Shown here: in pieces, positions 1-64,000 of the stretch
Position numbering within the stretch: position 1 is the stretch's first letter
Layout: every line of letters begins with the position of its first letter
NCBI RefSeq assembly: GCF_019649055.1
Contig: NW_026570281.1
Coordinates: forward strand, 682,001 to 746,000
DNA: 64,000 nucleotides
Direction: 5' to 3'
From: Paramacrobiotus metropolitanus
Lineage: Eukaryota > Tardigrada > Eutardigrada > Parachela > Macrobiotidae
Notes under the pieces: model-generated
Database searches by the model: none
What the model saw: only the letters and a program-made list of their open reading frames with translations
Told to the model about the DNA's origin: nothing
Translations under genes and position numbers: made by a program

Positions 1-14
1 TTCTAATGATTCAG

Positions 15-975
15 GAGCCCATGTGGCGCACAAAGGCGAATGCGCTACTGCCAGGGCCAACGATATCATGTGCACCATGGAATACGCGCCAGTCTGCGGC
101 ACCAACGGTGTGACCTATAGCAACCGCTGCTTCGCCCACGCGTCCGGTGCCAACATCCTACACAGTGGCGCTTGCCGAGGCGAGACCAAGGGTGTCTTCT
201 GCACGCTGGAATGGGCTCCCGTCTGCGGAAGCGATGGAAACACCTACAGCAACCGTTGCCACGCCGGTGCCGCTGGTAAGATAAACAGAGCGGGAATATT
301 CCTGAGGCAGGAATATGGCCTTACCAGTCGCGTATTTGTAGGCGTGCCGGTGGCCCATACTGGAGAGTGCCGGGAGGCGGTTATTTGCACCATGGAGTAT
401 GCACCCGTTTGCGGTAGCGATGGAAACACTTATGGCAATCGATGCACTGCTAATGCTGCCGGTACAGTAACCATTGGCAAATTCAATAAGTATACATAAT
501 CTGTTGATTATAAGACAATTTCATGTAGGAGCAACAATTGTTCATGATGGTGAATGCCGGGAAGCTGTTATCTGCACCATGGAATACGCGCCCGTGTGCG
601 GCAGCAATGGGGAGACCTACAGCAACCGCTGCCTGGCTGGTGCCGCCGGTACGGAGATCCTTCAAAAGGTCACTGGATGTTGTGTCTAATGATCGAGTTA
701 ATGTGGTTCTAGGCGTAGCAGTGGCACACAACGGCCCGTGCCGCGAACCCGTGATCTGCACTATGGAATGGGCACCCGTGTGCGGCAACGATGGGAACAC
801 CTATGGCAATCGATGCGCAGCCAATGCCGCCGGTATGCCCTTTGCAGGAACTATTCATATCTGATTAAATAGCAATTATGCCGAGTATGATCAGCAGTGT
901 GCGAATATGTGGCAGATTATGTCAAGTAGTTGTTCGGCTGCAGGTGTTGAAGTGGCTCACTCCGGAGAATGCTGA
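15..975 (+). CDS. Kazal-repeat serine protease inhibitor (3' part, 5' end outside window)
   Basis: Secreted-type inhibitor built from tandem Kazal modules; the signal peptide and upstream modules lie off the left edge. Exons: 15-275, 342-461, 529-648, 713-832 and 944-975. All introns are phase 1 and split a Gly codon. The first exon encodes two modules, the next three one each, and the last exon only the closing residues ending in GEC and TGA. Each module reads like [20 protein letters not shown], which matches the reactive-site loop and core of ovomucoid third domain. The P1 position (second residue after the first Cys) is Met or Leu, which by family knowledge favours chymotrypsin-, elastase- or subtilisin-like proteases. 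Each module keeps only four of the six Kazal cysteines; the Cys1-Cys5 pair is missing. The target protease cannot be inferred. Confidence 0.9.
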
Positions 976-2110
976 AGTAATGCCGCGCGGAATGCGATTA
1001 ACGTATAAATCATCTTTATTTCCTTAACCAGAGTGTCCAGATTATCCTCCTCATGTATTTTGGCTGCACTGCTCCATTCAGTGTCAACGAAATTTATAAA
1101 ATATATCAACAGTTTTGGCTGAGGAATTTTTGTTGGCCTAAGAAAAATACTAATTAAAAAATGCGAAAAGTGTTTTTGAAGTAATACAAATATTTTTGGA
1201 TTAATATGAAATGCACGGTTACGGAAAGCCGGGAAAGGCGACGGATAAATTCCTAATCACGTAAATAAGTTTCACACGGCTAGAAAAAATCATTGTTGAC
1301 AATTACACGTATTTTGCTTTACTGTGGCAGACAAGTAAACCCACCAGTTAATCCAGATGGAGCTGGTAAACGCATTTTCCTGTGAACCGACACCATTCGC
1401 GATATTGCCGCTTATGTAACGTATACCCAGAATGGGGCCGGGTGCTCTGTCTGGGACATGTGAATATCAAAGAGAGTAATAAGGTTGAACGGAAGCGTGC
1501 AACTAATCCCCGGCTTCGATCGAGGACCGCTGGGAAATGCGCACAAGAGTACATTAATTAGCGTTGATATTTAAAAACTACCGGCTTCGGCTCAACTTTC
1601 CCGAGTAAATTATTTTTTTTAACTGCTTAGCATATATCTACCGAATATCATTACATATTTTGTGCACTGTTGATATCGACCTAACTCTAAGCGATTTAGA
1701 TTTATATCGCGGTTATTTAATAAAAAGGTGCGCCAACTGGAAACCTCTTTACGACCAAAACCATTTCCGCTGAAATAATTACATTTAAATCAAAGCCAAG
1801 CTATTGCGTCAGAGTTATACTACACAGTTCTACAGAAGCTGTATGACAGCTAACAACCAACCACGTGTACAAGCATAGCAATTAGCCAGTATTTCATACT
1901 GGTGCTACAAATAAAAAGCCGCGCGAGAGAAAGAGAAGAAAGCCATTTCAAAAGAATTTAAATAAATAGTCTAATTCCGTTATGACGAGATCGTTGAACA
2001 CAATACGCTGAAGGGGAAGTGGGTGTGTTGTATACGTGTGTGGGATTGTGTGATGGTGTGCTGTGTATACAGGATACAAGGTGGGCTCGACGGAAAGGTC
2101 ATCCTCCTTG
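976..2110. other. Intergenic, between Kazal gene and first VWC gene
   Basis: AT-rich. Holds the 3' flanks of two converging genes. I see no coding exon, RNA gene or clear repeat; the short open frames here are in AT-rich sequence and lack splice or family support. Confidence 0.5.
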
Positions 2111-3360
2111 TCATCGCCGTTTGATTTCGTACAGCTCATCTGGTGCGCTGACAATGGGCAGCGGATACATCATTGTACCGGTGCCGTCTTCGTGTACTGC
2201 GAAAGAACAGGATATCGTAAAATTATTAATTAAGGCATGTCTCATGTAATGCGTATTATGCGTATAAGCAACCAAATGAGAAACTATTTTTCTATAATTA
2301 TGATACAGCACAGCTGCAATTAGTTACAGGCTGTAATAAATTAATATCTTACCATTTGTAGCTTATGTTGAATAGTAATTATTCAAAGCTTACCGCATAG
2401 GTAATTGTGGCAGCAGCGTCCGCGGACGTGGACCTTCTCGCACTTGGCCTTGGGATCGTCCAGGTCGAAGTCATCGGTACAAGTAATCTGGGCGCAGATG
2501 AGCTTGCCCTTGGAGCAGACGCAGTACGGCTGGCAGGGATCGCTTGACTCTACTTCCCCGTCACTCTCGCAACCTGTCAACATATACATCCATCAGACAA
2601 TCGTGTCGTTAGGATGTTCAGCCTATACATTCGCATATATCTGTATACACGCACACTTGTTTGCCGACAATCCGGCATCTGCTTGTCTTCCCGGCCTATC
2701 ACATATCGCGCATCCGATAAAAGTTTGTCAATACACAAAAACAGATAAAATGCCGTTTAACAGATTTTAGTGAACATGTTTGCGTCATTCATTTACCTCT
2801 TCAAAAATGGCAAAGATACATAAGCAGCATTTTAGCACAGTAAATTTCTCATTAGCATATGCAATTTCTAGCACACGCATAATCTACTGTATTGGCAAAT
2901 TTAGCATGACAATCTACAAGCGACGATGGACAGCACTGCATCGTAATTTGTAATATTGTTCGGCTTTAAGTCGAATTTCTTACAAGTCGGTTTTTCCCAA
3001 TATTAAACAGCAAAATTAAGAAAATTTGGTTGTTTTGATTTAAATAAGAACTTTTCGTTCGCAGAACTTTATATTAGCGTTGAACTGACTGTGAACATGC
3101 TAGAAATATTTTCACAATATGTAAAACCTTAAAATTAATGATTTCCTTCGTATGAGTGCATAACCTTTACGTCAGGGTCAATACCTAAGTGGAAATGCGT
3201 TGCAAAACATGATAGACTTACGAGGGTGAATGGGTGTCAGCTGACCAATCAGCTCATCGACGGCTGACCTTCTGACGGTAGGCGAGGCGAGGACAACGCC
3301 CAGGCAGAGAAAGAACACCGCCGAGCAGATCAACTGGAAACTGGTAGCCAACATTCTCAT
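2111..3360 (-). CDS. Secreted single-VWC-domain protein, paralogue 1
   Basis: Three exons on the minus strand: 3222-3360, 2394-2573 and 2111-2196, joined by phase-1 introns, giving about 134 aa. Residues 1-25 form a hydrophobic signal peptide starting MRMLATSF. A short linker leads to a von Willebrand factor C domain with ten cysteines: CESDG...SSDPC, then C-x3-C-x-C, ICAQITC, RCC and YLC. The last exon encodes a tail with the pattern DGT-x4-YPLP-x4-PDEL that is repeated in two other genes of this window. VWC domains usually bind extracellular ligands such as BMPs or matrix; the ligand here is unknown. A minus-strand TATA box lies at 3496-3501. An alternative start 6 nt downstream is possible. 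Confidence 0.85.
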
Positions 3361-6300
3361 AGCGAAACGTTACTTCTCGATTACAAGAAAAAGAAACACA
3401 TAAAATTCCGGTAAAACTGAACAGTAAGAACTTTGTGGCTTTCAAATAGAAGTTGCAACAGTGCAAGTGGGGAAGTGTTGTGCCATGCAGCCGGCTTTAT
3501 ATGCGGCCTGCAAAAGCTCATCACTCGACACCGACGCAAGCGCAGCCACAGACCCGGCCCCTTTCCCTTCCTTTCCGGCTGGCTGTTCACCATATGCACT
3601 TTGAGTGTGGTGTAAATATAGGCTGCTAACTGCCGGCTCCGCTGGGGTGCTGATGGTAGAACTGGATCTGGCCGGACCCATTAGGCATTAGCCGGCAGAT
3701 AGATATACATGCATTACATTAGCGCATTACACCGGCTTTACGCACTGCTCGACTCATTCACACCGACCGTTGCGGTCACGCGCACCTTCAGCACTTTGTA
3801 AAGTGTCAACTGGGTTTCCGCGGACAGAGTGTTGAGCAAGAGTTTATGGCTGTTTTCGCCGGCTAAACTTCTCACATCGGACCATTTCGCCCGAAAGTGC
3901 TGTTAAAAATTGGCTGCGGTCAGTACAAACACGGTGATACATCATTGTTTTATGTGTTTTATGTGTCGCGATGGCTTGTGACTCAGTGCATAAATCCGCT
4001 CGGTGGGCAAGATTTCGTCTGAGTCAGGCTAACACCATTTAATAGCGCTTTTTTATGGGTTCAACGATAAGCGAGTGACGAAAATTCTTACTCCAAAACC
4101 GTACAAAAATAAGTATGTAACACAATATTATAAAACAAAAAAGAAAAATCTCATCAATTAGTAAAAGACTACAAATTCCGCTTTATAGTGAGGGATGACC
4201 TTTGGGTTTTTTGGTTGCGTGCGCAATTCCCCTGTGTACATCGCCTAATCACGTGACGCGTACATTTTGTGAATGATCAGCATAAAGCATGTTTGGCGGT
4301 GCCGCGACGGGAATTATGCTTTAGAGAGGACAGCACAATTATCAGCTGATTTCCGCCGCGTTAACCGTTAGCGATCCCCGTTGAGCGCCCCACACGCAGG
4401 CACTTATCGCCAATGATTGATACGGCTGTTGCAAGCGGAGACTTGTTAAAACTGATAAATATTGACACTTTTGTATGGGCAATGGGTGTTTATGCAAATC
4501 CTGTCTGACGTCGAGGGCCCATCTTCGAGCCGGGGCCGGCACTGATAACTATGTGCATACAGAACAATCATTTGCCTTTCTCTATGAAAGTTTCCCACCG
4601 GTGATATCACGCGCGGTAACCGTAAATTACGGAAAAGGTTCTTAATAAAGAAAATAAGTAATCGTTAAGCTGGCACACAATCGAATAAACCAAAAAATGT
4701 TAAAAGCGTTAGCTAAGTTAAGAGTAACTACCAATAATAATAATGGTACTAATTAAATAAATTTTAAAAAATCTGATAAATTATTTCTGAATTAGGTTGA
4801 TATATAATCATATGCGAGTAATATTATTTGGTTAAGGTACAACTATAAAGGCGTCATATGAATTTATTGCAACTAGCTTTTGCTTACAGTTCATTACAGA
4901 ATAAAACAATTTATTAATAAAGAAATTAAAATTAATTAAAATAAAAATGAACAAAAATAGCTACGGATTGTTGTTGGGTGATGCCGGACAGCAATTGCCT
5001 GGAGATTGCGGAAGCGTGATATGGTATCGGTAACGGCGGCAAACTGTCTAGTTGTGTATCTGATTACCCTGTGTCGACCCTGCACACATGTCAGCAGTGG
5101 TCTAAAATTGCGACGGGATAGCGAAAGGTGCCAAGATCATTGACGTTGGATGCTGGTCGATCCCTGTCAACTGATCCATCCATCCATCGGCCGGGCATGC
5201 TGCTGCCTGGATAGTGCCGAACACCGGCCATCACGCCTGATGATGGGAACGGAAGTGGAGCAAGAACGAGCGGGCAGCCGCTATATCACCATTCAACAGC
5301 AGCGGCCCCACCCGGCACCAGCGCTGAATGATGCCCGCTCCCCAAAATAACGTCCCTTCTTGGCATGCCCCGCACCACCATCATCATTTTAAGTTCATCA
5401 ACGGTATAACATACAGCGCTCCTAGTTAATTACCAGAATTGTCTAATCATTTCGCAGTTGTTCCCTGGGCTCGTTCTAAGTCACCGCACTCCAGCACAAT
5501 ATAACTTAATATTTGTAAACAAGTTCAAGCAGCCCCACACACATACACATATATCCCCTCCAGAAAAAAGGCGCTTTAATTAACAAAAAATACGGGGCAC
5601 ATACGATACTGCAATTTGGATTACTGGTGATAATAGAATACGTTTTTCTGTATTTCTCGAATCCTTGCCATCACATACTTACATATCCAATAAACACTCG
5701 TGTAGGTACTCACAAATGCTGCTCGCCGTTAGTTTATCCTAGCTTGTCTTTCGAAACTTGAAAAATTGTTTAGGGGAACAGGTGAAATAAAACTAATAAA
5801 AACAAACATATATATAATTACTGCATACCGGTAAACGCAAAAACATAAAATTAGACGTAGGTTGCTGATCTAAAATTATTATAAACGTGGGTATGACTAT
5901 GAACTAAGCGGTACGACGAAGTACTGTACTTCTACATATTCCGTAAATTTCTCATGTCCTGATAAGAGAACGTAATTAATACTTATCCTACCTTCACTAT
6001 AGATTTTTCAGAAACTTTGACCTTTGTGTCGTAATCGGCGCTTCTCGCTTTACCGCCGGTAATTACGGTATTAATGTACCGAATGTACAAAACAACCGCA
6101 ACTTGTGACAAAGAAACTGAAGGTCATAGACACTTGTCTTCGAGTGAAGAGCGTAATCAGTAATTAGCGCGGCTAGACGCATTATTATCCCATTTTAGCA
6201 ACGAGGCACCGCAGTCGCCAGTGGATGAGTGTTAATTATCCCTTTTGCCACCTTTTCCCGCCGGAAAAGCTGTTAGACAGCGTGACAACCGTCTACGATG

Positions 6301-6799
6301 GGAGTTATGCAGCCAATTTCCGGTTGATGGACAGGAGGCGTTTTTGCCCTTAAAGCTGATGCTTTCCAGACGCAGAGTCGCCAGTAGCAAGCAGCACGTG
6401 CCCACCGGCATTTTTCGCCTATATTTGCTACTTCCACGTTTTCTGATGAGCTGTTTTCTGTAGAAACGTAAACTGGCAATTCGGCAAGTGGCGCCCATGT
6501 GCCGCATGCTTATTTCTACTGCGGTGGTGCTAATTGCGCACTAAACGCGAGATGTTGTGTTGTGTACGGAAATAGCGGCAATGTACGTCATCCGGGTGTT
6601 GGCGAGCGGAGCGCGGCGATCATTCGTTGCGTGAGTGAAAGCGTCGATGGATTTATATATACGTGCCACACTGTATGATCGGGTTAACGTATGCCGAATG
6701 CTGTTCTCTTCGTCTTCCTTGTACTGCTTCCGCGAAACGAAGCTGACAGTCTTGTCACGCTGATGTTTTTCTTCCTTTCGGTGAGCCTCGCGCCAAGCG
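3361..6799. other. Long intergenic / promoter region
   Basis: About 3.4 kb between the divergent VWC paralogues 1 (minus) and 2 (plus), so it holds both promoters. Mostly AT-rich. Open frames near 5150-5350 and 6232-6507 have no recognisable protein signature and the latter overlap on both strands. Several nuclear-receptor-like half sites (TGACCTTT or its complement) occur, for example near 4196, 6018 and 6119, but such short motifs are expected by chance. Confidence 0.45.
3496..3501 (-). promoter_or_regulatory. TATA box of VWC paralogue 1
   Basis: TATAAA on the minus strand, followed by GCCGGCTG. It sits about 135 bp upstream of the ATG at 3360, leaving a 5' UTR of about 105 nt. Nearly the same 15-bp core appears at the Gly/Tyr-rich gene (52929). 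Confidence 0.6.
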
Positions 6800-6806
6800 T
6801 ATAAAA
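6800..6806 (+). promoter_or_regulatory. TATA box of VWC paralogue 2
   Basis: TATAAAA upstream of the start codon at 6934, with initiator-like CTCAGTA around 6836-6842. Confidence 0.6.
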
Positions 6807-6933
6807 CTCCTCCGCAGTTCAGCTGCGGCCTTCCACTCAGTAAGTTTATTTCACAGCAGTTTAATACTGTAATTTGTTGGGAATGCTAATTGTTTGTTTC
6901 CTGTCGCACCTCGTTAGCCTCAGCGCCTTCGTC

Positions 6934-8378
6934 ATGCAGCGTGCACTGGTCGTTTTTCTAGCGGCGGTGGTCGGCGTGACCTTTGCGTTACCAATCGGCA
7001 ACGACATAGCCGCCAATGTGACAACGACAACGGCGGCCAGCAGCAGCAAGTTTATTATCGCCGGTGCAGGTCAGTCCAACTAGTGACCTTTGTTGTATAT
7101 ATATCGCATCATTAAACGCGCTTTCGATTTCACTTTGACATCGGGATTTTTTAGCCTGCAACACCATGGACGAAATCAGGAGCGACGATCCTTGTGAGTA
7201 CGATACCACTATCTTAAAAAAATAATTTTTCGTTATCTACGCACACAGGGGTATCGTAAAAGCGCTGAATTCCGTTGAATATTTTACACAGCACCACCGT
7301 ACTGGTTGCATTAACAGGTAAACCGTTGTGCGCTTGTAAAGAGGGCCGGATATTTTGCGCCGACATTATCTGTTCAACGGACACCTTGCCCATGGAGGAA
7401 TGCTATAAACTACCGCTCAACGGCAAATGCTGTCCCAGTTATCTGTGCAGTACGTACAGTACTTCTACAACCAAATTTCAAATACATTACAGACACGTAC
7501 GCCGATTATCCCACAAAGAGAAAATTAATATAAATTTAAAAACTTGATCATTATCATGGACTACTGCCTAGAACACGTACACTGCCATGATTCTTAATGT
7601 TATTGATAAATTAAAAGCTCAACACTCTGTATTGTCCATTAAGCTGGATTTGTAATAATTTTACGTATCACTTGATCTGCGTGATTGTATGTACTAACTA
7701 ATGCATGCTTCTCCGAATCGTGAATATGACGCTGACAGTGTGCGCTAGCTTTTGAAATTAACAGGTCGTGGCTCCATGAGCTTTTGTGGATTATTGTATT
7801 GAATGACTTTCAAGCATTAGGTATAGTTCGCCTCGTTTATTTGAACACGTATTATGATACTGGGTAAAACTAGCGCCTATTATTGATGGATATTAATTTT
7901 ATGCAATTCGAATTTCCAAATAAAAGGCATCGTTTTCTCTATCCACAAAAATTTATTGTGCACTGTGCGGTTATGGTGAGAGATTGTATGGAGCTCGTTG
8001 TTAAAATTTAATGATAATTTAAATAATTATTAATACTGTTAAATATTTGTCAAAGCGTGTGAAGGGTAGAGCACGAAATGGTCACGCTGTTCGTTGACAA
8101 GCCATTATGCATGTGCAGCAGTAACAAGTGTGGTTAAGGATAACTACACATCAATTAGGGGTAACTGCGCATATTTACTGCATGTTGACGCCAAGTTGAC
8201 GGCGCGTCTGCTTATTGCATTAACGCTATAAGGGTTGTTTACTGGAGTTAATGTTGCAGCGGCCGGCAACGGGACGGGCGACGTGCACTATCCGCTGCCG
8301 ATTCTGGTGGTGCCGCCGGAACTCAACCTGGCCTCCATACCCAACTCCAAGAGCAACATGCTGCACCGTCTCAACTGA
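6934..8378 (+). CDS. Secreted single-VWC-domain protein, paralogue 2
   Basis: Four exons: 6934-7069, 7155-7193, 7318-7449 and 8260-8378, all introns phase 1, giving about 141 aa. It starts MQRALVVFLAAVVGV, a typical signal peptide; an in-frame ATG at 6883 would add 17 residues. A Thr/Ala/Ser linker precedes a ten-cysteine VWC domain (ACNTMDEIRSDDPC, then C-x3-C-x-C, CADIIC, KCC, YLC). The last exon has NGT-x4-YPLP-x4-PPEL and then a longer tail ending HRLN. Relative to paralogue 1 it has one more intron, which splits the SDDPC cysteine codon. NGT is a possible N-glycosylation site. The function is probably extracellular binding; the partner is unknown. Confidence 0.85.
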
Positions 8379-9346
8379 CCTTAACGTCAGCGCCATCATT
8401 TAACACACCGGCCTGGCCAAGGTTAATGCGTCTAGGCCGTCGCGAAGACAGACGTGGCCAGCCGCTACAGCAATATCCTCTTTAACATCAACCTCATACA
8501 TCCGGCGCCGCTCCGCTCCACTTTTCCATTGACAAGACGTATTACGCACTGGAAAGTATTTCCCACAATTTATTCACACGGCTTGGATCAGATTTTCTTT
8601 TCTGCGATTTTATTAACATGTTGCCTTGATATACTTGACGCGCTTACATTATGGGTTACGTATGGCATTTACGAAACGGCGATCTGACACCGTCGCTCGC
8701 CGGCTTGATTAATGTTTCTTCGTTCTGATGCAGTATTATCATAATTATTATTACACACAATAAAAAAATAAGCAATAGTTATGAATTTGACAAACATAAA
8801 ATTAAAAATTTATCATCATTGTTACCCAATATCATGATACTCATTAATATTACCATGATACCCAATATCCGTCGATAAATTAATTACAGGCAGTGAAATG
8901 TACTTGTAAAAGGGAAACGGCCAAAGTGGCTGCGTAGCAATCTGGGATTCCAGTAATTTGGTCGGTCATAATAATTATAATGTGCTTCATTATGTGTTAA
9001 TTTACCTCGTAAAGCTGTAGCGTGCCCGAACTGAAAGCAGATGAGCGAATAACGGTGACAAGCGTACGTTACGTTCATACAATTTATGCATTCGGGGAAG
9101 TGAGCGTTTTACAGTTGGACTGCGAACAGTTGCAACGAGCGGTCAGTTTGACTATTGTTGAGAGGGAAACAAACAAATGCCATCTGCCGGGAGGCGATGT
9201 TGCTGCGTAAGCCGGTTGAGTTGTTGGTTCGTGCGTTAGGAGGGTGCGCGATGCCGACAGACAGTGCAATATTTACAAACTCACCACATGTGCCGGCATG
9301 TACGTGCCGCTTCCTCTTGTTGACCAGATAGCTGACCACTCGCTCC
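8379..9346. other. Intergenic between VWC paralogue 2 and cadherin-like gene
   Basis: AT-rich stretch with a possible poly(A) signal near 8758. I see no coding evidence in it. Confidence 0.5.
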
Positions 9347-9353
9347 TATAAAA
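9347..9353 (+). promoter_or_regulatory. TATA box of the cadherin-like gene
   Basis: TATAAAA 159 bp upstream of the ATG at 9506. The expected mRNA start is near 9378. Confidence 0.6.
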
Positions 9354-9505
9354 CACACACGGCAGCATTTCTAAACATTCCTCGTTCTTTTCTATTACAT
9401 AACGCACACGTCGCACAATTCGTCAGTATATCGGATTTTGCCGGGCAATTAGTGACCATGTAAAGTATCACAACATGCACCACACCACCGGATTGCGCCG
9501 CCATA

Positions 9506-12500
9506 ATGCATCTTTTATCGGGATATTATATCGTACTTCTTATTGTGACAGTATTATTATGTGCACAGACATCCCTAGCGGTGATACAATTACAGGTACA
9601 GCTCCGTATCATTTATTTCTTTATTATTAGCTTTGTCGCTTCTTTAAATAAAACCACCGTAATAAATCTGGATATGCAGTAGCATTTTCAAATTTTATCT
9701 TGTCAATTGGTCTTTAATCTTAATTTTAATTCACCATAAAAATTAAACTCATGCGTATTATTAATTTGTTATTAATTTACTACGCTAAAATTTAAATTAC
9801 TCTTTACTGTGGTTACAGGATCGGCAGTCAAGTTTACTGAGCGGCAGCGGCGGCGTAACTTGCTCGCAGTCGATGTACACGGGAACTATCGCGGATACCG
9901 CCCAGCCCGGCACCTTCGTGCTGCGCGTCTCGGCCACAGATAGCGCGGGAGGCACGGTTAAGTACCATCTGCCGGATAGCACGCTGACTAAATTCCACGT
10001 CCATCCCGCCACCGGTGATGTCACCGTCACCTCCTCCCTACTGCGCATGTTTATGGGCAAGCGCTTCCGGGCCAGCTTCGACTTCCAGGTCCGCGCCAAT
10101 TCCGTTTCCAACCCCAACAATGTAAGTGCGTCACTGCTTGTTGCCGGAAGAAACTGCGTGACTAACCCGGTTACATGATTACTAACCCCACCAACTCCTC
10201 TGCGCCTTATTTTGCGAGCGTATTATTCATTAAATGTTTTGTTTCTCTTCTTTTTACTTTCATATCATTTTACTTTCTTTTGTATTTTATTGAAGTATTT
10301 CGATATTCTTGCTTTTCTCATTGTTTCGTTTAATATTATTTTTTATTTACGTTAAAGTAACTAATACTACCGCTGTGATTTCAAAATTTAGTTTTTAGTA
10401 GAAGCAAATACGGTTTCGTTTTGTCAGTTTTGCGAGAGCATCGTGCGAGTCAACCTGGTGTCCACCAACCGGCAGGAGTCGCCGATATCGGCCGCCCTGA
10501 TCTTTGGCCAGAACAGTTACCAGTTCACGGCACCGGGCTGCGCCATCGGCTCGACCGTGGGCCAGATCGCCGCCCAGCCAACCACGGACGGCTCCTTCGT
10601 CACCTACTCCATCGCCAACGGAAACCCCTACTACGCCATCAACTCCCAGACGGGGGTGGTCTTCATTGCCGACATCCCGCCGTCCGGCACCCAGTCCCTG
10701 ACGGTCATCGCCCAGAGCGGCAGTCGGCAGAGCATCGCCGTCTCCGTCCCGGTTACCATCAACGCCCACTGCAACGGCGCCAAGCAGGGTACCGTGCCCA
10801 CCATCGGGACGGACCCCGCGGGGGGTGGCACCGGTGGCGGCCTGTTCAGCCAGAGCTCCTACTCTTTCACCACCAGCACCTGCACGAGCGGTGTCGGAGG
10901 CGGGACACCGGTGGGGCAAATCTTCTCACAGGCCTTCGGCTCGACGGTGCTGTTTTCTATTTCTCCAGCCAACAACCTCTTCAGTATCAATTCCCAGACC
11001 GGCCAAATCTCCTCCGTTGGGCCGCTGCCGCCCGGCACCAACACCAACACTCTCACGGTGACGGCGTCCTCCAGTAGCGGCCAGATGGGCACTGTGCCGG
11101 TGACAATAACCAGTATCTGTCCGGGTGGCGGTACCGGAGGCGGTGGTGTGCCTACACCATCCCCCGGTGGCGGAGGCGGTGCCGTTACCAGCCCGGTCAA
11201 CTTCTTCCAGACCAGTTACCAGTTCACGTCAACGGCCTGCACGACGGGATCGGTGGTGGGCACCGTTTCCGCACAGTTCTTTGGCGACGGATTGCAGTAC
11301 GCATTAGACTGCTGATAGCTCGCACCCTACTCGTAGCACTCGTATAAATGCGCTTTGTTCCAGGTACTCCATACAAGGTGGTAACGCGTTTTTTGCGATA
11401 AATCTCGTCAATGGACAGATAACCATCAGTAATCCACCGCCTCCTGGTACGGTGCAGTAATAAACAGCCTTAACCTTTCTGCATTCATTAATAACTATGA
11501 CACGTTTAGTACTTAGCAGAAATTACAAACAATATCGATTTATTTTCTCCTTTACTGCAGGATATTTTTTGTTTTCAGTTTAAATACCTTCGTTTTTATT
11601 TCTATACAGGAACCTGGTCGCAGACGTTAACGGTTGTGGCGACGACACCACAAGGTACGCAAGCTAAAGGTTACTGGGTTTTAAGTGTTATATCGTGACG
11701 TTTCTAACAGGCCAACAAGCCACGGTCCCGGTGACCATTACTAGCACCTGTCAGTCAACCATCACTAGCGCCCCCTCTACCACTGCCCCCACGATTCCCA
11801 GCGCCGGCTTCTCGCAACCGTCCTATGTCTTCACTCTTAACAACTGCGCTGCCGGGGTCACCGTCGGCAATGTTTTGGTACCTGGTCTGGGCAACAATCC
11901 CGTCTACACCATCCAGCCACCTGGAAGTCCCTTTTTCACCGTCAACTCCGTCACCGGGCAAATCACCAGCCTCCAGGCCCCGCCGACCGGTCCACAATCC
12001 TTCAACGTGCAGGCGGTGACCTCCACCGGCCAGACGTTCATTGCACCGGTCACCGTCTTTACCGTGGATGCCGGCCCGGTATTCCCGCCATCCCTCAGCT
12101 TTTTTCACGTAGCCTGCACCGTGGGCACCCCAGTGGGACAGGTGTCGGCATCTTCCTGTGGCACCGGTGTAGTCTACAACATCATCGGCGGCAGTCAGTT
12201 CTACAGCATCAACCAGAATACTGGACAGATAGCCATCCTCACCGTTCCGCCTGCCGGCTCCCAGCGCTTGGTCATCCAGGCCACTGCCCTCTCGGGTCAA
12301 ACCGCCACGGTGCCCGTAGTGCTGACCTCCAACTGCAATAACGCCGGCATTTCACCGCCGGTTCCGGTGCCGGGCGGGGGGCAGCCTCCTCCCTCCGGCG
12401 TCGTTTACGGGGTGCCGACGGGGCCGCTGGTGTCGGTGAATCCCTACGCTGCCTATCAGTCGGTGCTGGCCAACGCCTACACCAATCAGCTACTGCAGTA

Positions 12501-12693
12501 TCAACAGTACCTCCAGTCGCTGGGGAATATCGTTCAAAACAGCCAATCCAACCTGATTAACCATGGCAAACCACCCTATAACGGAAGAGTCACGCAGCAT
12601 CAACATCAACAACAACCACACCAGGAAATAGAACATGGTCGCTATGGACATGATCGGCCGAGTCACATGCCGCAGGGCGGTCTCCAGAAATAA
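9506..12693 (+). CDS. Secreted cadherin-like repeat protein
   Basis: Six exons: 9506-9595, 9819-10121, 10428-11296, 11364-11446, 11610-11654 and 11711-12693, giving about 790 aa. Exon 1 encodes a signal peptide (MHLLSGYYIVLLIVTVLL). The body has about six repeats of 85-95 residues. Each has SYxFT near its start, a Cys, VGQ, then FxINxxTGQI, PPG, SGQ, VPVTI and a closing Cys. FxINxxTGQI resembles the cadherin FxIDxxTGxI strand, but the cadherin calcium motifs (LDRE, DxNDN) are absent. The first repeat is the most divergent. Gly/Pro-rich linkers join some repeats. The C-terminal 90 residues are Gln/Asn/His-rich. No transmembrane segment is visible, so it is probably secreted, perhaps matrix, cuticle or glue; that is inference. 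A poly(A) signal lies at 12838-12843. Confidence 0.8.
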
Positions 12694-13269
12694 TACGCCT
12701 GACTGAATTCATTTTTTCCTGCATTTTCTCAGTCATGCCACAAAAACGTTTGGTGCAAAAACGAGTATCTGTATAGTTCATAATGTCTGTAACCTGTAAA
12801 AATTTCTACTGGTACGTTCTTTTCAAGTCGCACTGTTAATAAAAATATATTTCTGCTTCTGTTTGACCAAAGTACAATATATAACGAGTTATATTAACAG
12901 GAGGCCATAACGAATGTAATAACTTTGTTTAATTAATATTTAATACCGATACTAAATTTTTTGCTCTGAAAATTCGCTACTTAGTTTTTCTTAGCAATTT
13001 TCAATAGTTCATGCATTACTACGAGTTTGGTGACGCACCTACAGATACGATACATCGGCACCTACATATTTAAATATCTATAATCATTACAGATATGTCA
13101 GGTACACACTCGTATCAGGTTGTAAAACATCCATTGGAAATTTTAAAAGTTTTATTTAGAAATAAAAAAAAGCTGAACGAATCATACAGTTAACAATTAC
13201 ATAGATAACACCTTCACAACAATATTCTGTCAAAAAAACATGTGGTAATAGTACTTTACTCTTACAAAA
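12694..13269. other. Convergent 3' flanks
   Basis: Holds the AATAAA of the cadherin-like gene at 12838-12843 (plus) and that of the following minus-strand gene at 13151-13156. I see no other feature. Confidence 0.6.
13151..13156 (-). terminator. Poly(A) signal of the Pro/Arg-rich gene
   Basis: AATAAA on the minus strand, about 115 nt past the stop codon. Confidence 0.5.
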
Positions 13270-14337
13270 TTAATCAGGTTTCATATCAAAACGCGATTTC
13301 CTTTTGCCGGTCATATCTCCCTTTTCCACCACACCAGCACTGCAATCCAGCACCGAATCATACAACACTTTAGAATTCTGCCGGCGCCACTGCAGTCGCG
13401 CACACAACACCGCATAGCGCGGATCATTGTCCGTCGGTACTCCCTCCGGCCAGCATGTGCGCTCAGTGTAGATCAATTTCGGTCGGCGCATGACGTAGCG
13501 GTTCCAATAGGGCGGATTCTCATTGGTCTCCAGGGTGGCGTCAATGTGCAGCGAATCGCCCTGCGGCGGCACAAAGTTTGCCTTCGTTACTGTCTTCCCC
13601 GACAACAACGTGCTGCCCTTCTTTAACAACGCCTTTGTGACCTTTAGCGTCGTCTCCACTCCCGTCGACCTATTGCAAAGGTCACGGGTAACAGGAGCTA
13701 GCGTGGTCGCTTTCTCGCAATTGCGCGACCGGCTTCTGCCGCGTGAGCGCCCTGATTGCTTTTTCTTATGGTGGGGAGGACTTTGCCCTTTCGGCGTTCT
13801 GGGAAGAGGAGGGGGCGCCGGCGGCGCGGGGACGACACCCAATGGAGGCGGCGGGACCTTTGTGCATTCCGGTAAGATTACGTTGACCTTTTTCGCCGTT
13901 TCGTGATGGCTTGATTGTGGCGTTTGCTCGGGTAATGCATAGACGGGTGTATTATACTGCGGCGCCGACGCAAGCGCCGGGGCGGTGATCACGTGCGGCC
14001 AGTATGAGTCTACGCTATAGTTATCCACTGGCGCGTACACGGGACTAACTTCCGGTGGTGGTGGTTCCGCCTTAGGGCGAAACCTATAGCGCTCATGTAC
14101 GAGGGACACCGCGGGCCCCAACGAAGAGCATGCAAAGCCGTTGGGGACAAAGCTCGCGGCGGTGGCGTGCTGTGGGAAAGAGCTAGCGGTCTGCCACGGG
14201 AGGAAGTTGGACTCGTAGTATGCCTTGGGCTTACTGTACTGAAACATCGATACAACTGTGTACTGGCCAGATATCTTTGATGGTACCTTATGTAACAATA
14301 AATTTCTCTGCTGCCTTCGGATATCAGCAATTAACAT
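13270..14337 (-). CDS. Unrecognised proline/arginine-rich protein
   Basis: A single open frame of about 355 aa from ATG 14337. The frame stays open upstream to 14409 without another ATG; a later ATG at 14247 (MFQYSKPKAYYE) and an acceptor-like site near 14355 leave the 5' end uncertain. The N-terminal half is rich in Pro, Tyr and Ser. The middle has a PPPP/PAPP tract, then a basic stretch with KKK and RGRSRSR, which could be a nuclear localisation or RNA-binding signal. The C-terminal 80 residues look more ordered (PPYWNRYVMRRPKLIY, then LQWRRQNSK) and may be the conserved part. No signal peptide or membrane segment is seen. I do not recognise the family. The intact frame, usable poly(A) signal and protein-like composition support a real gene. 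Confidence 0.6.
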   Translation of the reverse strand: MLIADIRRQQRNLLLHKVPSKISGQYTVVSMFQYSKPKAYYESNFLPWQTASSFPQHATAASFVPNGFACSSLGPAVSLVHERYRFRPKAEPPPPEVSPVYAPVDNYSVDSYWPHVITAPALASAPQYNTPVYALPEQTPQSSHHETAKKVNVILPECTKVPPPPLGVVPAPPAPPPLPRTPKGQSPPHHKKKQSGRSRGRSRSRNCEKATTLAPVTRDLCNRSTGVETTLKVTKALLKKGSTLLSGKTVTKANFVPPQGDSLHIDATLETNENPPYWNRYVMRRPKLIYTERTCWPEGVPTDNDPRYAVLCARLQWRRQNSKVLYDSVLDCSAGVVEKGDMTGKRKSRFDMKPD

Positions 14338-15666
14338 ATGTACATTTTCTTCCTGAAAATCAGCAAAAAATATTTTTCGCTGCAGTGCACTTCCGCGGAC
14401 GGCGAACAAAGCAACAGAAGTGTGGTTAAATGTTTGGTTTGAGAACTAAGTACATAGTATTATTCTCATATCGACAGCAGTACTCGGCTGCAATTTAAAC
14501 GGTACAGATGGAGTATTGTTCTTGTTAAGCCTTGTACTGAACCAGCAATAAAATTAGTAAGTGTACAATAAGTAACTTACAGTGTATTAGCATTTGATTT
14601 TATGGTTGCTTGTTGTTAACGACGTTGCTAGGCACGGTTGTTGCGTTGCTGATCTTAAAGCGCAAAATTAACTGGTAACAAGAACTTACTATAGCTAGAA
14701 GGACTGGGAACGGACTGCGCAACGGTCGACTACGTCATCACTGTCGCATACAAAAAGCAATGCTATGCTAACGCTTACCATAGTCCCACAGACTTTCTTG
14801 CCGCTTTTAAGAGATATTCTGACGTTTCTTTCTCATGAAATACTTTCTAAGATTTTAATAGATCATTTTGAATACAGAAATTCTAATTTCGAGGGTTAAA
14901 ATTAAAAAATGAAAGAAACCTGCTAAGAAAACTGACAAAAACCGTGAAAAATCCGCATCTGTCACCATGGCAGCCGCCCTCCCGTGTATGCGAGAGTGAT
15001 GACGTCAAACGGTTGGTTACCAGTCCTCCTCACACTATAGTAAGTACTTGCTGGTAAGCATAAATCAGAATTTCCAAATTTCAGAACAACCAACTCTATA
15101 CACCAATGGATGTTTGATTTCATGATTAATTTTCATCTCCAAAGGTTCAAATCACTGCAAACTACGGTACATTTTTGCGTTCCCTTTTGTCCGCAGTCTC
15201 CGCACTCCGCAGTTGTCGCCCAGTTTCACCACCTCCACTTCCGCATTCTCTGCAGCTGGTGTCCCTGAACTACGAATAATATTAATCTTTAAGTACAGTA
15301 ATTTATGATACTCTCCACGAACTCCTTGGCTTTTGCCTTATAATCTGCCACCACTATAGTACTATAACGTGCTGCGTACCGCTTTTAGCCCGCAACTCCG
15401 AATTTGCGTTTGTGATCGGCATGTGACTCAAGCCTTGCTACGGCGGAAAACCCATGTTTTATGACAATCGATCTGTAGAGATCTGTACATTAGTTTCCAC
15501 CCCGCCCCATCCACCGCGCTTGCCTTTTTCGGTGACCTTTCCGCTCAAGTTTTTCCATGAGACAAAGTTGGATAGGATATCTGCGTTTTCTCTTATCTAC
15601 GACTTACGAGTATTTATTTACGTATGTAGCCATTTCTGTCTGTCTGTCAGCGGCCTACTAGTGAAT
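14338..15666. other. Intergenic / promoter region with CRE
   Basis: Upstream flank of the minus-strand gene. A perfect palindromic cAMP-response element TGACGTCA lies at 15000-15007. Open frames at 15454-15729 are AT-rich and not convincing. Confidence 0.45.
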
Positions 15667-16040
15667 ATTAAACTCATCATAATTATTTTGCTTATAATTT
15701 TGATTAAGCTTATCATAATTGGAAATTGATCAATTTTAATTATGATCAGCATAATCAAAATTCAACAATTTTAATTAAACTGGAGCATAATTAAAATTGT
15801 CCAATTTTAATTTTGCTTATCATAATTAAAATTCAGTTTTCTTTTGATCAGACTATTTTTATTGTTCATAATTTGACTCAGAATTAAGCTTAAGTATAAT
15901 TAAAATTGACGAATTTTAATTATGCTTAAGCTTAATTAAAAATGCACAATTTTAATTACGCTCAGCATAATCAAAATTGCCATAATTTTAATTGAATTAA
16001 TCATAATGTTTAATTCCCAGCAAAATTAAGAGTTTAATTA
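15667..16040. repeat. AT-rich palindrome array
   Basis: Repeated inverted units in which AATTTTAATTA is followed after a short spacer (often GCTTAAGC or GATCAGC) by its complement TAATTAAAATT. At least four such foldbacks can be read between about 15700 and 16010. Every arm contains TAATTA. The array directly abuts the inverted-repeat element at 16122. Confidence 0.75.
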
Positions 16041-16121
16041 TCACTACGGCCTACCCAAAATAATTTTATGCACTATACAAATACAAAGTACAAAGAGTGT
16101 AAGCGAGCTCTGCGTGCTACT

Positions 16122-16913
16122 TACCAAATCAAGGAACATTTTCCGCCTCTAAATTCAGAAAAATCCCATATTGTGCAGAAACGTAGTATACTTACCCAGT
16201 ATTTATAAAAAAATAGTTTCATGTGCCATGGTCAAGATGGGCGTGGCCAAACGTAATATAAATTGCTAAAATACTTAACGCTATAGATGCTATAGCAAAT
16301 CGGCTTTACGTTTGTTTGTACTTTGTTTTTTGTTTGGTTGTTTTTTGTTTGACAATATCCTGTAAGGTTGTTGATACTTGGGTCTTGACAACGTTATTTT
16401 ATTTTCGACAAGCCAAATACGAAAAGAAACGTAGTAAAACTAGATGTAGCCCTCATACCAGCACAGAACATTTCAACATGAAAAAGTTTTTTCGGTGTAA
16501 TGGGGCCTTAAAATATTATTCCACTTGCCATCTTACTTGGTGCGACTGGTTTTTGAAAAGGTTACTTAGGCCGCAAGTGTGGAAGTCAATGTAAAAGCAT
16601 TTAAAAAATAACACATTTTCACACCAGCTGCACCGGATGAATGCCGCACCGTCCCACTGCACAACAACACACTGAACTGACAGCACTGAACAGACATGCA
16701 CTGAACTGACAGTGAAGCCAAGCAAAGTACTGCGTAATATACTGAAGCAAATTACTGTTGTGAACTGTGGTTTCAAAATTGGTTCTCAGTGTGCCGTCTT
16801 ACCATGGCACCTGAACCTTTTTTTTTATAAATACTGGGTAAGTATACCGCGTTTCTGCAAAATATGAGATTTTTCTGAATTTGGAGGCGGAAAATGTTCC
16901 CTGATTAGTGGTA
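16122..16913. mobile_element. Non-autonomous DNA transposon with long terminal inverted repeats
   Basis: The left end begins TACCAAATCAAGGAACATTT and the right end is its near-complement ending AAATGTTCCCTGATTAGTGGTA. The match runs about 95 bp at high identity and continues more weakly to about 125 bp, up to the GTGCCATGGT motif near 16225 and 16800. The 540-bp interior encodes no recognisable transposase; it contains a short CACTGAACTGACAG tandem near 16670-16712. A target-site duplication is not obvious. Length and structure suit a MITE or a Tc1/hAT-type derivative; the superfamily cannot be named from the ends. Confidence 0.8.
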
Positions 16914-19508
16914 CAGTGATAGTAACTGTTGGAAAGTTGGTTCGGGAATACGTACACAAAAAAATTACATAAACAAACTAAAACGGCCGATGGGATATTG
17001 GTACGAAATATGATCCACTGTGGTGTGCCCGTGCAAGTTCGTTACTGCTCGTGTACAATACCTGGAACTTTGATCAAATAATTATGAGCAGCATATTGGT
17101 CTATATTCTTTTCGAAAATATTTAGGTACTGCACTTAATTTCAGAATTTAACTGTGCTGTTTATACACCGTGCTCCGTGCATTTGTACACGCGACAAATG
17201 TTCAGACGTGCCATACAGACAAAAAAGCGGCCTTTTTTGTAAGTGATATGTGTGATCAGGCAGCTGCAAGTACGCAGTCGCAAACCGAGAGCTCCACAAG
17301 CGTAAACTATTATTATGCTGTATGTATGCACATCTGTATCACGGACCTGATCAAACAAGAACAGTTGCTGGTGACAGCAAGCACAGAATGAGCATCCAGA
17401 ATTTCCGGGGTAGCGATAAAACTTTCCAAAGGAAGCACCGTAACCGCATTTCCTTTGGTGATTCCCCTTCTGCACTTCGTTTTTTTACCGTTTTGCATTC
17501 CGCTGGCGTTCGTGCATTATCAAAAAATGTGCAGATTATACTTTCACAGTAACCAGCCAGAGAAAGTTTCTTTGTTCCAGACCCGGGACAGCCAAACTGT
17601 GCCCTTCCGTCGTCACTAACTGGGAGTATCCGCCGAAATATTTTCGGGGTCACCGGCGGTGGCATCTTTTGGCTATCGATGGTTCTCAGAGTTCTTTTTG
17701 TTAACGTATCGCGCCCCGCTGACATCAAGACGAACACGTTGCTGCTAGCCGAAGACACCGGCAACTGCTTTGCGAATGATAACCAAAATACTCATGACAT
17801 CCAATGAGAGAGGAAAGGATACTTGCCTTCCTCGATAGTTTTTTCTTTCTTCTATGGAAGGCTCTTCATTAGGCAATCGCCATTACTATAAAAATAACAG
17901 CAGGTACCTACTCTGGCACTTTACTTCACAATTAAAATTTAAGCATTAAAAACGATGGAGGAAGCTTTGTGGTTTCGTTATATTGCTGAAACCTTCATAA
18001 ATGAGGTACAGATAGGTACAGTATGTTGTACATTGATGTTTTTTACATTGTTTGGGGATAGGCTGTTCGCTGTTGCATCTGTTAATGCTAGTATAATGCT
18101 GCATCTGTTACACTGTATGCTGTATGTCGAGTATTGTACGTAGATTCGTATATACTGTACATTTGGGCTGTTTTTTTACCTGCACGATTGCAAAATAGGT
18201 CTCGTAAATCGTCGCGCGTAAACTAGTGACCTTTTTTTTAACGCTCAATTGTTGTCAGACTGCATTTATTCAAAGGAACAAATTTTAAGGTTCCAGCGCA
18301 GAACGGTAAACCACTACTGCGCTGTATACTATTGCCGACTTGAAAGCTACCCCTATACGATAATACCAGCATCGTCTGCAAAGTTTGTTTCAGTACGAGA
18401 TTAATTCTTGACAGAATCCCTACAACAGCGGTATCAGGGTATTAGGTTGCTATTATTGGGCGTAATTCCTGAGATAACTGTCGCGACGTTTCCCCATTTA
18501 GCCGAGCGTGTCGGTCTGTCAGCTTTCCGACAGGGTAGCTGCAGCGAGAAAATAACATCGCCTTGCCGGTACGTACACACTCCATAATGCTTCCAGCCGC
18601 CACCGAAATAACGTCAACTGCGCAGCCACGTCGAGAAAAATACTCGTAACATTGCTGCACTACGCCGAATTGTTGAGGATTTCACCATAATCCGCGTATA
18701 CAGTGTCGGCTATTTCAGTTCTAATTAGAAAAGCATTCTGCGCACTGGAATATTTCAACACACCAGGACAAACACTACTGCATAAAATATGACGAAAACC
18801 CTGATTGACGCACAGTCGCACACCTAATAGGTATACACCACAAAATCAGGAAACAATAGAGCGAATTTAAACAAGACCGGAAGAGAATGTTGTTGCTAAC
18901 GTCGGTAAAAATAACTAATAAAAAATACACCACAAGTGCATGAAAAAATTATGGCTAGAGACCTCCGCACGCGGATATTGGGGTACGAGGGCACTCGTGA
19001 CTTTTTGGCTAACTGCCCCATAAAGGAAATGTCGTTTTGTCCACCGCTTTTGTATACAGTGTTATCGCAGTCCACTAGGTGGTTAAAATGTAGTAGTTTA
19101 TTATGTGCACCATATTGGCACACAAAGTACTTTACCCGCCCACTCGCGCTACGCACGCAGGATGATATAATTAATCCGGCTAGAGTAACCTTCGACCTTT
19201 CCGCCGGTGCATCCCGCGATGATCCTCTGCCATCCAGTCCCATCAAATCCTGATCTTTAATTCAGCACCGGCCGCGCAGCTCCATTTAAGCGGCCTCTGT
19301 CGGCGCCGGTGTCGGCATACCTGTTTCAGTTACGTAGTTATCACGCGGAAGCAAGCTGATCAGCGCGGAACAATATGTGCTGGTGTAAAGGTGTCATTTT
19401 GTAATTAAACCGCTCTACTTGCTGCGCGTATCATTCATTCGATGCCAATCAGGTTGTCACTGCCACTTCCCGGCTGCTGTTAGTTGTTTCTGTTAGGTGT
19501 GTTGGAGA
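16914..19508. other. Intergenic, ambiguous open frames
   Basis: A minus-strand frame of 137 codons at 17351-17764 and overlapping plus-strand frames at 17170-17552 have no family signature and compete with each other. Open frames at 18896-19253 also overlap on both strands. None is called as a gene. The last few hundred bases should contain the promoter of the first eclosion hormone gene; no clean TATA box is seen there. Confidence 0.4.
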
Positions 19509-20665
19509 ATGTTGGTGTGTAACGTGTATGTGTCGCTTATGGGCATCCTGGCGGTTGCTGTCCAGTCCCAGGGCAAACCGGCCCCGGCCAAACCCACCAC
19601 CACCACCAGTCCCGTCCCCAAAGCCCTTCGCGCGAAGATGGCGCAGTGTATCGGTACGTACGTTTAAAATTATGTAGTCATTTCAAGTTGTCTTAATGGC
19701 TGTTGTAATTACGGTAGTTTCCAGGAACTCGAATACACTTTCATACATACGGCGCGGGTCATTTGCACGCTATAGCTTGACCGTGATTACAAGTGCAACG
19801 CTTCGACGATATGTACACGACTACACGTAATAAATCTCAACACAGTCCTTTTTATTCACATTTACTGATACGTAGTAGTATTATTACGTACTTCTCTTTG
19901 ATATCTTCTTATAATGGCGGTTATATTACATACCGGGACCTGTATTAATTACTTTACATTACGTTATTTATTTGCAATAAATACGGTTATCAAAGATTAA
20001 TTACTGTGCTCACTCGTAATTAACTCAGCTAAGGCCCATAAAATTTATATTACGAGTATGTTTAACAACAGTGTCATATAATATTTTTAAAAAAGTTTCC
20101 GTCGTAGTAGGTATGTTATAGTTCTTTAGATTTCTTTCTCTCGTTTCGACATTTTCGTTATTCCATCCTGTTAAAACGTCTTTAGCCGCCAAGTCGATTA
20201 ATCCAGCTTGAATGCCGAGGAACCAATAGGTTAAACTTGCTAATAAGCGAGACCGTAATTTCTACCATGGCTGAACCGAAAAATGTAAAATTTGATCGGA
20301 AAATGTAACATTTGACGCCATAACTGGCCCATAAGATTAAATTACTGTCTTCGATATAGAAGTATCCGCTTAATTATTTTGCCTTTGTAGTGGAGTGCGC
20401 CCAATGTCAAGACTTGATCGGGTCGCGCTTTGACCACCGGCTGTGCAGCAAAGAGTGTCTGGAGCGCAAGGGCCTCAACGCGCCGGACTGCACGAACCCG
20501 GCGGCGATCAGGCGCTACCTCATAGCCACCGCCCCGGGGGTCCACGACACCCTCACCGCCGGCGACAGCGGCTCGTCAAACGCCGGTCAACGCCGTCTGA
20601 TCATCGGCAGCGGCAGTTCTGCCTCATCGGCCAACATACGTCTGATCAACAGCAAATCCGGATAG
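19509..20665 (+). CDS. Eclosion-hormone-like neuropeptide precursor 1
   Basis: Two exons, 19509-19653 and 20391-20665, phase-1 intron, about 139 aa. A signal peptide (MLVCNVYVSLMGILAVAVQS) is followed by a Pro/Thr/Lys-rich linker and then the hormone core: C-x3-CAQC, C-x12-C, C-x3-C and C-x10-C. These six-cysteine spacings are the same as in insect eclosion hormone (C-x3-C-x2-C-x12-C-x3-C-x10-C). The ECAQC, KG and PDC residues are also as in the family, whose disulfides are 1-5, 2-4 and 3-6. Insect eclosion hormone triggers ecdysis behaviour through a receptor guanylyl cyclase. Unlike insect forms this precursor continues about 50 residues past the usual C-terminus; QRR and other basic pairs there could be processing sites. 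Confidence 0.88.
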
Positions 20666-22247
20666 TGACGCCAATGGGGCAGGAATTTGCACAGAAATGC
20701 ATCCGAATGACAGGAAAGATTACCGTCTAATATAGTGTGGGTGGCTACCGTGTGGTACACTCACTTTTTTCGCTTAGATAAGATCTGATCTGTTTGAAAT
20801 ATTGAAAACGCGTCGAGTATACTACAGTAGTACTTGCGACAGACTTGCGTAGGTATTATAAACCAGATCTGTGACTTCTTTAATTACCTTGCCCGTTGGT
20901 TTCAATAAGTGTGCATTTTGCTACATTTACTGATTTGATTATTTAATCAATCATGCTATTGCTTACTGCCAATTAAATAACTTATTGATATCCGATTCCA
21001 TCTGAACGCGTTAATACAACACCTCCAGTTCATATAAGCATAGTGAAATTATCCCACGAAGCTAACATTCCACAACAGATATGTGTAGCGCTCTACGTTC
21101 GTACTACAAATAATTATAATTCTACAATAAAATTAATGAAAAAATTCAAAAAAAGCACTCATGAATCCTACAAGAACTCATAATTATTATGACGTTTTCT
21201 CGTGAATTTCCCGAATCAATCCGCCCAGTTGTGTTCCAGTTGCTTCCCTTAAATTTTTTTCGCATGATTACAGTACAGTACTTTCGTTCTTATCGATTTA
21301 CGCTTTCAGACAGCGGGGTGCGGTATGAACCGTATGATAGTATCCATTGCGAGATAAAAACATTAGCAAAATTGGATTTCTTCATGGGCGCAGTTGAAAA
21401 ATTAATCCTCGTTGCCGATAGCTCACTGCTGACACAGTTGCGGCCGGGTAACCTTTGCAGTAACAGGCACGATTGTATTGTTGCTTGTGTTATTCATGAG
21501 GCGGGTGTACGGTGATAATGATGAATGGGCAATAAACAAGGGTAACAACGCACTTGTTTCAGGATATTGTGATTTGTAGCAGACCGTTCTCATGCATAAC
21601 GAAACCCTGGGCGCGCCGCGCGGTACGCTGCCACGCGAATACGGTCTACAACCTACTACTGATGATTAAAAACATTAAACTTTCTTCTTGTTGTTGAATC
21701 ACGCGCATATTTTCACAAGGAAAACATCAGAAAAACACCCGAAAAATCGTCGAAGGTTAAAAACTCATTCGGCCTTCTGGCGGCTTCCTCGCGCCACGCA
21801 CTCATGTACGTAGTTTGGCCCTGGCCCGTGTCGAAGCGTTTGTATTTAATTTGCTGCCATTTCAACCGCTATCTGGTTTTTGAAGCGACTGGTGTGCTCT
21901 GCGATGACTTAAAAGTTAAAACCTATATAGACTCAGCAGTAGGGTACTAGGGTGTCACTTGTCAGTTGTCATTGATGTCAAGTCGTCATCATGAATCATC
22001 ACATCTTGAGAGAGGCAGCAAACTGTGCACGTTGTTATGGTCCGCCATAGGTTTATTGCTTCCATTGTAACCATAAGTCACTGATAAGGGCTGCTCAGTT
22101 ACTGTATACATGGTCTTAAAATACGTTTCGTTGTATCTGCTGTTAATTTCTTCGCTGTTTCCATAAAATTGAACTTGAACTACGGTGACTACGGTCGCCT
22201 GCGACAAGTAACGGCGTGACAGTCTGCACAGACCAGAGCGCTAACGA
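20666..22247. other. Intergenic
   Basis: 3' flank of eclosion hormone 1 and 5' flank of the phospholipase D gene. Open frames at 21189-21515 (plus) and 21989-22207 (minus) lack supporting motifs. No TATA box stands out ahead of 22248. Confidence 0.45.
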
Positions 22248-25200
22248 ATGCCTCCGTATTGGCTGATGCGCAGCGACGAGATCGCTCCAGCCACGACCGA
22301 TGCTGACGCTGCGGCGCCCTTCATCATTGCCACCAATGAAGATGAGGACGCAGCATGTCCATGGCCACCGGCTGCGCATATCACCGAACGAGCGTCCGCT
22401 GCTACTCACCTTCCGCACACACGCAACGTTTCCCAGGAATCCGTGCGGGAACCCCCGTCACGCACCAGATCCAGTTTCGATCGACCTAATTACGCAAGTT
22501 ACAGGAAAAGCTCGTTGCTTAATTACATTTCCCACCCGCAAAGGTCAACAGCGGCTTTTCAACCGCCGAAGCGTTCCATAAAAGCGGCGGCCGATCGCGA
22601 TTTCTTTCATATCACACCACGCACAGTGTCTCAAGTTACTCCTGGAGTCGAGACAGAAAATGCTACAGCAAACGAGAAAAAGACAAGCCAATCGTCAGCA
22701 CCAATTACCCTAGCGAAGCGCTCTAGTACACCGAAAACGTCTTTAACCAAAGCGAATTTGAGTGTTTTGCGTAATACCAAGCAGGAGAAGGCAGTCTTGG
22801 ATATCCCCGAGATTAAAGTGCCCCCCAGTGTCGAATCGCTGGCGTTCTTACCTGAACCACTGAGAACGCAACGGGATGCAGCACCCGCACAAACCGGGGC
22901 GTGCCCTTTGCGTAAGCTTTCTCCAAAAGCCACCAGCGCATAGAAAGAACTTTTTCGTGATGAAAATTTTGGCAGAGTTTGCACACTAAAAAGTACAAAC
23001 AGTTGGCGAAATTAAACAATTCATCATAAATTATGGCTCATTAATTAATGTTAAAAAATTAGCGATTTGCTTGCTTTATTTTTTGGGTGACACTACAGCC
23101 ACCCCTAACACCCTCGCTTTTTATAGCTGCCCCATTTCCGCACCCCATTAATTATGGACACCCTTTTTTAATTTATTTATTTGTTTTAAGACACCTTGAT
23201 GTTTTATAGGCACCCTTTTTGCAGCTAATTTATGATACAGTGATTCTTATGTACGCGCTAGATCCGGTTACCATGATCGTTCAATTGCAGAAAGTGTCAT
23301 GGTACTTCTTTGTGTGGACTAAATCTTCAACAAACTTGGTTGGATCCGGCAGTCGGCCGAATCCAACCAGCTGTGGTTGGCCGTGGACGGTACTGTGTTT
23401 GTGAAGGCTGATGCTCAGGGCAAGCAGCTGGCAGATGTTGTCGAAAACGAAGAGGTGACCCAATGTCACAAGAGGTCGTTTAAAGGTTTTTTGTCAGTGA
23501 CAAAAACCTTTAAACGAGCTGACTAAACCGAAAAACTTTATCAAAATAACGACCGAGCAAGCGACTCTAATACGGTCGAGGTTGTCTGATGAATCAAACC
23601 AACCCATCGTTAGGTGGAACACTTAGCAGGCATTGTCGGGTGCAAATCATCGGTGAAATAACGTAATTATGTTCTAATAGAACTATGTGTTCTGATACTG
23701 CTATAAAAACCAACAACCGTGTGTTTTTATTTAATCAAAAGTAAAAAGTGTGCCTGTAAAGAACCAGGGTGAAAAGGGGTCTATAGTGATTCCCTTATTT
23801 TTTTCCTTTAGCATTCACAGCAACATTACCATACAGCTACGTGTACGTCAAAAAACGGCCACTTCCCGATCCGCGGTGTTTTATCTTCATTCCTGGTGAA
23901 GCGCTGGAAATCACCGTTCTGGATGCGTTTAGAACAGATCTACTGGGGCGCGTAACAGCAGCTTACACGTCAGTGGTGATTGCAAAAAAGCAAAAAATTC
24001 CAAAATATTTTACACGCCAAAATCTTTGCAGTTATGCGCTGAAGATCACGAACGGCCAGCATGAATGGTACCTGCGCAAATCTCTGCGTCAGTGGCGCCA
24101 ACTGCACGAAGCACTGAAAATCCTGCAAGACAGACTTTCATCCGATATCAACGAGTTGTTGCCGTAAGCGACAACAAACAGTTCAAAAGGTCATGACTCT
24201 GACCACTATTACATTATAGCGGCTTCGTCGCCAAGACATCTGGCCGAAGCAGCGTCGCCAGATTTGACGACATCCGAGAGCAATCCATCTCTACTGACCA
24301 ACTCCCAAAAATCATGGTAACGCACAGTTGATTTCTCAGTGTTTCAACCTAACCATTAGCTTTTATTATTCAGGAAAGCTTTTCCATGTATCTCCACTAT
24401 ATTGCACATAACGCGCTTTGCCGGTCTCATATTGCTGTGGTAAACCTGCGCTGGGAGAAAAAGCTGGTTCTCAAAGCAATAAATATTTTGTTACAGAAAA
24501 TGTTTTTGGAGGTGAGTCCATACTCACTGATCCGTGATCTGGGTCTTAAGATGAAAGAAGGCTACGTCATGTGGCGCATCTCCGATGTGCCGCCGCAGCC
24601 GTTCCCAGTTAGTAGCCTGTGCAGTTGGCTGGTGCAGGGTGTGGAGTGGATTGAAATGTAACAATTAATCTTGTTACTAAGATAACAGTTCCCGCTGTCC
24701 ATTTTGGCAATCTTTTAGTTGGCTAGTGGTCAAAGAAACTTGCGTCTTTCTCGTCAGTCCGTACACTTCGGAGATTGTACAGGTTTTACTAGCTGATCGG
24801 CACTTTTCCATCGCGGAAGGTTTAGTCGCCACCGGCGAGACGCATGGCTTATTTATCCACAATTCCAAAAGGTTACTGCAGCTGGCGGTTATTCGCTTCT
24901 GCAGCATTGTAAACAATTGTCTCGCCAGTTAGGTTGCTGGCTTTAAAATGCCACGATCAGACGCAACTGGAGGAGTTCGTGATGGAGATGACCTTTGTGC
25001 AGCACGCCGGCGCTAAAGCATACACGCAAAGCAATCTATGTGGAGCGTTTGCGCCCGTACGCCACACATGCTGGGCCAAATGGTAATTATTGTGCAATTA
25101 CCCACATTTACAGGGAAGCGGTTAAACGATTTTTTTAGTGCTTTTGTTGAACAGGCTGGTAGAAGGTAGCGTGTACTACGAAGCCGTTTTGGATACCTTG

Positions 25201-28200
25201 CTGAGAGCCAAAGAGGATGTGTTTATCAGCGATAGCTGGTATTGCACGAATTATTTGTCATTAATTTTATCTTTGCATCGCGTAAATTTTGTCCAAGGGG
25301 CAAACACACACCACGTTCATGGGACTGAATCGTTTTGCCTTTGTGAATTATTAATAGGCTTCATATCGAGTTGATGCTCGAACAATCAGATGGAGAAACG
25401 AAACACCGGTTGGATTATGTGCTGGCGGCCAAAGCTGCAGAAGGCGTGCAAATCTTCATTTTGCTCTGTTCACCCTGTTTGAACACACTGCCCGATGGTG
25501 CTGGCTTCAGCGGGTTGCGTCAGACCCTGGAAGAACTCTGTCCAACTGGACGAATCCAGGTACGAAGCGCTGGAAAAACAAGATGCGTGAGTTAGCGCAG
25601 CGCCAGTAAATAGTGCACACTAATATTGAGAAAGTTTGCTGTAGTTACAGTGGGCTCAGTTTCTTCTGCAAAAGGCAGTGCTGAAAAATTGTGTACTTAC
25701 TTTAAAAACTAAAACATTTTAATTTTTAATACTGCCGGTTTTTATCTTATACGCTAGCTGCGATTTGCTGCTTCACGCCATACTTCTAGTGCAGCAAACA
25801 AACTTTGTACTGTGTACCAGTAGTTTGTGCCAGTATGCCTTGGTTTTCGGAATCGCTTCACGTACCGAAATTCGCTATAAACAAGGGATGACCTTCTCCT
25901 TAATAAGGTTATCTTCACTGCACCGACCGACGACAGTCCGTGGACGCACAACGACAAATTCGTTGTTGTCGACCAATCCCGAGCCTTGTTGGGCAGCATA
26001 AGGTAAAACTGAATGTAATGCGCTTGTGTGAAAATGACAGGGTGTTAAACACTGACAGTATCTGCCGTGACGCATACGCGTTTTCGATAATTTTAGTTTG
26101 GCGTTTGATCAGTCGGACACACACGAGCACCGGTAAGTGGCACCGGACATTGGCTTCAATGGAAATGGTGTGTTCACAGGCTGTTTAGCTTAACAGAACC
26201 ACATCCGCCAGAAAAAGCCAACAAAGCGATGAAAGATTCCTTGGAGCTGGTTAGGCTCCCTTCCGCCCGGCGTGTGACCGATTTACAGGATCCCTTTATG
26301 CCTCGTCCCAGTAAGAAAATCAGCCAGGTACTTGGTGAGATGAGCGGGGGCATTATTTGACAAAATACGATATTATTATATGTACAATTCCTACTCCGCC
26401 GTTTTTTTCGCCTTTTTTGCCCAACATCTCCTCCCACACCTTTCGACAATTCTCTCTCCACGATAGCTTAAAAAACGCGTAAATTCGCATAGGGTGCCAC
26501 TAAGGTTTTTATTTGGCGCACTTTTCACTCCCGAAATTACGAAACTTTTTCGAATCAAATTTCGCCTATTGGCTGAATCAGAAAGTACTAACAGCGAATA
26601 GGCGGAATCTTTTATTATTGCGGAAAGAATCACTATGGCAACACACAGTACGTAATACCAACACATTTTTGCAAAGTGCTGTTACAGAAAAAACGATGGG
26701 TGGAAACAATTACAATCTTGCGAATCCGGCATGTGTACATGAATATCTTTGTATTAGCCAGTTCGAAACGAACAGCATTTACAAAAAGACAGCATCAGAA
26801 GATTATTTTCTTAAAAGTACGAAAATTCGGAAATACGCAAAAAAGTTCTTGCGGAATTTCCGCCTAGAAACATTAATTGGTTTAAATTATAGCTAAAAAA
26901 TAGGTTCAAACTAGCGGTCGTTGCGAACCACATAACTGCACGAGCGCGAGCGCCAATTCCACTGGGAAATGGTATTGGAATCGTGGAACTGGAATAGTGT
27001 GACGTACTCTTTTCATGGCTTCATACAAATTTTATGCTCTTGACGAAGGCTTATTTGCAGCACCATTGACCATTGCGGAAATAGTGGAAATACACAAATA
27101 GGGAAAAGCGAAATAGCGGAAATACAGGAATACGGAAAGGCGTGGCGTAGCACAGACTGATTCATAACAGTATATTATTATATTATTTTTCTTTCAAATT
27201 AAGTATTACTATTATTATTGGCTTAGTATGATTAGTAATTTTCGGAAACCTTTCCAAACTACCACCAACGTTGCCTAAGCATTAGCAGGAATTTTTGCCG
27301 GTCACAAATTGGGTAGGAATTTTCGCCGACCAGACAAAGGAGTAGGGATTTTTGCCGGTTAGCCAATGAGGAAGGAAATTTCGCCGCTTAAACAGAAGAT
27401 TAGGGATTTTCGTCGGTACATAGAGTGAAAAACTTTTTGCCGATCAGACAAAGAGGGAAGAATTTTCCCGGATAGGTAAAGATTAGGAATTCTCGCCGGT
27501 TAAACAGAGTGGAAGGAATTCTCGCCGATCAGACAAAAGGAGAAGAATTTTCGCCGGCTAGACAAAAGAACAGGGACTTTCGCCGGTTAGACCGTGAAGG
27601 GAATTACGTCGCTTTAACAGAAGATTAAGGATATTCGCCGGTAGGAGACAGAGAAAAATTTTTGCCGATCAGGCAAAGAGGGAAGCATTTTTGCTCGCCA
27701 GACAAAGGAATAGGGGATCTTTGCCGGTTAGCCAGTGGGGAAGGAAATTTCGCCGCTTGCACAGAAGACTATAAAATTTCGCCAGTTAAACAGAGTGGAA
27801 GAAATTTTTGCCGATCAGACAAAGGGGGAAGAAGTTTCGCCGGCCAGACAAAGGAAGAGGGATTTTGGCCGTTTGGCAAGTGGGAAAGGGAATTACGCTG
27901 CTTGAACAGAAGATTAGGGATTTTCGCCGGTAAGAAAAAAAATTTTGCCGAATAGACAAAAAAGAGAAGAAATTTCACCAGCCAGGTAAAAGAGAAGGAA
28001 TTTCGCCGGTTAGACAAAGAGGTAAAACTTTATAGTACACATAGTAGTAGTTCATTGTATTACAATAAAAGTTTTCAAAAATCAGTACTCCTGTTACAAT
28101 TATTACAATTATCTGAATTTTGTTTATTTTTCAAAAACCATAAATAAATTTAAATCCCTCTCAATTCATCTTCCATTTGGCGGATCTTTTTTTGGCAACT

Positions 28201-31200
28201 AAGACTTGAGTGCTATTGTATTCACTGAGTATAAGCAATCCAGATTTTGGTTTTGTTGAGCCTTTAAAGCAACATTTCATTCTGAATTTCTAAAATTCGA
28301 CGTTTGCAAACCGAGGCCGGAGGCCGAGGGTTGCATTGTATATACAAAGCTAACTCCTCCGTTTTTTTATCCAACATCTCCTCCTACACCATTCGACGCT
28401 AATTTTCGCACGATAGCTTAAAAAACGTCTAAAATCATGTAGTTTGTCTCAACGACTTTTGTTTTTCAATCTTTTCGACGTCCGATTTACGAAACGCGTT
28501 TGAAGCGAATATCGCTGATTGGCTTATCTTTAGAAATTAAAAAGGGGATTGGCGGAAAAGCGGAATTTCGAACGATAACCGCTGACTAACTTCATGCGTT
28601 GCACCAACACAGTAAATAATATGGGCCAGGAGCACTGATTTTGAAAGTATTGTGGAAACACAGAAATGCGGAAAGCCGTAACTTACAATTGTTAGAAGTT
28701 AGTACAAAAATAATAGTGTTACAAATGTTCCAGGCGGGAATTTCGGCATTCTGATGGTTTTGTAAAATAAAGTCAATTCGGCAAGAGAAACTTTAGCGTG
28801 CGAACACAGCAGCATTAAGTCATTGTTTCAGGCGGGAGTTTCGGCATTTTCATTTTAGGATGGATTTTCGCCGGTCATACAAAGGTGGAGGGATTTTCGC
28901 CGGTCATATGAAAGGGAAAGGATTTTCGCCGGTCAGACTGTGGGTAAAGGGATCTCGTCGTTTAGACAGAGGGTTAGGGATTTTCGCCGGACAGACAGAG
29001 GGGAAGGAATTTCCGCCAGTTAGACAGAGGAAAAGGGAATTTTGCCGGTGGGACAGAGTGTTAGGAATTTCGCCGGTCAGACAGAAGGGAAGGAACGTTT
29101 GCCGTTTAGACAGACGGTTCGGGATTTTTGCCGGACAGAAAGGGTGTTAGGGAACTTCACCGGTTAGGCAGAGGGGTACGGCTTTCGGCCGGTCAGAAAG
29201 AGTGTTAGGGATATTCGACAGTTAGAAAAAGGAAAAGGATTTTCGCCGGTAAGACAAAGAAGGAGGTATTCTCGCCGATTAGAAAGAGGGTTATTGATTC
29301 CCATTCGCGGGTGCGACACAGGGGTAGGAATTTTCGCCGGTTATAGCATTCAGTTTCAGTCGTTCAATTCCAAATTAATTTTAATAATATCGACTTACGG
29401 ACAGTTCGGTCGGTATACGGACATAAAACACGGTTTGAGTAAATGCTGCTTTTACTTCCATTTCCAGTTAGAAGCCAGCTTCACAAAAATAAAATAAAAT
29501 TTTTTCGGAACAAGAGACCATTAATGTTCAGTTTTTTTGCTATACGCGATGCGAAGTAGTTGATTTCAGGTAAATTGCTTTGACATTTTATGCACTGCAA
29601 TAATAGCAGTAGTTCATCCATCTGTATTACAATACTTGATATTTGTAGATCAGTAATCCCATATTAATTATAATATTGAAACGGTAATCAAAATTCAATC
29701 CTACTTTTTTCCCAACCGAGGCCGGAGGCCGAGGTTGGGCTTGTATAAAGATATAGAATACAGGTATAGCGGTTTGTTGTACTGCTATGCTGTATTGTCT
29801 GTATATCTGAATTAATTTGGTTCGTTTCATTCAGTGATTATAATTTTTCGGTGAACGCTCCGCATATACTTATATTTGTACCTTTATACCACCGTTGGCT
29901 CCTAATATCCCTTTTGCACACCTCTTTTGACTCAGCAAACCACCATAAAGTGTTTTAGGAAATGGCTATTGTTACACCCCCCGCATCCCCTTTTAACTAT
30001 TGTCACCCCCTTTTTTAGTAAAACAAACACCCTCTTTGACTATTGCCACTCTTTGGTAATTGGTCATTTCTTATAAGACATAGTTACTAGCTTGACCTTG
30101 CAGCCAACTTCAGTAAGATTGTAAACCACCGGAAAGGTACAAAAGGTGCCGGCGATCATGCGGAGAGATATTAGCGCGGAAAGAGGGGCAGCCGTTTGCT
30201 TATGACCCGGCGCTTCCTAAGTTAAAAGATGTTGCAGCGATGCTTTATGAAAGTTAAGGCTAAGAAACGCAGTAAACGAAAATGTTACAAAATCAAATTG
30301 CCGGAATCGTTCACTTATCCCTGATGTTCAAATTTAATTTAACGAACAATATATGTAAATGTTGGTGTGATGAAATTTCAGCCAACCAAGCCGAAACAGT
30401 CCCAACTCGGAGCGGGAACCGACGCGGACGCAGTTACTACTAACCCGCAGCAGAGCTTGTTGGCAACAAACAGTCAGGTTAGCGCAACGCCACAGGCAAT
30501 ATGCTCACTGCTCAGTCATAGCACTCGTATTATAACAAATGCAACTGCCGAAGCATGCCATTCTCTATGATGTGACTTTTTAAGGGAGAATCATGCCCAT
30601 ACCCGGTCAAAAACCGGTACGGTTGCTCTTTGAGTTTTCTTAGGCGTATTGAACACGGTCGTTACGTTTTAAGGGCAAGTTTAAACGCAGTGCGGATGTT
30701 GCCGCGATCCTCTATTCCTGTACCAGTCGTTGCTTCTCAAGAATCCGTGGATAAAGCCAGGAATTCATCGTGGAATGCGCAGGTAACCGGCATCGTTAGT
30801 CGTTACTACGACCGACGACCATGTATTACGTGCTGCATCCAATTGTTTGTGTGTAGAGTTTTCTGGACGGAACTCCTGTCCTCAAGAGTAGCCGAGCATC
30901 CGATGCCAGTTCGTGCACACCATGTGGCAGACTGCATCGTCCATGTATTAAGGTGGCATTATGCTTTCCAGAGTTGTCGGTGCGGCGTGCTGCACGCCAC
31001 GCCACGGGCATTTCCCTGATGGGTGATGTGGTTAAGGATTTGGCACGGCATTTCATTGAGCGATGGAATTACGTCAAGGTCATGGGTTATGAAATATTCT
31101 TATGTGCAGCTGTTACAAATCATTTCGGAAATTATGAAATAAACAAAGCATGATCATAGTTTAATATCTGCTGCAGATGAACAGGTTCATTCCTTGACAT

Positions 31201-34200
31201 TTTTTGTAACCCAAGCCTTTTAGAACCATCTGTATTATTAAATGCTTTAGAACAGGTTCTGTGTCAAAAATGGCTTAAACACTGGCCTCTTGTTCCTCTG
31301 TTTTGGTATTTAAAGTGTTTTTTTTATATTTCTTTTTTGTTACAGACCATAAATTTCAAAGAAAACTCAAAACGCCGGTTTTTGATCCCTAAAGCGAAGC
31401 ACAGCGAAATCAAGAGCGAGCAGATAGAAGAGGATAATTTTATTCAGTGCCGGGCACAGGTAATATTCATATTTCAGGATTTCTGATTTTGTTATTATGC
31501 TTGCCAAAAAATGCCGGTTAGGCTTTGCGAAGTGTGGGACAGTGGTCCGCTGGATACAACGCTCCCGAGGATTCCATACACCAAACCCTCATTCGGCTGA
31601 TTGCGCAATCGCAACATTTTATTTACATCGAGGTAAACGAAAAAGAAGGAGTTTCGTGTCAGCGTAAATAAACAAAAGTACGAAACTTCTATGTACCGTA
31701 TTTTCCCAGTCAGCAGTGTTAGTGGTTGCTAATTTTTCCTAAAGCCCTCGGATTCCGAGGTATTAAGTTTTCGTAAGAACTAAGGAAGCTTCCTCCAAGA
31801 GGCGGCTGCATTAGTTTCTTCTAAGGGCGGACCCTTGTAAAACAGCGACGGAGAGATACTTGTTTGATAAGATCCGGTAAACGCAAAAAATCTGTAGCGT
31901 TTATTAAGTGTACATTATACAGAGAACCTCGCGAGTAGTCACTGCAGACTATGCTAGAAGCAGTAATGAAACATTTCTGGGAAAATGTAGTCATACTCTG
32001 TCTAAGGCTGTTTTCATCCTTTAAGTACATGTCGTTGATGTAGACGGAATCCTTCGTTTCGCTCTCACCTGGCAATGGGGACACGTTTAATCTACTCAAT
32101 CACACGCTTGTTCAGCGCATCATAGCAGCTTACAAGTGCGACGCTAGCCAATAAAACCTTTCCGGCTGAAAGTATTCAAAGGTCATCGAGATCATGGTAT
32201 TATTGTGAACTAACAGGGCCCGAGCGACCTACCGCGTCTACGTCATTTTGCCGCTGCTGCCTCTCACAGAGGGGACACCAGCCGGGGGTCAGCTGAACGA
32301 TAGCGCAGTGCAGGCGCTCATGTCCTGGACGTATCGGTCGATTTCCCGCGGGGTCCACTCACTGATCGTACAACTCAGCCAACACAGTACGTTTACAATC
32401 TAAGCCCCATTGAAAAAAACGAGATCACGTACTCTTAAGTGCTTGCCAATTAGAGTGCATGCACATCGCTGCGATGCAGATCTCATTACTCAACAAAAAG
32501 AAACGCTACAGAATTTTGGGAATAGCATTATTACATTAATTGCTATAGCAGTGCTAGCACATTAATAGTGCAGCGTGCGTGCAAGTCACCATTGCGTTGC
32601 TGCCCTAATTTACAGTGCCACTTCCGGTCATCCCGCAGTATATTGGTTTCTTCGGATTACGCCAGTACGAAACCGCTGTCGGTCATCCGGTATTTATTTA
32701 ATAAATTCATCTTTATTCCGTTGTAAGTTGACACTGCATCTCAGACACTGACTATGAGCCGCCTTTTGTCTTTAACTGCAGATGACGGAAATGATCCATA
32801 ATCATTCGGAGGTTGTCATCGTCGACGATCGGATCGCGTTGCTGGGATCGGCCAGTCTTTGGTTTGTCGCGTGCAAATAATATATATAGATATAAATACG
32901 TATTATACGAGGTATGAGCTATGAGGTATACCTTTCTGCGCTTGCCTCTACAAGGTACGGAGATATCGTACCGTGCAAGTCCCTCGCGAACAAGATCGCA
33001 TCGGTTAAAGGAAATTAGAGCATGGCCGTGGTTGAGCCATTAGGCAGACTGCGGGCGTACGGCAAGGGCTAAGCGAGTAACCGTAATAACTGCGTCGCCA
33101 GCAAGGGAAGAATGAACAATATATACGTACGGCAGTATGCATTTTTTATATGCAATTGCTAATTGCTATTATTATAATACTGTCTGCTGTAGCAGTAATA
33201 TACTTCATAGATAGATGCTATCTGTAAATCTCAGTATATCATACGAATGCCGTACTGCAATTTTATGATAACGTGATTCTTTTTCGGGAAGTGACTTGTA
33301 TTTGTAATTTCTGAATGCGTAAGTACTTTCCGAGCGTGCTCGCATACTGAACGTTGAATGATTTTATAAAGTGATCGGAGCCTACTAGGAGCGCGCAACA
33401 GCGAAGTGGCCTGTGTAATCGAAGGTGTGTGTAACAGTGTGTTTTCCAACATAACACAATTACAAGTAACCTAAGTTGGACTTTTACAGACGAAAATTTC
33501 ATCGGCAGTGTGTTGAATGGGCGACCGTGGCAGGCCGGGGCGTTTGCCACAGGTCTTCGATGGAGACTCATGGCGTAAGTTTCGTCATCGCAAGCGCCGT
33601 ACTCACAGCCCAGTAAATATAAGGTCACATTTCACTAATAATCACACGATCAGAAATAAATTATACCCTATATTAGTTAACCTATCTTTGGTAGCGAACA
33701 TCTGGGAATAATGGCACCTTCCACCGGCACGATGCATCCTACCGACAAAGAACTTGTCCGTGACCCCGTTGCCGATACTTTCTGGCGGGACATCTGGCAA
33801 AAAACGGCCAACCAAAACACTTCTATTTACGAACAGGTGATGAATAAAAAAACTCAGCTAACAGTAACACAAGTACTGAATAGCCGGCGCCCGGAAGTAA
33901 CCTCGTCTTCCTCGGAAGCACTCTCTTAAGACGGTTTTACTGACGCAATATACTTTGTACAAAGCGGTATTAATGGCAGTGATGCGGATGACGTTGGCAG
34001 GTGTTTGAGTGTGTGCCGTCGGAGGAAGTCAGCACTTTCGCGCAGTTGGAAGAGCGTCTGCAAGCGCCGGCAGGTAGCCTACCGCGGGAGATGGCGAGAG
34101 AGATGCTAGCCGCGATACGCGGACATTTGGTGACGTATCCGCACGGTTTTTTGAGGAATGAGACTTTAGGGGAAAGACCGTTCACTGCACACGGACCAAT

Positions 34201-34222
34201 GCCCACTGTTGCCTTAACATAA
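22248..34222 (+). CDS. Phospholipase D family protein (PX-PH type) with altered catalytic motifs
   Basis: Exons: 22248-22911, 23812-24163, 24220-24316, 24374-24439, 24497-24657, 24719-24871, 24933-25082, 25155-25238, 25358-25559, 25908-26002, 26097-26132, 26180-26327, 30382-30477, 30857-31078, 31346-31459, 31522-31632, 32044-32135, 32217-32386, 32616-32689, 32782-32854, 33490-33574, 33695-33836, 34001-34222. All phases agree, giving about 1202 aa. A novel Ser/Ala-rich N-terminus (1-220) precedes a PX domain (YVYVKKRPLP), a PH domain (WLVVKETCVFLVSP) and two phospholipase D halves matching animal PLD1/PLD2 in order (FISDSW; LAFDQSDTHEHR; RHFIERWNY; QHFIYIE; YRVYVILPLLP). Active enzymes turn phosphatidylcholine into phosphatidic acid using two HxKx4D motifs. 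Here the first is NDKFVVVD (His to Asn) and the second HSEVVIVD (Lys to Glu), so catalysis is probably lost. Exons 13, 14 and 20 are the least certain. Confidence 0.85.
23477..23516. repeat. Near-perfect hairpin in PLD intron 1
   Basis: CGTTTAAAGGTTTTTTGTC is followed after a 1-3 nt loop by GACAAAAACCTTTAAACG, with one T/A length difference. The stretch before it (about 23310-23470) reads as an open frame but matches nothing I recognise; it may be a gene fragment carried by a mobile element. Confidence 0.6.
26385..26650. repeat. Dispersed repeat module A, copy 1 (PLD intron 12)
   Basis: Contains ACTCC-CCGTTTTTTT, CCAACATCTCCTCC, ACACC-TTCGAC, CACGATAGCTTAAAAAACG and ATTGGCT in the same order as a second copy at 28345-28620. 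Diverged, non-coding. Confidence 0.65.
27287..28024. repeat. Minisatellite array 1 (about 28-nt unit)
   Basis: About 26 diverged units of the type GGGATTTTCGCCGGTTAGACA followed by a purine-rich AAGAGG tail. There is higher-order structure: a pair of distinctive units (GTTAGCCAATG-GGAAGG followed by CGCTT-ACAGAAGATTA) recurs near 27361, 27590, 27731 and 27876. Open frames across it reflect the unit, not coding. Confidence 0.85.
28345..28620. repeat. Dispersed repeat module A, copy 2
   Basis: Direct repeat of the module at 26385-26650, about 1.96 kb downstream and next to a GAGGCCGGAGGCC motif at about 28311. Confidence 0.65.
28856..29342. repeat. Minisatellite array 2
   Basis: About 16 units of the same GATTTTCGCCGGTCAGACA repeat as array 1 on the same strand. 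Together with module A it shows that a unit of module plus array has been duplicated within the intron. Confidence 0.85.
29712..29737. repeat. GAGGCC-type foldback, second copy
   Basis: ACCGAGGCCGGAGGCCGAGG framed by CCCAA and TTGGG. A sister copy lies at about 28309-28334. It probably marks an element or module boundary. Confidence 0.5.
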
Positions 34223-36153
34223 TAAATCAGTACCATTTTCGTATTTTTTTCATTTATTTATTGCGTACTAAATTAATCTTGATTGTTCGTGCATTTATCA
34301 TATTGTTAGTAATTAACATTATTATTATTAAATGGAACTACAAGAATTTCCAGCATTTTTAATGTTTCTAGTAATTTTACTCTGTCGCATTCCTTCATTT
34401 AGATAAAGATTTAACTGCTTTAACCTCAATGTCGGAAACTATAAGAAAATTATGTCCCATTTTTGAGCTTAAGTAGAGTAATTAATGCAGCTCGCACTTT
34501 TTATTATAGCCCGATAAATACACTGCGCACTGGTGTACTAGACTACTACGGTTTCTCTACTGTTAATCCGTCGTTGTGAATCAATAATACCTGGAAATGC
34601 TAACTCGGATTGTTGCATGTTAACGTTGGTGGACATTGTAATAACCCTAGGAAAGTAAACCAGTGCATTGACAAGCACAGTTGTGTGCTTTGATCAGCGG
34701 GATCTGTCCGAGCAGCGGGAATCTGCCGCCGCCCTTCCTCTTTCCCGCGCGCCTCGTAATCGCTATCCGTTGCACGTAACCGCTGCAGCACTTAGTACTT
34801 TTTACAATCACACCTCCCGCGCAGCAACAACCGTAAAACTTTCTCCATTGACAGCTGTTACAACGGTGCCACACGACAATGGCGATTAGGGAATTTGATC
34901 CGACAACCGGCAGCTGTACACTGTGCCACTTGTGACTGCTGCATTGTGCCATTGTGCCGGCACCCGGATGGGCACTGCGCGGTGATGACGTGCTACCTGC
35001 GCAGGGTGTGCGGTTGATAATCGGTCCCGGCTATCAAACGGCCGGTGAGTTGGTTTCACACCATTTCCGGACGGAAATGCACAGTCAGCAACACATTCTC
35101 CGGCTTGTAAAAACTGCTCCGGCTGGACCTCCCGCGACGCTTTACGCCTCTATTGATCCGGAGGTCTAGCTGCGTTTACCGGTACGGTTTTATGCGTTGT
35201 TGTGTCAACATGGTGTGGTCAGTGCAACACTCCAGTATTCATTGACCTTGTCACAACTGATCACCTATTTCGTACGCTGACAACTGCCAGAAAAACAGTG
35301 CCCTATTTAGCTGTTGTTACATAAATATAAATGCACGAAATTATTTCTATTATTTAATATCAAATACAAAATTCTTTACAATTTGTTGTCAAATCAGCCA
35401 GTCAGGACACTTGTTATAATCAGTGTACGTATACTGTACTTTATACTTTTTATTTCGAATCACAATAATCATTTGTATGGTATGAGTGGTAAGACTGTAT
35501 TGCTTGATATGTTTAGTTTCATCATTTTCCCTATTAAAACTTTACTTGATAAAACTAATACTTCCTTAGTTTTGCAGAAAACTGCAAAAAATTTCGCATG
35601 TTCTGTTTATTTCTGTAAATGCTAAAAGTGTGAAAAACTTGGAGTCGGTGCAAAACAAAGGTCGCGAAGCTAAATGTAAAATAACCACAGCCAGTCAAAA
35701 CGCCGTCGCTGCAAAAAATATTAGTCACGCAGAGCAAAATAAGAGGGATCAACTGATAAACAATTGGTGTCAGCCTGTCGGAAGTGGATGATACTGGGCC
35801 GATCCGTAATAATGAGGGCACCCGCCACCCAGTACGCGAGGGCTGCCGACGCCGTACTGTACCTGCCATCACGTCATCCATGTAAAAGCCCTTGTAATAT
35901 TGCGTATTTTATGGTTCAAAGGTAAAAATTCTATTATTACAACAGCTGTGCTGCAGTGACGTACGAATGTTTGGCAGCGAGAGAATCGATTACGGCGCTG
36001 CCGGTATTAAGCGTATTACATCCGCGGTTATATCTTATCGCTTAGCAAGGATGATTAGCCCCCATCGACGTACGGACAGTCCTCATTCGTCAGGATCCTG
36101 ACGTGCAACCGCCAGCCCGACCCGTCCTCCCTGATCCGTCGTCCAGAAAGGCT
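34223..36153. other. Intergenic between PLD and eclosion hormone 2
   Basis: AT-rich 3' flank of the PLD gene, then a more balanced segment at 34680-35170, then the promoter of eclosion hormone 2. Only the frame at 34954-35169 looks at all protein-like. Confidence 0.45.
34954..35169 (+). CDS. Possible orphan exon, uncertain
   Basis: A frame of about 71 codons ending in TAG with a balanced amino-acid composition (for example LIIGPGYQTAGELVSHHFRT). It has no in-frame ATG, no signal peptide and no family match I know, and no clear acceptor site. It could be the last exon of an unannotated gene or chance. I do not assign a function. Confidence 0.2.
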   Translation: MPAPGWALRGDDVLPAQGVRLIIGPGYQTAGELVSHHFRTEMHSQQHILRLVKTAPAGPPATLYASIDPEV

Positions 36154-36160
36154 TATAAAC
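36154..36160 (+). promoter_or_regulatory. TATA box of eclosion hormone 2
   Basis: TATAAAC, about 30 bp before a likely mRNA start near 36185. The first ATG after it is at 36289, in frame with the ATG at 36313. Confidence 0.55.
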
Positions 36161-36312
36161 GCTATACCATCAACAGCATCCGACATCACTTTTGCGCTTG
36201 AATCAACATTCAAACATCGACGACCTTTCTTAGCGTTCATCCATACATTCGCCGTGGACTAAAGGTTACTTCGATTTGGAGTTTATATATGTACACTGCA
36301 CAGCTCACAACA

Positions 36313-37728
36313 ATGAAGTGGGACGATGTCCGCCACTGGGCAATACTCCTGGTGACCTTTAGCGTGGTATTCAGCCGGACTTCGGTGCAGGCGGCCCCGG
36401 CGGCGCCCAAGGAGATGATTGGCAACATATCCATTTGCATTGGTAGGATATTGCTTTCGTATTGCATTTTGGCATTTCTGTCGGATAGTAATAGTCTTCA
36501 ATGACTTTGCAGCGAATTGTGCACAGTGCCATGATATCATTGGGGATATTTTCGATCATCGACTATGCAGGTACACAAACAGTAACATACTCACCACAAT
36601 TTTTTATACGTTTTGTATTTATGCAGTATAATTATGTTTATTCCTTGCAAGTTTTGTGGATGCTTTCGTTACAGTTTCATCGTAATAAATACCTAATAAG
36701 AGTAATCAGATTGACAGATTGATGTTTTTATGCTGCTAAGATTTATATGCCCCACGTGTGTAAGCAATTATTACGTACAACAAAATAAAATTTATTATAA
36801 TTTATAACGATCTGCTGTAGCATGTAAAGTATGTATACTCAAGCTGATAAATCATTTATTTTGTATTTCATAAACATATGGTTAGGGCGCAGATTGTACA
36901 TCGTCAGACTAAATAATCGTTTTCTGGTCACTCCATGCATTTCCGTTTATGTGCTGCTTCCGTTGGAGTAAGGTTTTTGCTCATCGCATAAATCATTTGA
37001 CATTCACGGCCGCGTAACGATTACTTCCGTATTCAAATGGGAAAACATTTAAGCTAGCAAAAAGTATCTAGTCACGCGGCGATGATTCATGACCAAAGTA
37101 AATATTAGATTCTAAACGATAAACTAATAATGATATTTATGACAATATTAGTGATAAAAATGATAACAATTTTTAGAAAGTTAAATACTATTAATTCAAT
37201 TTATGCGGAAGGTTTATTTGCTTTAATAATTTAAACTGAATTGTAAGGTTAAGTATGGTGCTGCACCATTTGCTGCTAACTACGGTCTTGAAATGAATAG
37301 GTATTTCTAAAATGGGACGACTTATAGAAGTAATAGACATAAAAATTACTATTGTGGTGAATACTGTTATTTGCCTGTTATGTACGAGTACGCGAATACT
37401 GTTATTTGCCTCGTAGTCGATCATTTAAGAATGTAAACAAGTATGACACAGCCATCGCAGTGATTTTATGACTGATCGATGTGTAAAACACTTGCACTAC
37501 TTACAAATACGTTATAAATTGAGAACCTATTAGTCTTTCTAATACGGAAAAGCTACACGAATGTAATTGTGTACTGTAACTATAATGTAATTATTTATTT
37601 GGGTTTATTGTTGCAGCAAGGATTGCGTCCGAAGGAGAGGCACATTTATACCTGACTGCACTAGTCCAAGCGCAATAAAGGAGTACCTTTCGGTGGCACT
37701 CAAAAGCGCATTGTTAAACAGCAAATAA
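36313..37728 (+). CDS. Eclosion-hormone-like neuropeptide precursor 2
   Basis: Three exons: 36313-36442, 36513-36570 and 37617-37728, giving about 99 aa. The start at 36313 has a good context (AACAATGA); an in-frame ATG at 36289 would add eight residues. Signal peptide at about residues 8-26 (AILLVTFSVVF), then the hormone core ICIANCAQC, C-x12-C (DHRLC), CSKDC and C-x10-C (FIPDC), then SAIKEYL. All six cysteine spacings equal those of insect eclosion hormone and of precursor 1, with which it shares DHRLCSK. It stops soon after the core, as in insects. It has one more intron than precursor 1, inside the core at the CS codon. Expected role: a secreted peptide acting in moulting, on the receptor guanylyl cyclase if conserved. 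Confidence 0.9.
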
Positions 37729-38956
37729 TGTTATACTTGTTACGATTCCGGTGTCATGGCGTGGACCTGCTAGTTTTGCTTGCACTGGCCACGCTTGGAT
37801 CGGCTTCCCTAAGGACACACACACGACTATGCACTGTTCACTGAGTATTATCCAGCGGTTCCTGTAGCGCAGCATTTGGCCAGTCTCCGATAAACATTTT
37901 ATGGAAATTCTGTATATTTATAAATTTGATTACGCTCTCTGCCGTTGTGTGCTAAACTCATACTCAGATTAGTTTTTGCCTTGCACAGCAATTATGAATT
38001 ATTTTCTCAACGTGTTGTTGTCGTATGGCTTGCATATGTATTTCAAAAAATATTACTTAGTATTTCATCTGTTTCTTTAACATTTGGCAAATGGACAACC
38101 TATAAAATTCACGCGCATAAAAGAGTGTCAAAATAAGCCATAAAAGCATAAGATAATTTAAAACAGTAATAATGAAGAAGATCTAGAAAAGGGTATGTAA
38201 TTAATGCGGTGAAGATCTCCCGACAGCCCTCAAAGTTTATGGAACCAGTGTAAATTAATGAAATACGCCAAGGCGCGCCTAATTATTTCTGAACTATTTT
38301 CTTTACATATAACAGCTGGCCGACTGCGACGGCAATCCGCATTACCTTTCGACGCCATTGGGCGTTTTCTAATCAACACACACACGCATGCGCTTTGCTT
38401 ATCTTTCCTTCCGCCTGGATTACGCGGCAGACAGAGACGATCAATGAAATTCTGGATCAAAGTAATGGTTGTCAGTGCAAAGGTCACGAGATCAGTGCGT
38501 TTCAGGATAATCGTACCATGATTACTTCCGCACTCATACCGGCTTCTTATTTCACAATTAATCAAGTTATTAAACGAACAATAAGCAGTTCTTAAGGACC
38601 GGCTGTGCTTTTAATTAAACAACACTGTCGCACGCAAACACCTTGAACAAAAAAACATTATACTCTTTGTTATCTGCAGCGTATAAAAATAACCTAACGA
38701 GAAACATTGTTGATCTCTTTTAATTATAACTCGGACTCGGCTTATACGATCGAACCAAGTAAGTGCTCATAAGTAAAAAAAATTTAGTGTATTAAACGGC
38801 TATTTTGAAGGTCAGGTGAATTAACTGTTGAATTCGATTCACGTGCGTGTAAGGTTGTAGAATAAAATGATGCGCCCGGAGAAATCATTAATGACTGCTT
38901 TAAGCCGTCACACTAATATCCATAATTATACAATGAAAACAAATCGGGGTCCTCGA
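37729..38956. other. Convergent intergenic
   Basis: 3' flanks of eclosion hormone 2 (plus) and VWC paralogue 3 (minus). Overlapping frames at 38230-38595 on both strands are not convincing. Confidence 0.5.
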
Positions 38957-40674
38957 TCAGTCCTTGTCATCGGCATGGTCTTCTAGCGGTAGCATTTCAT
39001 CGGGAATTCGCATCATGGGCAGGTCGTATTTGACCGATGTGGTGCCGTTCGCCAAAGCTGTAATAATAATTTGCTGGTTGAAAATTTATCGCCTGATCAA
39101 GAATGTTTTATTACAGAATTGTTAATTTGCGCTAAATGCTGGGGGAAATGTCGGCGCCTATATGCGGGCAATAATCTTATTTTCATCTGTAGCCCTAATT
39201 AAAGGTATGCCTCGGTGGCATATACTCAGAGAAAATAAAGATTATGAAATCATAGACATATGCCATTCGTTGTATCCTGTTATTTCGGCAATTATTGCGT
39301 AATTTCCGCCACTTCCGGTGATTCACCATCGCCTTAATGAATGCCAGGCGCTTCGTACAGTGCATTTACAGAAGACAGGAGGTATGTATGTGTACTCGTA
39401 CCAACAAATCTATCACAGATACAGGAGAAAGGATAGTGATCATGATCAATCGTAATTTTGTAAGTAATCTATGTCATGATCAATACAGTTATGTAGGTAT
39501 TTATGTTTAATTATTCAATGGATTTGCTGACTTCTCGTATACAAATAACCAATATTCAACCACTGCTGTTATACATTAAGTCGATTTTTTGCTTTATATG
39601 GGTAATTCGTGTTCATTAGATCCAACGCTCATGAAACACCACTGATTTTGGAAACAATTATTGATAAACACTACTCTAAATAAATACTTGAATTGATTGA
39701 TTATACGACAGATGTAAAAGAAAATAAATTTTTCTGCATCATTTAACTGTTCAGTGCGCTAAAGCACTATCATTGCTACTGTACCGTAGACATTAAAATA
39801 CGTACAACATAGGAAGGTCGGGCAGCAGCGTCCGGAGACATGGATAACGTGACATGGAGCGCTGGGGTCGCCGGTGTGGGAATGCCCCGGCGTGCACGTG
39901 ACCTGGGCGCAGGCGGCGCGGCCGTTGCGGCAGAAACACCATGGTGAACACGGGTCGTCGCTCGGCATCTTTCCCATGTAGTTGCATTCTAATCACAGCC
40001 TCAAAATTATATTTTACGCATAATTTGGGGAAGGTCGGGTGAAAGTGCGAGAGGAACTCTTTTCGAACAACGCTCAGTTTATGTATCATAAAAGGGCATG
40101 GGCAGGGTTGTTTAGCAGACACTTTACCAGGCAAAAACAAATAGTTGAATGCTAATGTTCATATTTATCTTCTTAAATGCACAGTAAGCGTAATAAGAGG
40201 CAAGCGTTCTTTTACGTGAAACAAATACACAAATAAAAAGATTATAAGCACTAGCAATCGGAAGTATGTTTTGAAGCGCATAATTTCTTTTCTAAAGCTT
40301 GGCATGCACCAAATAAATAATAACTTATTTAAAGCACGTTGTGGCAGATTTTACAAAGCGCTTGAAACTTTGCGCAGTATGGGCTAACTCACTATTACAG
40401 ATTACTACTGCTGGAAGGCTTGTTTATTTTTTTGCACCTGCTGCAGCATGCATTAATGTATTCCGGCGTGTAATTATTCTAAAACGTCTATAACCCAAGC
40501 ACTTTTACTTGCATCCATGCCGCGTATACTGCAAGTCTGAAATGTAATAAATGTAATAAATTTTACTTATGTGCTGTTTTTTGGGAAGACGCTGTTACTG
40601 AAATGTCAAATAAGACCACATATGATTACCGCAGCTGCTAAAGCTCAATACGCAACCGTACTGCGCCGTCTGCT

Positions 40675-40711
<37 letters not shown>

Positions 40712-40918
40712 CTCACCGTCGCCATTATGGATGTGATACGGCGCGGCCGTGGGCGAAGCATCGGTGTCGCGGAGCAGTGGCAGCATATGAACCGCGGCGG
40801 GCCAACTCATTAGCAGCAGGCTAAAGGTCATGCATAGCAGCGCAACATGACCGGCACGGTGCGGCCGGAAAGCCGACGGCGACGTCACGGCTGCCAGGGC
40901 AAGGTCATCGGGGATCAT
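38957..40918 (-). CDS. Secreted single-VWC-domain protein, paralogue 3
   Basis: Three exons on the minus strand: 40717-40918, 39806-39988 and 38957-39057, phase-1 introns. From ATG 40918 it is about 161 aa; an ATG at 40831 (MTFSLLLMSW) gives a shorter signal peptide and cannot be excluded. The hydrophobic segment is HVALLCMTFSLLLMSW. The VWC domain has ten cysteines with the family spacing (ECNYMGKMPSDDPC, then C-x3-C-x-C, CAQVTC, RCC, FLC). The last exon carries NGT-x4-YDLP-x4-PDEM and an acidic end (DHADDKD). Position, phase and motifs make it a clear paralogue of the genes at 2111 and 6934. A (TA)13 microsatellite lies just inside intron 1. Confidence 0.85.
40681..40707. repeat. (TA)n microsatellite
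   Basis: About 13 TA units, starting four bases beyond the exon 1 donor consensus of VWC paralogue 3 (minus strand). Confidence 0.9.
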
Positions 40919-41373
40919 TGTAAGCCGGGGGACTGCGTATTCAGGGAAGCGGGAGCGCGATCCCATCAAAATGATCAAGTCATCAGTCAACACTCGCGCG
41001 GGATACTGAATTACTGATTCACCGCTGCCAACATTGCGCCCAGCATCTGATAAGCAGCCAAATGCGCATACTGGAGAGGAAGCAGGACGCCGTCGACGTC
41101 AGTAACTTTAGTCAGCCGTTGTCGAGTGGGCTCGTTAGCGAAGCAAGTGCCGATCGCACAAGTCTTGCCACTACAAGTGTATATAAACTGACAGTGTCTT
41201 CAAAAGTTTTCTCCCTGTATATTTTCGGTTTTTTTTTATTTCTAAAATTATTTACCAGTTCATTTTGTATATCTTCATTTAGCTGTCCCAGTTTGGGCTG
41301 CAATTTGGAATCGTCACCGCAAATTAGTAATACTAAATTTAACAACATTAAAATTACGGTATCAAATGAAACA

Positions 41374-43995
41374 TTAAATTCCTGTGCATAATTTGGCGCG
41401 CCGGACGGCTTGATCCAGACAGCGCTTCAGATCCAGCTTGTGGACGTGTGTGAAGGCGCGCAGACGGATGGCAGGCTGACCGGCACTGTGCAGCCGCAGT
41501 CGACGTCCCGCGCTGCGCCGACTACCGCACTTGAGGGACGCACCGGCATCCAGGCGCAGCGTCCTGGTTGGGTAATGCAGAATCCTCTTGAGCTGGCCCT
41601 GCATTTTGCACAATCACATTTCCATAATTTGATTACAGGGCGCCTGTTTGTCAAGATCTAATAGTGCCGCGTACGTACCTCTTTACTGAGTATGTGTACA
41701 TCCAAATAGTCCCGCAGCAAGTGAACGTTGCAGAGTCGCCAGTGTAGGCCTTCGCGTATGCCGAACAGTTCCAGCCAGCTCTTCTCCTGTAACTGTTCAA
41801 AGCAATTAACAATAACATGAAAACTGCGGAGCTGAAGCAGTTGTTGATGCCCATAACACAAGTCTGACACACTGTGTAGACAGTACACAGAGTTCAACAC
41901 ATACTGACGTGAATATAATTATACATATATTAGGATTGCTTATCACTGTATTATGCTAGAACTAGATAAAGGTCAATTTCTATCAACCACGATACACCTT
42001 GCGATCGATGGCAGACTGACAGTGATTTGTCCACCTCATTTCAAATATCACGACAACTGGTGTCAAGAAAGCAAAATTTGTCATCGAGTTTGGTCGTCGC
42101 TGTATAAGCGATCTCTTGGAACATTTCATGGTAATTTACCGTACCTCAGTGGTACAGAAATTCAGCGGCTCTAATACTTCGTCTGCCTCCTGAATTACGT
42201 CTTCCTTGACATCATCTTCCATGCTTGAATCCAGTTTAGCTAATTGCCCAAAACATTGTTCAAAATCAGAGCTGCGAGCAGTACAAAGTGGCTGTACGGA
42301 CTAACAGTAACTGGAGTCGAGCAACCGCTTGGCCTGTGTCAACACCGACGCCAGCGACACGTTGGAACTGCCTGCATAAGTAAGTGCAAGCGTTGATACG
42401 CCACAATACGACACTGGAAAATCACGCAACGTCGAACTGTTTTTTCAGTTACCGAGACTTAGCGTTTTGTACCGGACATAGGTCACCGAAGATTTCTCCG
42501 CAGTATCCAGCAGTCTGCCGTGTATGCCTGAAGTATGCGACGTATCCGGTCCGCCGTCGGCATGATCGAAGGTCACCCAGGTGGAGCGATCACCTGTACC
42601 ACTGTAAATAACTTCGCCTGTTCAGCTGTATTGAGCGTGACTGCTACGAGCGAGCCATTTACAAAAGAGCAAAACTGGCACCGTGAACCAAACAATGCTT
42701 TCACATGCTTGTAATGCGTTCAGCCGGTCTCCACGTTTAATATGCCCGCTCTTTGCGGACAGACCGTACAACCGCGTACAACCATACCGGTAGAAAAACC
42801 GGTTCAACGTCCCAACGCTTCTCTTCTAGAATATTGTCTATCAAACCTGTTTCTGTAGTGATGGATCGGAAGTGACTGCGGCGATTTCTGGATACTGGAA
42901 GTGTGTTATGCCGAGGCGGTACCGGTTTCCCAGGCGTACATTGGATGCAGGGAAACGATCCCACCGCCGACGGCACCAGCGGTCTGCCACTCCTGCAGTG
43001 CTTTATGTGAACGGGGCTAGACGTAACCGGCGATGATTCGGTTTCTGGCACCTCTAGAAGGGCAACAAAACCGGAACCCGATAGGTAACAATGTCCTGAA
43101 CACGAATATTCTTTAACAGTTTGGCGCTCTATAATTACTTATTGTGGAAATGTCTACTTCAATGATGTATTAACTCTTGGATCAGCAGGATCATGCACCT
43201 CTTACGCTAGCGTGCAACCTTTGCGAAAATAAAACATCAAGGCTACGAAAATTTATATGTGAACTGGGACTGGTCGATCAGTCGTCCTGTAATCCTTACG
43301 CGGAAGGTCTCCGATGACTGCACATTCTGGATCATGTAGCAGAATTAAATCTCCAACACAGCGGCTCTCCGCATCGGTGCTACTTGGGGTAATATTTGGC
43401 TCCTGTTGAGAGAACTCTAACAAATGGTCACCCTGTGGTTGTTCATGTAAATCTTTAAGGAGATCCTCGTCTTCACAAACAAAAGGGCTATTACTCGAAG
43501 AATCTACTGTAATAAAAAATAAAAAGGAACGTTAGTCATGCTGGGTGCAGATAATTCGGCAGAAGGTCTGAATGTACGAGTACACGTACCGTCGGCGTCA
43601 GTATTCAGTTGACATGTTTCCAGATATTGAAGTGCGGTATTGCGGATCAGCGTGAGGAGAAAACGAGTCATCGGTTTACAGAAGACAAGCGCGAGTGCCA
43701 CGCCGTATAACGCACTCGTCCCGCACACATACTGCATCGTCTCAAAGCTCATTATAAAGCACCCCATCTGAGTGACCTTAGCGCCCATCCAGGGCAGTAT
43801 GTATGCTAGCAGGCAGGCAAAATAGGCATAACAGTGGTAGCGATATTCATCCCAAAGAAAGGTTATTCCGCGATGTATTACGTCACTGACGGCATGGAGG
43901 GCAGCAATGTGCTGTATGAAAAGGTCAGCGTCGTGGGGCGACCAGACAAAAGCGAAATGCAGCGACATTCGCCCGACTGAGAGACCCTTACCCAT
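41374..43995 (-). CDS. Unrecognised membrane protein
   Basis: Eight exons on the minus strand: 43590-43995, 43300-43506, 42847-43053, 42453-42593, 42326-42371, 42145-42271, 41679-41786 and 41374-41598. Phases agree and give about 488 aa. The ends of exons 3 and 5 use weak donors and are the least sure. The N-terminal 120 residues have hydrophobic segments (YFACLLAYILPWMG; ALYGVALALVF) that look like two to four membrane passes, perhaps a hairpin. There is no clear signal peptide. An acidic, Ser-rich middle (CEDEDLLKDL) and a second acidic stretch (MEDDVKEDVIQEADEVLEPL) lead to a basic C-terminal domain of about 110 residues starting EKSWLELFGIREGLHW. I considered reticulon-type and GRAM-domain proteins but found no match good enough to name it. 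Confidence 0.65.
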
Positions 43996-44742
43996 GGTCC
44001 ATACCCGCCTTGTATGGTCACAGATAAGATCGGATTAGGTCAGCAGCAGTTCAGATTTTCTAGGCGCGGAATTTTGGGCCGCACATAAGAAATAACGGCC
44101 ATATGCACTGCCAACGGTATAACAGAAATAACATGGTATTGTTAAGAATGTTGATTTAATACTTCCAGCAGGAACTATCCAGATGCAAAAGCTTGTGAAA
44201 GGGATAATTTTATCGGCATGATCATACGTCTAAACGTTTGCTTACATCAACATATATGTTTCTATCGTGTTTTGTAAATTATCAAACCAAAGTGGATCTC
44301 ACGAGATTGAAGGGACATAAAATGTGACTGTTTTTCTTAGTTGTCACCATGTCACCGATTAGCATCGTTTTTGCCTTGTTGTTCAGATAGTATATGCCTA
44401 GTTGGGAAGCAGTTGCTTACCGGGCAACTGGGAAATTACTATAAGTAACTGTACAGACATGTACATCGAAAGTGATAGCCCTAAATAAATCGTACATCTT
44501 ACTCCAGTAGTTGTAGTTAAAGTACAGTAGAAGGTACACACATACAGATACATCACATATTTATATAAGTGATAATATACTAACTATATCTCTGCTCAGA
44601 TTGGATCACTGGTTTAGTCTTATCTTCGATTAATGTTTTTTTCCCGCTTCTTATTTCAGATAAATAACCTGGCAAAATTTCAGATCTGGAAATTAAGACG
44701 GACACGAAAGGGCAGACCACACAAATTTATTCATGTTGCAAT
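43996..44742. other. Short intergenic
   Basis: Between the EFCAB5-like gene, which ends at 44743, and the start of the downstream membrane-protein gene, both on the minus strand. Holds the AATAAA at 44726-44731 (minus), 12 nt past the EFCAB5-like stop. Confidence 0.6.
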
Positions 44743-47700
44743 TCAGCTATAATAAAATGTCGGTCGGGGTTTCTGGACGCCGCTGACCGGCATCGTTTGG
44801 ACGTAAGCATCACATAACTCTGTCATCGACGCGGCCTGCCCTACTTGCTCCACACGCTGTGCCACGCGCATCAGAAAGACGTTGGTCACAATCCAACGGT
44901 ACAGATACCGACACAACGGATGACCTTTGGCCGCTTGCCACTCATCCACCAATAACGTCGCTGCAAACACTTTTTCAGTCTGCACGTATTTTGCGCAAAA
45001 TGCAGTCCACCGGCGTACCTTTCAAGTGCTCGATCAAATGGGCCCGTACTGGCCGCAGCCCATGGGCGGTGGGATCGTAGTCCACTACGGCATCCAGCAA
45101 GTCCATGCGCACATGCGACCGAATCTCGTTCCACGTGGCAAACCCCCCAGAGAGTCCGTGGACGGGCTGAAGCAGTGTCAGCACTGCCTGAAAGGTCTGC
45201 TGTACGAGAGCGGGCGCGGCAGGCTTGGTGCGCAGGTCGGCCAGGATGGAGGCAGTGACGCTCTTTAGGATTGGCTGTAGATGGATGGTCAGCATTAACC
45301 GGCCAAATACGTAGAAGTGTGCTTGCTCCGGCATTTTTCCCTCAATTTCTGAAATAAAAAATTTGCGATAAAACCGGAAGTTTCTGGTCAAAGCTTAAAC
45401 TTTGAATTAGCTTGAAGTTCTAGATTTTTCGATGTGTCTTTTTAAGATTTGAATAGATTTTCTTGTCTTCGCACATTATTCAATTTCTGCACCGACATTG
45501 TGTAAAAAGTAATTTATTTTATTATCTCCATAATTCTGCTGTTCTGCGCAATGCACGAGCTTAATCAATTAATTTATACCTAAGCCGGCGTCATCGTGGT
45601 TGGTTGACATCCACTGTGACGTCAGTTCTAAAACACTTTTCTGCAAAATGACCAGCAAATTGCACAGCAGCTTGTCTCCATCCGCATTCAACCATTCGTC
45701 ACCGAAACTTCAAAGAATCAAAATGAAGGAAACTAGGTGATCCATCAGAAGCTTCACTGGCACACATACTTAACGTCGAGAACGAAGGTCGCCAATCCAT
45801 TCTCGTCCAACACCGGACACGCAATATGCCTATTACAGATAACGTCTCTTGAACTGTGATTGGCTGTAACGGAGCAGCTATCTCACTTGTCGCCAAATGA
45901 CACCGTGCGGACATTCTCCGCCGTATCCATGGCTCGTACAATATAATGCACTCGCGGGTTATCGCTTTCCAAAGCACCGGCATCCCGATGCACCATCGCC
46001 TCGCTGCCGCTGTGCATGGTAATCACTCGCCGAACTTGCACGTCACGCTGACCGCTACCCCTTTCCGGGAAGTAGACGACGATTTCTTTCAGAGATGGAA
46101 GATGCTGACAGAACCAGGGCAGTGCTGTGGCGGTAGCGTCGATGACCTTTGATATTTGGCGGGCGGCTCCGTAGCCGTCCATGATAATACGGATGACTCC
46201 CTAGAAATTCGACACGGCGGTCAAGGTCTGGTTGTTCTGAGCAGTAATGCTATTACTTGGTGGAAGCCGATTTCCGAATCGGAGAAGGGTGCGATTGGTT
46301 GTTTATTACTGAGTGCGTCGATGTTCAGCACGCCGAAACACCGTCTATGTGCGTCAATCAACGGATGACAAACAAACGGACCATGTGCAACCTGCAAACG
46401 TGCAAAGTTTTATTTCGTTTTTTGTGGTCAGATAAATTTCATAATATAGTGAAAACCTAACCAGGATCATGGTGAAAAGAACGTGACGTTGTAAATACAC
46501 CACTGCAAACTGTAGACTACCATACGCACTTGCTGCCGTTGCGGATTGATGAGCAGCGTCGCCGGTGTGTCAGCCGTATCTGGGATGACAATCGCCTCGC
46601 CGCTGCTGATCACTGTGAACCTGACCAACCCGAAGTATTGTATGCAGGGTGACAGTATTATTCAGCTTGCCAATATACAACACTCACCCGATATCTTCCG
46701 AATCCGGTAACACGATTTTCTTGAGGTAAAACGATGCATCCGATTGGCTGCCTGCGATGACTCGCAGTACATGCTGACCGCGGTAAGGGTTGATGCTGTT
46801 GCGGGCGAGCAGCGCTAAACTGACGGTGACAACGCGACCGTCGTAATGCAGTTTGGCATCCTGTAAATGGTAAAATTGTGTAGTGTCTTACCCCAGCAAA
46901 ATGACTGCTGCGCTGCAGCATAAAATATTAGTGTGCCAACCTTTTCTAACACTTCGATTGCTGCTTGAAACTGCTTCTTCCTCGATGTGCTCGTATCTGT
47001 ACCGATATGCTCGCTAAGTTCATCCAGCCAGATTTTTCGCATAATCGACCGTGATTTCTCCGCATTCGTCCGCTAGATAGGAATTATTAAAAGCGGTACG
47101 TTCTAATTTCGCGGTTACTTCTGTGTCAAACAGAAAACTGCATGTGCAACACTTAGACAGTTAATAGCAGTTGTAGTGGTGAAAATGCAGGCTAACAGTT
47201 AGAAGGTGTGCGTGACTGACCTTTAAAGATTTGACAGTTTCCTCGCCGAGGAGTTTGGAGCCCACATCCACGTCGTAGCCAACACTCTCCAGCAGAACGC
47301 TGCAGAACTCCACAAACTGCCGCCTGTCCAACATCGACGTACCAATACTCAGCAGCGACTGATGCAGCTGTAGTGCTACAAAACAGACCGTCGGCAATAA
47401 TGGATTACGATGTATGAGAGTGCCCGTTTACGCGCTTGGATACTCGACAATGATAAATCAGTAAATCAAGCAACGACGACACTGACCGACCTTTCGATAC
47501 ATCGGCACTTCTAACCGGTATCTTGACGGTACTCCACACATCCGTTAAGTACTGGGCCGTAATGTGACCTTTCCCATCGGTATCTAACTGGTCGAATGCC
47601 TTGGCCAAATTATCATTTCGCTCTCTGTAGCGTGCGTGCTGCTGTTCCTGTATAAAACAACAATCAGCGCTTCCAAAGCCCTTTCATCGATCGTCTATCC

Positions 47701-50700
47701 GCTGTACATGCAGTGTTCTTGTTTGATGAACGGTGAACGATGAAATAGACTGTACAGCGCTTGGTTGACACAATTTACAACGTAACGTAGAATTTACTTG
47801 GCACTACAGTGCTAAATTACTTGTCGTAATCGAATTAACCGTTCATCCGGCGTCTCACTGTACTTCTCCTCAATAAAGGCCAACAAGGCGCTGGCAGTTT
47901 CCGGATGCCCGGTTGGACAGCAGTTCCAAACAACGGTCGCCAGTTGATCTTTGGTTATCCATCGATCCATATACGGTAATGACTCCACCGTTCCCAGTTC
48001 TAAACCGCACATTGGATCATTTATAAAATTTATAATACAGAATCACACTTACGTTTTGGCCGATTCGAGTGACGTTTCCGCTCCATCTGCCGCTCATTAA
48101 AGGCATCCACAAATTTTCGAGTAAAGCTATCCGCGATATCAACTAAGCAAAGCGACATTATTACCGCCTTGTCACAAAATCTACATGAAATCGTGCCGGT
48201 CAAAATAAGCACCTCGTTTCAACACGGCCTTTGAACTAGTTTCCCGTGATGAATTAGATACCGCATCCGGCATGTCCTGACTGTGCAAGCGTAAGAGGCC
48301 GGTGGAGCCGGACGCCGGATACTCTTTGTACATGTAGCGCACATATTCGTGTTCCCGACTCGGACTCTCCTTCTCGCTTTCCTCCTGAACTAGGCCTGGA
48401 ATGGACAGGCGTGGGTCTACGGCATCGCCCAACAGAGACGTGTAGTCGTCCACGTCGAAGATAGTCGGCGTACTTCCGGCTGGAAGAGAGCGGGCCTCCG
48501 TTTCCTGTGTCGTTTGCTCGGCCGGCACCACCGGCCCTGTTTTCACCACTTTGATTAGACATAAAGACTAATGTAATGGTCTGTTCATTGGTAGCAATTA
48601 TATTACAACCATTCAAAGAAAATTTCAACTTCTTGAAAAACATACAAACACAGGGATTATTCATCTCGGCTTGCTTTTCCTCCGGGAGACTTTGGAAAAA
48701 TTCTTCCATAATCGACAGAAGTTTCGGTCGACTTAAAAATCCCGTCTGTATTAATTCGAAGCGCAGTTAAATACCGTGTGTAGATGTTGGATGTTGCAGG
48801 TGACCTTAGCTTCGTCCAGCTTGTCAAAGACATCGCCCACAGCTGCTCGATTGCGCCGCATGGTGCGCTCCGCTTCCGAGCCGACAAAGCACGCCGCACA
48901 GTGCTCGCGCAGAGCCGCTTGCTCCTCCGGTTGCAGCAAGAGCAAAAGTCGACCGAGTACCTGTTGATCAGTTTATCGCTCGATTAATTTTTCTACTGAA
49001 GACAATAAGAGCAAAGAATCGAAAATATTTCCAATAGAAAATGTGATAACATATCAAAAGGGGAAAAAAATGCGAACCGTTGCAGCATCTTTGGTAGGAA
49101 TTCTTTGATCCACTTCATCCATCGATATCACGCGATCGACAATACGTTTAATGGATTCTGGAAAAAAAATGCCACCGAATTTTTGTGAGAAAATCATTAA
49201 AAATTTACCCGGTAAAAAAATAATAATGGATAAATAATCCAAGTTGGAGAGGAAAAGCTGTGTTTGAACACCTTTCGTTTCGTACTCGATAGTTTTGTTC
49301 TCTTGGACAAATGTGACCACGGACGAGCGCAGCACCGTCAATCTGACGTGGTCGTTCTCCGCTGAACCGCTCCATTCCAGCATAATACGCAGGATTTCCA
49401 TAAGCTGCTGCTGTGTTTTGGACATTAGTGACATGTCATCCAAAACGCCGTTCCAGACTCCATCCACCCTGTTATTACATCATATGCGATTTAAAAATTT
49501 CCTCCACTGTCGATAATTTCAAAGATCGTTGTTACTAACATGAAGCTATGGGCTGGCTGATCCGCATACGACTTCTGAGGAAAGGTATCGCCGTTTGGTT
49601 TCTTTGCGCCTATGTCTGCAGCAACCCACGGTTGTCCATTAGTTTTTTGCAAAGTCGCCGCGGACTGAGCAATATCCGCTAATTCCGATTTTACTCCACT
49701 ATTCAGCTTCTCCCGTCTAGTTTCGCTAACGACGCGTCGGAAGCTGCGCACGTAAGGATGCGATTCCCACGCGTTGCAGTACTTGGGATGGTTGCGGACG
49801 AGAAAAGCACCCAGCATTTCTACTGGATCGAAAGATGGGTCGTCCAGGAAACCGACATCATCCACTGGTTCCTCGGGGTCTCGCGGAATTAAGCCGCGTC
49901 TCTGTGCCTACAAAACTTGATATCAAGTCAAGCATCACACTATATAGTTCTAGTCTGTATCGGCAATAGACGCAAAACACATGGGCAGCAAACAAGATTC
50001 ACTTATTACGAAACCGCCTGAAATTGCAGTTTTGAGAACTCAGGGCAGCAAATTTTTGAGGCACAGAACAACCAAGCGCCGAACGACGCGGTAATGAGTT
50101 TAACCATCTTCCGATTGCGTACAAAACGAGGCTTATTGGTGTAAAAACGGACCAGTAAGATAGCAACGCGACAAAAACAGTTTCTATCAGAAAATGGGAA
50201 AGCAAATGGTTACCTGGATAACAACTTCCTCCAAACCGAGGAACAGCACCGGCACCATGCTCTCGAAATCCACATCCTCCAACACCGAGCCGCCCAGCAG
50301 CGCCAGCCAGTCTCTAACCAGCGGCTCGAACGGCACCACCCGCGACAGTTGCGCCGCGCGGCTGTCGGCTAGATCTCCTACCGTGGTGATTGTCGGCTCC
50401 TGATCTAGCACCGCCCGTGTCTTACGCCGCGCATTGCGATAGCACTTGGCGAATATCTCCCGGAAATCCACGAGACCACCATCCGGTCGGGACACATTGG
50501 CCCGTGCACCGAAATCCGCGGGCAGCTCAGCGAGGTCTTTCTCGTCGTAATCGTCGTAGATGACGTCACTACCTTTGGTTGCGGCTTCTTCTGTGTCAGC
50601 AGTCTCGATGGTGAAGGCGGTGAGCGGGTTAAGCGTAACCGGTGGAGCGGGATCAGTGATAATGGGGATAAAGGTCACACTGGGCTTGGCAAAGGTCAGT

Positions 50701-51311
50701 TTGTCTTCGGAACCAACGAAATGGGCGCGCCGCAGGCCGAGCGTTGGCAAATGCAGACTCCCGACGCCCAGCTGCTCGGTTTCCCTTTCTTGGGAGGTAA
50801 CACTAAGGCTTGGGGGTTTTGTACAGTCAGCAGTTTTACTATCGGTCTGCTCGCCAGTTTCTGCATAAAAAAACATCAAAACATCGTTTCTCTTAAATAA
50901 CCTCAGATGCACAACAAGTTTAAATATATGATGATACTGTAATGCTTTTATTCTCTCGAGATATTTCATACCGGGCCGCGCCAGTGACTGCACCGGAAGC
51001 TGGTCGATCCTTCCGCCGACGTCGCCCGCGGGCGGGAGCTGAGACGGTTTGAGGGCGATTTTGAGAAACTGCGCCTCCTGTTCCTGCATAAGCGTCGTTA
51101 CCCGACGCGCCTTCTCCGTGTCCAACATCCGTCGGAGCCGAGTGGGCGGGACCAGCAAAGCATCTTCCTGTAGACGGACAGTGGTAGCATCCTCTAGGCT
51201 GGAAAGGTTGAGTGCCTGATGGTAGGCGTAATCGATGTTGCGGCGGTCGTACAACGGTAAATCGGCGCGCAGCTGCCCGTATAGCTCCATGTCTTTCAAC
51301 TTTCCACTCAT
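44743..51311 (-). CDS. EFCAB5: EFCAB5-like EF-hand and GAF domain protein
   Basis: Exons on the minus strand: 50972-51311, 50214-50860, 49540-49907, 49272-49468, 49078-49157, 48805-48960, 48652-48745, 48213-48536, 48053-48142, 47999-47821, 47491-47647, 47221-47375, 46941-47072, 46688-46860, 46530-46620, 46257-46391, 45887-46200, 45770-45829, 45580-45707, 45050-45348, 44743-44979. Phases agree; about 1451 aa, close to vertebrate EFCAB5 (about 1500). Features: a region with HPKYCNAWESHPYVRSFRRV, an EF-hand-like segment (DTDGKGHITAQY, about 47549-47584), and a C-terminal GAF-type region (CFGVLNIDALSNK; PVLDENGLATFVLDV). EF-hand position 12 is Tyr instead of Glu/Asp, so calcium binding is doubtful. 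EFCAB5 has no settled function. No signal peptide or membrane segment. The family name rests on domain order and length from memory. Confidence 0.72.
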
Positions 51312-52928
51312 TCCTACGCATACAAAACCTAACGTTTCCGTATATTATTCACTTGTTCATTGTATGAGCATGCTCAAATTTATAAAAGTTGTTATTGGTT
51401 CAGTATAACCATAATAATTTAAACACCTGCGCTAAGCTACAATATAATACTGTACGTAATTATTATTATTGATTTTGCCAGTGCTGACGACACATAACAA
51501 TTCCGTTTAATCTTTCAGAGTGCCACGGCCTAATTTGTATTGGTACTAGTGATTGTTCATAGCAACAGCGTTGAGAGCGGGTGCACACTTTACCAGCCAA
51601 CGGTGATCTGAGACTCTGAGTACATCAGCTTACAACTTTGCGGTATACAAATAATACGACATCGTATTTTTAGCAGAAAATTTTGTCTGGTTTTGGTTGA
51701 AAGTTGGAAACATACAATACATAGATCCTAAGTAACCTAAGAGTTTGTGAAATGCTTCAATTTGACCACCCGAAAAGAAGAGAGAAACCTAAGATTCTGC
51801 CGTGCTTCAAAAGCATTCTGCCTACCCCGCCCACAGAAATAACTTTTATTGTCATTACTTATATTTATTGTGACGAATACGTGCAGTTTTACTACTAACT
51901 TTCTCGGCTTACAGTACAGTACTTATTTGTTTTTTTTCCTAGAATACGAGTTTAAAGTATCGTACTGTACGTTGAACATTGCATTGCTGCGCTTATACCG
52001 TACTTATACTGAGAGGTTAAGTTGCATTGCATAACGTAGCCGGTAAGCCATGTTAGCACAGAAATTTAAGCGGTAATATTGCACCTTCTTGTCAACGATT
52101 TGTATGCTAATCAGCCGATATTACTCGGATAAGTTGGCCCGTCAAGAGATGCAAGTACGCCTCAAGGCTGCTGTAAAATACAGGATTTCCATTTTATGAT
52201 TTATCAACAGGCTGCAGGTTTATGCCAATTATACGAAGAAATACAACTAAAAAGTATCTTCCTATTTTATGCTGAAGAAAAAGCTATAGCCAATTAAAAA
52301 TACGTAAATACCCTCTGTAGTTAAAGGGTAAGGAATCAATGTGTAAATACAAATACGAAGCCCTATTAAAAAGAAAAATAAATTATAAACAAAAAGATCC
52401 ATAATTATAATGCTCGCAAACAACCGATCGTCATGTTAGGTAGACAATCTATTTCTGTAATGAACTTGTCATCACCTGTCCTGTGGAGAGATCGGACAGA
52501 ATAAACGGCAGTGACACTTACAAAAACGCACCGGAGGTGTCCGCCGATGCCGGGACAACTGATCTGCACGGTGTACGCATCGCTGCCGCATCAAGCTCAT
52601 TATCGATCAACTTATAATTTATAGACGGGGATTAATGTGGTCATAAGCGCTGGACGATTATGTGTGTTGTTGCATGTATGCCGGTTAAGGGAAAAATAAT
52701 TTAAGCAAATGAGCCCGGGCTCCGCTCGTTAGACGACTGCACCACGCCTGCTCTTAATTTGGTCAGCCGGCGTCGTCAAGTTCATACTGCCAGTGGCTCT
52801 TGTCAGATGAATTCCTTCCATGTTAACGGGTTAACTATTTTTTTGAACCGCTGGACAGGACACAATCACGTCGACGGACCTTCGGCATAGAAACTGTACT
52901 GCATGTCCGTTCGGTTTCCGGGCATCGC
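51312..52928. other. Intergenic / divergent promoter region
   Basis: Between the divergent EFCAB5-like (minus) and Gly/Tyr-rich (plus) genes. A half RFX-type site AGCAAC with a weak left arm lies at 51561-51566. I see no coding sequence. Confidence 0.5.
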
Positions 52929-52936
52929 TATATAAG
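52929..52936 (+). promoter_or_regulatory. TATA box of the Gly/Tyr-rich gene
   Basis: TATATAAG followed by CCGGCTG, about 106 bp upstream of the ATG at 53035. The expected mRNA start is near 52960. Confidence 0.65.
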
Positions 52937-53034
52937 CCGGCTGTTGTTTTAAGCGCTTTTCCTTACCGAGTTCATTTGCCTTCGGGATTTACTGTTTCCA
53001 TAATATTACTTGTTAAGGAAATTTATTTATCAAA

Positions 53035-54652
53035 ATGTGGCAACAGGTAATCCATCATCAACTTTTGTTTTGGCTAGTTATGTCCCACATGAGATTAAAA
53101 CTGTTGTTAATTCTGTGTACTGTACTGAAAATTGTATGGAATGTCTTTGTCTTCGCATTCCATAGTCCCGGCATAATTCCATGTTATCGTTGTTCTTTGC
53201 TTCCTTTTGCTTTATTTCAAATTAATTACTTTCGTTTTGATTGTACGTTTCAGTTGCGAAAACTTACTTGAAACTGAATGATGTTTTGCCTGACTTTGTA
53301 GAATATAGTTATTGTTCATTATTACTTATATATGTCCTGTAATTTAGCTACAGATTAACTTTGTCTTAAGAACTAGTTACGTGTTTGTATAAACATACAA
53401 TAATTGTATCTGACTAAATTGGGGTCTAAATGATATACAGGCGCCGTGTATATCAGCCGGCTTGCTATGCCTCCTGCTGGCTTTGGCAGCGGCAGAAGTG
53501 AAGCCTCCCTCGACATCCCTCAGGAACGCCCACCATGACCCCCGCGTCACCGCCGACCGGAAGAGCTTAGAAGGTGCCTTCGAACTCGTGCCGGCGGAAA
53601 GTTACGGTTACGGCTACATGCGGCCATATTACCCACCGCCCATTTACGGCGGCTACGGGGGTTATGGTGGTGGATATGGAGGCGGTTACGGGGGATACGG
53701 CGGAGGATACGGCGGCTATGGCACGTCAAGTTGTGTGCTCTAAACACCCATGTGATGTGGCGTGATTAGTGATACCGGCATGCAGTTACCGTCTTACCGA
53801 TGATACTGCGGAGGAGGTCGAATAAATTGACGGAAATTTTTTCCTTTACAGATTACGGCTACCCGCCCTACGGAGGTTACGGAGGGGGCTACGGCTACCC
53901 AATCTGTACGTGCCCACAGTAATATCAATAATACACGACAGGGACAAACAGTTAACTAATTTAAAAAATTTTTAAAAAAAAGCCTGGTGTAGCGGTTTAC
54001 TCCATAGTTTCACATGGGCAATTTATGACAAACTGCCGTTAATTTTTCGTATTCTAATACAGTTAAGCGTTTGCTATGCTTGTGCAGTTCATATTGTTAT
54101 GTCGACGTTGTTTGCTTCTTTATTACGTTACCTTTCGTTTTTTAACAAGTGCAGTATCATGCCAGTATGTATATATGCAACAGAAGACTCATCAATTCAT
54201 CAAGTGCATTTTCTACTGTATGTACAGATATACTTATTATTATTAATATTTCCCTAACAGTTCCACGTATCGACTGGCAAATCTTTGCTTCCTTCCGTTA
54301 CAATCTTGATTAAGATGCATAATTGAGCGAATTAATAACTTCGCACTGGTAATGCGTACCAGCATTTGTGTATAAAATTTATATATTAGTATTTGAATTT
54401 TTTCTGAATGACTAACTTGTTATTTTGTTTTCGGAATAACCCGAAGTATTACTATCCAGATCGATGACCGTGCATGGTTGTCTTGCAGATCCACCTTACG
54501 GGGGCTATGGCGGTTACGGCGGCGGATATGGCGGCGGGTATGGTGGTAGTTACGGCCGGTCGGGACGTTATGGTGGTTACGGCGGCGGTTACGGAGGTTA
54601 CGGTGGCTACGGTGGTGGCTATGGCAGTGGTTATGGCGGATATGGCTATTAA
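53035..54652 (+). CDS. Secreted glycine/tyrosine-rich repeat protein
   Basis: Four exons: 53035-53046, 53441-53729, 53852-53905 and 54489-54652, giving about 172 aa. The 12-nt first exon encodes only MWQQ; the signal peptide (SAGLLCLLLALAAA) continues in exon 2. After a short charged region (residues 25-55) the rest is GGYGG, GGGYGG and YGY repeats, as in structural proteins of cuticle, shell, silk or some antimicrobial peptides. The donor of exon 2 (GTTGTG) is weak. If it is not used, the frame runs 14 nt on to TAA at 53743, ending SSCVL, and AATAAA follows at 53821, so a short form of about 104 aa is likely. The long form has AATAAA at 54864-54869. Structural cuticle function is inference. 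Confidence 0.8.
53821..53826 (+). terminator. Possible intronic poly(A) signal of the Gly/Tyr-rich gene
   Basis: AATAAA 78 nt after the alternative stop at 53743 and 26 nt before exon 3. Confidence 0.5.
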
Positions 54653-56402
54653 TTAGCTCCGTGTCAGCACATTCATGATTGTTTTTCTGTTGACAATGTT
54701 GAACGTCAGTAGTTGGACCAAAGTGACAGCGATGACCCCAGTGAACGTATAGAATTTTCTGGATCCACCCATTTGTACAGTACAGTGTTATCAACGGCTG
54801 CATTGCTCAATGCGACTTCCATCGAAGTCTCTCGTTGCAGAACTTGATGGAGAACAAAGAAAAAATAAAATGTGAAAAAACAATCTACAGTGCTTGGATG
54901 ATCATTTCCGTGCCAAAACGTTCACGAATGGGACGTTCCCATTACTGTTGATTAGCGATAGGCGCGTTAATTTAAAAGACATACTTAATCAAAAACAATA
55001 GGAGTGAACAATAAATTGCCGCACAATCGGTGACTGCAACATGATTGAGTCTTTCAGTACACCTAAAGTTAAAAAATCAATTGCAGATTTAAAGTCCGCT
55101 TGCAGGTAAATGATACTATGGTTAGTTTTACTTGTCTCATAATATGAAAAAACGCCTCCACGCTACCGTATGTACGTACATTGCACCGGTACTAGTGCAT
55201 TTTTGGCGCGCGCACCTACACCCACTGGGCAGTGGATAGCAGCCGCCAAGTAGCGTCGCCGGAAGCGCCCTTCCTCCCCCCCCCACCAGCTACCTGGCAT
55301 CTACCCAGTGCCCACTCGCGCCCTGAAAAAACTCTCCAAAGTTAAAAAATCTTTCGTTTGGCCTTCACCACCTGGCAGCTGAGATAGAGAAAAACCACCC
55401 AGTCCATACTTGCATGACGAATAAAGGATGCACAGCATTCTCCGTCGGACGATACGTCACCCGCACCCACCTCTCCATATATACCTTGTATCTCCACTTC
55501 CTCCACCTCTGCATCTCAGCCTTGCTCAAACAGGCTTGCAGCTTTGTCTTTTCGCACTAAATCGCCTGGTATCGACAACTGATCGGAGCAGACAGCATTT
55601 GTGCGGGACCACGCCTGGCTCAAAACTTCACTAGTTTCCGCGATCTCCGCAGTCCCTCAGTATTGGCATTCACGTTCTCAAAGGCTATTTAGGACTCATC
55701 TTGCACTCGCCGGATCGAAACGAAGTGACGCTTACGCAACATATTATAGGCGGCGACCGTTAGGTTAAATAGGTACAGCAGCAGTTAATTCTACAAATGC
55801 ACCCCGCTGGACATTCCTCATGGACCATGTGATGTTCCGCTGGGCCCTGGATATGAGTGACCATGTGATGTCCCGGAATTGCTTCCATAACAGGAATGGA
55901 GCATTGTCTGGCATGATCAGTGTGTAAGTGCATTAAAAACGAAACAAAAATTGGCACAGGCTGGAAGGATCAGTCAAAAAGAATGAAAAGGATCAGTCAA
56001 AAATCGAAATTAATCAGGTGAGACAGAGCCAAACCCAGCAAATATGCGGCAAATTTGAGCTGCAGTGTTTCACAGGGTTTCCGCCCTTGGGGGGAAGTGG
56101 CCAAACCCAAACAACGTTATGCTGATCAAAATGCATCCCAAAAATTTTTTGAAGTTTAAAAAATAAGTTATAACGATAAGTATCTGTACTCGTAAGTCGT
56201 ACATATTACTTATTACAGTTTACATACCTCGAATTCGTTACAGTAATACGTATTAAACGGCGTAGTCTTCTCGTTAAAATTGAAATGCTTAATTTGCAAA
56301 AATAATATCCTAACTGAACATCGCGTAATCTGTTCGGAATTTGAGATTTTGGTACGTCTAAGGGTGCAGACGCGCTGCTGCGGCGCGGGCCGTGCTTCTA
56401 TC
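54653..56402. other. Intergenic with foldback and direct repeats
   Basis: Includes the distal AATAAA at 54864, an imperfect foldback at about 55204-55330, and a short direct repeat GGATCAGTCAAAAA near 55968 and 55991. No coding evidence. Confidence 0.5.
55204..55330. repeat. Imperfect foldback
   Basis: The left arm (TTTTTGGCGCG, CACTGGGCAGTGG, CCAAGTAGC) and the right arm (GCTACCTGGC, CCCAGTGCCCACT, CGCGCCCTGAAAAA) are broadly complementary with gaps. GC-rich in an AT-rich area and followed by CT/CA-rich sequence. Confidence 0.45.
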
Positions 56403-58283
56403 ATGATCATGTCGAAGTACTGCTTCCCCGTCGGCTTCCTCCGCTCGGCCCTGTGTCCGTCATGTCCTCTCGGCAGCTCAAGCTTTTCCCGTGTGTACTC
56501 AGTGCACTGCCTGCGCAGATTGAGGTTTGAAGTGGGTCGCTGCTGCGTAACGTGGATCGTTGTATGTGCACAGCGAACCGTACACATACAAATTCTTTAT
56601 CTTTTCCGCCAGGTTCCTCCCCGTTCGCGCCTCTTCTTCCACAGCTTGGCCCGCAATGGGCCGACCAGTCGGAGTATTCTGCCGCTCCACGATGGCTTAG
56701 CAAGAATTCCCCAGTTGATAACGCTGATTCCGCGGCGCGGTCTGATACGATCCGGAGAAAAACCTAAGCCAAAGGTTCTTGTAAGTTATCCACGCGCTAA
56801 CTGCTTACAGCTTAATTGTTTAGTTTAGCCTCCGAGTTTTCATATTCGTGCCTCTGTTTCTTATCATACGATGGATTTTTCGTTAGACGGTAGATCCATC
56901 TTTGGTAGACGCCTTGTGCAATTTAAGGGAATTTGCAGGGATTTTATGGAAATATTTTATATTCCTAAATGTTTGTTGAAATTTTATGCTTTAAAATTCT
57001 CGTCGAATTTGGTTATGAATCTAATAATTCCCGAAATTTGCAGCCAGTTCCTGTAATCTGATTAAATGTCCCTAGACAATGGCGTTTACAGTTTATTGTC
57101 CGCTTTCTGTGTTAAATTGTATTGCTGGTGTTTGTTAATTCTCAGTTTTTCCGTATTTTTCGGGTTTCTTTGATTTTATTTTGTTAATATTTCTGTTTTG
57201 GTAGATGTTTTCCTGGAAATCAGTGGCTGCCACCCTGGTCGTGGCCGGCGCCTTCTGGGCGGGGATGACATACGTGAAGAAAGAGAAGGAAAAGGGTGTG
57301 TCAGTTTTTTCCTGGCCACCAAAAATCTTTTAGTGAAACGTGTTCTGCTTCGGTAGAAATCTTTCGGCAGCGTCAACGCCAGATCGGCAAGGCCAAGATC
57401 GGCGGCGAGTGGGAGCTGGTCGACTTCAATGGCGTGCCGCGGCGTTCTTCTGACTTCCATGGCTCCTGGGTGCTCCTTTACTTTGGCTTCACCCACTGCC
57501 CCGATATATGCCCAGATGAAATTGAAAAGATGATAAAAGCCTTGACTATCCTTGGTGAGTCCTTTTTATGATAAAAACTTCATTAGTTTAAAATCCCACA
57601 ATAATTACTGTCTCTCGGTATCCTGAATTCATAAGGAAATCTTGTTCTTCTTTCAGCTTTTATGCACTTGCTCAAGTTTTTTTTGCTTGTGATGGATTGA
57701 TATTAATTTTGCTGTCGAAAACTGTAAAGCTGTACTTCAGATTCTTTAACTACTCGTACGGTTTTACTGAAGATTTAGTCCTTTAAGATAAGCATACGGT
57801 ATAGCTTAAAATAATAACGTTTTCATGTTGCACAACAGTTCCAACTTGGTATTGTAAAGCCAAGTTATACTGTTGCAGAAAAGAACGTGCCGACTGAGAA
57901 ATTCGTTCCTCTTTTCATGACGGTGGATCCTGGACGTGATACCCCGGAAGCCATAAAGCGCTACTGCAGTGGTGGGTTATTCAATCTCAAAACCCTTTAA
58001 GCATGCCAATGATGGGCGTTTTAATTTAGATTTCTCTCCCCGCCTGTTGGGCCTGACGGGAACCCCGGAACAGGTTACCACAGCCGCGAAGGCCTTCCGC
58101 GTGTATTTCAGCGCGGCACCGGCCGACGACGACAACGACTACATAGTCGATCACACCATCATCATCTATCTGATCGGACCGGACGGGAAATTCGTTGACT
58201 ACTACGGACAGTCGAAGACCGCCGAGCAGATGGCCGAACACATTGAATCCCACATCAACCGCTACCATTATCTCCATTTATGA
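56403..58283 (+). CDS. SCO1: SCO1 mitochondrial copper chaperone
   Basis: Exons: 56403-56780, 57205-57295, 57357-57554, 57879-57971 and 58030-58283, about 337 aa. It delivers copper to cytochrome c oxidase subunit 2 in the mitochondrial inner membrane. The N-terminus is rich in Arg, Ser and Leu and lacks acidic residues, as in a mitochondrial presequence. One membrane segment ([19 protein letters not shown]) is followed by KKEKEK as in other SCO proteins. The thioredoxin-like domain has the copper-binding CPDIC after YFGFTH and the conserved His in [17 protein letters not shown]. In exon 1 a 5' part at about 56530-56611 may be an intron (GTGGGT to CCGCCAG, phase 0), which would shorten the presequence by 27 residues. 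The gene is tail to tail with MTHFR, 198 bp apart. Confidence 0.92.
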
Positions 58284-58301
58284 GCTGTTCGGATTTCCTT
58301 T

Positions 58302-58307
58302 TTTATT
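58302..58307 (-). terminator. Poly(A) signal of MTHFR
   Basis: AATAAA on the minus strand, 175 nt past the MTHFR stop and within 25 nt of the SCO1 stop. The two mRNAs may therefore overlap at their 3' ends. Confidence 0.5.
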
Positions 58308-58481
58308 GTCGTGTTGTTTTTAGTCGTGATTTTGTTAACTGGTGCGTAACAGGTTTTTTGTCAATAGTACGGAGAGCTGGAAATTAATAAGACCATTCAA
58401 AAATCAACAGTTTCAACGAGAACGAGTAAAATTTCCAACTGAGTAGAATTCAAATGCTGGTTGTGAGTATTATGTGTTGTA

Positions 58482-61400
58482 TCACTGGAGCACTTCCGTC
58501 AGCAGATCCCACAGGCAGTTGCTGGCCGGGAAGTCGTTGTCCACTAAATTGACCAGGAAGAAGGAGTTTATGATGGTATCGATCACCTCTCGGGATGGGG
58601 AGCCGGGTTCGTACAAGTGCCCCCACTGTTCATGCCACAAAGCAAAGGCCTCGTCCTGAAAAACCACTTTATTTAATTAAATATGCCTCCTCATTCAAAA
58701 TTTTCGGCATTCCTAAACAGCCAGTGTTGCTTATTAGGAACAGCTGCAGTTACGAACAAAAGAAATGCATTTCCCACTTCAGCCATAGCACCACACTCAC
58801 GCCACACAGGATCCCATTACGTTACACCAAGAATAGAAAGCTTGACAACTAACAATAAATTAACCGCAAGTAAGTGAATACATGAAAATGTAATACGTAC
58901 TTCCGAAAGCACTGAGAAGACAACATTCCAAACATACAGTATGCATTGCCTACCTTCCAACAGCGGAAACTCAGTGGATCCACGACGGTCGGCTGAACGA
59001 TTTCCTTTCCTGGGAAGACGCCCCAAGTGACGGCATTCGGTTCACACGAGGTCAGATTGGATCCTTCGTCGCCCTGCATGTAAAACACTCGCTGCATTAC
59101 AATGCCACGAAAAAATTAAAAAAATTCTAGCACAACTTACCGCCCTGTTGATGACATGATATGTCACTCTGGGATATTTATCCAGGACGGACAGTAACTT
59201 TTCTACACGCTCACTGGCAATGAAAAATTCCAAATATGCCTACAAAGGAAACATCCTTGTGTTAGCTTTCTCGTACGATGGAATGTATCAGAAAATCACA
59301 AAGAAGGAATTTACCAAGCATGGCGAATTATGACAAAAGGCGAGGCGGACAATAAGGACAAAGAAATAGTAACATAGAGGAAAACGAAAAAACAAAGGAA
59401 GAAAAACAGGAGAAAATGTTCTGGCAGCGCAAATATACTCTTAACTCACAAGTCAGTAGAACTACTCTAGAAATGAACGTGAGAAATTACCATAACACAA
59501 AATTCAATTTCAAATAGTACATTTTGTGTGAAATAAAGGAAAAAAATAAACCTACCTTCTGATAAACATATCCACCGGGATCGCCCCATCCGTGCACTTT
59601 ATCAGTGGACGGCAACCCATTAACGTTCGGCTGGGAATTGATGGTCAGTACGCCCATCCGGTTCAATTCTCCCAGGCGCTCCACCAACGGCAGCGTCTCC
59701 GGGCTCAACTCCCCATCACTCCACGGCAGCGACGTAATGCGCACGCCCTCCTCCGTCGACCGGCCGGTGATATAGCGATAAAACACCTCATACACATCCT
59801 GAACGCTACTTAATTCCTTCCCCCACATCTCCAGCAGGCGATCACGAGGCTTACTGTTCAGATAGAACAGATGGTAATCACTCAGCATCCCGAAAGCCGG
59901 CGACGCACTGTTTCCCCAGCGGCCGTTGGGAAATTCATCCCACTCCGAGGTGCGCTGGATGTAAGAATTGGGTCGATTCTGCCAGAAGATCGGCCGGACG
60001 TCTTCGCCTCGGCGGCGGTAATTGGCAGTGGTCTTCCAAGGGAGACTCCGTTTGGGCTCCAGGGTCCACATGCCCAGACGTTTGAGGATCTCGATGCTGG
60101 ACACCTCCAAATTGAGGGTGTAAAAGTGTAGGCTGGGTGCGCCTGCGTCTAGCAGCTCCCGGCACATTTGAACGGCCAGGTCCATGCCGAATTTGCGGAT
60201 GGCCTGATCGTTGTCTTTGATGGGCGCCACGGCCGCCAGGATCTCCGGTGGGACGGTTAGTTTGGAGAGTTTGGCCACTTGTCGTAGCGAATCGTAGCTC
60301 TGCTCACAGAAAAGAAATTCGATACAATCTTACCAATAGTCCACATGGTCGTTCACAATTAATTTACGGTTTTGTAGCGTTTGGTTGTTCTCGTACTGTA
60401 ATTCATGATTCATCCGAACGCTTCTTTTACCAACGGTAAATAAGTACTCGTATTAATGTCAGTGCCTTACAAAAACATTTCAGAAGTAACGAATCTGATA
60501 GAAACGTGAACAAAACTTAACTTCTCTGGCAGCGCCGAAAGGTGAAAAATGCAGAATATTTGTCACGTTAATAATATAATTTAACAAAAATGTTAAAGTT
60601 GGACTACCATATCCTGCCGTAGACAAAATGCACCCTCACGTCAATAGTCAACCACGTCCAAGAAACATGAAACAGCACCATAAATTTTCTCCTTACGAAT
60701 AACAATTTGCAGCCATAATCGTAAATTCAGACACATTCTTGACTATAACCCGGTGTAAAATTAGTGCCTACCCCTTACCTGAATTGGAAAGATTCCGGGA
60801 ATGATGGGCACTTCGATGCCAATATCGCGACAGTCTTTGACGAATTTGATAAACTCTTCAGATTTAAAGAACAACTGGGTGATGATAAAATCGGCGCCGG
60901 CGTCGACTTTCTGCTTGAGATATCGCAGATCATCCTCGTAGTTGACACAGTCAGGATGGCCTTGTGGATAACCTGCGTAATACTCATCCTATAAATCTTT
61001 AAAGCAAATGCCATCCAAGTATCAGTCATTGCAACTTGCAAGCGCTGGCATGCGATATGACAGTAAAAATTTAAACGTTAAAACTATGCTCGCACGATTA
61101 ACTTTCTAGCGCGAAATAAAATACTTTAATAATGTAGCTCTTTCTTTGCTAATGGGACTAACTATAGCAATAAAAAAGGTTTCTAACAGTCCGCGACCCG
61201 CGTCACCTTTACCCTTAGTAAATCTAACAATATAAAATGAATTCATGATTTATACCGGCTACACAAATGTTGAAATGATCGCCGTATTCCTTGCGTATGA
61301 ACGCGGTGATCTCGCAGCCGTTCTGGAAACCGTCTTCCGGAGGTGTCCATGTATCATCGCCAATCGGAATGTCTAAAATATTACTGAATCAGGTTTTACA

Positions 61401-62991
61401 AAAAGGCACATAGTTACCACATTATGTTATCGACTTTTACATAAGATGTTCTGTTTTCAGTATCAGCCAGATCTTTTGGTTTTTTGGTCCACGGTTAAGC
61501 TATATCCGTAGTAGTAAAGTTATGTCACGGAGACTGTCTGACTGTGTATTGTAATAATGCGTGCCAATTTCCGTTTGCACATAAAACGAAGTAAGGAATT
61601 CTACAATAAGTACTTATCAAGTCATGCATTAGGTTACTAGTACAATTTTCTACATACTTCGAAAGCAGACTCGCCTTCCGGCAGAGTCCGCAGGAAGGAT
61701 TACATGACTAGGAAAACGTCTACTCATTGCGCATGCAGGTGAATTACCACACGCCGTCTATCATCTAACCTGTATAAAACGGATAAATGACCGGAACAAA
61801 CGAAAAATCACTACTCTAGAAACCATTCGGTAATAATATTACTTTACGAAAAACGAAAATAAATTAAAAAACACAGCCAAAAAGAACTACGTTGCACAGA
61901 AGATTTACAGTAATTAATCAATTGCCAAACATGACACGCAGACCTGACTACTGACCTCCGCGTAGCGCCAGAATATTACGAATTCCACAGCGTTTGGCCT
62001 TGTCGAGGGCTGCCCGGATCTCACGGCGGGACAGCCGGGCACAGGTCATGTGCAGCATGCTCTCCACGCCGACATAGTTCACGGCGGCGTTGCAGATCAT
62101 CATGGAGCTGGTCTCCTTGTCGCCGGATGGATCCCCGGCCGTGTGCCAGGTGATGTCGATGAACAGAGGACCACCGCTGGCCATACGTTCAATCCTGTAT
62201 TCATTCACTTACTGATAACAAATGCCCAGAACGGCGAACATTCTCATGCCACACCCAAAATAATTTACGCGCAAAACGTGTTGTCTTTACATTTCGTACC
62301 GTATAATTTATGCACAGTATGTAGCGCTAAATTTAATAACGAAAGCAGTTCATTATCACTTTTTTATGACTGTATTAATCATTCAATTTCTAGTACTTTA
62401 TTTTCTCAACCAAGTTCGTCCAATTTTTGGGTTTTTGTGGTCGTGGCCAATCCAACCTCAAAATTAACGCTTATGTCAAGATAAATCAAGTACGGGAAAT
62501 TACTCCGAAGTCTCCGAAGCATTCTGATGAAAAATTTCAGAAGTTTTCCCGGTGAATGGATGAATGGCCAGTGACCATTGAAAGAAACGATCAATTTAAC
62601 CAGTAAAATTATCAAATAATATTATTATAAATTAATATTCCTGTTCTAATATGGCTTCGGTTGAACGTAGTTACCTGGCCAGCAAATTGGTGGCTCCAGC
62701 GGGCGTCTTGGGTGGGAAGAACTCGAAAGAATAGAACTTGTTGCCGGCTTCGATGTTCTGCTTGATGCGATTGATCAGCGGGACATAGGTGGCCGGTTTC
62801 ATCTCGAAGAGACTGCTGCTGCGACTAAGCGACGGAGTAGAAGGACTCCGATCGAAAATGCTGGACAGCGCCGATGCCGTGCGCGGCAACGCCGGACTGC
62901 CGTCCTCGTTGGAGCCATCCGGGTACAGGGCGGTCGGGGATACCGGCACCGAAACCCCGTCCATCTTCAGTTCACTTTTATGTCGCACCAT
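58482..62991 (-). CDS. MTHFR: Methylenetetrahydrofolate reductase
   Basis: Eight exons on the minus strand: 62675-62991, 61956-62194, 61256-61372, 60779-60972, 59556-60299, 59141-59239, 58954-59073 and 58482-58655. Phases agree; about 667 aa, like the human enzyme (656). It reduces 5,10-methylenetetrahydrofolate to 5-methyltetrahydrofolate with FAD and NADPH, feeding methionine synthesis. The catalytic domain shows SFEFFPPKT (catalytic Glu), [27 protein letters not shown] and [11 protein letters not shown]. The regulatory domain, which binds S-adenosylmethionine in animals, follows ([45 protein letters not shown]). The first 60 residues are Ser/Thr/Pro-rich ([17 protein letters not shown]), comparable to the phosphorylated N-terminus of human MTHFR. 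The start is the first ATG at 62991. Confidence 0.96.
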
Positions 62992-64000
62992 CGCGCACAA
63001 TTGAATAAGATGTCCAGCAAACCCACAAAGACTGTTTCGCTTCGCTGGCTCCTACAAAAGCGATCTGCCTGCACTCACTGACAGACTAGCGTTCCAAGCG
63101 TAATCGCAATGCGAAATCCGAATTCAACCACTTTCCAACAACATGACTGAACGCTCATAGTCAGGGAAATTCAATGCACTCCATGCACATGCAGGTATTG
63201 TGCGGATGGCGAATGTCAGACGAAATGATGTGCCAAAAAAATCAAAAAGGCCCAACAGGCAAAAGCTGTACTGCAACTATGCAGTGTGCATGCAACGTGA
63301 TTGCGTGAATCTGACACGAAAATGATTAACCCATCAAGCTTATTCATAACAGACTGCGTTTATGAGTCTAGCCGTCCCATAGATATCCCAAATTCTTTGA
63401 GTTTCTCCAAGAGAACTGAACACAAATGAAGCAAAAGCTGTTGCAGTACTTGATTCGGAAGTGCTGACAGCTGACATGATTCGTATTAATATTAAACAGC
63501 AGTTTACTCGTAATCTTGTAAACCAGGTTAAATTAATCTGACCCACATTCAGTTTCCACTTAACTGGATGCGTTCTCCGAACTGTCACCGACGGGCGGAC
63601 GGCGGCTCCTTCCACCACTTTCTTATGTTTCACTTCCGGTGTGCACCGGAACTGCACCGAAATTTCAGATTAAGCCAGCTAGCTAATTGCCACTGGTTGG
63701 TCTGTTTGTGACTTATTTTCAATTGAAAGATTACCGAGTGCTTCTAGTTCTGTTACGTACAGTACGAGTACTTACTGTTAACTAGGGTTAGCTAATTTTT
63801 TAGTACGACAAGGCATCTGGTCATTTATGAGAAACACTGAGAATTAATTTTTAAACTCAGTAAAAATATGTTTTTAGCTTTAATTTGTGGTTTTTTAATT
63901 ACTGTAGTTTATTATTACTTTTGTTAATGCGTGTACGTAATCATGACAGATGGATCCTACAGTAAATCTCGCTATTATTGATCGCTCGCTCGTGGCTTAT
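62992..64000. other. 5' flank of MTHFR
   Basis: AT-rich. A minus-strand frame at 63340-63657 begins MQFRCTPEVKHKKVVEG; it has no family match and could be a 5' exon of another gene or chance. Confidence 0.4.

What the first reader, a model, noticed from the sequence alone, without database searches (positions are those of the whole stretch)
25908..32854. Phospholipase D with both HKD motifs disabled
The protein aligns over its length with PX-PH type animal PLD, yet the catalytic His of the first HxKx4D is Asn (NDKFVVVD at 25950-25973) and the Lys of the second is Glu (HSEVVIVD at 32803-32826). The Gly pair after motif 1 is GS. About 24 residues normally found after the second GSAN are missing. 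The frame is otherwise intact over 23 exons, which argues for selection as a pseudoenzyme, perhaps a lipid-binding or regulatory scaffold, and against a decaying pseudogene.
Basis: partly seen in the sequence, partly recalled or inferred. Interest (0 to 1): 0.8.

Follow-up and report, generated by a model that had tools for sequence, protein, structure and literature searches.

The report
Catalytically dead animal phospholipase D paralogue
A small animal, probably a tardigrade, carries an intact but heavily altered copy of the membrane enzyme phospholipase D that has lost key catalytic residues in both halves of its active site, beside two normal-looking copies elsewhere in the genome, so it probably works as a non-enzymatic regulator.

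Summary
Partly confirmed. A PLD1/PLD2-like gene on the + strand (23 core exons, 23812-34222, 987 aa, no internal stop) has NDKFVVVD for HKD1 and HSEVVIVD for HKD2. By alignment with human PLD1, seven of eleven pocket residues differ (W381S, Y420C, H464N, D481S, D680A, K898E, N913S). The "24 missing residues" are not missing: exon 33372-33424 and the next one encode them. Searches of the same genome found two other PLD loci, both with two intact HKD motifs. The window gene lies outside that pair on a branch of 1.3 substitutions per site, yet shows no stop or frameshift; free drift along the whole branch would give about 69 stops. So it is a maintained pseudoenzyme rather than a decaying pseudogene. 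Its C-terminal half is kept better than its N-lobe. Most likely it is a membrane-recruited regulator or scaffold; that step, and the lack of activity, are inferred. PX and PH are weakly recognised. Expression and orthologues were not testable. New variant of a known kind: pseudo-PLDs of other architecture are known.

The parts
22248..22911 (+). tentative first coding exon (about 221 aa), ATG to a GTAAGC donor whose phase fits the next exon
   Evidence: open frame and phase-compatible donor; no Pfam match at E up to 1
23812..24163 (+). exon 1 of the core model, N-terminal part of the PX-like region
   Evidence: weak PX match E 0.063 for a 160-aa piece
24220..24439 (+). core exons 2-3 (24220-24316, 24374-24439), rest of the PX-like region
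   Evidence: GT-AG, phase continuous
24497..25082 (+). core exons 4-6 (24497-24618, 24719-24871, 24933-25082), PH-like region
   Evidence: 31% identity to the C2 paralogue over query 2-163, E 9.3e-18, a stretch that also covers the start of the catalytic region; no Pfam PH match
25155..25559 (+). core exons 7-8 (25155-25238, 25358-25559), start of the catalytic N-lobe; W381 to S and Y420 to C here
25908..26002 (+). core exon 9 with altered HKD1, NDKFVVVD at 25950-25973
26097..26327 (+). core exons 10-11 (26097-26132, 26180-26327); exon 11 after its first residues rests on open frame and phase
30382..30477 (+). core exon 12, tentative loop exon after a 4,054-bp intron
   Evidence: open, phase-compatible, GT-AG; not recovered by the aligner
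30857..31078 (+). core exon 13 (5' half tentative), ends with the ARHFIERWNYVK polybasic region
31346..32386 (+). core exons 14-17 (31346-31459, 31522-31632, 32044-32135, 32217-32386), core between the motifs
   Evidence: phmmer to human PLD1, E 9.9e-17, with a partial query
32616..32689 (+). core exon 18
32782..32861 (+). core exon 19 with altered HKD2, HSEVVIVD at 32803-32826, and GSAS
33490..34222 (+). core exons 21-23 (33490-33574, 33695-33836, 34001-34222), C-terminal region and stop

Best explanation
The window holds a functional, protein-coding third PLD1/PLD2-type gene whose product keeps the homology of both PLD lobes but should be unable to carry out the two-histidine PLD reaction. 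It separated from the two active-looking PLDs of this animal before those two duplicated, lost the HKD1 histidine, the HKD2 lysine and further pocket residues, and was kept by selection. Most likely it works without catalysis: its membrane-binding surfaces (PX/PH-like N-terminus and the polybasic stretch) bring it to phosphoinositide membranes, where it scaffolds partners or competes with the active PLDs and their activators. Shown by computation: open gene, altered pocket, two complete paralogues, intact frame over a long branch. Inferred: loss of activity, membrane recruitment, regulatory role.
For: 23-exon core model, 987 aa, no internal stop, 22 introns GT-AG (I chose the junctions, but the aligner found most of the same exons on its own, with no frameshift). 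Both HKD motifs altered, plus W381S, Y420C, D481S, D680A, N913S (W381, Y420, R917, E926 and D680 of PLD1 are named in passages of PMC11653685). Two other loci, C2 and C100, have both HKD motifs, and three genome searches hit only these loci and the window gene: 4 of 4 PLDc matches on C2 and C100, 20 of 20 with the window protein, 22 of 22 with the C2 protein. Branch of 1.305 substitutions per site against 0.249 and 0.420 for C2 and C100 with no stop; about 69 are expected over 987 codons if the whole branch were neutral, and at most about 4% of it can have been neutral for a 5% chance of no stop. Codon positions 1, 2, 3 differ from C2 at 0.509, 0.415, 0.675. Columns invariant in the other four proteins are kept at 28 of 65 in the N-lobe against 69 of 92 in the two C-terminal stretches, Fisher p 6e-5. 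R695, R700 and K705 equivalents are kept and R691 is K (the numbers as PIP2 residues are recalled). Human PLD1 has lipase-independent scaffold roles (passages of PMC4323006).
Against: No transcript, protein or orthologue evidence. The pocket is not hit significantly harder than other invariant positions (6 of 10 against 65 of 163 lost, p 0.32), so general fast divergence explains much. H896, K466, R917 and E926 equivalents are kept, so a residual or different activity is not excluded. PX and PH are weak or unrecognised by Pfam, which weakens membrane recruitment. In the polybasic region position 708 is N; C2 and C100 also lack the basic residue there and C100 has Q at 691, so this argument is soft. 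The GKDYxN stretch was not found (pattern search of three forward frames), and only 5 of 16 invariants of that middle stretch are kept.
Confidence: 0.6

Rival explanations
1. The protein is a specific negative regulator of the active paralogues: it pairs with them or occupies their activators (Arf/Rho GTPases, PIP2) and so damps phosphatidic acid production, rather than scaffolding unrelated partners.
For: Two active-looking paralogues coexist; the C-terminal half is much better kept than the N-lobe.
Against: No partner data; no GTPase site was tested.
Confidence: 0.2
2. It is an enzyme of altered chemistry: the kept H896, E926, R917 and K466 equivalents support a slow, one-histidine or different reaction.
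For: Those four residues are kept; Pfam PLDc still matches the protein at E 4.6e-12, two stretches.
Against: HKD1 His, HKD2 Lys and both +17 residues (D481, N913) are replaced, and the substrate residues W381 and Y420 too.
Confidence: 0.1
3. A recently dead gene that has not yet gathered stops.
For: Fast divergence and pocket loss; no expression evidence.
Against: It lies outside the C2/C100 pair, which are themselves only 62% identical, and has no stop in 987 codons; the neutral part of its branch is at most about 4% at P = 0.05.
Confidence: 0.07
4. Assembly or gene-model error produced the altered motifs.
For: Exons 12, part of 11 and part of 13 are not supported by homology.
Against: Both motif exons were found by the aligner with GT-AG junctions, and seven separate pocket changes would be needed; no unsplit alternative HxKx4D with PLD context.
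Confidence: 0.03

Closest known systems
Human PLD1 and PLD2 (PX-PH phospholipases D; PDB 6u8z, 6ohm)
   Same: Homology over both catalytic lobes; 37.3% and 39.5% identity over 458 aligned columns; E 2.1e-101 and 2.6e-98 in the PDB sequence search
   Different: HKD1 His, HKD2 Lys and further pocket residues replaced; PX and PH weakly recognised
C2 and C100 PLDs of the same genome (L006, L005)
   Same: Ten of the 22 core intron positions lie within 3 columns and in the same phase as introns of C2 (7 exactly), and ten for C100 (8 exactly); 37.1% and 35.6% identity
   Different: Both HKD motifs intact there; they are 62% identical to each other and group apart from the window gene
FAM83 family (pseudo-PLD anchors for CK1; PMC6008594, passages read)
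   Same: Pseudo-HKD proteins thought to work by binding partners
   Different: FAM83 has one pseudo-HKD in a DUF1669 domain and is described as vertebrate-only; this protein has homology to both lobes of PLD1/PLD2
PLD5 (PMC6008594, passage: catalytically inactive, lacks the HKD motifs)
   Same: Inactive member of the PLD superfamily
   Different: PLD5 belongs to the PLD3/PLD4-like branch (recalled), not to the PX-PH branch
Phytophthora TM-PLD and PLD-likes (PMC3056787, passages)
   Same: PLD-family proteins with a modified HKD motif
   Different: One HKD motif is modified there, and the PXPH-PLD of that organism keeps both

Membership tests
PX-PH phospholipase D (PLD1/PLD2 type), as a lineage | catalytic-region homology to PLD1/PLD2 over both lobes | tested here: met
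   (E 2.1e-101)
PX-PH phospholipase D (PLD1/PLD2 type), as a lineage | N-terminal PX domain | tested here: inconclusive
   Pfam PX E 0.063 for a piece, profile 3-83 of 84, below cut-off; not reported for the whole model at E up to 0.1
PX-PH phospholipase D (PLD1/PLD2 type), as a lineage | PH domain | tested here: inconclusive
   aligns with the C2 paralogue; Pfam PH not found here, sub-threshold in C2
Active phospholipase D | two HxKx4D motifs | tested here: not met
   NDKFVVVD and HSEVVIVD
Active phospholipase D | GSxN after motif 2, and W381, Y/F420, R917, E926 of PLD1 | tested here: not met
   GSAS, S and C; R and E are kept
Maintained pseudoenzyme | intact coding frame over long divergence | tested here: met
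Maintained pseudoenzyme | expression, and lack of activity | not testable with these tools
   no transcripts or assays on hand
Maintained pseudoenzyme | same losses conserved in orthologues | not testable with these tools
   states that this genome has no relatives in the held set
FAM83 / DUF1669 | DUF1669 domain | tested here: not met
   Pfam reports PLDc and PLDc_2 only, at E up to 0.1

The most novel reading that the evidence does not exclude
An old tardigrade (or wider ecdysozoan) lineage of PX-PH pseudo-PLDs exists that arose before the active PLDs of this animal duplicated, and controls phosphatidic acid signalling by direct binding to the active enzymes: a non-catalytic subunit for a family thought of as enzymes.
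Probability: 0.15. Interest if true: 0.65.

Novelty: new variant of a known kind. Interest (0 to 1): 0.42.

Why it matters
Lipase-independent roles of PLD1 have been argued from catalytically inactive mutants made in the laboratory (PMC4323006, passages). A natural gene that has kept the PLD body and lost the chemistry would let those roles be studied on their own. If the animal is a tardigrade, it would do so in a group known for surviving desiccation (recalled), where membrane lipid signalling may matter.

Tried and rejected
Missing residues after the second GSAx: rejected, exon 33372-33424 found. Alternative exon that restores a motif: two HxKx4D strings were found in 22000-34600 over both strands (24112 +, with a stop inside it; 24553 -); neither has PLD context; a motif split by an intron would be missed. 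GKDYxN exon: looked for by pattern in the three forward frames of about 26100-31080; three hits, none with PLD context. Pfam on three long upstream frames: no match at E up to 1. Tree position: placing the window gene with C2 or with C100 is rejected (AU p 0.005 each); beside PLD1 or PLD2 it is not (AU p 0.09 and 0.14); the program warned that 5,000 replicates are few for the AU test; no outgroup was used, so the root is unknown. Enrichment of losses in the pocket: not significant. dN/dS was not computed, since third positions look near saturation. Shared intron positions have no chance control, and the N-terminal parts of the C2 and C100 models are uncertain. The PLDc search of the genome did not itself list the window gene, so other strongly altered PLDs could escape it. 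At frameshift penalty 22 the aligner used one 4-base frameshift in the C100 paralogue near its PH-like region; at 80 it used none, so that region of C100 is uncertain. Structure prediction was not run: the tool's text admits letters that the DNA gives unchanged, and I took a spliced protein not to qualify. PDB chain 7v53, listed as Phospholipase D, appeared and was not used.
Full report
Where it is. The window is bases 682001-746000 of contig C61 of a 169.8-Mb, 533-contig genome. The genome is probably that of the tardigrade Paramacrobiotus metropolitanus: a paper on that species mentions 3.79-3.84 Mb on its scaffold 2 and a longest scaffold of 4.48 Mb (passages of PMC11191345), and C2 here is 3.852 Mb. 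This is an inference, not a test.

The gene. Reading all forward frames, a spliced aligner that I wrote and manual joining give 23 core exons from 23812 to 34222 on the + strand, 987 residues and one terminal stop; the 22 introns are GT-AG, though I chose the junctions with that in mind. A further 5' exon, 22248-22911, fits in phase and would make 1,209 residues, but it has no Pfam match. Exon 12, most of 11 and the first half of 13 rest on open frame and phase only; in that stretch the aligner's own choices were other short pieces. The PX-like exons were also joined by eye. The aligner could have used frameshifts and used none at penalties 22, 30 and 80; its score of 739 compares with 49 for the reverse complement and 44, 46 and 65 for three other stretches of the window.

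NDKFVVVD (25950-25973) and HSEVVIVD (32803-32826) are there and align with the two HKD motifs. The stretch after the second GSAx is not missing: exons 33372-33424 and 33490-33574 encode it. No unsplit alternative motif with PLD context lies in 22000-34600.

How far the pocket is lost. Human PLD1 numbering was anchored at H464 in the N-half (recalled) and R917 in the C-half; W381, Y420, E926 and D680 then fall on the residues that PMC11653685 names (passages; fit). K466, D481, K898, H896 and N913 as catalytic positions follow from the HKD and GSxN rules and are recalled. Changed here: W381S, Y420C, H464N, D481S, D680A, K898E, N913S, seven of eleven. Kept: K466, H896, R917, E926. The Asp of each HKD motif, described as distal from the site in human PLDs, is kept too. 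Loss of a catalytic His alone is expected to abolish the reaction as described in PMC6008594 and PMC11653685 (passages).

Other PLDs. Pfam PLDc over the genome gives four matches, two each on C100 and C2, all above the cut-off, and none in the window gene. The window protein (an early 628-aa model) gives 20 matches: 15 in its own gene, 3 on C2, 2 on C100. The C2 protein (680 of 818 aa) gives 22: 12 on C2, 9 on C100, 1 in the window gene. Withheld stretches and weak matches could hide more. C2 and C100 both read HHEK...D and HSK...D.

Divergence. Over 458 ungapped columns the window protein is 37.1% identical to C2, 35.6% to C100, 37.3% to PLD1 and 39.5% to PLD2, while C2-C100 is 62.0% and PLD1-PLD2 67.5%. 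It keeps 102 of 173 columns invariant in the other four; in the same test C2, C100, PLD1 and PLD2 keep 102 of 112, 117, 114 and 111. The five-sequence LG+G tree joins C2 with C100 (bootstrap 100) and PLD1 with PLD2 (87), with a window branch of 1.305 against 0.249, 0.420, 0.206 and 0.317. Placing the window gene with C2 or with C100 is rejected; placing it beside PLD1 or PLD2 is not. Long-branch effects are possible. Ten of its 22 core introns lie within three columns and in the same phase as introns of C2 (7 exactly), ten as those of C100 (8 exactly), and C2 and C100 share eleven. It is therefore an intron-bearing copy and not a processed one; no chance control was run.

Selection. Nonsense changes are 5.3% of missense changes for this coding sequence at kappa 2. 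A branch of 1.305 run neutrally over 987 codons would bring about 69 stops, and about 32 over the 458 aligned codons alone; none is seen. For a 5% chance of no stop the neutral part of the branch is at most 0.057 per site, about 4% of it. This takes the branch length of the aligned part for the whole core and ignores indels. Because the model was chosen as an open frame, exons without homology add little; the aligned part alone gives P 1.5e-14. Very recent loss is not excluded.

What is kept. Of columns invariant in the other four, the N-lobe with HKD1 keeps 28 of 65, the loop and GKDY/PRMPW stretch 5 of 16, the ARHF to YIE stretch 33 of 42 and the HKD2 stretch 36 of 50; N-lobe against the last two, Fisher p 6e-5. 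In the polybasic region (PMC11653685 links a polybasic motif to PIP2; residue numbers are recalled) the window has K, R, R, K, N at 691, 695, 700, 705, 708; C2 has R, R, R, K, D and C100 has Q, R, K, K, F. The pocket is not lost significantly faster than other invariants (6 of 10 against 65 of 163, p 0.32).

Reading. A maintained, catalytically dead paralogue is the best account. That it is recruited to membranes and regulates or scaffolds is inference, drawn from the kept surfaces, the coexistence of two active-looking paralogues and the lipase-independent roles of human PLD1 (PMC4323006, passages).

Literature. Searches for phospholipase D with pseudoenzyme (4 of 4 papers listed), tardigrade (7 of 7), inactive HKD and PX terms (24 of 24), PLD5 (4 of 4), scaffold terms (12 of 84) and PX-PH or pseudo-PLD terms (20 of 47) showed, in listings and in passages of PMC6008594, PMC11653685, PMC4323006, PMC7371163 and PMC3056787, no PX-PH PLD with both HKDs altered. 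Phytophthora TM-PLD and PLD-likes have one modified HKD (PMC3056787). The library lacks most subscription papers, and the listings were cut.

Noticed in passing
window 20391-20665 and about 36313-36570, both +: Two eclosion-hormone-like coding stretches flank the PLD gene (Pfam PF04736, E 6.3e-10 and 2.1e-07; the second was joined from two exons by hand).
   Followed up: partly
window 27287-27871 and 28862-29290: Arrays of a roughly 29-bp minisatellite (unit like GGATTTTCGCCGGTCAGACAGAGGGGAAG) inside the 4,054-bp intron of the PLD gene.
   Followed up: no
L005 and L006: The two active-looking PLDs are 62% identical in the catalytic part, share eleven intron positions and differ at 0.646 of third positions, so their duplication is old.
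   Followed up: partly
window 34190-34222: The protein ends in ...PMPTVALT; human PLD1 and PLD2 also end in threonine, which passages of PMC11653685 link to a hydrophobic lid.
   Followed up: no
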